This document shows, in pieces, positions 1 to 38,487 of a DNA stretch of 38,487 nt. The translations under genes and the position numbers were made by a program. The DNA comes from Hyphomicrobiales bacterium (GTDB taxonomy: Bacteria > Pseudomonadota > Alphaproteobacteria > Rhizobiales > Beijerinckiaceae). Location: the NCBI GenBank assembly GCA_019237205.1, contig JAFAHO010000276.1:1-38487 (forward strand), written 5' to 3'. How positions within the stretch are numbered: position 1 is the first letter of the stretch; each line of letters starts with the position of its first letter. The notes under the pieces were generated by a model. That model saw only the letters and a program-made list of their open reading frames with translations. It searched no databases and had not been told where the DNA came from.

Positions 1-20
1 TATCGGTCCAGCGGCAGGAG

Positions 21-2354
21 ATGACGTCCCGTTCCGTAGTGCAGGTCCTGTGCTGGCTTGTGCTTGCGCTCGCGCTCATGGGCGGCGCCGCGGCGCAGGA
101 GCCGACCCCGCTCAACCTCGACACGACGCAGGCCGCGCTGAACACAATCGACGCCGCGCTCAAGGATCCGAATCTTACCGATGCGGACCTGCAGCATCTG
201 CGCGCCCAAGACGATCCCCTCGGCGTCGCCTTGCAGGCGGCGATCGCCGTCATGACGCCGAAGCTCGCAGCTTCGGCCAAGCGGCTCGCCGAACTCACGC
301 CCAAATCGAAGGACGCAGCGCCTGCGACCGACGCCGCGACCGCGGAACTCGAAAGCGAGAGGGCCAAGCACGACGCGCTCGACGCCAGTCTCCGCGCCGC
401 GCGCGCCATGCTGCTGCAGGTCGACGACAACGCGACCCGGATCGGCGCGAGGCGGCGCGAATTGTTCGCGCGCGAAACCTTCGCCCGGTCCTCGAGCATT
501 CTCAATCCCCGGCTCTGGCTGAGCGTGTGGAGCGATATTCCGGCCGGCGTCCGGGTGATGACGGCGCTCCTCGGCGGATGGCTCGCAAGCCTCGGCGGAC
601 GCGCCACTGCTCTCCATATTCTCGGCCTGGCCGGCCTTGCGGTTCTGCTGGCGCTGATCGCTGTCCCGCTGCGCTGGTTCGCGGGCCGGTTCATTTATCG
701 CCCCGTCGACGACGACCATCCGAGCAGGCTGCGCCGGGCAATCGCCGCAGCCTGGATCATTCTGGTTCTCGCCGTCCTGCCCCTCCTCTGGCTCGGCGCC
801 TTCGCCTATGCGCTCGACCTCTTCGATATTTCGGAGCCCAGAATCCAGGGCGTTCTCGACGCGGTATTCGATGCGGCGAGGCTCTTGATCGTTTTCAACG
901 CGCTTGGCCGAGCGATGCTGGCGCCGCACGACAAGGCCTGGCGGCTCGTCGCGGTCAGCGACCGTTCAGCCAAGCTGCTCTTTCGCGCCGGCATGACGGT
1001 CGCGGCGATATGGGGCGTCGAGCGGCTGTTGGAGCCCGCGGCTGACGCGGTCGCCTCGCTCAACCTTGCGGTGGCCGCCCGGGGGCTCGGCGCCGCGCTG
1101 ATCGCGCTCGTCGTCGCTCGCCTGCTTCGACGTCTATCCACCCCGGTCCCCGGCTCGAACGCTTCGCCGCGGACCGACCCCTGGGCGCCCGCGCGCTCGC
1201 TGGGCTGGATCCTGGCCTTGATCGTGATCGCCGCGACGGTCTTCGGCTACATCGCCTTCGCCAACTTCCTGGTCAACCAGGCGATTGTCCTGACTATCCT
1301 GGCGTGCGGACTGTTTCTGGCCGACGTCGTCGTGCAGGACGGCGCCGAGACGCTGCTTCATCCCGACGCGCCGGTCGGCGGGCGGCTCGTCGCAACGGTT
1401 GGCCTGCGCCGAAACGTCCTCGCCCAGACTCTGGTCGTCATCCAGGGCATGGCGCGCGTCGCCATCTTCTTCGTCGCGGCGACCGCGGTGCTGGAGCCGT
1501 GGGGCGTCCAGTCGCAGGACATGTTGCGCACCCTGCGCGCGGCTTATTTCGGCTTCGCCGTCGGCGGCGTGACCCTCTCGCTCTCGTCGCTGATCACGGC
1601 CGCAGTGGTCTTTGTCGTCGCCCTCTTCATAACCCGGCTCATCCAGAACTGGCTCCGTTCCAGACTTCTCCCTCAGACGCGCCTCGATCCGGGGGTCGGC
1701 AACTCGATCAGCACGATCTTCGGCTATCTCGGCGCGCTCGTCGCCGTACTGCTCGCCGGGGCCCAGATCGGCCTCGACATGCAGAAGCTCGCGCTCATCG
1801 CCGGGGGCCTCTCGGTCGGCATCGGCTTCGGCCTGCAGACGATCGCCAACAATTTCGTTTCCGGCCTCATCCTGCTCTGGGAGCGCGGCATCCGGGTCGG
1901 CGACTGGGTGGTGGTGGGGGCCGAACAGGGTTTCGTGCGCCGGATCAACGCACGGTCGACTGAGATCGAGACCTTCGATCGCGCCACCCTCATCGTGCCG
2001 AACTCGACGCTGGTCACCGGGGTGGTCAAGAACTGGGTTCTCAGCGACCGTATCGGCCGCATCATCATCCAGATCAATGTCGCTTACGAGAGCGACGTCG
2101 AGACGGTGCGCGACCTGTTGATCGCCGCCGCGAAGGCGCAGGACCTCGTGCTCGCCATCCCCGCCCCGACGGTTTTGTTCGCCGAATTCGGAGAGTGGGC
2201 GCTCAGATTCACGCTTGTCTGCTTCGTGGACGAGATCGAGACGGCCGAACGGACGAAGAGCGACATCAATTTCGACATCCTGCGGCGGATGCGGGAGGCC
2301 GACATCCGCGTCCCCTATCCGCAGTTCGGCCAGATCAGGCCCGGCGCGAAATAA
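21..2354 (+). CDS. MscS-family mechanosensitive channel with DUF3772 domain
   Basis: A 777-residue membrane protein, probably a large MscS/MscK-like channel that releases solutes on hypo-osmotic shock in the inner membrane. Residues 1-26 form a signal peptide ending in AAAQ. A periplasmic alpha-helical stretch follows (to about residue 150), then the short DUF3772-like segment (NPRLWLSVWSDIP), then many hydrophobic helices to about residue 560. The C-terminal third is a canonical MscS core: the pore helix LSVGIGFGLQTIANNFVSG lies near residues 597-615, followed by the beta domain with GDWVVV and IVPNS. The start ATG follows GGCAGGAG at good spacing. It converges on gor with a 16-bp gap, so the two share a terminator region. 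Family assignment is firm; the gating stimulus and ion preference are not visible. Confidence 0.9.
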   Translation: MTSRSVVQVLCWLVLALALMGGAAAQEPTPLNLDTTQAALNTIDAALKDPNLTDADLQHLRAQDDPLGVALQAAIAVMTPKLAASAKRLAELTPKSKDAAPATDAATAELESERAKHDALDASLRAARAMLLQVDDNATRIGARRRELFARETFARSSSILNPRLWLSVWSDIPAGVRVMTALLGGWLASLGGRATALHILGLAGLAVLLALIAVPLRWFAGRFIYRPVDDDHPSRLRRAIAAAWIILVLAVLPLLWLGAFAYALDLFDISEPRIQGVLDAVFDAARLLIVFNALGRAMLAPHDKAWRLVAVSDRSAKLLFRAGMTVAAIWGVERLLEPAADAVASLNLAVAARGLGAALIALVVARLLRRLSTPVPGSNASPRTDPWAPARSLGWILALIVIAATVFGYIAFANFLVNQAIVLTILACGLFLADVVVQDGAETLLHPDAPVGGRLVATVGLRRNVLAQTLVVIQGMARVAIFFVAATAVLEPWGVQSQDMLRTLRAAYFGFAVGGVTLSLSSLITAAVVFVVALFITRLIQNWLRSRLLPQTRLDPGVGNSISTIFGYLGALVAVLLAGAQIGLDMQKLALIAGGLSVGIGFGLQTIANNFVSGLILLWERGIRVGDWVVVGAEQGFVRRINARSTEIETFDRATLIVPNSTLVTGVVKNWVLSDRIGRIIIQINVAYESDVETVRDLLIAAAKAQDLVLAIPAPTVLFAEFGEWALRFTLVCFVDEIETAERTKSDINFDILRRMREADIRVPYPQFGQIRPGAK

Positions 2355-2370
2355 GTCGCGCCCTGATGCG

Positions 2371-3756
2371 CTAGGCCACGGGCCGTCCGTTCTCGTAGCG
2401 GAGGGCCGGCGCGTGCATCGTCACCAGCTCCTCGGCGGCGGTGGGGTGGACCGCCATCGTAGCGTCGAAGTCGGCCTTGGTCGCGCCAATGGTCATGGCC
2501 ACGGCGACGAGCTGGACCATCTCGCCGGCGTCATGGGCGAGAATATGCGCGCCGACGAGCCGGCCCGTCGCCCCGTCGACAACGAGCTTCATGATCGTCC
2601 GCTCGCCGCTGCCCGAGAGCGTCGCCTTCATCGGCCGGAAGTCGGACTTATAGACGTCGACCTTGGGGAAGCGCTTGACCGCCTCCGCTTCGCTCAAGCC
2701 CACCGCGGCGAGCTCGGGCGTGCCGAACACGACATGCGCGATCGTGTCGTAGCGGATGGGTTTGGCGACCGCCCCGAACAGTCTGTCGGCCAAGGCGTGG
2801 CCTTCCCGGATAGCGACAGGGGTGAGATTGACGCGGTGGGTGACGTCGCCGATCGCATGGATCGAGGCCACGGCGCTGGTCAGCTCATCGTCGACCTTGA
2901 TCGCGCCGTGCTGGCTGAGCTTCAGTCCGGCCGTCTCGAGACCGAGCCCTCTTGTGTTGGGCAGTCGGCCGGTCGCGACGAGCACCCGGTCGGCGTCGAA
3001 CATTTCGCCGTCGGTCAGCGTGACGCGAAGCGCGCCGTCGGGCCGCTTCTCGATGCCCGCGGGCAGGATGCCGAAGCGATGCATAACGCCCGCGCGCTCC
3101 ATCGCCGCGCGCACGCCCTCCCGCATGTCCTCGTCGAATCCGCGCAGCACGTTCGACGCGCGCATGACATGGATCACCTGGGCTCCGAGCCTCTGGAACA
3201 GGGAGGCGAATTCGACCGCAATATAACCGCCGCCAACCACCAGGAGACGCCGCGGAAAGACGGGAAGGTCAAACGCCTCGTTGGAGGTGATCGCATGTTC
3301 TAGCCCTTCCACCCCGGGAAGAAACGTCGGCCAGGAGCCGACGGCGACGAGGATGTGCCGTGCGGAGACCTCCGGGCCGCTCGCGAGCCGCACGCGCTGC
3401 GGGGCGACGACCGTCGCCCGCTCCTCGATCAATTCGGCCCCGGACGCGGCGAGATTGGCGCGGTAGGCGGCCGAGAGCCGTGTGATCTCTTTTTCCTTGG
3501 CCGCGACCAGACTCGGCCAGTCGAACGTCGGCGCCCCGACGCTCCAGCCGAATCCCGCCGCATCGGCGAAATCGTCGGCGAAGCGGCTCGCATAGACATA
3601 GAGCTTTTTCGGCACGCAGCCGCGGATCACGCAGGTGCCGCCCACCCGGCTCTCTTCCGCGATGAGCGTCTTCGCCCCGTGCATGGCGGCGACGCGCGCC
3701 GCCCGCACACCCCCCGATCCCGCGCCGATGACGAAGAAATCGACGTCGAAGGCCAT
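2371..3756 (-). CDS. gor: Glutathione-disulfide reductase
   Basis: A 461-residue FAD- and NADPH-dependent oxidoreductase that reduces GSSG to GSH in the cytoplasm. Seen in sequence: the N-terminal FAD motif GAGSGGVRAA (residues 11-20), the redox-active pair C42 and C47 in GGTCVIRGCVPKK, a second Rossmann motif VVGGGYIAVEF before the NADPH domain, and the C-terminal HPTAAEE segment that supplies the catalytic His-Glu pair to the partner subunit. The length is normal for class I glutathione reductases. It is last in a leftward group after rpiA and the DUF2059 gene (42-bp gap). A gshB homologue lies at the other end of this window, so two steps of glutathione metabolism are near each other but not co-transcribed. 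Mycothione or trypanothione reductase is unlikely given the bacterial GSH context. Confidence 0.93.
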   Translation of the reverse strand: MAFDVDFFVIGAGSGGVRAARVAAMHGAKTLIAEESRVGGTCVIRGCVPKKLYVYASRFADDFADAAGFGWSVGAPTFDWPSLVAAKEKEITRLSAAYRANLAASGAELIEERATVVAPQRVRLASGPEVSARHILVAVGSWPTFLPGVEGLEHAITSNEAFDLPVFPRRLLVVGGGYIAVEFASLFQRLGAQVIHVMRASNVLRGFDEDMREGVRAAMERAGVMHRFGILPAGIEKRPDGALRVTLTDGEMFDADRVLVATGRLPNTRGLGLETAGLKLSQHGAIKVDDELTSAVASIHAIGDVTHRVNLTPVAIREGHALADRLFGAVAKPIRYDTIAHVVFGTPELAAVGLSEAEAVKRFPKVDVYKSDFRPMKATLSGSGERTIMKLVVDGATGRLVGAHILAHDAGEMVQLVAVAMTIGATKADFDATMAVHPTAAEELVTMHAPALRYENGRPVA

Positions 3757-3798
3757 GGCTCGCGCTCTCCGGCGGGGCCGCGTTGCGGCCTCGCGAAC

Positions 3799-4371
3799 CT
3801 AGAACTCGATGCCCTTCTTCTTCATCTCCTGGCGGGCGCGTGTGAGGATGTCGACCGACAGCTGCTGGCGCCACGGATCGGCGATGGCGCTGAACTGCTG
3901 GAAGAAGGCGGGCTCCGTCGCAAGATATTTCTTGCCGCTCGAGCTGCCGAAGAAGGCGGCGACGTCCTCAATCTCCTTCTCCGACATTTGCGAGGCGAGA
4001 AGCGTCGCCGCCTGGATGAACACCTGCTGGGCGCTCTTGTCGAACTCGGGCTGGATGGAGCGAAGGGTCTCGCGTAGGCTGTCCCTGATCTCGGGCCGCG
4101 TGTTGGTCACATTTCGCTCGAGCTCGGTCATCATGCCGGGGACGACGAGCGCGATCGTCTGCTTGACGCCGATATCCCCGAGGATGGCGTCGGCGGCGGC
4201 GATGGACGCCGAAGATGGCGGCGCAGCCGGCGCCGCCGGCGCGGCGGGGGCTGTGGAGTCCGCGGCCCAACCGGCCGCCGAGGCGACGACGCTCGCCGCG
4301 AGAATGAAGCCCTTGACCGTTCGCGCGACGGAGAGGGAGGCGGACTTGCGGGCGGGCTCGAAGGCGGACAT
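3799..4371 (-). CDS. DUF2059 exported protein
   Basis: A 190-residue exported protein of unknown function. A hydrophobic signal segment near the N-terminus (VKGFILAASVVASAAGWAA) is followed by a Pro/Ala-rich linker (APAAPAAPAAPP). The helical C-terminal part contains the features I associate with DUF2059: MMTELERNV, RETLRSI and the EKEIEDVAAFFGSSSGKKYL segment. I chose the ATG at 4371 because AAAGGAG lies 8 bases before it. A longer form starting at 4392 lacks such a site. It sits between rpiA (26 bp upstream when measured from this start) and gor, an order I recall as common in Rhizobiales, which suggests a single leftward operon. No catalytic residues are recognisable. Confidence 0.8.
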   Translation of the reverse strand: MSAFEPARKSASLSVARTVKGFILAASVVASAAGWAADSTAPAAPAAPAAPPSSASIAAADAILGDIGVKQTIALVVPGMMTELERNVTNTRPEIRDSLRETLRSIQPEFDKSAQQVFIQAATLLASQMSEKEIEDVAAFFGSSSGKKYLATEPAFFQQFSAIADPWRQQLSVDILTRARQEMKKKGIEF

Positions 4372-4397
4372 CGGGGCGGCTCCTTTTGACATCGGGT

Positions 4398-5105
4398 TCA
4401 GGCCGGGCGGTCGAGAACTTCGACGCTCTCCGCGCCGGCGATGATCGCGGTGCGCGCATAATCGATAAACAGCCCGTGCTCGACGACCCCGGGGATTCGT
4501 GAAAGGGCCTCAGCCAGCCGTTCCGGATCGAAGATGGCGCCGAGCGAGCAGTCGAGAATGTAGTGGCCTCCGTCGGTGACGAAGGGCGCCGCTCCGCCCC
4601 GCAACCGAATGGGGCCTGCGAGGCCGAGGTCAGCGAAAGTGCGCTCGATATGGCGCCGGGTCGCGGCGAGCCCGAACGGGACAACCTCGACCGGCAGCGG
4701 AAAGGCGCCGAGACGAGATACGAGCTTCGTCGCGTCGGCGATGACCGCCATCCGCCGGGAGGCTGCGGCGACGATCTTCTCGCGCAGAAGCGCGCCTCCG
4801 CCGCCCTTGATGAGCCTCAGTTCGGGATCGATCTCGTCTGCGCCGTCGACCGTCAGATCGAGTTCGGGAAGCTCGTCCAGCGTCGCCAGCGGGATGCCGC
4901 GCGCTTTTGCCTGGGCGGCCGTCGCCTCCGATGTCGCCACGCAGCGGACGTTAAGTCCGGCCGCGACTTTGTCGCCGACGAGGTCGACGAAGCAGCGCGC
5001 GGTCGTGCCCGAGCCGAGTCCAAGCCTCATGCCAGGCTCGACGAGATCAAGCGCGCGCTGCGCCGCCTCACGCTTCCGCCGTTCAACGTTCGCGCCCGCC
5101 GTCAT
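4398..5105 (-). CDS. rpiA: Ribose-5-phosphate isomerase A
   Basis: A 235-residue cytoplasmic enzyme interconverting ribose-5-phosphate and ribulose-5-phosphate in the pentose phosphate pathway. The family motifs are all present: GLGSGTTA near the N-terminus (phosphate binding), DGADEIDP with the catalytic acid residues, and [11 protein letters not shown] just after it. The length matches RpiA (about 220-240). I took the ATG at 5105 because CGGAGG precedes it; an upstream ATG at 5144 would add 13 unconserved residues. It is the first gene of the leftward rpiA-DUF2059-gor group. A 94-bp gap measured from 5144 (133 bp from 5105) separates it from the end of ccr, so it probably has its own promoter there. 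Confidence 0.93.
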
Positions 5106-5238
5106 GGCCTCCGCTCGCCTTTTTCCGGTCTCCGGACGCCGCAAACACTCATACCGAGTCTGGACTCGCCGAACAGGAGGTCGCTTTAGCGTCTGGCGGG
5201 CTCGAAGGCAAACGCGCGCGCGAAGGGTCGACCGGCTC

Positions 5239-6525
5239 TTATGTCCGCGCCGCCGCGATCACGTCCTCATAAGTGCGCAAGCCGGTCGTCGGAGCGTTGA
5301 CCAGCACCGCCATGTTGCCCGGCGCATGAAGGTTCTTCCACATCTTGGTGTGGGCGAGAGGGATCTGCGTCCAGGGGAAGACTTCGGACATGCAAGGGTC
5401 GATTCGACGCTCGACCACGAATTTGTTGGCCGCTGACGCCTGCTTCAGATTGGCGAAGTGCGATCCCTGAATGCGCTTCTGGCGCATCCAGACGAAGCGG
5501 GCGTCGAAGGTGATGTTGAACCCCGTCGTGCCGGCGCAGAACACCACCATGCCGCCGCGCTTGACGACGAAGCACGAGACCGGAAAGGTCTGCTCTCCAG
5601 GATGCTCGAACACCGTGTCGACGTCCCTCTTGCCGGTGACGTCCCAGATCGCCTTCCCGAACTTGCGCGCGCCGGCCATGAACGCGGCGTATTCAGGCGA
5701 GTTGACCTTTGGCAACTGCCCCCAGCAGTCGAACGACTTGCGGTTGATGACGCCCTTGGCGCCGAGCGACATGACGTATTCGCGCTTCGTTTCGTCCGAG
5801 ATGACGCCGATGGCGTTTGCGCCGGCCGCCGCGCAGAGCTGCACGCCGAACACGCCCAAGCCCCCCGATGCGCCCCACACGAGAACATTGTCGCCCGGCT
5901 TCAGCCGATGCGGCTCGTGGCCAAACAGCATGCGATAGGCGGTGGCGAGGGTCAGGGTGTAGGATGCGCTTTCCTCCCAGGTCAGGTGGCGGGGACGCGC
6001 CATCAACTGGCGGTCCTGAACCCGGCAGAACTGGGCGAACGAGCCGTCTGGCGTTTCATAGCCCCAGATGCGCTGCGAGGCCGAGAACATTGGATCGCCG
6101 CCGTTGCATTCCTCGTCGTCCCCGTCGTCCTGATTGCAATGAACGACGACTTCGTCGCCGACCTTCCAGCGGCGCACTTTCGAGCCGACCGCCCAGACGA
6201 CGCCGGAAGCGTCCGACCCCGCGATATGATAGGGATTCTTGTGGACGTCGAGCACGGAGACGGGCTCGCCGAGCGCCGCCCAGACGCCGTTGTAGTTCAC
6301 GCCCGCCGCCATCACGAGAACGAGGACGTCGTGGCTGTCGAGGGTCCAGGTCGGCACGACCTCAACCTGCATCGACTGTTCTGGCGGCCCGTGGCGCTCC
6401 TTGCGCACCGTCCACGCGTACATCGAAGCCGGCACATGGCCCAGGGGCGGGATTTCGCCGACCTCGTAAAGATCTTTGATCGGCGCTTCGGCCGACGGCT
6501 CCTTGCCGGCGAGGCGAATGGTCAT
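5239..6525 (-). CDS. ccr: Crotonyl-CoA carboxylase/reductase
   Basis: A 428-residue zinc-independent medium-chain dehydrogenase/reductase that reductively carboxylates crotonyl-CoA to ethylmalonyl-CoA with NADPH and CO2, the key step of the ethylmalonyl-CoA pathway. The N-terminal catalytic domain carries the MYAW and [15 protein letters not shown] segments (about 35-88). The nucleotide-binding glycine motif [14 protein letters not shown] lies near residues 218-231. Later segments FCAGTTGFN and [11 protein letters not shown] are characteristic of Ccr rather than of simple crotonyl-CoA reductases or quinone oxidoreductases. GAGGAAG precedes the ATG. It is divergent from meaA, whose product acts two steps later, so both probably answer to shared control sites in 6526-6826. 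Assignment is firm from length and motifs. Confidence 0.95.
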
Positions 6526-6581
6526 GGGGCTTCCTCAGCGGTGCGTCTTTTTGCAATCCCGCTCGGGCCAACGCCCGATAT

Positions 6582-6593
6582 TGCGGCGCACAA
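6582..6593. promoter_or_regulatory. Candidate operator, ccr side
   Basis: TGCGGCGCACAA lies about 57 bp before the ccr start and matches the meaA-side element TGCTGCGCACAA at 11 of 12 positions. Immediately beyond it, GCAACATTGCGC adds a partial inverted repeat. A shared regulator for the two divergent genes is inferred; the protein is not identified (CcrR-type TetR or PhaR-type factors are candidates known to act on this part of metabolism). Confidence 0.35.
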
Positions 6594-6787
6594 TGCAACA
6601 TTGCGCTTTAGCCGCGGAAAATCAACCCTACTTTCGCCCTCTCTTCGGCGACAGGCGTTCGGAAGCCGGGACGGTGAGCCAACGAATGCCGGCAGTTCCG
6701 CCAGAATTTGGATTCGACGATCGGGCCCCGGCGTCCGGACGCGCTGGCTCCGATCAACGGTATGGCGCCATAACGCGTTTTCTGCGA

Positions 6788-6802
6788 TTGTGCTGCGCAC
6801 AA
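6788..6802. promoter_or_regulatory. Candidate operator, meaA side (palindrome)
   Basis: TTGTGCTGCGCACAA is a perfect inverted repeat (TTGTGC, 3-bp centre, GCACAA), 24 bp before the meaA ATG. Position and symmetry suggest a repressor or activator site. It resembles both the ccr-side element and the GCACTGCACAA element before the phasin gene at 16832. Confidence 0.4.
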
Positions 6803-6826
6803 ATTATGTGATGCGGAAGGTAAGCG

Positions 6827-8839
6827 ATGACGGAGACCAACGGCGAGGTCCTTTCGGCGCGTCGGGACAAGCCGTGGATCTTCCGCACCTATGCCGGCCA
6901 TTCGACAGCGCGCGAGTCGAACAGGCTATACCGCCAGAATCTCGCCAAGGGACAGACCGGCCTCTCGATCGCATTCGATCTGCCCACTCAAACAGGATTC
7001 GACAGCGATCATGCGCTGGCGCGCGGCGAAGTCGGCAAGGTCGGCGTGGCGATTTCGCATATCGGCGACATGCGGACGCTGTTCGAGGACATTCCGCTCG
7101 CCTCGATGAACACCTCGATGACCATCAACGCCACCGCGGCATGGCTGATGGCGCTCTATATCGCGACAGCCGACGAGCAAGGCGCGGCTCGCACGCAGCT
7201 TCAGGGCACGACGCAGAACGACATTATCAAGGAATATCTCGCCCGCGGCTCCTATGTGTTTCCGCCGGACGCGTCGCTGCGCCTCACCAAGGACCTGATC
7301 CTCTTTTGCGCGCGCGAGACGCCGAAATGGAATCCGATGAACGTCTGCTCCTACCACTTGCAGGAAGCGGGCGCGACGCCGGTCCAGGAGCTCAGCTACG
7401 CCCTGGCGACTGCCATCGCCGTGCTCGATCGCGTCCGCCAGTCGGGCGAGGTCGACGACGCTGGGTTCGCCGAGGTGGTGGGGCGGATGTCCTTTTTCGT
7501 CAACGCGGGCATGCGTTTCGTGACCGAGCTCGCGAAAATGCGGGCTTTCGTCGAACTCTGGGATGAGATCACGCGCGACCGCTACGGCGTGAAGGATCCG
7601 GCCAAGCGGCGGTTCCGATATGGCGTGCAGGTCAATTCCCTCGGACTGACCGAGCAGCAGCCGGAAAACAACGCCTATCGCATCCTCATCGAGATGCTGT
7701 CCGTGGTCCTTTCGCGCGATGCGCGGGCGCGCGCCGTTCAATTGCCTGCATGGAACGAGGCGCTCGGGCTCCCGAGGCCGTTCGACCAGCAATGGTCGCT
7801 TCGGCTGCAGCAAATCATGGCCTATGAAACGGACCTTCTGGAATTCGGCGACCTCTTCGACGGCAGTCGGGAACTCGCGGCGCTCGTGGCGAAGCTCAAG
7901 CGCGAGGCGCTCGACGAGATCGCCGCGATCGGCGCTATCGGGGGGGCGGTTCGGGCGATCGAATCAGGCTCCCTGAAAGCAAAGCTGGTCGAGTCGAACA
8001 CCCGCCGCCTCGAGGCGATCGAGCGCGGCGAGCAGATTGTCGTCGGCGTCAACGCGTTCACGAATTCCGAGCCGTCGCCGTTGACCGCCGGGGAGAATTC
8101 TATCCAGGTCCCCTCCGCCGAAGCCGAGGCGGAGCAGATCGCCAAACTCAACGCTTGGCGGGACGGACGCGATGACGCGCGGGTCCGGCAGGCGTTGCAG
8201 GCGCTGCGAGTCGCGGCCTCGAGCGGCGCCAACATCATGCCTGCCTCGATCGAGGCGGCCAAGGCTGGCGTCACCACGGGAGAATGGGGAAACGCGCTCC
8301 GCGGCGAGTTCGGGGAGTTCCGCGCCCCGACCGGCGTCTCGCAGAGGGCGCGCCAGGAGGCGGCCGGGCTCGACGCGCTTAGGGGCGAAGTCGAGCGGGT
8401 GTCGCTCAAGCTCGGCCGACGGATCCGGTTCCTCATCGGCAAGCCCGGCCTCGACGGGCATTCGAACGGCGCCGAGCAAATCGCGGCGCGCGCGACCGAC
8501 GCGGGCATGGATGTCGTCTACGACGGCATCAGGTTCACTCCGGCGGAGATTGTCGAGCGAGCCAAATCGGGCGTCCATTGCATCGGCCTGTCGATCCTGT
8601 CGGGGTCCCATATCGCGCTCGCGGAAGAGGTGATGGCGAACCTTCGCGCAGCGGGCCTCCAGCGAGTGCCTGTGGTCGTTGGCGGGATCATCCCGCCGGC
8701 CGACGCCGAACGGCTTCGGGGCGCCGGGGTCGCTGCGGTCTATACGCCCAAGGACTTCAAGATCAACGCGATGCTCGGCGCGATCGTCGGAGAGATCGAA
8801 GCGCGGTCCGATCCGGACAAGAAATCCGCTCGAGGCTGA
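6827..8839 (+). CDS. meaA: Ethylmalonyl-CoA mutase (MeaA)
   Basis: A 670-residue coenzyme-B12-dependent mutase converting ethylmalonyl-CoA to methylsuccinyl-CoA in the ethylmalonyl-CoA pathway. The N-terminal two thirds form the acyl-CoA mutase barrel, with FDLPTQTGFDSD and SMNTSMTINATAAWL near residues 45-105. The C-terminal cobalamin domain has the DxHxxG motif GLDGHSNG with the cobalt-ligating H545, then GLSILSGSH and VVVGGIIPP. Having both domains in one chain of about 670-690 residues fits MeaA, and the neighbouring ccr favours ethylmalonyl- over methylmalonyl-CoA mutase. GGAAGG lies upstream of the ATG. It ends 41 bp from the convergent small membrane-protein gene. The remaining pathway genes are not in the window. 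Confidence 0.92.
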   Translation: MTETNGEVLSARRDKPWIFRTYAGHSTARESNRLYRQNLAKGQTGLSIAFDLPTQTGFDSDHALARGEVGKVGVAISHIGDMRTLFEDIPLASMNTSMTINATAAWLMALYIATADEQGAARTQLQGTTQNDIIKEYLARGSYVFPPDASLRLTKDLILFCARETPKWNPMNVCSYHLQEAGATPVQELSYALATAIAVLDRVRQSGEVDDAGFAEVVGRMSFFVNAGMRFVTELAKMRAFVELWDEITRDRYGVKDPAKRRFRYGVQVNSLGLTEQQPENNAYRILIEMLSVVLSRDARARAVQLPAWNEALGLPRPFDQQWSLRLQQIMAYETDLLEFGDLFDGSRELAALVAKLKREALDEIAAIGAIGGAVRAIESGSLKAKLVESNTRRLEAIERGEQIVVGVNAFTNSEPSPLTAGENSIQVPSAEAEAEQIAKLNAWRDGRDDARVRQALQALRVAASSGANIMPASIEAAKAGVTTGEWGNALRGEFGEFRAPTGVSQRARQEAAGLDALRGEVERVSLKLGRRIRFLIGKPGLDGHSNGAEQIAARATDAGMDVVYDGIRFTPAEIVERAKSGVHCIGLSILSGSHIALAEEVMANLRAAGLQRVPVVVGGIIPPADAERLRGAGVAAVYTPKDFKINAMLGAIVGEIEARSDPDKKSARG

Positions 8840-8880
8840 CTGCGCAATGGGCGGCGGCGGCCTTTGGCGTTTCCAGACGT

Positions 8881-9330
8881 TCACACGTGGGCGATGAACA
8901 GGAGAATTGCCGCGGCCGCCAGGCTGAGCATTGCTACGGCGTAAGCAATCTGCAGAGTGATGGTTTTCCACCAGAGAATGCGGGAGAACATGGCGCATCG
9001 CTCGGGCAGCGTTTCCAGATCGCTCTGGGCGTCCTGAACGAAATCAAAATCCTTCGGCCTCGGGTTGCGCCGGATCGGAAAACGCTGTCGCCCTGAGCGC
9101 GGGAATCGCGGATAGACGGACCACAGCAAGCTCATGAATATAATCATGAATGGCGCCATGATGACAGGCAGATTCAAATACCAGGGATAGAAATCACGGA
9201 ACTGCAAAACTGTGCCCATCATGATCGCGACAAACAAAACTGCAATATTAGCCTTGTAATCGCTCAACCGGATAGAATCGCTGTAGCCTGCGATCAGATT
9301 CCTAAGTTTAGCATTCCTGTCCTTAGCCAT
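8881..9330 (-). CDS. PycTM-like three-helix membrane protein A
   Basis: A 149-residue protein, paralogous to the next gene. An N-terminal amphipathic segment with SDSIRLSDYKANIA (17-30) leads into membrane helix 1 (about 27-45). Helix 2 is about 52-72, then a charged cytoplasmic loop with YPRFPRSG and an RC...LWWK element, then helix 3 (about 124-147). The I..xD.KA.I signature entering the first helix and the late W-K segment before the last helix recall the Pycsar effector membrane family (DUF5706/PycTM), whose members disrupt the inner membrane when bound by cyclic nucleotides. That resemblance is from memory, not a search. No nucleotide cyclase gene is adjacent. Codon and base use are visibly AT-richer than the flanks, suggesting acquisition. 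It could be an uncharacterised membrane family unrelated to defence. Confidence 0.6.
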   Translation of the reverse strand: MAKDRNAKLRNLIAGYSDSIRLSDYKANIAVLFVAIMMGTVLQFRDFYPWYLNLPVIMAPFMIIFMSLLWSVYPRFPRSGRQRFPIRRNPRPKDFDFVQDAQSDLETLPERCAMFSRILWWKTITLQIAYAVAMLSLAAAAILLFIAHV

Positions 9331-9348
9331 AACATAGCCTGAACGTTT

Positions 9349-9816
9349 TCATTTTATTGTGTACCAAACATAGAGCAACAGAAAGATCGTCACCACGATA
9401 CTGATCATTGATACTGTAAAACTGATGTATATATAGAAAGACTTCCACCAAAGTAGCTCGGATAAGACTGAGCAGCGAAGCTTCAACTCCTCAATCTCGT
9501 CTTCGTCCTCGGACACATTCTCGAAATCGGCAGCCGTGGCGGTGCGCGAGACCAGGAAATTCTTGCTGCCGCGGCGCGGGTACCGAGGGATGAGGACCAT
9601 AAAAAGACAGAAGTAGACGATCAGGAACGGCAGCAGCACAACATGAATAGGCAAGTAACTTGGAAATTTTGTATAGTTATACAGGATCGGTCCCATCATG
9701 AAGGCGACGAACAGGATCGCAATATTCGCTTTGAAATCCGCCGCACGGATCGAATCGGTGTAAACAGCGATCAGACTGCGGTAAGATTGGGATGGATCGG
9801 CCGCAGGTGTGCTCAT
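9349..9816 (-). CDS. PycTM-like three-helix membrane protein B
   Basis: A 155-residue paralogue of the neighbouring product, 18 bp upstream in the same operon. It shares DSIR..DFKANIAILFVA.MMG (about 21-42), the IPRYPRRGS loop, and RC.VLSELLWWK before the last helix. Helices lie near 31-48, 55-76 and 127-151. The loop contains a very acidic stretch (SEDEDEIEEL) absent in the sister protein, so the two are not recent duplicates. I chose the ATG at 9816 because GGAG precedes it and the domain begins soon after; a 33-residue longer form from 9915 has no ribosome site. Tandem divergent copies suggest a hetero-oligomer. The Pycsar-effector reading is an inference; no cyclase gene accompanies the pair. 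Confidence 0.6.
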   Translation of the reverse strand: MSTPAADPSQSYRSLIAVYTDSIRAADFKANIAILFVAFMMGPILYNYTKFPSYLPIHVVLLPFLIVYFCLFMVLIPRYPRRGSKNFLVSRTATAADFENVSEDEDEIEELKLRCSVLSELLWWKSFYIYISFTVSMISIVVTIFLLLYVWYTIK

Positions 9817-10155
9817 CCGGCGTCGGAAGCTCCAGGAAAATACCGGCTTGAGGGGAAGTCCGTGGCGAAGCGAACCCCGCATCGGCGAGTACAGATTCGC
9901 GTGAACTGAATTCATCTGTCAAGGGCATCGCGGTTCCCGCCGACGGCCGCGTTAAAGGCGCCTGCGGCGCGGCGGACGGGCCGCACCGTCCATCGACCCA
10001 AGTTCATTCTAATCTTGCGAAATTGACGCACATTCCCCATCTCATAGCCGGCTCGCGGTCCTTTTTCCAAAACCCGGAACACATTTCGGCCGCGAAGGGT
10101 TATGATGGTCAATCCGCGCGGCGACGCGACGGACTCACGAACGAAACGGAGCCTC
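9817..10155. promoter_or_regulatory. Divergent upstream region of chvI and membrane pair
   Basis: A 339-bp gene-free stretch between the minus-strand membrane-protein pair and chvI. It must carry both promoters. TATGAT at 10101-10106 and TTGACG at 10023-10028 are the only hexamers I noted, and they are not at canonical spacing to each other. No RNA gene or coding sequence was recognised. Confidence 0.4.
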
Positions 10156-10854
10156 ATGCCAACGATCGCCCTGGTCGACGACGACCGCAACATCCTCACG
10201 TCCGTCTCCCTCTCGCTGGAAGCGGAGGGCTATCGGGTGCAGACCTATACCGACGGGGCGAGCGCACTCGAAGGCCTCAAGGCGAATGCGCCCGATCTCG
10301 CCATTTTCGACATCAAGATGCCGCGCATGGACGGCATGGAGCTGCTGCGGCGCCTCAGACAGAAATCCGACCTTCCGGTGATCTTTCTCACCTCGAAGGA
10401 CGAGGAGATCGACGAATTGTTCGGCCTCAAGATGGGCGCCGATGACTTCATCCGCAAACCCTTTTCGCAACGGCTCCTGGTCGAACGGGTGAAGGCGATC
10501 TTGCGCCGCTCCAGTCCGAAGGACGCCGCGACCCAGAAAGAGGCCGAGGCGAAAATCCTCGAGCGCGGCCGGTTGAAGATGGACCCTGAGCGACATATCT
10601 GCACTTGGGACAATACGCCGGTCACTCTGACGGTCACCGAGTTCCTTATCTTGCAGGCGCTGGCGACGCGTCCCGGCGTCGTCAAGAGCCGCAACGCGCT
10701 GATGGACGCGGCCTACGACGATCAAGTCTATGTCGATGACCGCACCATTGACAGCCACATCAAACGGCTTCGCAAGAAGTTCAAGGTGGTCGAGCCGGAA
10801 TTCGAGATGATCGAGACGCTCTACGGCGTCGGCTACCGGTTCAAGGAAGGATAA
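10156..10854 (+). CDS. chvI: Response regulator ChvI (OmpR family)
   Basis: A 232-residue DNA-binding response regulator. The receiver domain has the acid pocket VDDD (8-10), phospho-acceptor D52 in [11 protein letters not shown] and the KPF lysine. The C-terminal winged helix carries [18 protein letters not shown] and [12 protein letters not shown]. In Rhizobiales, ChvI with ChvG controls envelope integrity, acid response, exopolysaccharide and motility. The ATG at 10156 follows CGGAG, and the resulting N-terminus ([12 protein letters not shown]) is the usual one; the 18-residue upstream extension is not supported. It lies 17 bp before chvG. The order chvI-chvG-hprK-EIIA-HPr matches rhizobial genomes; the pckA gene I would expect divergently upstream is not here. 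Confidence 0.93.
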
Positions 10855-10871
10855 GCGGCTCGGCCGAGCCC

Positions 10872-12722
10872 ATGAAGGCTGAAACTCGTCGCGATCGCAT
10901 AGTCGCCGCTTCGCCGACGCCTAGCGGAAGCCGATGGTTGCGCGCCCGCGCCCGGTTTGCCTGGCGGTTTCTGACGGCTCGCTTTTCGTCCTCGCTGACC
11001 CGCCGCATCGTCGTTCTCAATCTCGGTGGCCTGGTGGTCCTGGCGGTCGGCTTTTTGTTCCTCAACCAGTTTCGCGCCGACATCATCGCAGTCAGGGTGC
11101 AGAGCCTGACCACCCAGGCCAATATCATCTCAGCCGCCATCGCCGCGTCGGCGGCGGTCGACACCGATACGATCACCATCGATCCCGACAAGCTGCTCCA
11201 GCTTGCGCCTGGCCAAAGCGCCGCGCCGCCGCCCAGCGACGAAGACGCGATCGAGTTCTCGATCAACCCGGAACGAGTCGGGCCGGTGCTGCACCGTCTG
11301 GTGACCCCCACTCATACACGCGCGCGCATCTTCGACCGGGACGGGCGGCTTCTGCTCGATTCGCGCTCGCTTTCTCCTCATGGCGCAGTCCTGCGCTCTG
11401 ACCTGCCCGAACCCGCCGAGCGACGCGGCCTCCTCGATCAGGCGACCGCGTATGTGCGCAAACTGTTTGAGGCGCCAGTAGCGCCGCAAAGCCGCGATCC
11501 CTGGCTTGTCGACGGCAATACATTGGCGGAAGTCGCCGCCGCGCTCCGGGGTAAGACCGAGTCCGCCGTTCGAATCGACACCGAGGGCGACACCATCGTG
11601 TCGGTCGCGGTCCCGATCCAGCGCACGATGGCGACGCGGGGCGCGCTTCAGCTCTCGACCCAGGGCGGCGACATCGACCGTGTGATTGCTTCAGAAAGGC
11701 GGGCGATCTTACGGTTTTTCGCGGTGCTCGCGGCCGTGATGTTGCTGCTGTCGCTATCGCTCGCCAATACGATCGCAGAACCTGTGCGCCGCCTCGCCGA
11801 TGCGGCGGAGCGTGTCCGGCGCGGAATCCGATCGCGACAGCAGATTCCCGATTTCACCGCGCGCTCCGACGAGATCGGCCATCTCTCGCGGGCCTTGCGC
11901 GAAATGACGCAGGCACTCTACAACCGGCTCGACGCGATCGAAAGCTTCGCCGCCGATGTCGCGCATGAGTTGAAGAATCCTTTGACTTCGCTGCGAAGCG
12001 CGCTGGAGACCCTGCCGCGGGTCAAGTCCGGACCCGCGCGCGACCGACTCGTCGCGGTCATGCAGCACGACGTTCGCCGGCTCGACCGGCTGATCTCCGA
12101 CATTTCCGACGCATCGCGCCTCGACGCGGAATTGACGCGCGGCGAGGCGGGCCCGGTCGACGTCGCGGCGCTTCTACATGCCGTCGTCGCGATGTCGCAA
12201 GATTCGCCGCGCAGCAATGGCGCGCGGATCGAGCTGTCGGTTCCTGTGAGGCGGGGGCGGCGCGCCGGCGCGGACTATTTCGTGCTCGGCCACGATTCGC
12301 GTCTCGCGCAGGTCGTCACGAATCTCATCGACAACGGGTGCTCGTTTTCGGAACCTGGCGGCGTCGTGCGCGTCTCGCTCGCGAGGATTTCGACGGGACA
12401 GGATGGTGAGCCGCGAGAGGAGCGCGTCGTCATCACCGTCGACGACGACGGCCCCGGCATTCCCCCGCACGCGCTGGAGCGTATTTTCGAGCGGTTCTAC
12501 ACCGACCGGCCGAATCAGGGGTTCGGCCAGAACTCCGGCTTGGGCCTGTCGATCTCGCGACAGATCGTAGAGGCGCACGGCGGGAAGATCTGGGCCGCCA
12601 ACCGTCCGGCCGAGCCGGCGTCCGTCCGGGTTGGAACCGGACGCGACGAGCCCCCCGATGAGCCGGTCCGCCACGGCGCCGGGGCGCGCTTCGTGGTCGA
12701 ACTGCCGGCTTTCGCGCCATGA
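10872..12722 (+). CDS. chvG: Sensor histidine kinase ChvG (ExoS)
   Basis: A 616-residue inner-membrane kinase, partner of ChvI. A cytoplasmic arginine-rich N-terminus is followed by helix 1 (about 46-65), a periplasmic sensor domain (to about 270), helix 2 (RFFAVLAAVMLLLSLSLA), a HAMP region, the H-box ADVAHELKNPLTSL with phospho-accepting H365, and the N, G1 and G2 boxes (NLIDNG, VDDDGPGIP, GLGLSI). In Rhizobiales the periplasmic domain is bound by ExoR, which holds the kinase off; no exoR is seen here. An insertion between G2 and the C-terminus contains a Pro/Glu-rich stretch near residues 575-600. The stop codon overlaps the hprK start as ATGA, so the genes are likely translationally coupled. 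Confidence 0.93.
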   Translation: MKAETRRDRIVAASPTPSGSRWLRARARFAWRFLTARFSSSLTRRIVVLNLGGLVVLAVGFLFLNQFRADIIAVRVQSLTTQANIISAAIAASAAVDTDTITIDPDKLLQLAPGQSAAPPPSDEDAIEFSINPERVGPVLHRLVTPTHTRARIFDRDGRLLLDSRSLSPHGAVLRSDLPEPAERRGLLDQATAYVRKLFEAPVAPQSRDPWLVDGNTLAEVAAALRGKTESAVRIDTEGDTIVSVAVPIQRTMATRGALQLSTQGGDIDRVIASERRAILRFFAVLAAVMLLLSLSLANTIAEPVRRLADAAERVRRGIRSRQQIPDFTARSDEIGHLSRALREMTQALYNRLDAIESFAADVAHELKNPLTSLRSALETLPRVKSGPARDRLVAVMQHDVRRLDRLISDISDASRLDAELTRGEAGPVDVAALLHAVVAMSQDSPRSNGARIELSVPVRRGRRAGADYFVLGHDSRLAQVVTNLIDNGCSFSEPGGVVRVSLARISTGQDGEPREERVVITVDDDGPGIPPHALERIFERFYTDRPNQGFGQNSGLGLSISRQIVEAHGGKIWAANRPAEPASVRVGTGRDEPPDEPVRHGAGARFVVELPAFAP

Positions 12723-13261
12723 GCGCCGAACCCGGGTTGCACGCCACGTCCTTGGTCTACGGCGAAAACGGGGTGCTGATCCTTGGACCCTCGGGATCGG
12801 GAAAGAGCCGTCTTGCCCTCGCCTTGCTCGCGAGGGCCCGCTCAACCGGCCTTTTCGCGGCGCTGATCGGGGATGACCGCATCTGGATTCGCCGGGCGGG
12901 CGGACGACTGATCGCCTCCGGCGCGCGGGATCTGGCTGGCGTCATCGAACGTCGGATGGCGGGGCTTTTGACGGTCGGCTCCGAGAGCGCCGCCGTCGTC
13001 AGGCTCATCGTCGAACTCAGCGAACGGCGCCGGGCCTGGCCGCGCCTGCCGGAGGATCCCGACCTTATGACCCTCGATGGGATCGAGGCGCCGCGGCTGG
13101 CGCTTGATTCGCGCGACAGCTCGAACGATCAGGCGATCGCGGTCGACGAACGTCTATGGCTCATGGCGGCGGACAAGGGTCGGCGAAAGCGAATTTCGCT
13201 TGAACATTGCGCCGCAGTGCACAAAAATGGAAAGGTTGCCTCTCCGCCAAGGCTCGAATGA
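12719..13261 (+). CDS. hprK: HPr kinase/phosphorylase, short alphaproteobacterial form
   Basis: A 180-residue protein matching only the C-terminal catalytic domain of Gram-positive HprK, the usual form in alphaproteobacteria. It begins LHATSLVYGENGVLILGPSGSGKS, in which the Walker A loop spans about residues 23-30. Its presumed role is phosphorylation of the regulatory serine of HPr (S64 of the HPr encoded at 13695). It starts inside the chvG stop (ATGA), and the EIIA gene follows 35 bp after its end. No sugar-transporting EII genes are present, so this is a regulatory PTS that couples carbon/phosphate state to ChvGI or other targets. Biochemical activity of the short form cannot be judged from sequence. 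Confidence 0.88.
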   Translation: MSAEPGLHATSLVYGENGVLILGPSGSGKSRLALALLARARSTGLFAALIGDDRIWIRRAGGRLIASGARDLAGVIERRMAGLLTVGSESAAVVRLIVELSERRRAWPRLPEDPDLMTLDGIEAPRLALDSRDSSNDQAIAVDERLWLMAADKGRRKRISLEHCAAVHKNGKVASPPRLE

Positions 13262-13296
13262 CGCCGGAAGCGAGTCGGTCGACTGATGGATCTTTG

Positions 13297-13698
13297 ATGA
13301 TTGGATTGGTCCTTGTGACCCACGGCCAGCTCGCCACTGGTTTTCGGGCGGCGTTGGAACATGTCGTGGGGCCGCAGTCGCAACTCGAGACGATCACGAT
13401 CGGACCCGAGGACGACATGGAGCAGCGACGGTCGGACATCCTGAACGCCGCGGCGAGGGTTCAGGATGGCGCAGGCGTCGTGATCCTCACCGACATGTTC
13501 GGCGGGACGCCCTCCAATCTTGCGATATCAGTCATGGACGGGGGACGCATCGAGGTGATCTGCGGCGTTAATCTGCCGATGCTAATCAAACTCGCCACGA
13601 TGCGCGACTCCGCCAATCTCGATCAGGCGGTGCTCGAAGCGCGCGAAGCGGGCCGCAAGTACATTACCGTCGCCAGCAAGGTCCTCGCCGGGAAATGA
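13297..13698 (+). CDS. PTS EIIA component, mannose-type
   Basis: A 133-residue EIIA-Man domain protein (often called ManX or EIIA-Man in alphaproteobacteria). The phospho-accepting H9 lies in the N-terminal LVTHGQLATG; later motifs TDMFGGTPSNLA and CGVNLPMLIKL are standard for this fold. With no IIB, IIC or IID gene nearby, it is expected to act as a regulatory phosphate acceptor from HPr rather than in sugar uptake. I chose the ATG at 13297 because the conserved fold begins at once; an upstream in-frame ATG at 13207 would run back through the hprK end. The stop overlaps the HPr start (ATGA at 13695). Confidence 0.9.
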   Translation: MIGLVLVTHGQLATGFRAALEHVVGPQSQLETITIGPEDDMEQRRSDILNAAARVQDGAGVVILTDMFGGTPSNLAISVMDGGRIEVICGVNLPMLIKLATMRDSANLDQAVLEAREAGRKYITVASKVLAGK

Positions 13699-14018
13699 GC
13701 GGGCTTAGCCCCGAGGACGACTGCCCGCCGCCGTCAGAATGCGACGGCGCCCTGTTCCGCGAGATGCATATCGTGAACCGGAAGGGCCTGCACGCGCGCG
13801 CCACAGCGAAATTCGTGCAGTGCGTCGACCGCTTCGACGCCGACATCAAAGTCGCGCGATGCGGCGAAACCGTCGGCGGCGATTCTATCATGGGCATCCT
13901 GACGCTCGGCGCCGGACTCGGATCGACCATCACCGTCTTCGCCTCCGGCGCCGAGGCGCAGGAGGCGCTCGATGCGCTCGCCGAACTGGTCTCGAACCGG
14001 TTCGGCGAGGACGAGTGA
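13695..14018 (+). CDS. HPr-family phosphocarrier protein
   Basis: A 107-residue HPr (NPr-type) phosphocarrier. The phospho-accepting histidine is H33 in NRKGLHARATAKF and the HprK-type regulatory serine is S64 in GGDSIMGILTLGAG. An N-terminal extension of about 23 residues rich in acidic and proline residues (PEDDCPPPSECD) precedes the domain and is longer than in textbook HPr. It receives phosphate from PtsP/EI-Ntr (not in this window) and passes it to EIIA proteins. It is last in the chvI-to-HPr run and ends 22 bp before the convergent lptB end. Confidence 0.9.
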   Translation: MSGLSPEDDCPPPSECDGALFREMHIVNRKGLHARATAKFVQCVDRFDADIKVARCGETVGGDSIMGILTLGAGLGSTITVFASGAEAQEALDALAELVSNRFGEDE

Positions 14019-14040
14019 CCCTCTGCGTCGGCGGGTGTTG

Positions 14041-14877
14041 CTACATCCGGAAGTCTTCGCCGAGATAAAACCGTCTGACGTCCGGATGGGAGATGATCTC
14101 CTCCGGCGGCCCTTCCGTCAGGACCTGGCCGCTGTGGATGATATAGGCGCGATCGATCAGCCCAAGCGTCTCCCGCACATTGTGATCCGTGATCAGCACG
14201 CCGATCCCGCGTCCCTTGAGGTGGCGGACGAGATCCTGGATGTCGCCGACTGCGATCGGGTCGATGCCGGCGAAGGGCTCGTCGAGCAGCATGAAGGACG
14301 GCTTGCCGCCGAGCGCGCGCGCGATCTCGCAACGGCGTCGCTCGCCGCCGGAGAGCGAGATCGAAGGCGCTTTGCGCACACGGGCGATGTCGAACTCGTC
14401 CAGCAGAGATTCGAGCATGGCTTCACGCGCGTTCCGATCGGGCTCGTTGACCTCGAGGACCGCGCGAATGTTCTCCTCGACATTGAGGCCGCGAAAGATC
14501 GACGCCTCCTGCGGAAGATAGCCGACGCCGAGACGCGCCCGCTGAAACATCGGCAGGCCCGTCACATCGTGGCCGTCGAGTTCGATCAGCCCCTTGTCCG
14601 GCTTGACGAGGCCCGTAATCATATAAAAAACAGTGGTTTTGCCCGCCCCGTTCGGGCCCAGGAGCCCGACGGCCTCGCCTCGCCTGACGGACAGGCTGAC
14701 ATCCTGGACCACCATGCGCCCGCGATAGCCTTTTCCAAGGCGATGCACGGCCAGAACGCCCTGGCGATCAGAGCCGAACGGCGAGGCGTCGGAGGCCGCG
14801 CGCCCGGGCGCGCGACGTCCGCCGTCGCGCCTCCAGCCGATCGTTTCGATCGATTCGCGCAGCAGGTCCTCGCTCAC
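14041..14877 (-). CDS. lptB: LPS export ABC transporter ATPase LptB
   Basis: A 278-residue ABC ATPase powering lipopolysaccharide extraction by LptFG. Seen: Walker A GPNGAGKTT, Q-loop LPQEASIF, signature LSGGERRR, Walker B FMLLDEPFAGIDP and the switch histidine in ITDHNVRET. An N-terminal extension of about 40 arginine-rich residues precedes the ABC core; the GTG at 14877 is the start used, and an internal start is possible. It is third in the leftward lptC-lptA-lptB group, 62 bp after lptA. In many alphaproteobacteria rpoN, hpf and ptsN follow lptB; here the convergent HPr gene comes next instead. Confidence 0.94.
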   Translation of the reverse strand: MSEDLLRESIETIGWRRDGGRRAPGRAASDASPFGSDRQGVLAVHRLGKGYRGRMVVQDVSLSVRRGEAVGLLGPNGAGKTTVFYMITGLVKPDKGLIELDGHDVTGLPMFQRARLGVGYLPQEASIFRGLNVEENIRAVLEVNEPDRNAREAMLESLLDEFDIARVRKAPSISLSGGERRRCEIARALGGKPSFMLLDEPFAGIDPIAVGDIQDLVRHLKGRGIGVLITDHNVRETLGLIDRAYIIHSGQVLTEGPPEEIISHPDVRRFYLGEDFRM

Positions 14878-14939
14878 CGGGCGGCGCTCGCGTCTGGTTG
14901 GGCCGACGGCCCGCGCGTTCTCAGCAAGGGTGACGGCTC

Positions 14940-15575
14940 CTATTTCGCTTTGGTCTGGTCGGCGGTTCCCCCGCTCGGCAGGAATTGGCCGTGCACGCGT
15001 CCCGTTTTGGAGCCGGTGTCGATGGTTGCCTGGCTGGTCTTGAGATCGTAGGTCAGCTTGTCGCCCTTGGTGACGTTCTGCCCGTCGCTGAGCGTGACGT
15101 GGCCGATCAGTCGCACCTTGTTCTCAGCCTTGTCGTAGGTGGCGTTGTCGCCGGTCGCGACCTGTGTCTTCGAGACTACCGTCACCGGGCCCGCAGCATC
15201 GAGATGCTTGATGCCCGAATTTGCCGACGGGCCGTCCTCGGCGCCTGCGGGGGCGGGAGCGGCGGCGGATGGGTTTGCGGTTGGGGACGGCGAACGATCG
15301 AGAAAGACGGTCATGACCGAACACGTCATCTTCGTGTCGCCCTGGATGACGACGACATTGCCTGAGTACACCGCCTTCCGCTCCTTGTCGTAATAGACGA
15401 GCTTGTCGGCGTCGATCGAAACCGGCTCCTTCGAACTCGTTCCCGGCATGATCTGGATCGGACTGGAGGCGGGCGGGCTCGCAGGCTTCGTCGTGGCCTC
15501 GCCTCCGGCGGCCGCGAGAATCAGCGCTACGGCGAGGAGAGCTACGCCGCCCGAGCCTCTCGGCGCCATGATCAT
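14940..15575 (-). CDS. lptA: LPS transport periplasmic protein LptA
   Basis: A 211-residue OstA-like periplasmic bridge protein carrying LPS between LptC and LptD. A signal peptide (GVALLAVALILAAAGGEA) precedes the beta-jellyroll repeats: SIDADKLVYYDKERKAVYSGNV and later DNATYDKAENKVRLIGHVTL. Between them lies a low-complexity insert (about residues 93-118, PSPTANPSAAAPAPAGAEDG) not part of the usual fold. The start overlaps the lptC stop by 4 bp, indicating coupling. A 62-bp gap separates it from lptB. Confidence 0.88.
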   Translation of the reverse strand: MIMAPRGSGGVALLAVALILAAAGGEATTKPASPPASSPIQIMPGTSSKEPVSIDADKLVYYDKERKAVYSGNVVVIQGDTKMTCSVMTVFLDRSPSPTANPSAAAPAPAGAEDGPSANSGIKHLDAAGPVTVVSKTQVATGDNATYDKAENKVRLIGHVTLSDGQNVTKGDKLTYDLKTSQATIDTGSKTGRVHGQFLPSGGTADQTKAK

Positions 15576-16327
15576 GGCTCAGTCCCCTTTGCGTCCGCAT
15601 CCGCCGTCGCGTCGTCCTGCGGAATGACCGTGGTTCTGACGTGGCCCTCGAACGTCAATTCCTGGCCGTTGTTGCGGGCCGTGGCGCGATCGCCGACAAT
15701 CGTCGTCCCCTCGCCGACATGGACCTCCACCGGCTCCTCGCTCTGATAAACGCCTGTCTTAAAATTGATGTCGGCTGTTCTTAACCGCACTTCGAAGCGC
15801 GAGTTGCCGATCCGGACGTTGTCGGTGAGCCTCATTTGTTCGCTGACGCTGTCATAAACGCCGGCGTCAGCGGTGACATGCGAGGTTTCGCCGCCCGACA
15901 TTCCGATGTCGCCGGTGAGCTTTTTCAGCTCGACAACCGTAGGACGCTTGACGTCCTGGACCGCCTTTTCGGCGGTCAGGGAATAGGGCTGGCCGTCGCC
16001 GCGAAACCCGGCGAGCCTGGGATTGGCCATCGTAATCTTGGTCCCGTCCAGCGACAGGGCCGAAAAGCTGAGCGAGCCGAACTTCGCCGCGAACGGGTTG
16101 AAAATCGCGATCCCAACCATCGCCGCCACGGTCCCAACCACACTGGCGAGAATGGCCCTGCGCAAAAGCCGCACCCGGCTCGAGCGGCGCATGGCGCGGG
16201 CGAAGGCCTGCTCGCGATCAGGCGGCGGCGCGACCGCAATCCGCCGCGCGCCGGCGCGCGCGGACAGCGCCGCCGTCCGTTCCACGCCATTGACGCCCGC
16301 CGCCATCGTGCCGCCCTGAAACGTCAT
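15572..16327 (-). CDS. lptC: LPS export protein LptC
   Basis: A 251-residue bitopic inner-membrane protein that passes LPS from LptBFG to LptA. One membrane helix (AILASVVGTVAAMVGIAIF) lies near residues 77-95 and is followed by a periplasmic OstA-like domain with DNVRIGNSRFEV, DINFKTG and ARNNGQELTFEGHV. The start is uncertain: ATG at 16327 follows GGATCAGG, and ATG at 16306 (MAAGVNG) is an alternative. A longer reading to 16498 would overlap the tRNA gene and is rejected. It is first in the lptC-lptA-lptB group. Confidence 0.85.
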   Translation of the reverse strand: MTFQGGTMAAGVNGVERTAALSARAGARRIAVAPPPDREQAFARAMRRSSRVRLLRRAILASVVGTVAAMVGIAIFNPFAAKFGSLSFSALSLDGTKITMANPRLAGFRGDGQPYSLTAEKAVQDVKRPTVVELKKLTGDIGMSGGETSHVTADAGVYDSVSEQMRLTDNVRIGNSRFEVRLRTADINFKTGVYQSEEPVEVHVGEGTTIVGDRATARNNGQELTFEGHVRTTVIPQDDATADADAKGTEP

Positions 16328-16483
16328 CCTGATCCGCCTATCACAGGGCGGCGAAGAAAACGAATTGCGTGGCGAAGTTAGGGCCGGGCGCGAGATTGCC
16401 GGAAGGCGTAGGGGCGGTCGGGCGGAAGCGGGCCCGATTGCCTCCCTCCCGGTTTTGCGCTTTATGCGGCGGCGCGCCCGGTC

Positions 16484-16559
16484 GGGCCGGTAGCTCAATG
16501 GTTAGAGCCGGCCGCTCATAACGGTCTGGTTGCAGGTTCGAGTCCTGCCCGGCCCACCA
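16484..16559 (+). tRNA. tRNA with CAU anticodon, probably tRNA-Ile2
   Basis: A full cloverleaf folds: acceptor GGGCCGG with CCGGCCC, D-stem GCTC/GAGC, anticodon stem GGCCG/CGGTC with loop CTCATAA, T-stem GCAGG/CCTGC with TTCGAGT, discriminator A and an encoded CCA. The anticodon is CAU. The 8-base D-loop AATGGTTA and variable loop resemble E. coli ileX (lysidine-modified tRNA-Ile2) more than elongator tRNA-Met, but the two cannot be separated with certainty by eye. It is not an initiator: position 1-72 is paired. Confidence 0.9.
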
Positions 16560-16912
16560 GGTTTCCTCCTGGCTACCACTGTGGGCAAAAGCGAGGCGCC
16601 CTGATCTCGCTCTTCGCCCGAATCAAATCGGCGGCCGACTCAAGTTGATTTCGAGGCGGCGAAAGGACGCCGAGCGAGTCTGCGAACCTTCTCGCACGGA
16701 CGCTGAACCACAAATCACGGGCGACGCCGCTCTGTCCTGCCGGCCAGCGCGGGCGAGACCGTTCGATGGATTAGCCTAATTCGATTGGTACGATCACGAA
16801 GTTGTGATGTCGCACTGCAGCATATTATGTTGCACTGCACAATAGACTGTGCGAAGAGAACGTCACCCCGGGCCATTCGGACGGGGCTCCGTAGCTCATT
16901 GAGGACAGGAAA
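16560..16912. promoter_or_regulatory. Gene-free region before phasin gene
   Basis: A 353-bp stretch between the tRNA and the phasin gene. The first 200 bp show nothing recognisable. The last part holds a TTGTGA at 16802-16807 and TTATGT at 16825-16830 (17-bp spacing), a possible promoter, overlapped by the duplicated GCACTGCA element described separately. Confidence 0.45.
16812..16843. promoter_or_regulatory. Candidate PhaR operator (duplicated GCACTGCA)
   Basis: GCACTGCA occurs at 16812-16819 and again at 16832-16839, exactly 20 bp apart (about two helical turns), with CAATA following the second copy. TGC/GCA-rich paired sites before phasin genes are the known binding pattern of PhaR, the PHA-responsive repressor. 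The phasin gene begins 73 bp downstream of the second copy, and the pair overlaps the best promoter-like hexamers. No phaR gene is in the window. Confidence 0.55.
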
Positions 16913-17359
16913 ATGACCGCTAGCGCTAAGACAGAAGCCAAGTTGAAAACCTTTGACGCCTTCGCTCCGCTCGCCGACGCGTTGGAGGCGATCCCGAATC
17001 TGGACGTTCCGGACGTCGCCCGCGATTTCGCGAAGCGCATGACCGGCCTCGGCGAGAGGTTCGCGACGGACGGCCGCGACGCAGTTGAAAAGGCGACTGC
17101 GACCATCGAGAACACCGCCGTGTCTTCGGTCCGGGAGCTCGGCCGCGTCAGCCGAGCCGTTCAGACAGCGCTCTATCAGGACGCTGCGGCGCTGCTCGCC
17201 GGACTTCGCCACCTCTCCACGGCCGCGTCTCCGACGGACGCCCTTCAAATTCAGTCGGACTACCTTCGCAGCCGAGCCAACGCGACCGCGGAACGCGTAA
17301 AGGCGGTCGCGGACTATGTCGGCCGAGCCGCGTCGAAACTGGAAGGATCCGCCAGCTAA
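16913..17359 (+). CDS. Phasin family protein (PHA granule coat)
   Basis: A 148-residue, almost wholly helical, alanine-rich protein. Typical phasin features include LKTFDAFAPLADALEAIPNL at the N-terminus, the amphipathic core ENTAVSSVRELGRVSRAVQ and the LQIQSDYLRSRANAT segment resembling the F.LQ.DY motif of Phasin_2 proteins. Phasins coat poly-hydroxyalkanoate granules and set their size and number. It is monocistronic, preceded by a candidate PhaR operator and followed 12 bp after the stop by a hairpin, which fits a gene switched by polymer accumulation. It is unlike the second phasin at 26469, so the two may sit on different granules or at different stages. Confidence 0.82.
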   Translation: MTASAKTEAKLKTFDAFAPLADALEAIPNLDVPDVARDFAKRMTGLGERFATDGRDAVEKATATIENTAVSSVRELGRVSRAVQTALYQDAAALLAGLRHLSTAASPTDALQIQSDYLRSRANATAERVKAVADYVGRAASKLEGSAS

Positions 17360-17370
17360 AGGCTTCGGCG

Positions 17371-17396
17371 GCCGGGTTCGAAAAAGCGAAGCCGGC
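17371..17396 (+). terminator. Hairpin after phasin gene
   Basis: GCCGGGTTCG and CGAAGCCGGC form a 10-bp stem with one mismatch around a 6-base loop, beginning 12 bp after the phasin stop. There is no following T-run, so it may act as an RNA 3'-end stabiliser or a rho-assisted stop rather than a classical terminator. Confidence 0.4.
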
Positions 17397-17524
17397 CTGA
17401 CCCAACTCAGGTGCTCGCATCCTCGGAAGGCTCGCTTCGGCGGGCCTTCATTCGCTGTTGTCAGCCGCAGGTTTCTGGCATTTGTCGCCGGGGCGGCCGT
17501 CCCTCGCAGAGGAAGCAGATCCAT

Positions 17525-18814
17525 ATGAACGCCAATCGCAGCCCGGCGCTGCTGGGCAGATCGAACGACAGCCAGCGCGCCGCCGAACTGAGACGGATCA
17601 AGTTTGCCGCCACGGCGGTCCTTGGCGGGTGTCTGATCCTCATCGTCATCGCGCGCGCCCTCGAGCGGCGCCACCCGGCATTCGGCTTCCTCGCGGCATT
17701 TGCGGAGGCCGGCGCCATTGGAGGGTTGGCCGACTGGTACGCGGTCGAGGCGTTGTTCCGGCGGCCGCTGGGGCTCCCTATTCCGCATACAGCGATCATT
17801 CCCAACAACCAGCAGCGCATCGCCGAGAAGCTCGGCGAGTTCATCGAGGAGCAGTTTCTCGACGCCGCGCCGGTCGAAGCCAAGCTCAACCAGACTGATT
17901 TCGCCTCGTTCTTCAGCGAATGGCTCGACGACCGCAAGCGCAGCGGCGACCTCGCGCGGTTCATGCTGAGACTCATGCCTGAGGCGATCGCGGCGGCCGA
18001 GTCCTCCGGGCTGAAGAGCTTTGTCGCCCGCCGCGCGCAAGCGCAGCTCCAGTCGATCGACTTCACTCCGCTTGCGGCGGGCGCGCTAAGGACATTCGTC
18101 AGCGACGGCGGGCATCAGCGGTTGCTCGATGACGTGATGGCGGCCGTACACGAGGCGTTGAACAAACCCGAGACCATGGCGGCGATACGCGAGAAGATCC
18201 GCGCCGAACTGCCGACGCTGCTCAAATTCTATCGCGCGGACGCCTATCTGATGAAGAAGGTGGCAGCGTCCGCCGCCTCGTTTTTCGAGGACGTTCGGAC
18301 CAATCCGGCGCACCCGCTCCGCGGCGAGATCGATCGGCTGGCCCTTTCGCTGATAGAACGGCTGGAAACGGAACCGGCTCTCGCGACGCAACTCGCAGCG
18401 ATCGAACGGAATTTGCTGTCGCGCCCCGAAGTCGGCGATCTCGCCGAGAGGCTTTGGTCCAACGTCAAGATCTTCATCGAGCGAAGCGCGACGGCAGAGA
18501 CCTCGACGCTTCAACGCCGCCTCGCTGAGCTCCTGCGGGAGGTTGGCGCCCAACTCGAGGGCGATCCCGAAATGCGGGCCGAGATCAATCGAGGTTGCGT
18601 GACAGCGGCGAGCAAGCTCATCGCCGAACACAAGAGCGAGGTATCGACCTTCATCGCCGATCAGGTGAAAGGGTGGGACATGGGCCAACTGATCAACGTG
18701 ATCGAGCTCAACGTCGGGAAGGACCTTCAGTACATCCGCTTCAACGGCGCGCTGATCGGCGGTCTCGCGGGCCTCCTGCTTCATGCCGGCGAAATGCTGC
18801 TGCGCGTGACCTAG
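17525..18814 (+). CDS. DUF445 family membrane protein
   Basis: A 429-residue protein of the DUF445 (YjiN-like) family, function unknown. It has a membrane helix near residues 23-43 (FAATAVLGGCLILIVIARAL), then the family hallmark GAIGGLADWYAVEALFRRPLGLPIPHT (read as two parts: GAIGGLADWYAVEALF and RRPLGLPIPHT), a long helical central region, and a C-terminal hydrophobic segment GALIGGLAGLLLHAGEM. The ATG at 17525 follows GAGGAAG; longer in-frame openings are unsupported. Its stop overlaps the convergent AraC-type gene by 4 bp. No link to the PHA genes beyond position is visible. Confidence 0.82.
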   Translation: MNANRSPALLGRSNDSQRAAELRRIKFAATAVLGGCLILIVIARALERRHPAFGFLAAFAEAGAIGGLADWYAVEALFRRPLGLPIPHTAIIPNNQQRIAEKLGEFIEEQFLDAAPVEAKLNQTDFASFFSEWLDDRKRSGDLARFMLRLMPEAIAAAESSGLKSFVARRAQAQLQSIDFTPLAAGALRTFVSDGGHQRLLDDVMAAVHEALNKPETMAAIREKIRAELPTLLKFYRADAYLMKKVAASAASFFEDVRTNPAHPLRGEIDRLALSLIERLETEPALATQLAAIERNLLSRPEVGDLAERLWSNVKIFIERSATAETSTLQRRLAELLREVGAQLEGDPEMRAEINRGCVTAASKLIAEHKSEVSTFIADQVKGWDMGQLINVIELNVGKDLQYIRFNGALIGGLAGLLLHAGEMLLRVT

Positions 18815-19920
18815 AGGGTGGACCGGCGTCCTGCATGCGCAGCACCCGGCGGTGGCGAGGCAGCGGTCGGCCGCCAAAGGTAGGGGCGCATGCGAGACTT
18901 GAACGCGCTGGGCGAACTGCCTGTCCAGCGGCGAAAGGCGTGGCGGAAGTTCGCTGCGTCGCTGAAGCCCAGCGCCGCCGCGATGTCCTCGTTGGTCATC
19001 ACGGTCTCCCGGAGATACTTCACCGCAACTTGCGCGCGGAGCTCATCGACCAATGCGCGGAACGAAGTGCCTTGGAGCGCGAGTTGCCGGCGGAGCGTCC
19101 GCGCAGTGGTTCCCAGCTGTTTCGCGGCGCCCGCCAGCGTCGGACGCCTGGCGATGTCCTCGAGCAAGCTCGCCCGGATCTTGCCCGCCGCGCCAGCGCG
19201 CAACGCCAGGTCCGCTAGCAGTTCGTCGCACAGAGACAAAACGACCGCGTAGGTCGTTCTGTTGCCGAGCATCGCGGTCTCATCCAACCATTTCGCGTCG
19301 AAGATGAACTGGTTTGCCGCCTGCGCGAACCGTCCCCTGCATCCGGTCAACGCCTCGGTTTGCTTGGCCTCGTCAGACTGGGAGTAGGTCACGCTAGTTT
19401 CCCGCGGCGCGAACGACACCCCCATCACGTCGCGATGCAACGACAGATGCACGCCCATCTGCATCTCGACGATGAACCGGTATAGCGGCTCGTCGACGAG
19501 GCGGTGGAAGATCGGTTCGATCGTCCAAATCGCGTCCCCATCGCGCTCGGTGAAGGAAAGAGCGACCAACGGCGCGGCCAGAACGTGGTACCTGACACAA
19601 AAACTCATCGTCTTGCGGAAATCGGCGCCGCACAGAATCGCGTAGCCGTACATGCCGTAAGCGGAGACGTGAATCGAGAGGCCAATGCGAAGCGCAAGGG
19701 ATGGATCGCGCGACAGCCGAAGGGCGTTCCGACATGCTATCAGGAGCTGGCGAAGGGAAACCAGAGTCTCGGGCGAGTGCAATTCGTCCGGGGTGACACC
19801 AACATCGCTGAGGGCCTCGCGGACCGGAACGCCCTCCGCAACCAGTGTCTCGACGATTGCGGCGAGTTTGGTCGGCGGGTAGACCCTGTCCGAAAAACCT
19901 GGCTTTCCTGTGAGCGTCAC
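18811..19920 (-). CDS. AraC-family regulator with arabinose-binding-like domain
   Basis: A 369-residue transcription factor. The N-terminal half (about 20-220) matches the Arabinose_bd-type sensor domain found in OruR/VirS-like regulators, including LRIGLSIHVSAYGMYGYAI. The C-terminal half has two helix-turn-helix units: LAGAAKQLGTTARTLRRQL and DIAAALGFSDAANFRHAFRRW, followed by GSSPSAF, the AraC signature. The start is GTG at 19920, preceded by GGGAGG. It diverges from the acyl-CoA dehydrogenase gene with 189 bp between, the usual place for a regulator of the neighbouring operon. M. tuberculosis VirS, of the same architecture, controls the divergent mymA operon that contains an acyl-CoA ligase; by analogy the ligand here may be a fatty acid or acyl-CoA. 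Confidence 0.85.
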   Translation of the reverse strand: MTLTGKPGFSDRVYPPTKLAAIVETLVAEGVPVREALSDVGVTPDELHSPETLVSLRQLLIACRNALRLSRDPSLALRIGLSIHVSAYGMYGYAILCGADFRKTMSFCVRYHVLAAPLVALSFTERDGDAIWTIEPIFHRLVDEPLYRFIVEMQMGVHLSLHRDVMGVSFAPRETSVTYSQSDEAKQTEALTGCRGRFAQAANQFIFDAKWLDETAMLGNRTTYAVVLSLCDELLADLALRAGAAGKIRASLLEDIARRPTLAGAAKQLGTTARTLRRQLALQGTSFRALVDELRAQVAVKYLRETVMTNEDIAAALGFSDAANFRHAFRRWTGSSPSAFKSRMRPYLWRPTAASPPPGAAHAGRRSTL

Positions 19921-20050
19921 GGCGATCCTCCCAACGACAGCTGGCGGCGCTCGTCTACTGCTGCGTCAGCTCGACCCCGCCTTCGGCCGTTTCGAACCTT
20001 TCGGCCATCGCATAGTATGACACAATCTGGCTGACTGATTGGGCCTCCGC

Positions 20051-20063
20051 CCTTTCGGAAAGG
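20051..20063. promoter_or_regulatory. Inverted repeat in AraC/acyl-CoA dehydrogenase gap
   Basis: CCTTTC, one base, GAAAGG forms a compact palindrome about 47 bp before the acyl-CoA dehydrogenase start, followed by CCCC/GGGG complementarity at 20069-20082. It is a possible operator or leader hairpin; AraC proteins usually prefer direct repeats, so the link is weak. Confidence 0.2.
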
Positions 20064-20109
20064 CTAAGCCCCGCCCGAGGGGTGCGCGAATATTGAGGGA
20101 GGACGACCC

Positions 20110-21324
20110 ATGACAATGCAAGGCTCTTCAAAGCGCAAAGCCGAATATGTCGTACCGCCGATCGACGGCGACTTCTACCGGATCGCCGATCTGCTCGACG
20201 CAAAGGAACGCGCGGTCGCGCAACGGGTGAGGGAGTTCATGGAGGCCGAGGTCGCGCCGATCATCGAGGACTATTGGGCGCGCGACAAGTTCCCCTTCGA
20301 AATCATTCCGAAAATCGCCGGTGTGGGCATCGGCGGAATTGGCTACGAAGGATACGGCGCGGCAGGCGGCAGCATGCTCTTGAACGGTTTCGTCGCCATG
20401 GAGCTTGCGCGCGTCGACTCGTCGACCGCGACCTTCTGGGGCGTTCACACCGGACTCTCCGCGGGCTCGATCTATCTCTGCGGCGACGAGGAGCAGAAGC
20501 AGCGCTGGCTGCCGGCGATGATGCGGTTCGAAAAGATCGGCTCGTTCGGCCTGACGGAGCCGCTGGTCGGCTCCGCGACTTCGGGCGGGATGATGACGAC
20601 CTGCCGGCGCGAAGGCGACGCCTGGCTACTGAATGGCGAGAAGAAATGGATCGGCAATGCGACCTTCGCCGACATCAACGTGATTTGGGCGCGCGACGAG
20701 GCCTCGGGGAAGGTCAAAGGCTTTGTGGTCGGCAAGGAAAACCCGGGCTTCTCGGTCAAGAAGATCGAGAGCAAGATGGCGCTCCGCGTGGTCCAGAACG
20801 GTTGGATCACGCTGAAGGATTGCCGCGTTCCGGAGGCCGATCGGTTGCAGAGGGCCGACAGCTTCAAAGACACCGCTAAGGTTCTCAGGATGACGCGCGC
20901 CGGCGTTGCCTGGTTCGCGGTCGGCTGCGGCCGGGGCGCCTATGAGCATGCGTTGCGCTACGCGACCGAGCGCTCCCAGTTCGCCAGGCCGATCGGTGGC
21001 TTCCAGCTCGTTCAGGACCTTTTGGTGCGCATGCTCGGCAACGTGACCGCGACGGAGTGTATGGTCCTGCGGCTCGGACAGTTGCAGAGCCAGGGACTGA
21101 TGACCGACGAGCACGCTTCGCTGGCGAAAGCCTTCTGCACCGTCAAATGCCGCGAGACCGTCGGCTACGCGCGCGAACTGCTCGGCGGCAACGGCATCCT
21201 CCTCGACAATCATGTCGGCCGCTTCGTCGCCGACGCCGAGGCGATCTATTCCTACGAGGGCACGCGCGAAATGAACACGCTGATCGTCGGCAAAGCGATC
21301 ACCGGGCTCAGCGCCTTTGTCTAG
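20110..21324 (+). CDS. Acyl-CoA dehydrogenase, glutaryl-CoA dehydrogenase-like
   Basis: A 404-residue FAD enzyme that introduces the 2,3 double bond in acyl-CoA. Seen: the FAD/substrate segment SFGLTEPLVGSATSGGM, WIGNATFADI in the middle domain, the AVGCGRGAYEHALRYATERS helix, QFARPIGGFQLVQ, and the terminal catalytic base E383 in YSYEGTREMN. The overall pattern is nearest glutaryl-CoA dehydrogenase and plant peroxisomal ACX4-type short-chain enzymes; chain length preference cannot be read. GGGAGGACGACCC precedes the ATG. It is the first gene right of the divergent regulator and, with the synthetase and hydratase, would supply enoyl-CoA for (R)-hydration and polymer synthesis. A 335-bp gap to the next gene leaves open whether they share a transcript. 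Confidence 0.88.
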   Translation: MTMQGSSKRKAEYVVPPIDGDFYRIADLLDAKERAVAQRVREFMEAEVAPIIEDYWARDKFPFEIIPKIAGVGIGGIGYEGYGAAGGSMLLNGFVAMELARVDSSTATFWGVHTGLSAGSIYLCGDEEQKQRWLPAMMRFEKIGSFGLTEPLVGSATSGGMMTTCRREGDAWLLNGEKKWIGNATFADINVIWARDEASGKVKGFVVGKENPGFSVKKIESKMALRVVQNGWITLKDCRVPEADRLQRADSFKDTAKVLRMTRAGVAWFAVGCGRGAYEHALRYATERSQFARPIGGFQLVQDLLVRMLGNVTATECMVLRLGQLQSQGLMTDEHASLAKAFCTVKCRETVGYARELLGGNGILLDNHVGRFVADAEAIYSYEGTREMNTLIVGKAITGLSAFV

Positions 21325-21659
21325 ATGACGGCTTCGCCACTGCGGCAAGCCGCCGAAAAATCTCGTTTGCGTCCGAGGCGCTCGGTTGGAAGGCGTTTGG
21401 CCCGCTCGGACCCGCTCGCTGGCCGTTTCGCACCTTCACAAGGAGCTGACGGCGCTGGAAGGTGCCAGCGTTCTCGCAGGTTCGCCTGGCGACTTCTGCT
21501 CCGCCGTCACCCGACTTGGCCAGACGAAGCGTCGAGGGAGGTCCGGCTGGGCTCGCAAAAGTCGACGCCAAGGGATAAGGTGAGGCAAAAAGGCTTGGGT
21601 CCTGGTGAAGAGCGCAGGCGGCGGCGTCGCTGAGCGCGGAGGAAGCGAGGAGGCGGACC
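21325..21659. other. Gene-free gap before acyl-CoA synthetase gene
   Basis: A 335-bp stretch on the same-strand path from the dehydrogenase to the synthetase gene. The short ORFs in it are not coding by composition. I see no clear promoter hexamers, terminator or operator copies of the GCACTGCA type. A strong purine-rich ribosome site (GGAGGAAGCGAGGAGG) at its right end belongs to the next gene. Confidence 0.4.
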
Positions 21660-23312
21660 GTGACGGGAAGGCTCATACAGGCCGCCAGTTCGGCGTATCA
21701 ATTTCCGCTGCTATTCAAGCACATCTGGAACACCCCGCTGTTGCAGGCGCGGGACCAGGAAGTGGTCTATCGAGACGCGAAGCGGTTCACTTACGCCGAG
21801 ATCTGGGAGCGCATCAACCGGCTGGCGTCGGCGCTGGCCGGGATCGGCGTCCACCCAGGAGACACTGTCGGAGTTCTCGACTGGGATAGCAACCGGTTTC
21901 TCGAGGCCTTCTTCGCGATTCCGATGATGGGCGCGGTCATGCAGACGGTCAACGTCCGACTCGCCCCCGAGCAGATCCTCTACACGCTCGATCACGCCGG
22001 CTCGACGACGCTTCTTGTCAACGACGAATTCGCCGGACTGGTGAAGGAGCTCAAGCCGCAACTGCCGAACGTCAAGCGGCTCGTCGTGATGTCGGACCGG
22101 TCTTCCCCCGAGACGGGCGGCTTATCGTTCGTCGGCGAATATGAGTCGCTCCTTGCGACCGCCTCGCCGCACTATGACTTTCCCGACTTCGACGAGAACA
22201 CCCAGGCGACGACGTTTTACACGACCGGAACCACCGGTCTCCCGAAGGGCGTGTACTACAGCCATCGGCAACTCGTTTTGCATGCGCTCGCCGAGCTGGC
22301 GTTCCTCGGCATTGCCGGGAATCAAGGACGTTTCTCGCGCGACGACGTCTATATGCCGATCACCCCCATGTTCCATGTCCATGCCTGGGGCTTTCCCTGG
22401 GCGGCGACGCTAGCCGGGGTCAAACAGGTCTATCCTGGCCGCTATGACCCTACGATGCTCGTCAGGCTGATCAAGACCGAGCGCGTCACCTTCACCCACT
22501 GCGTGCCGACGATCCTTCAGATGATGCTCGGCGCGGCCGCCGCGGCCAAGACCGACCTCGCAGGATTGAAGATGGTCATCGGCGGGTCAGCGCTGCCCAA
22601 GACGCTCGCTAAGCAAGCGCTCGCCGCGGGGATCGACGTCTATGCAGGCTATGGCATGTCGGAGACCGGGCCCCTGATCTGCGTCGCGCAGGTGCGAACC
22701 AAGGATCTCGAGGGGGATCCGGAGCAGGCAGTCGACATTCGCGCCAGGGCCGGCGTGACGGCGCCGCTGGTCGACTTGCGCATCGTCGATTCGGACATGA
22801 AGGACCTGCCGCATGACGGCAAGGCGTCGGGCGAGATCGTGCTGCGCGCGCCTTGGCTGACCCAGGGCTATTTCAACGATCCCAACGGCTCGGACCAGCT
22901 CTGGGCTGGGGGCTATCTCCATACCAGCGACGTCGCCGCGATGTCGCCGGAGGGTTATGTCCAGATCACCGACCGCATCAAGGATGTGGTCAAGACCGGC
23001 GGGGAATGGGTGTCGTCGCTGCAGATCGAAGACCTGATCATGCATTGCGCAGGCGTGGCTGAAGCCGCGGTCATCGGCGTCAAGGACGAAAAATGGGGCG
23101 AGCGGCCGATGGCGCTGGTGGTCAGGGAGGCGTCGAGCGCTGAAGCGGTCAGCGAAGCTGCAATCAAGGCTCATCTGAAAGTCTTCGCCGACGGCGGCGT
23201 GATCTCGAAATATGGAATCCCGGAAAAAATCCTGTTCATCGACAGCCTCCCGAGAACGAGCGTCGGAAAAATCGACAAGAAGGAGCTCCGCAAAAAATAC
23301 GGCGACATGTAG
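21660..23312 (+). CDS. Medium/long-chain fatty acyl-CoA synthetase (AlkK-like)
   Basis: A 550-residue adenylate-forming enzyme converting fatty acid, ATP and CoA to acyl-CoA. The AMP-binding P-loop TTFYTTGTTGLPKG lies at about residues 182-195; MFHVHAWGFPW, the adenine motif AGYGMSETGP, the TSDVA aspartate, the hinge DRIKDVVKTGGEWVSS, and the C-terminal lysine in PRTSVGKIDKKELR are all intact. The layout resembles AlkK and FadD13-type medium/long-chain ligases; AlkK homologues feed mcl-PHA synthesis in Pseudomonas. It starts with GTG at 21660 after a strong GGAGG. It lies 60 bp before the hydratase gene. Exact chain length is not visible. Confidence 0.88.
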   Translation: MTGRLIQAASSAYQFPLLFKHIWNTPLLQARDQEVVYRDAKRFTYAEIWERINRLASALAGIGVHPGDTVGVLDWDSNRFLEAFFAIPMMGAVMQTVNVRLAPEQILYTLDHAGSTTLLVNDEFAGLVKELKPQLPNVKRLVVMSDRSSPETGGLSFVGEYESLLATASPHYDFPDFDENTQATTFYTTGTTGLPKGVYYSHRQLVLHALAELAFLGIAGNQGRFSRDDVYMPITPMFHVHAWGFPWAATLAGVKQVYPGRYDPTMLVRLIKTERVTFTHCVPTILQMMLGAAAAAKTDLAGLKMVIGGSALPKTLAKQALAAGIDVYAGYGMSETGPLICVAQVRTKDLEGDPEQAVDIRARAGVTAPLVDLRIVDSDMKDLPHDGKASGEIVLRAPWLTQGYFNDPNGSDQLWAGGYLHTSDVAAMSPEGYVQITDRIKDVVKTGGEWVSSLQIEDLIMHCAGVAEAAVIGVKDEKWGERPMALVVREASSAEAVSEAAIKAHLKVFADGGVISKYGIPEKILFIDSLPRTSVGKIDKKELRKKYGDM

Positions 23313-23372
23313 CTCAGCAACGGCGAGACAGTCTAATTTGATTTCACGCGTTTTGCGAAAACGGAGGCTTGA

Positions 23373-23849
23373 GTGAGCGAATTCACGATCTCACAGCTCG
23401 GCGAGCGCGTCGGCCAGGAGCTCGGGGTGTCGGATTGGGTCACGATCGACCAGTCTCGGATCGATAAGTTCGCAGCCTGCACCGGCGACCATCAGTGGAT
23501 CCACGTCGATGTCGAGCGGGCGAAGCGCGAGAGCCCCTATGGCGGCGCAGTCGCTCACGGCTATCTGACGCTGGCGATGGTCGCGCCTCTGGCCATGCAG
23601 ATCGGCGTCCTCCCCAAGGACGCGGCCGCCGGCCTCAACTACGGCGTCGACAAGGCGCGCTTCCTCGCTCCGGTGCCTGCCGGCGCGAGGGTGCGTCTGC
23701 GCGTCGTTCTCACCGGCGTCGAGCCGAAGGATGGGGGACAGGCGATCATGAAGACCAGGAACACGCTCGAAGTCGAAGGATCGGACAAGCCCGCCTTGGT
23801 CGCCGAGACCCTGGCGTTCCTCATTCCCGCGAGGGGCGCGCCGCGATGA
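23373..23849 (+). CDS. MaoC-family hydratase, probable (R)-enoyl-CoA hydratase
   Basis: A 158-residue single hot-dog domain protein of the MaoC/NodN type. The catalytic pair D39 and H44 sits in CTGDHQWIHVD, and PYGGAVAHGYLTLAM forms the conserved central helix region. Family enzymes add water to trans-2-enoyl-CoA to give (R)-3-hydroxyacyl-CoA, the monomer of PHA synthases (the PhaJ reaction). NodN-like members have uncertain substrates, so the role is inferred from context: its stop overlaps the PHA synthase start (ATGA at 23846), strongly implying coupled production of monomer-forming enzyme and polymerase. The start is GTG with GGAGG 8 bp upstream. Confidence 0.82.
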   Translation: MSEFTISQLGERVGQELGVSDWVTIDQSRIDKFAACTGDHQWIHVDVERAKRESPYGGAVAHGYLTLAMVAPLAMQIGVLPKDAAAGLNYGVDKARFLAPVPAGARVRLRVVLTGVEPKDGGQAIMKTRNTLEVEGSDKPALVAETLAFLIPARGAPR

Positions 23850-25549
23850 CCAACGACAGCCGTTCCGAACCCCAAAAGACGGACAGCATGTCCGAGCAGG
23901 CCTCGCGCCACACCTTGGCGCTCAATCCGCTGGTCGGCCTTCGCGGCAAGGACCTCATCGACAGCGCCGGGATTTTCTTCAAGGCGATGGTCAACGAGCC
24001 GCGCGTCGCCGCCGACAAATGGCTCTCGTTCGTCGGCGAATTGACCGAGATCGTGAGCGGCAGGTCCGATCGCACGCCGCAACCAGGCGACAAGAGATTC
24101 GCCGACCCCACCTGGAAGACGAGCCCATTGCACGGCGGACTGCTCAAAGCCTATCTCGCGTGGGGCGAGGCGTTGGACGAATTCGTCAGCGAGACGAGTC
24201 TCAGCGACGTCGACAAGGAACGGGCGCATCTGTTCACGACGATCCTCGTCGACGCGCTGGCGCCGACGAACAGCCTCATCGCCAATCCCGCCGCGACGCG
24301 CAAGTTTATCGATTCGGGCGGCCAAAGCCTGGTGAACGGGCTGAAGAACTACATTGAGGACCTCGTCAACAATGGCGGCCTCCCGTCGCAAGTCGACATG
24401 GCTGCTTTCAAGGTCGGCGAGACCCTGGCGAATACGCCCGGCGCGGTGGTGTTCCGCAACGAGCTGATCGAGCTCATTCAATATGCTCCGACGACGCCCA
24501 AGGTGTGGAAGCGGCCATTGGTGATGACGCCGCCGCAAATCAACAAATTCTATGCAATGGATCTGTCGCCCGAGAAGAGCATCGTCAGGTTTCTGCTCGA
24601 GAGCGGCGTGCAGACGTTCTGCGTGAGCTGGCGCAACCCGACGGTCGCGAATCGCGACTGGGGGCTCGACACCTATGTCGCCGCGCTCGACGAGGCCGTC
24701 GACGCGGTCCGGGAGATCACCGCCAGCGACGACGTTTCGGTGATGGGGTCGTGTTCCGGAGGCATCACCTCCGCCGCCTATTTGGCCACTCTCGGCGGCG
24801 CGAAAATCAAGAACCTCGTTCTCGCCGTTTGCCTCTTGGACACTGGCACGGCCTCGGACAGCGCCTTCGGGTCCCTGATCACGCCCGAGACGATGATCGC
24901 CGCCAAGGAGGCTTCGCGGCTTCGCGGCGTGCTGGATGGGCAGGATCTGGCGCGAATGTTCGCCTGGATGCGGCCGAACGATCTGATCTGGAACTACTGG
25001 GTCAACAACTACCTGCTCGGCAATGCGCCCCCGGCCTTCGATATCCTCTACTGGAACGCGGACACGACACGGCTGCCGGCGCGCTTGCACGGCGACTACA
25101 TCGATCTCTATTTCACCAACCCCTTCGTCAATCCCGGCAAATTGACGCTGGACGGCCGGACTGTCGATATGGGCCGGGTCAAGGGCAAGGTCGAAGCTTA
25201 CGTTGTGGCCGGCCTCACCGACCACATCACGCCATGGAAGGCGGTGTTCAACACCGCGCGCATTCTGGGGGACGAGGCGACATTCGTCCTTTCGAGCAGC
25301 GGACACTTGCAGAGTCTTCTCAATCCGCCGACCAACAAGAAGGCGTCCTATATGATCGGCCGGGCGGGTCCGACTGGCCCCGAAGCATTCCTTTCGAGCG
25401 CGGAGAAGCGGCAGGGCAGCTGGTGGCTCGACTGGCGCGATTGGTTACGCCAGCGATCCGGCGAAGAGGTCGATGCGCCGAAATCGCTCGGCGACGAGCG
25501 CCACCCCATTTTGATGCCTGCCCCCGGGAGCTACGTCTTTGAGCGATAG
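23846..25549 (+). CDS. phaC: PHA synthase, Pseudomonas class II-like
   Basis: A 567-residue alpha/beta-hydrolase-fold polymerase joining (R)-3-hydroxyacyl-CoA into polyhydroxyalkanoate. The catalytic triad is visible: C303 in the lipase-like box GSCSGG, D459 in AGLTDHITPW and H487 in SSGHLQSLLNPP, each offset by a constant 7 from the C296/D452/H480 I recall for P. aeruginosa PhaC1. Long segments (FAWMRPNDLIWNYWVNNYLL, PPAFDILYWNADTTRLPA, TPGAVVFRNELIELIQY, and the PAPGSYVFER tail) follow the class II, medium-chain-length type rather than class I. Class II enzymes usually use C6-C14 monomers. The start ATG lies inside the hydratase stop; the phaZ start lies inside this gene's end. The (R)-hydratase, acyl-CoA synthetase and phasin neighbours fit polymer made from fatty acids. 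Confidence 0.9.
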   Translation: MTNDSRSEPQKTDSMSEQASRHTLALNPLVGLRGKDLIDSAGIFFKAMVNEPRVAADKWLSFVGELTEIVSGRSDRTPQPGDKRFADPTWKTSPLHGGLLKAYLAWGEALDEFVSETSLSDVDKERAHLFTTILVDALAPTNSLIANPAATRKFIDSGGQSLVNGLKNYIEDLVNNGGLPSQVDMAAFKVGETLANTPGAVVFRNELIELIQYAPTTPKVWKRPLVMTPPQINKFYAMDLSPEKSIVRFLLESGVQTFCVSWRNPTVANRDWGLDTYVAALDEAVDAVREITASDDVSVMGSCSGGITSAAYLATLGGAKIKNLVLAVCLLDTGTASDSAFGSLITPETMIAAKEASRLRGVLDGQDLARMFAWMRPNDLIWNYWVNNYLLGNAPPAFDILYWNADTTRLPARLHGDYIDLYFTNPFVNPGKLTLDGRTVDMGRVKGKVEAYVVAGLTDHITPWKAVFNTARILGDEATFVLSSSGHLQSLLNPPTNKKASYMIGRAGPTGPEAFLSSAEKRQGSWWLDWRDWLRQRSGEEVDAPKSLGDERHPILMPAPGSYVFER

Positions 25550-26390
25550 GGCCGGCCTTGCGCCAGACGACACCGCAGAGAGACCGGGGAGCATCGAAGC
25601 GCGGATGATGTCGGTCGGCGGTCAGGAGCTGATGGTCGCAGTGAAACGCGGCGGCGATTCGCGTCCGCCGCTCCTGCTGTTCAACGGCATCGGCGCAAAT
25701 TGGCAGCTGGCGAGGCCCTTTCTCGAAGCCTTGACCGAAACGACGGCGATCATCTTCGACGTGCCGGGGATCGGCGGCTCTCCGTCGCCGAAGCGGCCGT
25801 ATCGTCCGTCCAGCATCGCCCAACTCGGCGCGCGCCTCGTCTCCGACCTCGGCTATGATAAGGTCGATGTCGCCGGCGTTTCGTGGGGCGGCGGCATCGC
25901 ACAGCAATTCGCCTATCAATATCCCCAACTCTGCAGGCGGCTGGTGCTCGCCGCGACATCGCCGGGAGCGATCAGCATTCCGGGCAGTCCTAAGGCGATC
26001 CTTCGCATGGCGACGCCCCGCCGGTATCTGGACAAAAACTACATGCGCAAGATCGCGCCCGACCTCTATGGCGGGGCGTTCAGGAAGGACCCATCGATGA
26101 TCGGGCGCCACACCGAGGCAATGTCCGGCGCTCTCGGCATCGGCTATGTCTATCAGCTGCTCGCCATGGCCGGCTGGACCAGCCTCCCATGGTTGAGTGC
26201 GGTGCGGCAACCGACGCTTATTCTTATGGGACGCGACGACCCTTTGGTGCCGGTCGCCAACGGCCGCATTCTGGCGCGCCTCATTCCCAACGCCCGCCTC
26301 GAGGTGATCGAGGACGGACATCTCTTCATCGTGGCCCGGCCTGTAGAGACAGCGCGCCGCATCGAGCGATTTCTTGGAGGCGAGCCGTAA
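25539..26390 (+). CDS. phaZ: Intracellular mcl-PHA depolymerase-type hydrolase
   Basis: A 283-residue alpha/beta hydrolase resembling Pseudomonas PhaZ, which releases 3-hydroxyacids from stored mcl-PHA. The triad is S115 in GVSWGGG, D234 in GRDDPLVP and H261 in EDGHLFIV, each 13 residues beyond the S102/D221/H248 I recall for P. putida PhaZ. The LFNGIGANWQLARPF segment near residue 47-61 carries the oxyanion region. The TTG start at 25539, preceded by GGGAG, overlaps the phaC end by 11 bp, so synthesis and breakdown enzymes are co-translated as in Pseudomonas phaC1-phaZ order. An uncommon start codon may lower its level relative to PhaC. Confidence 0.87.
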   Translation: MSDRAGLAPDDTAERPGSIEARMMSVGGQELMVAVKRGGDSRPPLLLFNGIGANWQLARPFLEALTETTAIIFDVPGIGGSPSPKRPYRPSSIAQLGARLVSDLGYDKVDVAGVSWGGGIAQQFAYQYPQLCRRLVLAATSPGAISIPGSPKAILRMATPRRYLDKNYMRKIAPDLYGGAFRKDPSMIGRHTEAMSGALGIGYVYQLLAMAGWTSLPWLSAVRQPTLILMGRDDPLVPVANGRILARLIPNARLEVIEDGHLFIVARPVETARRIERFLGGEP

Positions 26391-26468
26391 AGGGATGATT
26401 GGAACGGCGCGTCGAGACGCCGATAGTCAGGGCGAAAGCCGGGGGTGAACTCAAGACTGGAGGAAGCG

Positions 26469-26912
26469 ATGACCAAAGAGACTCAGCCGTACATCGACAT
26501 GCTGCGAAACTTCGGAAACAGCTTCGGCCTGCCGCAGGTCGACGTGGAGAAACTGCTCGAGACGAATCGCAAGAACCTGGAGGCTCTCACCGAATCGGCG
26601 AAAGTGGCCGCCGGGGGCGCGCAATCTGTGGCGGAGAAGCAACGCGAGGTGCTCCAGGCGGCGCTGCGCGAAGCAACCGCCCTGGCCCGCGAGTATCACC
26701 CAATGGGCAGCGCGCAGGAGATCCTCGCCAAGCAAACCGAGTTCGTGAAGAAAGTCTTCGACATTGCCGTCCAGGGCGCCCGGGAGCAGGCCGAACTGTC
26801 GAGGCAATCGACCAGCGAAGCGGTGAAAATCATTCAGGAGCGGATGAAGGCAAGCCTGGAGGAGGTGCGTGGCAGCGTCAGCCGCCAAAGCGCGCAGCCG
26901 CCGAAGAGCTGA
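26469..26912 (+). CDS. Phasin family protein, second type
   Basis: A 147-residue helical protein of the Phasin_2/TIGR01841 type. The N-terminal segment DMLRNFGNSFGLPQVDVEKLLETNRKNLEAL is characteristic (DMLRNFGNSF; LPQVDVEKLLETNRKN), followed by heptad-rich helices with AKQTEFVKKVFDIAVQGAREQ. The ATG at 26469 follows ACTGGAGGAAGCG; an upstream ATG at 26445 lacks this. It lies 78 bp after phaZ in the same direction, taking the place PhaI/PhaF occupy in Pseudomonas clusters, but without the histone-like PhaF tail. It presumably coats the granules made by the adjacent synthase. Confidence 0.86.
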   Translation: MTKETQPYIDMLRNFGNSFGLPQVDVEKLLETNRKNLEALTESAKVAAGGAQSVAEKQREVLQAALREATALAREYHPMGSAQEILAKQTEFVKKVFDIAVQGAREQAELSRQSTSEAVKIIQERMKASLEEVRGSVSRQSAQPPKS

Positions 26913-26993
26913 CGAATCGAACCGCGCGCTGAGCTCCGCAGGGTTGCAACGCCGCGAAGCAACGTCGGCAGTTGACGGTTGGGAGGAATAACG

Positions 26994-27206
26994 ATGGCCG
27001 AGAGCGTCTACAAGATCATCGAACTGGTGGGAACGAGCACGGAATCCTGGGAGAAGGCGGCGGCCGCGGCCGTGGAGCGCGCGGGCAAGTCTCTCAGGGA
27101 TCTACGCATTGCGGAAGTCGCCGAGCTTGACCTGCTAATCGATAAAGGCAAGGTCGAAGCCTACCGCGCGAAAGTGAAAGTCTCGTTCAAGTACGAAGAC
27201 GGCTAG
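26994..27206 (+). CDS. Dodecin family flavin-binding protein
   Basis: A 70-residue dodecin. The fold signature is clear: VYKIIELVGTSTESWEKA, then IAEVAELDLLIDKGKVEAYRAKVKVSFKYE (read as IAEVAELDLLIDKG plus VEAYRAKVKVSFKYE). Dodecins form hollow dodecamers storing FMN/riboflavin or, in some groups, CoA-linked ligands. The start ATG at 26994 follows GGGAGG. It is 81 bp after the second phasin on the same strand, with a hairpin 55 bp downstream, so it may be the last cistron of the PHA group; a functional link is not evident beyond a possible tie to flavin demand of the acyl-CoA dehydrogenase. Confidence 0.88.
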   Translation: MAESVYKIIELVGTSTESWEKAAAAAVERAGKSLRDLRIAEVAELDLLIDKGKVEAYRAKVKVSFKYEDG

Positions 27207-27261
27207 TCGGATCATCGCGGGTTCTTTTCGGGCCGGCGACTGCGGCGCATCCGTCGACGGC

Positions 27262-27291
27262 GCCGGCAAGCACGTTTTCGTGTTTGCCGGC
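27262..27291. terminator. Strong hairpin between dodecin and regA
   Basis: GCCGGCAAGCACG and CGTGTTTGCCGGC pair over 13 bp with a single G-T wobble and a TTTT loop. It lies between the convergent ends of the dodecin gene and regA, so it probably serves as a bidirectional terminator. Neither side has a good T-run. Confidence 0.6.
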
Positions 27292-27312
27292 CGATAACGG
27301 GTAAGACACCTG

Positions 27313-27891
27313 TCACTTCGGCGCGCGCTTGGCCAGAATCCGCTGTAGCGTTCGCCGGTGCATGTTGAGCTGGCGCGCTGTCTCCGAGACGTTCCGCTCG
27401 CAGGATTCATAGATACGCTGGATATGTTCCCAGCGAACCCGGTCGGCCGACATCGGCGGGTCGTGCTCGGTCGGGCCGTCGAGCCGGCCAGCCATCAGCG
27501 CCGTCACGACGTCGTCCGCATTGGCGGGCTTTGCGAGGTAGTCGAACGCGCCGAGCTTGACCGCCACGACGGCGGTCGCGATCGCCCCGTAACCGGTGAG
27601 GATGACGCCGCGCGCATCGGCGCGCTTCGCCTTCAGCGCCCGCATCACGTCGAGGCCGCTGCCGTCCCCCAATCGCAAATCGATGACGGCAAAAGCCGGC
27701 GGCGCTGTCTCGATCGCGGCGAGCGCCTCGGCGACACTGATCGCGGTCCTCGCCGTGAACCCGCGGGACGACATGGCCCGGGCCAGCCGTTCGCAGAAGA
27801 CCTTGTCGTCGTCGACCACGAGGAGCGACTTATCAAGAGTCTCCCCTCGGCTCGAGTCGTGGTTCGATGACTGCTGTGCGTCTTTGTCCAT
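27313..27891 (-). CDS. regA: Redox response regulator RegA (ActR/PrrA)
   Basis: A 192-residue two-domain regulator. The receiver domain has VDDD (27-29) and phospho-acceptor D71 in VIDLRLGDGSGLDV, then LTGYGAIATAVVAVKLGA and DYLAKPAN. The linker MSADRVRWEHIQRIYE and the Fis-like helix-turn-helix NVSETARQLNMHRRTLQRIL are nearly diagnostic of RegA/ActR/PrrA. It controls respiration, carbon and nitrogen fixation and often PHA-related metabolism in response to redox state. I prefer the ATG at 27891; a TTG at 27927 would add 12 residues. It follows regB by 44 bp in the same leftward operon. Confidence 0.93.
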   Translation of the reverse strand: MDKDAQQSSNHDSSRGETLDKSLLVVDDDKVFCERLARAMSSRGFTARTAISVAEALAAIETAPPAFAVIDLRLGDGSGLDVMRALKAKRADARGVILTGYGAIATAVVAVKLGAFDYLAKPANADDVVTALMAGRLDGPTEHDPPMSADRVRWEHIQRIYESCERNVSETARQLNMHRRTLQRILAKRAPK

Positions 27892-27935
27892 GCGTTTGCT
27901 GGCGCCAAGCTCCGGCCCGCCAATCAATTACCACG

Positions 27936-29252
27936 CTAATCGCTCGTCCGTCGACCCCGCTCGTAGGCGGAACGCTGCCATTGGACCGTGGCGAGGGCGC
28001 CTGAAGCGGGGGGCGCGGCATTGGCGAGCTCAAGCGTCGCGCCGGACCGCTCAAGCAGGGATCGGGCGATGAAGAGGCCGAGGCCGAGCCCGCCGCCGGC
28101 CTCCTCGTTGCGCCGGGCGCCGTCGCGATGCGAGAGATAGGGCTCGCCCGCTCGCGCCAGAATATTCGGCGGAAAGCCGCGCCCGTCGTCGCCGATGACG
28201 ATCCTCACCGTCGACTTGCTCCAGCTCGCCCGGATGACGACCGCTTTCTCCGCGAAGCAGACCGCGTTCTCGATCAGGTTGCCGAGGCCATACAAGACTG
28301 CGGGATTGCGCGCGCATTTCGGCGCCGGCTCGGGACCCTCCCCCTCAACCGCAATCGTGACGCCGAGCAGCCGGTGGGGAGCGGCGGCGATTTCGCCCAG
28401 CTCGACCGGACTCGAAAGGTCCATCTGCTGGCCTGAAAGCCCCGGGGGAGAGGACAGTTTGCCGAGGATGGACCGGCACTGGTCGACCGACTGCTCCAGC
28501 AGCCGCAAGTCGTCGGCGAACCCTTCGACCGGCGGCGGATGAGCCGCCAATTCGCGCGCCACGAGCGCAACGGTGGCGAGCGGCGTCCCCAGCTCGTGCG
28601 CCGCCGCCGCGGCCATGCCGTCGATCTGCGAGAGGTGCTGGGCCCGGGCGAGCACCAGTTCGACCGCCGCGAGCGCGCTCGCGGTCTGGCGCGCTTCTTG
28701 CGCGACCCGATAGGCATAGAGCGACACGAAGGCCGCGCTGACCGCGAGCGCGGCCCAGTGCGCAAGGACGTACAGCGGCGGAAGCACGAGGCTTTGGCCG
28801 CCGATCCACGGCAGCGGCAGGCTCGCGCGCAACAGCGCGGTCGCGCACACGATCGCAAGTCCGAGCAGCGCGAGCGCGTCCCGGAGCGAAAGCGACGCCG
28901 CGGCGATGGTGACCGGCGCCAAGAACAGAATGACGAACGGATTGGCGACGCCGCCGGTGAGAAAAAGGAGCCCCGCAAGTTGAAGGATGTCGTAGCCGAG
29001 AAGCACCGTCGCGCCGCGCTCGCTGAGCTGCAGACTGAGGGGAAAGCGCGAGCGGAGCGCAAGGTTGAGCGCGGCGGAGGCGGCGACGAGGGCCAAACAG
29101 GCGAAGACCGGAAACCTGAGGCCTAGCCCGAAGGCGGCGATCAGAATCGCAGCTGTCTGCCCGGCGACCGCAAGCCAGCGCAGCCCGATGAGCGTATTGA
29201 GCCGCAGACGGCGCGCCGCACGGCCAAATCCCTCGCGCTCAGGCGCAAACAC
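27936..29252 (-). CDS. regB: Redox sensor kinase RegB (ActS/PrrB)
   Basis: A 438-residue kinase with about six membrane helices (residues 20-185). The quinone-site motif GGVANPF lies at 100-106, the phospho-accepting H219 in AAAHELGTPLATV, and the redox-sensing cysteine C259 in DQCRSILGKLSS. The H-to-C spacing is exactly 40, as between H225 and C265 of Rhodobacter RegB. ATPase boxes NLIENAV, GDDGRGFP and GGGLGLGLFIA are intact. It starts with GTG at 29252 and is first in regB-regA. No senC or hvrA, which flank it in Rhodobacter, is adjacent. Confidence 0.92.
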   Translation of the reverse strand: MFAPEREGFGRAARRLRLNTLIGLRWLAVAGQTAAILIAAFGLGLRFPVFACLALVAASAALNLALRSRFPLSLQLSERGATVLLGYDILQLAGLLFLTGGVANPFVILFLAPVTIAAASLSLRDALALLGLAIVCATALLRASLPLPWIGGQSLVLPPLYVLAHWAALAVSAAFVSLYAYRVAQEARQTASALAAVELVLARAQHLSQIDGMAAAAAHELGTPLATVALVARELAAHPPPVEGFADDLRLLEQSVDQCRSILGKLSSPPGLSGQQMDLSSPVELGEIAAAPHRLLGVTIAVEGEGPEPAPKCARNPAVLYGLGNLIENAVCFAEKAVVIRASWSKSTVRIVIGDDGRGFPPNILARAGEPYLSHRDGARRNEEAGGGLGLGLFIARSLLERSGATLELANAAPPASGALATVQWQRSAYERGRRTSD

Positions 29253-29288
29253 GCCGAGACCGCATCAGATTCCACGGATCCTTTCGCC

Positions 29289-29834
29289 TCATTCAATTTT
29301 CTCGTTGGGGTAGACGCCCCAAAGCTTCACCTGCTGGATATAGCCCTTGAACCCGTCCCCGTCGATCAGGCACCACGTTCCGTCGCAGTTGCGGATGTTG
29401 ACGATGACGCCCGCCTGGAGCGTCGCCGCGAGGTCCGCGCTCCCGGATGGGCGGACGTAGAGATTGGAATTCTCGCTCGTCTTGTTCGGTGTGACGAGCG
29501 CCGTGCGACGACCCGAGAGAAGCGAATGCAGGACCCAGCCCTCGACGCCTTCCGAATCGCGCACTTTGCGCCAGATCTCGAACTCGGCCGTGATCTCGAC
29601 CGGCAGGCCGGCGCGTTCGTAGACCCATTTGGTCGGGTGGTCCTTCGACGGCCCTTCGCGCAGGTTGACCCGGTCGGTCTTGAGGCTCGCGTACCGCGGC
29701 AGCGGCAGCTTTGTGACCGGGCCGACGGGGTCGGCGAGCGCGAGATCGGGCGAAACGGCCAGAGCCGCCAGGATCGCAAGCGCTTGTCGGCGCGTAACGC
29801 AACCCTCACGTACGGCTTGCCGGTCTCGATTCAT
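29289..29834 (-). CDS. Exported SH3-like domain protein
   Basis: A 181-residue protein with a signal peptide (ALAILAALAVSPDLALA) and two bacterial SH3-like modules: TDRVNLREGPSKDHPTKWVY with EIWRKVRDSEGVEGWV, then SNLYVRPSGSADLAATLQ with GTWCLIDGDGFKGYI. Such proteins usually bind peptidoglycan or other envelope parts. The ATG at 29834 is preceded by GAGGAA; a 37-residue longer reading is not supported. A CDGTWC cysteine pair may form a disulfide. It lies 36 bp downstream of the regB start region, on the same strand but upstream of regB, so joint transcription with regBA is possible. Confidence 0.82.
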   Translation of the reverse strand: MNRDRQAVREGCVTRRQALAILAALAVSPDLALADPVGPVTKLPLPRYASLKTDRVNLREGPSKDHPTKWVYERAGLPVEITAEFEIWRKVRDSEGVEGWVLHSLLSGRRTALVTPNKTSENSNLYVRPSGSADLAATLQAGVIVNIRNCDGTWCLIDGDGFKGYIQQVKLWGVYPNEKIE

Positions 29835-30041
29835 CGCAAGTTCCTCGGCGGCTGATCGGCCATCCTTGTCTTTGCTCGCTCTTCTGGTAGAGAGGCCGGC
29901 GAAGCGGCGGTTCGTGACCCGGAAGCCGGACCCGGCGCAAAACATTTGCGACGCGTGGCGTTAATGAGGCGTAAACGGGTTGACGGCGCGAACTCAAATA
30001 GCTGACGCCCAGGCGACGGCGCGCGGGCGGGGAGGGCGCTC

Positions 30042-31037
30042 ATGACCAAAAAGAAACCTTTGGTGGTGGTGACGCGGCGGCTTCCCGAACTGGTCGAGAC
30101 GCGCATGCGCGAATTGTTCGACGCGCGTCTCAACATTGACGACAAGCCGATGTCCCAGGCCGAGATCGTCGAGGCGATGCGCGAGGCCGACGTTCTCGTT
30201 CCCACCATCACCGACCATATCAACGCCGCGATGATCGCCCAGGCGGGCGAGCAGATGAAGTTGATCGCCAATTTTGGCAACGGTGTCGACCATATCGACG
30301 TCACCAGCGCGCTCAGGCGCGGGATCACGGTGACCAATACGCCTGGCGTCCTGACCGAAGACACCGCCGACATGACCATGGCGCTGATCCTCTCGACCGC
30401 CCGGCGGCTGGTCGAGGGCTCCCATGTCATTCCCGAGGGGCATTGGGCCGGCTGGTCGCCGACCTGGATGCTCGGGCGGCGCATCACGGGAAAGCGGCTC
30501 GGGATCATCGGGATGGGGCGGATCGGGCAGGCGCTCGCCCGCCGCGCGCGCTCGTTCGGCATGTCGATCCACTATCACAACCGCCGTCGCGTCGCGGTCC
30601 AGATCGAAGAATCGCTCGAGGCCACCTATTGGGATTCGCTCGACCAGATGCTCGCGCGGATGGATTTCGTCTCGGTCAACTGTCCCCATACGCCGGGCAC
30701 CTATCACCTGTTATCGGCGCGCCGCCTTAAATATCTCAGGCCCGACGCCATTCTCATCAACACGGCCCGTGGCGAGGTGGTCGACGAGAACGCGCTGATT
30801 CGCATGCTCGAGGCGGACGAACTCGCCAGCGCCGGGCTCGACGTGTTCGAGCACGCGCCCGCCGTCAATGAGAAGCTGATCGCGCTCGCCAAGGCCGGCA
30901 AGGTGACGCTCCTGCCCCATATGGGCTCGGCGACCCACGAGGGCCGCGCCGACATGGGCGAGAAGGTCATCGTCAACATCCGGACCTTCGCCGACGGCCA
31001 CCGCCCGCCCGACCGCGTCCTGCCGAGCATGCTGTGA
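30042..31037 (+). CDS. D-2-hydroxyacid dehydrogenase (glyoxylate/hydroxypyruvate reductase type)
   Basis: A 331-residue NAD(P)-dependent D-2-hydroxyacid dehydrogenase. The Rossmann motif GMGRIG is at 157-162; the catalytic set is R243 in NTARGEVVD, E270 in LDVFEHAP and H293 in LPHMGSATHEGR, with the usual spacing. NFGNGVDHIDV near 78-87 fits the GyaR/GRHPR group that reduces glyoxylate or hydroxypyruvate, the latter being a serine-cycle step in methylotrophs. A role in disposal of glyoxylate made alongside the ethylmalonyl-CoA pathway is possible but not shown. GGGGAGGGCGCTC precedes the ATG. It stands alone, divergent from the SH3 gene. Confidence 0.88.
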   Translation: MTKKKPLVVVTRRLPELVETRMRELFDARLNIDDKPMSQAEIVEAMREADVLVPTITDHINAAMIAQAGEQMKLIANFGNGVDHIDVTSALRRGITVTNTPGVLTEDTADMTMALILSTARRLVEGSHVIPEGHWAGWSPTWMLGRRITGKRLGIIGMGRIGQALARRARSFGMSIHYHNRRRVAVQIEESLEATYWDSLDQMLARMDFVSVNCPHTPGTYHLLSARRLKYLRPDAILINTARGEVVDENALIRMLEADELASAGLDVFEHAPAVNEKLIALAKAGKVTLLPHMGSATHEGRADMGEKVIVNIRTFADGHRPPDRVLPSML

Positions 31038-31376
31038 GCGCCGTCCCGGCGCCGGGAGAGAAAGAAAATCTTGACGGTTTCCGCACCGGCCCCGCGTCTG
31101 CGAGCGGAATTTTTCCTGTTATTGCCTGATAAGGGGAGAGATTCGCCCGCTCCGCTCTCGTGATTTGAGCGAAAACGCTTTTAATTCCCTTCGCTTGCGT
31201 GGAATAACCCGAATGAGGATCGGCAAAATAACAGGGTCCGCAAGAGCTAGATTCGCCCATAACAGGACGGCGATAAGCGTCGAACAGGCATCGGCTTCAC
31301 GGTCGGATTCGAGCGCCCGACAGTATAGAGCTTCTAAACTCAAACGAAGGGGATGCGGCCCGCCTGGCTCCAGGAT
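31038..31376. other. Gene-free, slightly AT-richer stretch
   Basis: A 339-bp stretch between the dehydrogenase and the toxin gene. It opens with the palindrome TCCCGGCGCCGGGA at 31044-31057, just after the dehydrogenase stop. AGCGAAAACGCTTTT at 31168-31182 is a short stem followed by Ts and could be a weak terminator. ATAACAGG occurs twice (near 31229 and 31260). The small ORFs on either strand lack ribosome sites or family resemblance, so no gene is called. Confidence 0.4.
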
Positions 31377-31811
31377 TCAGCCGGCCCCGAGTTCTCCCAC
31401 GTGCATGATCCGGTCCGACAAATAGGGGTGCTTGCGGACGACGTCGTAGAAGCGCCGGTCGGCGGTGACGACCGGATATTGCTCCTGGAGGGCAAGCGCG
31501 AGATAGAAGCAGTCATACGCGGGATGATCGAGGTCGGCCGCCAGGCGCGCTGCCGAGGCGGCAAGCTGGCGCATCGGAACGGGGACTGAAACCGGCGCTG
31601 ATTTCAACACGTTGATGGCTTCCGCAAGGTCGGCTCGCGTGATATCGGCGCGCCGGCAGAGGGCCCACATCGCGTTGGTCGCCTCGGCGAACAGGAGTTC
31701 GGGCGCGATCAGCGTCGCCGCGCCGTCGAGGAGGCGCGTGGCCTCGGCGGAGAACGCCTCGTTCACGAGCCACTTCACAGCGACGCTCGCGTCGACGACA
31801 TAGCCGCTCAT
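31377..31811 (-). CDS. VapC-type PIN-domain ribonuclease toxin
   Basis: A 144-residue PIN domain. The four metal-binding acids are visible: D7 in VVDASVAVKW, E43 in FAEATNAMW, D100 in PAYDCFYLAL and D118 in TADRRF. Family members cleave tRNA or rRNA when freed from their antitoxin. The start ATG overlaps the antitoxin stop by 4 bp, the standard coupled arrangement. An in-frame reading reaching 32126 would run through the antitoxin and is rejected. Active-site residues are complete, so it is likely functional. Confidence 0.87.
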   Translation of the reverse strand: MSGYVVDASVAVKWLVNEAFSAEATRLLDGAATLIAPELLFAEATNAMWALCRRADITRADLAEAINVLKSAPVSVPVPMRQLAASAARLAADLDHPAYDCFYLALALQEQYPVVTADRRFYDVVRKHPYLSDRIMHVGELGAG

Positions 31812-32044
31812 GAAGCTTCGTCGCGATCCCGGTCCGCCCGGATGATCTCGGCGCTGTCGCGTGAGGAGCGCAGACGGCGGCGCAAGGCTTCCGAGCGTGC
31901 GGCGAAATCGCTCTCTTTCTCGAGCAAAGCCTCCCGCAGGATTTCCCGGTGCTCGGCCTCCGCCGAGCGACCATGCGCCGCCGCCCGCTGCTTGAGCGTG
32001 CGAACAAGCTCCACGCTGACCTTTCGAACCGTCAATTGACTCAT
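31808..32044 (-). CDS. VapB/FitA-type ribbon-helix-helix antitoxin
   Basis: A 78-residue antitoxin. The N-terminal SQLTVRKVSVELVRTLKQRAAAHGRSAEAEHREIL (in parts: LTVRKVSVELVRTLKQRA; HGRSAEAEHREIL) is the FitA-like Arc ribbon-helix-helix that binds the operator. The charged C-terminal tail (RRRLRSSRDSAEIIRADRD) would wrap the toxin. I chose the ATG at 32044 because the fold begins there; ATGs at 32074 and 32083 are alternatives. It precedes the toxin gene with a 4-bp overlap and likely autoregulates the pair. Confidence 0.85.
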   Translation of the reverse strand: MSQLTVRKVSVELVRTLKQRAAAHGRSAEAEHREILREALLEKESDFAARSEALRRRLRSSRDSAEIIRADRDRDEAS

Positions 32045-32215
32045 GGCTAATGCCTTCACCACCTGCGCCTTCATTGCATGCAAATGGCAGGCCTTGAGCC
32101 GATTGGCAAGGGGAGCCGCCGGCCAAGATCTGCGTCCTTCCCCAACATCTTCACACCCGGCCGTCCAGATTTGGAGGATGAGCTGGTCGTAAAGCTGTGG
32201 GTGAGGCGAGGCGGG

Positions 32216-32443
32216 TCAGCGCCGCCGCGCCTCGTCCGAAGCCCGTTGTTCCAGGATCGCAGACGTGGATGGATGCTGCGACAGAGCCACCTGCGTCCTG
32301 GATGGATGGCCGACCGAGCCGATGAGGGCAATGAGCAACCAGATGGCGATCGCGTTGGCGAGAAGGATCGTGACCGGAACCAGGCTGCGTTCGTCGGCCA
32401 GATAGCCCTGGTAATATCTGACCTGTTTCTCGATCCAGCGCAT
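32216..32443 (-). CDS. Small single-helix membrane protein
   Basis: A 75-residue protein with one strong membrane helix (about 21-45, LVPVTILLANAIAIWLLIAL) between a charged N-terminus (MRWIEKQVRYYQGYLADERS) and a polar tail. I do not recognise a family. It is called as a gene because GGAGG lies 6 bp before the ATG and the hydrophobic profile is unlikely by chance. It lies 171 bp upstream of the antitoxin start, on the same strand, behind a CRP-like palindrome at 32548-32563. Confidence 0.55.
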   Translation of the reverse strand: MRWIEKQVRYYQGYLADERSLVPVTILLANAIAIWLLIALIGSVGHPSRTQVALSQHPSTSAILEQRASDEARRR

Positions 32444-32547
32444 ATCCGCCTCCAACGGGGTCCAGCACTCCCTTGATTGTGGGGTTTGGTCGCAGAGGGA
32501 CGAATCGCCTCGGCGCGATCTCGTAACCACGACTTAGCCGTCGCTGC

Positions 32548-32563
32548 TGTGATGCTCGTCACA
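32548..32563. promoter_or_regulatory. CRP/FNR-type palindrome
   Basis: TGTGA, six bases (TGCTCG), TCACA is a perfect match to the two half-sites of the classical CRP consensus. It lies about 105 bp before the 75-residue membrane-protein gene, within a 277-bp gene-free region that also contains an AT-rich patch near 32636-32660. A CRP/FNR-superfamily activator is the natural candidate; which one is not known. Confidence 0.45.
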
Positions 32564-32720
32564 GTTCGGAGGAAGCCCTGGCGTCGCAGGGAAGGTCCCC
32601 CGACAACGTGATGTGCGATGCCAGTAAGGCGTTCTAAAAATTAGCAAAATTTATCTTCGGATTTGAGCAGACCAATCCAGCGCCGCCGCCCTGCTTCTCA
32701 TGCCTGATTGCAGAATGACC

Positions 32721-33914
32721 TCATCCCGCGGCAAAACTGCGCGGCGCGGGGCTGATCACGGTCGCGGCGTTGTTGTCGATCTCCATCACCGCCAGGCCCC
32801 GTTCGTTCGTTCCGTCGGCGCGGAACCGGAACACGCCGTCGACGCCGTTGAACCCAGAGACGTTGGTCAGGGCGCGCTGGCTGAAGCGGTCCGGGTTGCG
32901 CGCGAGCGCGCCAGCCAGATTGACGGCGTCGTAGGAGAGCGTCGCCAGCCGCGCCGGCTCGCTGCTGAACTTGGCCCGGTAACGCTGGGAGAACGCGTTG
33001 AAGCCGGCGCTGTCGGGCGCTGAGAACCAGGCGCCCTGAAGCTGGGGCAACCTCAAGACCCGGGCATCGTTCCAGACTCCGGTCCCGAGGAGCTGGGTCT
33101 TGATCCCGCTCGATGCGAGCGCGGCGGCGACGGAGGGCGTAGCGTCAGCCTGCTCGGGAATGAACAGCGCGTCGACCTGGCCGGAGACGGCGCCGACTTG
33201 CTGCGCCGCGCCCTGCGCCTCGCCGGGCCCATAGCGCGCGACCACCGCGACCGGCGCATTGAGCCGTCCTGCGCTTTCATGGAACTCGGCGACGGCGACA
33301 TTGCCGTAGTCGTTCTGCGGCGCCATGACCGCGAACGACTTCTTGCCGCGGGAGACCGCGAACTGAACGATTCGATCGACATAGGTTTGGATGAGAAACG
33401 ACAAGAGATAGACGCCCGGTTGGGCGACGGTGGCGTCGGTCGAAAAGGCGATCATCGGCTTGCCCGCGGCTTTGGCGACCGAGGCCGCCTGGCGCACGTC
33501 GGGGGCGTAGACCGGCCCGAGCAGCAGTTCTGCGCCGGCGCCGAGCTCCGCCTGGGCGGACTGCGCCGCCCCGTCTGGGCTCGAGCGGTCGTCCTGGATC
33601 ATCAGCGTGACTGAAGAGCCGGCGAATTCCTCAATCGCCATTTGTGCGGCGTTGCGCATCGATGCGCCGACCGGGCTCGGCGCGCCGTTCTGCGACAAGG
33701 GCAGGATCATGCCGACCCGCACCGGACCGGAGCCGAGCGTCTCGCCGACCGTCGGCCCGAACGCGGCGGCCGGCGGAGCCGCCGGCGCCCCCACTTCGGC
33801 CCCCGGCATCTCGATCCCCGAATTGCAGCCCGCAAGCGTCAGCGCGAGCCCGCCGCCAATCAGGGACCGCCGAGAGAGGTCCCGACCCCCAGGCGACGCG
33901 GACATAAGTCTCAT
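32721..33914 (-). CDS. Lipoprotein, LivK-fold penicillin-binding-protein activator type
   Basis: A 397-residue lipoprotein. The lipobox LTLAGC places the lipidated cysteine at C30. The rest is a type I periplasmic binding fold (Peripla_BP_6): VRVGMILPLSQNGAP at the start of domain 1, LLLGPVYAPDVRQA and SFAVMAPQNDYGN later. In Rhizobiales this protein is annotated as penicillin-binding protein activator and sits divergent from rsmI, as here. No ABC transporter genes are adjacent, which argues against amino-acid uptake. The ATG at 33914 is preceded by GGGAG; a 90-codon upstream extension is unsupported. Confidence 0.83.
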   Translation of the reverse strand: MRLMSASPGGRDLSRRSLIGGGLALTLAGCNSGIEMPGAEVGAPAAPPAAAFGPTVGETLGSGPVRVGMILPLSQNGAPSPVGASMRNAAQMAIEEFAGSSVTLMIQDDRSSPDGAAQSAQAELGAGAELLLGPVYAPDVRQAASVAKAAGKPMIAFSTDATVAQPGVYLLSFLIQTYVDRIVQFAVSRGKKSFAVMAPQNDYGNVAVAEFHESAGRLNAPVAVVARYGPGEAQGAAQQVGAVSGQVDALFIPEQADATPSVAAALASSGIKTQLLGTGVWNDARVLRLPQLQGAWFSAPDSAGFNAFSQRYRAKFSSEPARLATLSYDAVNLAGALARNPDRFSQRALTNVSGFNGVDGVFRFRADGTNERGLAVMEIDNNAATVISPAPRSFAAG

Positions 33915-34115
33915 CTCGATCTCCCACCGACGCCCCTCCGAACCGAACTTTATGTCCGGCTTGGCGGCGTATTGCTCCCCATCGCTCGGCGACAGGGGCG
34001 GGCCGCTCGCTGTCCACGGAAATTGTGGCATTTTCACCTGCGAATAGCTATGTCGACGCGTGAACCCAAGGGACGAGAGAGGCGCAAGGCCGCTGGGAGG
34101 ACGGACGCTACGCTC

Positions 34116-35042
34116 ATGACAAGAGCCCCTCCATCGAAGAGCGTCGGCGACGAGCCCAGGGAGCGAAGTTTTCTGGTCCACGACGCGACCGTCCCGGGCC
34201 CGCCGCTGGCGCCGGGTCTTTATGTGGTCGCGACGCCGATCGGCAACCTCGCCGACGTGACGCTGAGAGCGCTTTCGATCCTCGCCGGCGCGGATGCGAT
34301 CCTCGCCGAAGACACGCGCGTTTCACGAAAGCTGCTCGCCCGTTACGGGATCGAGACGCCGCTCTCCCCCTATCACGAGCACAATGCCGCCGAAGCCCGG
34401 CCGCGCGCACTGCGGCGCATGCGCGACGGTCAAGCGCTCGCGCTCATCTCGGACGCCGGCACGCCGCTCATTTCCGATCCCGGTTACAGGCTGGTCGCGG
34501 AAGCCGTCGCTTCCGGCCTTGCGGTGACAGCCATCCCCGGCGCCTCCGCCACGCTGGCGGCGCTCTGCGTTGCGGGTCTCCCGACCGATCGGTTTTTCTT
34601 CGAGGGTTTCCTGCCGCCGAGGAGCGCCGCACGCCGTGAGCGAATCAACGCGCTCGCTGCGATCCCCGCGACGCTCGTCTTCTATGAGGCGCCGAGCCGG
34701 CTCGCCGAGACGCTCGCAGATCTCGCCCTCGAGCTCGGGGCCCGGCCGGCGGCGATCGCGCGCGAATTGACCAAGCTCAACGAGGAGGTCCGCCGCGCCC
34801 CGCTTGACGCGCTTGCCGCGCACTATGCAGCGGCCGGCGAACCCAGGGGCGAGATCGTCATCGTCGTCGGGCCGGCTGAGTCGCGCGAGACCGCCTCGGA
34901 GGACGTCCTGACCAAAGACCTCGCCGAGGCGCTTCGGACCCTCTCGGTCAAGGACGCCGCGGCGGTCGTCGCCGCCAGACACGGGTTGCCGCGCCGGCAG
35001 GTCTACTCCCGCGCGCTGGCCCTGGCGGGAACGCGGAGGTGA
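34116..35042 (+). CDS. rsmI: 16S rRNA (cytidine1402-2'-O)-methyltransferase
   Basis: A 308-residue tetrapyrrole-methylase-fold enzyme that methylates C1402 of 16S rRNA in the decoding centre. Motifs: [19 protein letters not shown], the [13 protein letters not shown] segment, [16 protein letters not shown] and [21 protein letters not shown] (as [19 protein letters not shown]). The helical tail [20 protein letters not shown] is typical. The start is uncertain between 34116 (GGGAGGA upstream but somewhat distant) and 34050. The stop overlaps the GTG start of yraN, so they are coupled. It is divergent from the lipoprotein gene. Confidence 0.92.
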
Positions 35043-35431
35043 GCGGAGCGAGCCCGCTCGAGCGGACAAAACGGCGCCGCGGCGCGCATCTCTTCGGGCT
35101 CAAGGCCGAATCGATCGCCGTCATTCTGTTGCGCCTCAAGGGCTATTCCATCGTCGCGCGGCGCTATGCGGTATCCGGCGGCGAGATCGATCTTATCGCC
35201 CGCAGAGGCGGCGCGATTGCATTCGTCGAAGTCAAGGCGCGCGCCGACCTCGACGCCGCCGCCGCCGCGATCAGCGCGACCAAACGGCGGCGCATTGCGC
35301 GGGCCGCCCGCGTCTGGCTTTCGCGAAACCCCTGGGCGGCCGGACTGACCCTGAGGGGCGACGCCGTTTTCGTCGCGCCCCGGCGGCTTCCCCGCCACGC
35401 CCCGTCCGCGTATAGGCTGGACATCGACTGA
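35039..35431 (+). CDS. YraN family (UPF0102) nuclease-like protein
   Basis: A 130-residue small protein with the restriction-endonuclease-like core of UPF0102: [22 protein letters not shown] carries E49, D51, E64 and K66, matching the E-x-D...E-x-K pattern (shown here as [10 protein letters not shown] and IAFVEVKAR). The following [16 protein letters not shown] helix is also conserved. Its start is GTG at 35039 inside the rsmI stop. The family's cellular role is not settled. It lies between rsmI and gshB, the usual order in alphaproteobacteria. Confidence 0.88.
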
Positions 35432-35454
35432 GCCCGCCGCCGCTATCCTCCGAT

Positions 35455-36411
35455 ATGGACCCCATGCCCCTGACCGTCGCCGTGCAGATGGACCCGATCG
35501 CGCGCATCCGCATCGCCGGCGATTCGACATTCGCGCTGCTTCTCGAGGCCCAGGCGCGTGGCCATCGCCTGTTGCACTACACGCCCGACAGGCTGAGACT
35601 CAGCCGCTCCCGCGTCGAGGCGATGGCCGAACCGCTGACGGTCAAGGATGTCGAGGGCGATCACGCGCGCCTCGGGGAGCAGAGGCTCGTCGACCTCGCC
35701 AGCGTCGACGTCGTGTTGCTGCGCCAGGACCCGCCCTTCGATCTCGCCTATGTGACGACGACGCACCTCCTCGAACGCGTTCAACCCCGCACGCTCGTCG
35801 TCAATGATCCGAAGAGCGTCCGCGACGCGCCGGAGAAGCTCTTCGTCATGGATTTCCCCGACCTGATGCCCCCGACCCTCATCGCCCGGGACCGGGACGC
35901 GATCGAGGCCTTCCGCGCCGAGCACGGCGAGGTCGTGATGAAGCCGCTCTACGGTTTCGGCGGCGGCGCCGTGTTCAAGGTCGGCGTGCAGGACCCGAAC
36001 TTCGGCTCGCTGTTCGATCTGTTCACGACGACCCTCCGCGAGCCCTGGGTAATCCAAAAATTCCTGCCGGCGGTGTCGCTCGGCGACAAGCGGATCATCC
36101 TCGTCGACGGCGTGGCGAAGGGCGCCGTCAACCGCGTGCCGGCTAGCGACGACATCCGCTCCAACATGGTGCGAGGCGGGGCGGCGAAGGAGACAGAACT
36201 CACGGCGCGCGAGATTGCGATCTGCGAGAGGATCGGTCCCGAGCTCAAGCGCCGCGGTCTCGTCTTTGTCGGCATCGACGTTATCGACGGGTACCTGACC
36301 GAGATCAACGTGACCTCTCCGACCGGCATCCGGGCGGTCAAGCGCCTCGGCGGGCCGGATCTGGCGGTCGCGATCTGGGACGCGATCGAGGCCAGACGGG
36401 TTGGGGCATAA
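35455..36411 (+). CDS. gshB: Glutathione synthetase
   Basis: A 318-residue ATP-grasp ligase joining gamma-glutamylcysteine and glycine. Features: N-terminal [34 protein letters not shown], the ATP-grasp lysine and glycine loop [17 protein letters not shown], the KRIILVDG strand and metal-binding [19 protein letters not shown]. Length matches bacterial GshB (about 315). The start is ATG at 35455; an ATG three codons later is an alternative. It follows yraN by 23 bp, so rsmI-yraN-gshB look co-transcribed. Confidence 0.94.
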
Positions 36412-36460
36412 GTGGGCGGGGCGCCTTGCGGGCGCGGGGCGGAAGGGGAATATAGCCGTA

Positions 36461-38487
36461 ATGTCTGTCGTCAACGCCCCCGCGGTTGAACGCGGCTCCC
36501 GCGCGCGCCCCGCCGCCCCCGCCGGCAAGGGTCTCGACCGGACGAGGCTGATCAACGAGCTCACGAGACTCAACGAGCGCTATAGCGGCGACTCCGGCGC
36601 CTTTCGCACCCAGGCGGTTCGGGCGCTGCAGTCGGCCCTCATCGAGGGCCGCAACGAGGCTCGCAGGGCGCTCGAGGCGGGCGGAACCGGGAGAGCCTGC
36701 GCCGAGACGCTGAGCGCCCAGATGGACGAGCTCCTCAAGACTGCGCTCGAGGTCGCTTCGCGCTGGCTCGCGACGGCTCCGGCTGGAACGCCTCTGCCGA
36801 CAATCGTCGCCGTCGGCGGATACGGGCGCGGACTGCTCGCGCCCGGGTCCGACATCGATCTTCTGTTCCTTCTGCCCGACAAGCCGACGCCGCCCGTCCA
36901 GAAGATCGTCGAGGCGCTTCTTTACGTGCTGTGGGACCTCAAGCTGAAGGTCGGGCATGCGACCCGCACGGTCGAGGAGTGCCTGAAGCAGGCGCGCGGC
37001 GACATGACGATCCGCACCACGCTGATCGAGGCGCGTCTCGTCACCGGCGATAGGCGACTGTTCGAGACGCTGCAAACGCGATTCGACAAGGAGATCGTCG
37101 CCAGGACCGCCCCGGAATTCGTCGCCGCCAAGCTTGCGGAGCGCGAGCAGCGGGTGAAGCGCGCCGGCGCGTCGCGTTACCTCGTCGAGCCCAACGTCAA
37201 GGAGGGCAAGGGCGGCTTACGCGACCTCAACACCCTGTTCTGGATCTCGAAATACGTCTATCGCGTCCGCCACGCGCACGACCTGATTGCGGTCGGCCTG
37301 TTCTCTCCGCGGGAATTCGCGCTCTTCCGGCGGTGCGAGGAGTTCCTGTGGGCGGTACGGTGCCGGCTGCATTTTCTCGCTGGCCGGGCGGAGGAGCGTC
37401 TCAGCTTCGATGTCCAGCGGCCGATCGCCCGCCAGCTTGGCTATTCGACGCGCGCCGGCCAGGCTGACGTCGAGCGTTTCATGAAGCATTATTTCCTCGT
37501 AGCCAAGGATGTCGGCGACCTGACGGCGATCGTCTGCGCCGCTCTCGAGGAACGTCAGACGAAGCCGACCCCGGTGTTCGACCGGTTCATCGGACGCTTG
37601 AGGCGCAGCACGCGCGCCATCGCCGAAGCCGCGGACTTCAAGGTCGAGAACGATCGGATCAACGTCATCGGCAGCAACGCCTTCGAGCGCGATCCGGTGA
37701 ATCTGATCCGCCTCTTTTGGATCGCCGACCGTTCGAACCTGCCCATTCACCCGGACGCGACGCGGCTCGTCACGCGGTCGCTGAAGCGGGTCGACGCCGC
37801 CTTGCGGGAGAACCCGGAGGCGAACCGCCTCTTCCTCGAGATCCTGACCTCGCGGCGCTCGCCGGAAATGGCGCTGAGGCGCATGAACGAGGCCGGCGTG
37901 CTCGGTCGCTTCATTCCCGATTTCGGCCGCGTCGTCGGGATGATGCAGTTCTCGATGTATCATCATTACACGGTCGACGAGCACCTCCTGCGCACCGTCG
38001 GCGCGCTGAGCGCGATCGAGGCGGGCCGCCTCAAGGACGAGCATCCGCTGGTGAGCGAGCTCGTCCACAAGATTTCCCATCGCACCGAACTCTATCTGGC
38101 CGCTTTTCTGCATGACATCGCCAAGGGCCGGCCGACCGACCATTCCCTGTCCGGCGCCGAGGTGGCGCGCCGCCTCTGTCCGCGGCTCGGCCTCACACCC
38201 GCCAACACCGAGCGCGTCGCCTGGCTCGTCGAGCAGCATCTCACCATGTCCAACATGGCGCAGGGGCGCGACATTTCCGATCCGCGCACGGCCGAAGGGC
38301 TGGCGGCGATCGTACAGACCCAGGAGCGGCTCAAGATGCTCTTGACGCTGACCGTAGCCGACATCCGCGCGGTCGGCCCGGGGGTATGGAACGGCTGGAA
38401 GGGCCAGCTCCTGCGGAGTCTCTATTGGGAGACCGAGGTCATTCTGGGGGGCGGCCATTCCGCGGTCGATCGGAAGGCGCGGGTCGC
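36461..38487 (+). CDS. glnD: PII uridylyltransferase/uridylyl-removing enzyme GlnD (partial)
   Basis: The first 675 codons of GlnD, open at the window edge. It uridylylates PII proteins under nitrogen limitation and removes UMP when glutamine is high. The nucleotidyltransferase motif GGYGRGLLAPGSDIDLLF begins near residue 117. The glnD-specific LVEPNVKEGKGGLRDLNTLFW comes next (as VEPNVKEGKGGLRDLNTL), and the HD domain has HD at 551-552 in LAAFLHDIAKGRPTDHS. The two C-terminal ACT domains that sense glutamine lie beyond the window; the family is about 930 residues long. The ATG at 36461 follows GGAAGGGG. It begins 49 bp after gshB. Confidence 0.95.
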   Translation, partial: MSVVNAPAVERGSRARPAAPAGKGLDRTRLINELTRLNERYSGDSGAFRTQAVRALQSALIEGRNEARRALEAGGTGRACAETLSAQMDELLKTALEVASRWLATAPAGTPLPTIVAVGGYGRGLLAPGSDIDLLFLLPDKPTPPVQKIVEALLYVLWDLKLKVGHATRTVEECLKQARGDMTIRTTLIEARLVTGDRRLFETLQTRFDKEIVARTAPEFVAAKLAEREQRVKRAGASRYLVEPNVKEGKGGLRDLNTLFWISKYVYRVRHAHDLIAVGLFSPREFALFRRCEEFLWAVRCRLHFLAGRAEERLSFDVQRPIARQLGYSTRAGQADVERFMKHYFLVAKDVGDLTAIVCAALEERQTKPTPVFDRFIGRLRRSTRAIAEAADFKVENDRINVIGSNAFERDPVNLIRLFWIADRSNLPIHPDATRLVTRSLKRVDAALRENPEANRLFLEILTSRRSPEMALRRMNEAGVLGRFIPDFGRVVGMMQFSMYHHYTVDEHLLRTVGALSAIEAGRLKDEHPLVSELVHKISHRTELYLAAFLHDIAKGRPTDHSLSGAEVARRLCPRLGLTPANTERVAWLVEQHLTMSNMAQGRDISDPRTAEGLAAIVQTQERLKMLLTLTVADIRAVGPGVWNGWKGQLLRSLYWETEVILGGGHSAVDRKARV

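Follow-up and report, generated by a model that had tools for sequence, protein, structure and literature searches.

A predicted fatty-acid-to-polyhydroxyalkanoate gene set with a synthase of class II lineage in a Hyphomicrobiales bacterium and in Bradyrhizobium

The window analysed here, a stretch of 38,487 nucleotides (contig JAFAHO010000276.1) from a Hyphomicrobiales bacterium, contains a set of seven genes predicted to convert fatty acids to polyhydroxyalkanoate (PHA), and matching sets are present in many Bradyrhizobium species. We propose, with a probability of about two in three, that this set stores fatty acids in one pass as a mixed short- and medium-chain PHA and recovers them via the depolymerase PhaZ. 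Fatty acids would be activated to acyl-CoA by an AlkK-type ligase and oxidised once by a flavoenzyme, whose substrate is probably an unbranched monocarboxylic acyl-CoA. A MaoC hydratase, presumed to be (R)-specific, would hydrate the product to (R)-3-hydroxyacyl-CoA, and a synthase of class II lineage would polymerise it on phasin-coated granules. PhaZ would release the stored units, and the 3-hydroxy acids set free in this way may be activated anew by the ligase as well. To the extent that the cassette works faster than the beta-oxidation of the host, each monomer would be as long as the fatty acid that entered the cell.

The first gene of the plus-strand series codes for an acyl-CoA dehydrogenase/oxidase-like flavoenzyme of the GCDH/ACX4 family (positions 20110-21324). 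It is followed by genes for an AlkK-like, AMP-binding medium/long-chain acyl-CoA ligase (21660-23312; NF004837, 634.5 bits, cut-off 476), a MaoC-type enoyl-CoA hydratase, likely (R)-specific (23373-23849), the PHA synthase (23846-25549), whose first 4 bases are also the last 4 of the MaoC gene, a PhaZ-type intracellular PHA depolymerase (25539-26390 from a TTG overlapping phaC, or from an ATG at 25605; TIGR02240, 296.2 bits, over the curated cut-off of 250.6) and a phasin (26469-26912 from the likelier ATG, with a reading frame open from a GTG at 26445; TIGR01841, 56 bits, cut-off 30.2). These six genes were named in the initial annotation, and all of them are intact plus-strand open reading frames in their places, with matching families. 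An AraC-type regulator with Arabinose_bd and HTH_18 domains (18811-19920, minus strand) is divergent from the cassette. Two plus-strand genes lie beyond it: a DUF445 membrane-protein gene (17525-18814 from an ATG, with a longer reading frame from 17411; PF04286, 348 bits) and a second phasin-like gene of the Phasin_2 type (16913-17359; PF09361, 29.7 bits, cut-off 24.9; TIGR01985, 61.7 bits, below the cut-off of 99.7). The interval delimited earlier, 20110-26912, omits these last three genes.

The synthase is composed of PhaC_N and alpha/beta hydrolase parts and has a Cys-Asp-His triad, C303/D459/H487. The triad aligns with that of Pseudomonas PhaC1, as had been claimed, but its supposedly constant offset is off by one, because the offsets anchored on C296 are +7, +8 and +8. 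A protein search scored 7999 candidates and gave at least 120 matches; 143 synthases were extracted, and trees of 67 and 50 rows were built, the long-branch rows (L039, L043, L044, L046, L142 and L026) being present in the first and left out of the second. In the tree of 50 rows, 13 class I and 37 class II synthases part with a support of 100/100. The window synthase falls among the latter, and a clade uniting it with class I is rejected by the AU test (p 0.0004); a class I origin is ruled out by these two results. A quick tree that also includes the long-branch rows, with class III as the outgroup, supports a 45-row class II group at 81 and class I at 79. For both trees the program issued a warning that long branches met, a point against our explanation. 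Within the 50-row tree the window synthase stands outside the canonical Pseudomonas PhaC1/PhaC2 group (support 91/86). Its score with TIGR01839, the NCBI class II model, is 682.8 bits, under the cut-off of 855.4; this is still its best family, the class I model giving 467.5. The cluster holds a single phaC, and the canonical Pseudomonas phaC-phaZ-phaC layout is absent; because of this single phaC, the synthase is of class II lineage but not canonical class II. The class II-type label given to it initially is supported as to lineage.

Of 385 alphaproteobacterial genomes, 12 have class II-type synthases at E <= 1e-125, counting the genome of the window. The premise that alphaproteobacteria usually carry class I enzymes is correct in that class II types are a minority, yet they are present. 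Only 1 of 10 other genomes of the same genus (G003) has a match of more than 60% identity to the window synthase, which counts against our explanation. No description of class II PhaC in alphaproteobacteria or Bradyrhizobium was found in open-licence literature; Quelas and colleagues reportedly dealt in 2013 with five phaC genes of B. japonicum.

Comparable sets are already in print, and the suggestion of an undescribed storage module is not supported. A co-transcribed fadE-phaJ-phaC2-phaP-phaZ cluster of Cupriavidus pinatubonensis JMP134 was tested in 2015; according to the accessible text, phaC2 transcripts on octanoate were about 240 times those of phaC1 (PMC4636328). Like the window, this cluster combines one class II-lineage phaC with an acyl-CoA dehydrogenase, a MaoC-like hydratase, a phasin and phaZ, and the window has all five on one strand in a different order. 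Unlike the window, the five-gene cluster includes neither a ligase nor an AraC gene in the accessible description. Group C of Burkholderia sensu lato, described in 2021 as phaC-phaZ-phaP-maoC, likewise groups a class II-like phaC with phaZ, maoC and a phasin gene, the only neighbours given in the part of the report available (PMC8231600). A Paraburkholderia plasmid locus (L041) has a ligase gene before maoC, as the window does, and a synthase about 50% identical to that of the window. Pseudomonas phaC1-phaZ-phaC2 shares synthase lineage and PhaZ family with the window, but two synthases surround phaZ there, whereas the window has one synthase and includes precursor genes in the set; a second phaC was found at 12 of 27 Pseudomonas/gamma loci among the best 80 of 501 relatives. 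With a comparable set of five genes in print since 2015, the window set is a variant of something known. New are the ligase and AraC genes as regular members, the conserved operator-like element before the ligase gene and, as far as alignment indicates, a synthase that joins class II-type Q481/L484 to Cys at 325. Further literature was drawn on in part (PMC3815930, PMC10992027, PMC6545009, PMC10888616, PMC9676036, PMC10006253).

The sites that have been considered for an influence on chain length are D136, C329, S485, Q489 and L492 in the window synthase. Class II positions 481 and 484 are Gln and Leu, as in canonical Pseudomonas PhaC1, position 325 is Cys and position 130 is Asp. We predict a polymer of mixed short and medium chains, ranging from C4 to about C10, because Gln481/Leu484 are class II-like but Cys stands at 325 (and Asp at 130). 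The residue argument is weakened by the presence of Asp at 130 in the canonical PhaC2 rows of Pseudomonas as well as in almost every other class II row, and by a yeast study in whose available portion the quadruple mutant E130D/S325T/S477R/Q481M raised the amount of polymer while the monomers were not shortened. A Tyr/His substrate-tunnel marker taken from part of a further paper (PMC6403647) was dropped, its location being wrong: the column used gave His in class I rows too.

It is rather unlikely that the synthase makes poly-3-hydroxybutyrate (PHB) only and that the acyl-CoA genes feed C4 units or tie PHB to growth on fatty acids. In the accessible account, JMP134 PhaC2 accepted 3HB-CoA but did not accept 3HO-CoA, and on octanoate its host produced PHB alone (PMC4636328), so that the characterised fadE-phaJ-phaC2-phaP-phaZ analogue yields a 3HB polymer alone. 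Judged by gene content, JMP134 PhaC2 is the nearest characterised analogue, and as such it counts against the medium-chain prediction. Because it made PHB only, a medium-chain polymer cannot be assumed, and the equation of class II with such a polymer in the initial annotation is unsafe. Cys at 325 and Asp at 130 would fit the same outcome: S325 and E130 are among the sites altered in laboratory-evolved class II synthases that, in the excerpts available, take small monomers, for example lactate with 3HB. Against it stand Leu484 (L492) and Gln481 of the window, as in Pseudomonas PhaC1, whereas Ile occupies position 484 in JMP134 PhaC2, compared by its published description as far as accessible, and in the synthases of L041, L042 and L047 (Paraburkholderia, Caballeronia, Cupriavidus). 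Because of Ile484 there and Leu in the window, the PHB-only result may or may not carry over.

The one-pass route that we prefer depends on the acyl-CoA genes. Among solved structures, Arabidopsis ACX4 is closest in sequence to the flavoenzyme (374 bits); ACX4 is an oxidase known for short straight-chain acyl-CoA. The flavoenzyme has Ala where the bacterial GCDH chains 2eba, 3sf6 and 3swo have Arg, a residue that we take to bind the second carboxylate of the substrate; ACX4 is also without this Arg. Identity as a glutaryl-CoA dehydrogenase is ruled out by the missing Arg. For the ligase, the top match with a solved structure is 8hsy, an acyl-ACP synthetase (598 bits); an acyl-ACP synthetase and an oxidase as nearest solved relatives count against our explanation. 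MaoC is nearest by sequence to Rv0130 (2c2i, 130 bits) among solved structures and shares with it an identical TGDHQWIHVD stretch, within which the catalytic Asp and His of the hydratase 2 motif presumably lie. Both residues are present in the window protein, and hydratase activity is predicted. The gene does not prove the route, because in the accessible part of a P. putida study the loss of all three PhaJ-type hydratases lowers PHA but does not abolish it. A precedent is engineered yeast, in which, as excerpted, only the hydratase domain of a multifunctional enzyme together with a class II synthase gave a >99% C12 homopolymer. Outside the cassette, the host genome holds 3HCDH_N and Thiolase_N genes and three other PhaC_N genes. 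Because of these, "self-contained", as the cassette had been called, is too strong, and the host beta-oxidation genes count against the one-pass explanation.

Neighbourhoods were surveyed around the best 80 of 501 relatives found, and in the nearest named ones the acyl-CoA genes still adjoin the synthase gene. The 22 Bradyrhizobium loci in this sample have PhaZ and MaoC in all 22, ligase, dehydrogenase and AraC (53-56% identity) in 20 each and phasin in 18, and all six partners together in 15; misses are partly explained by a contig end (L054, ligase and AraC) and by a split ligase reading (L059). An operator matrix was built from 20 unique of 21 Bradyrhizobium-type sites, with the window outside the training set. 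It detected blind an element at 21394-21445 (plus strand), 215 bases 5' of the ligase gene, with direct repeats spaced 22 bases. Its score is 42.3, the next best in the window being -0.6 and the top score in 40 simulated windows 3.0; locus L048, also outside the training set, has the element with a score of 68.2. We infer that the AraC protein binds it in response to fatty acid or acyl-CoA. A weak match at 19958-20009 (plus strand), in the gap between the AraC and dehydrogenase genes, scores -8.4, third best of 76,872 positions; as a second operator site it is no better than the noise matches of other loci and is kept as suggestive only.

P. putida cannot turn over PHA without an acyl-CoA synthetase, and the window ligase could mainly re-activate 3-hydroxy acids released by PhaZ, the set being chiefly a turnover cycle and not a route for external fatty acids. 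The ligase gene lies near phaZ and phaC at 20 of the 22 Bradyrhizobium loci among the best 80 of 501 relatives, and an acyl-CoA synthetase is listed, in the portion of the report available, among PHB granule proteins of B. diazoefficiens. We consider this improbable as the main role, since a pure loop would have no use for the dehydrogenase and hydratase genes, which are conserved to about the same degree. Quite unlikely is a set for phenylalkanoic or branched acids instead of ordinary fatty acids: TIGR02240 is named "PHA_depoly_arom", and the cassette of Bradyrhizobium sp. CB82, on a plasmid predicted to be conjugative, is near benzoylformate decarboxylase, aldehyde dehydrogenase and extradiol dioxygenase genes, but such neighbours are known from CB82, the sole Bradyrhizobium locus whose flanks were annotated for aromatic genes, and ACX4 is known for short straight chains.

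The phasin-like gene at 16913-17359 is likely an accessory of the cluster, and the DUF445 protein is possibly a granule or membrane accessory. Among the best 80 of 501 relatives, further alphaproteobacteria repeatedly have a phasin2-like gene beside DUF445 at no more than 10 kb from class II phaC. At 17 of the 26 non-Bradyrhizobium alphaproteobacterial loci of this sample, DUF445 is found less than 10 kb away from class II phaC, vs 0 of a separate 20 class I loci (Fisher p 1.9e-6, the loci being mutually related), the class I figure referring to proximity to phaC in those 20 loci and not to genome-wide presence. The sample has none within 10 kb at 22 Bradyrhizobium, 27 Pseudomonas/gamma and 5 beta loci, an absence that weakens DUF445 as a general PHA partner; 11 further class II alpha loci also have none near phaC. 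DUF445 is present in 4 of 12 class II alphaproteobacterial genomes and adjoins the cassette only in the window's own, where the gene at 17525-18814 is the sole PF04286 match detected in the MAG. In the class sample, 4 of 36 DUF445 loci have a phasin nearby. The fold predicted from 24 of 26 aligned rows (pLDDT 80, pTM 0.44) had no match in the PDB at E <= 0.001, and no account tying DUF445 to polyhydroxyalkanoate was found in open-licence literature, where one paper has each of the two words a single time.

A fuller reading, tentative and on balance doubtful, would see here an AraC-controlled one-pass module, common in Bradyrhizobium and occurring in other alphaproteobacteria too, in which fatty acids are stored with their chain length unchanged, as a mixed short/medium-chain polyester. 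It would include a natural synthase clade with Cys325, one of four sites altered in laboratories to widen Pseudomonas PhaC1, and DUF445 as a new granule accessory in part of the group. In the accessible part of a genome survey, the class II synthases of Proteobacteria are credited almost entirely to Pseudomonas (PMC8312272). Outside Pseudomonas, a "class II" annotation does not predict chain length. If nodule bacteria do carry a regulated and conserved class II-lineage cassette, PHB-centred studies of Bradyrhizobium may have missed a polymer fed by fatty acids, and if the one-pass reading is true, the set would be a ready natural one for polyesters of chosen side-chain length.

The six genes named in the initial annotation, coding for an acyl-CoA dehydrogenase-like flavoenzyme, an AlkK-type ligase, a MaoC hydratase, a PHA synthase (PhaC), a PhaZ depolymerase and a phasin, are all intact, lie on the same strand and belong to the families claimed, as judged by ORF and family searches. 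The start of phaC overlaps the MaoC stop by four bases, and phaZ begins either with TTG within the 3' end of phaC or with ATG shortly past it. An AraC-type regulator gene (18811-19920, minus strand) is located divergently upstream of the cassette; still further upstream, both on the plus strand, come a gene for a DUF445 membrane protein and a second phasin-like gene. At the other end, a dodecin gene (PF07311; 26994-27206, plus strand) lies 81 bases 3' of the phasin gene.

Among NCBI models, the class II model matches the synthase best (683 bits, under its cut-off of 855), with the class I model at 468. A careful 50-synthase tree (13 class I and 37 class II rows) splits the two classes at 100/100, at a point where, as the program warned, long branches meet. 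A tree grouping the window synthase and its 84% paralogue with class I was rejected by the AU test (p 0.0004). A 31-row subclade of class II (91/86) excludes canonical Pseudomonas PhaC1 and PhaC2; it is composed of the window's 17-row alphaproteobacterial clade (98/97), two more alphaproteobacterial rows, beta-proteobacterial enzymes and a solitary Pseudomonas type (L093, L096, L098, L101 and L109). Four of these five Pseudomonas loci have no phaZ or second phaC nearby, and L109 carries phaZ and maoC. With class III as outgroup, a quick tree of 67 rows gave class II 81 and left three long-branch plasmid rows unplaced. Given these trees and the sub-cut-off model score, we assign the enzyme to the class II lineage but not to canonical class II. 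Hits of its strength occur in 12 of 385 alphaproteobacterial genomes of an even draw, its own included.

The host assembly (5.46 Mb, 459 contigs, 91% complete, contamination estimate 3.6%) contains four PhaC_N genes, the window's included. The gene on contig C33 groups with class I in both trees; for the one on C80, which has a very long branch, this placement comes from the quick tree alone (support 86). The fourth belongs to a second MaoC-PhaC-PhaZ-phasin run (L035, on the 3463-base contig C207 of the same assembly, G000) with identities of 93/84/76/74%, its MaoC gene being a fragment. This run is either a second cassette or contamination from a sister species.

Gene neighbourhoods were surveyed for the best 80 of 501 relatives from named genomes. 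The 22 Bradyrhizobium loci in this set usually have the order AraC (minus strand), ligase, MaoC, PhaC, PhaZ, phasin, dehydrogenase; the dehydrogenase gene, last here, is first in the window. As anticipated, close relatives keep the adjoining acyl-CoA genes: PhaZ and MaoC accompany all 22 Bradyrhizobium synthases, ligase, dehydrogenase and AraC gene 20 each, phasin 18, and all six partners 15, with one locus (L054) cut by a contig end. Among the five PhaC of B. diazoefficiens, phaC4 (blr2885) has a gene number near that of phaP5 (blr2887), and the two may belong to an orthologous cassette. A same-genus assembly (G003, MAG palsa_929, locus L065) has the same seven genes in a different order. Among the 26 other alphaproteobacterial loci of the best 80 of 501, ligase, MaoC and PhaZ occur together in 13, the ligase often being only distantly related (about 27% identity); L065 is the one locus of these with an orthologous dehydrogenase. 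Plasmid-borne versions exist in Bradyrhizobium sp. CB82, Paraburkholderia, Pukyongiella and the actinobacterium Tsukamurella; the T. tyrosinosolvens plasmid (L044) carries ligase-PhaC-MaoC-PhaZ in a single run. In CB82 (L040), the cassette resides on the 900 kb plasmid pCB82_1, predicted to be conjugative, in the vicinity of benzoylformate decarboxylase and extradiol dioxygenase genes, a setting that suggests transfer and perhaps aromatic substrates. From these locus counts and plasmid occurrences, the hydratase-synthase-PhaZ core, often joined by the ligase, is widespread, on plasmids too, and the dehydrogenase and AraC genes are marks of the Bradyrhizobium-type version.

An element with repeats spaced by 22 bases is common to the Bradyrhizobium AraC-ligase gaps. 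A matrix trained on 20 unique sites, none of them from the window, matches the window at 21394-21445 with a score of 42.3 (runner-up position -0.6; 40 simulated windows 3.0 or below; reversed matrix -8.6 at best). The match sits in the dehydrogenase-ligase gap, 215 bases ahead of the ligase start. An untrained locus, L048, scored 68.2; the best score in the palsa MAG was 1.8, positioned in the right gap, and the matrix scan found no such element in loci L066, L071, L088, L089 and L091. Given its position and repeat spacing, we infer that the element is a putative operator bound by the AraC protein.

The DUF445 gene (17525-18814), directly preceded by the phasin-like gene, is the sole PF04286 match in the assembly. 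DUF445 occurs within 10 kb of class II phaC in 17 of the 26 non-Bradyrhizobium alphaproteobacterial loci (best 80 of 501), each time beside a phasin, and immediately 3' of phaZ in an alphaproteobacterial relative (G012), Paraburkholderia and Pukyongiella. It was not seen near phaC in 20 class I loci, in 22 Bradyrhizobium, 27 gamma- and 5 beta-proteobacterial loci (best 80 of 501) or in 11 further alphaproteobacterial ones, and the class sample had 36 loci with DUF445, 32 of them lacking a nearby phasin. No relevant DUF445-PHA link was found in open-licence literature, and we treat the association as a lead, not a finding. Genera with DUF445 near class II phaC, phaZ or phasin include Mesorhizobium, Sulfitobacter, Phreatobacter, Paraburkholderia and Pukyongiella. 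DUF445 also has a synthase of another kind as neighbour: L197 (G073:C1) has consecutive genes for a PhaC-type protein (class III model, score under cut-off), a phasin-like protein and DUF445.

The ligase falls within the AlkK/long-chain family; among proteins of solved structure, an acyl-ACP synthetase is closest to it in sequence. The flavoenzyme, whose nearest solved relative by sequence is Arabidopsis ACX4, lacks the Arg of glutaryl-CoA dehydrogenases and so likely performs one oxidation of a monocarboxylic acyl-CoA, via oxygen or ETF. The MaoC protein matches Rv0130, with an identical catalytic stretch. In Pseudomonas PhaC1 numbering, the synthase shares positions 481 and 484 with PhaC1 (window Q489 and L492) but differs at 325 and 130 (C329 and D136 versus S325 and E130). 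Position 484 is Val in the solitary Pseudomonas enzymes of L093, L098 and L101 and Ile in L109. All examined rows of the window's alphaproteobacterial clade carry Cys at 325, which Variovorax, Ideonella and the solitary Pseudomonas type have as well; Asp at 130 is widespread in class II, canonical PhaC2 included. A Cys at 325 in particular can broaden the range of class II enzymes. The literature gives E130, S325, S477 and Q481 as the sites changed in widened class II enzymes, and reports from yeast that a mutant of such sites gave no shorter monomers. Because 481/484 are PhaC1-like but 325/130 altered, the polymer is predicted, with moderate confidence, to contain mixed short and medium monomers.

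It had been suggested that the module may be undescribed; two published clusters precede it. In Cupriavidus pinatubonensis JMP134, phaC2 is co-transcribed with fadE, phaJ, phaP and phaZ, on octanoate its transcripts exceed those of phaC1 about 240-fold, and PhaC2 uses 3HB-CoA but not 3HO-CoA (PMC4636328). Group C phaC genes of Burkholderia s.l. adjoin phaZ, phaP and maoC (PMC8231600). Since these are already known, the window cassette is best viewed as a variant of a described kind, to which it adds the ligase, the AraC gene and the element. Nor does it appear self-contained: 3HCDH_N and Thiolase_N genes are found elsewhere in the host assembly, both on C313 among other contigs. In P. putida, the hydratase route is important, yet not the sole one. 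Since the host has beta-oxidation genes, the cassette would not act alone but in competition with full oxidation.
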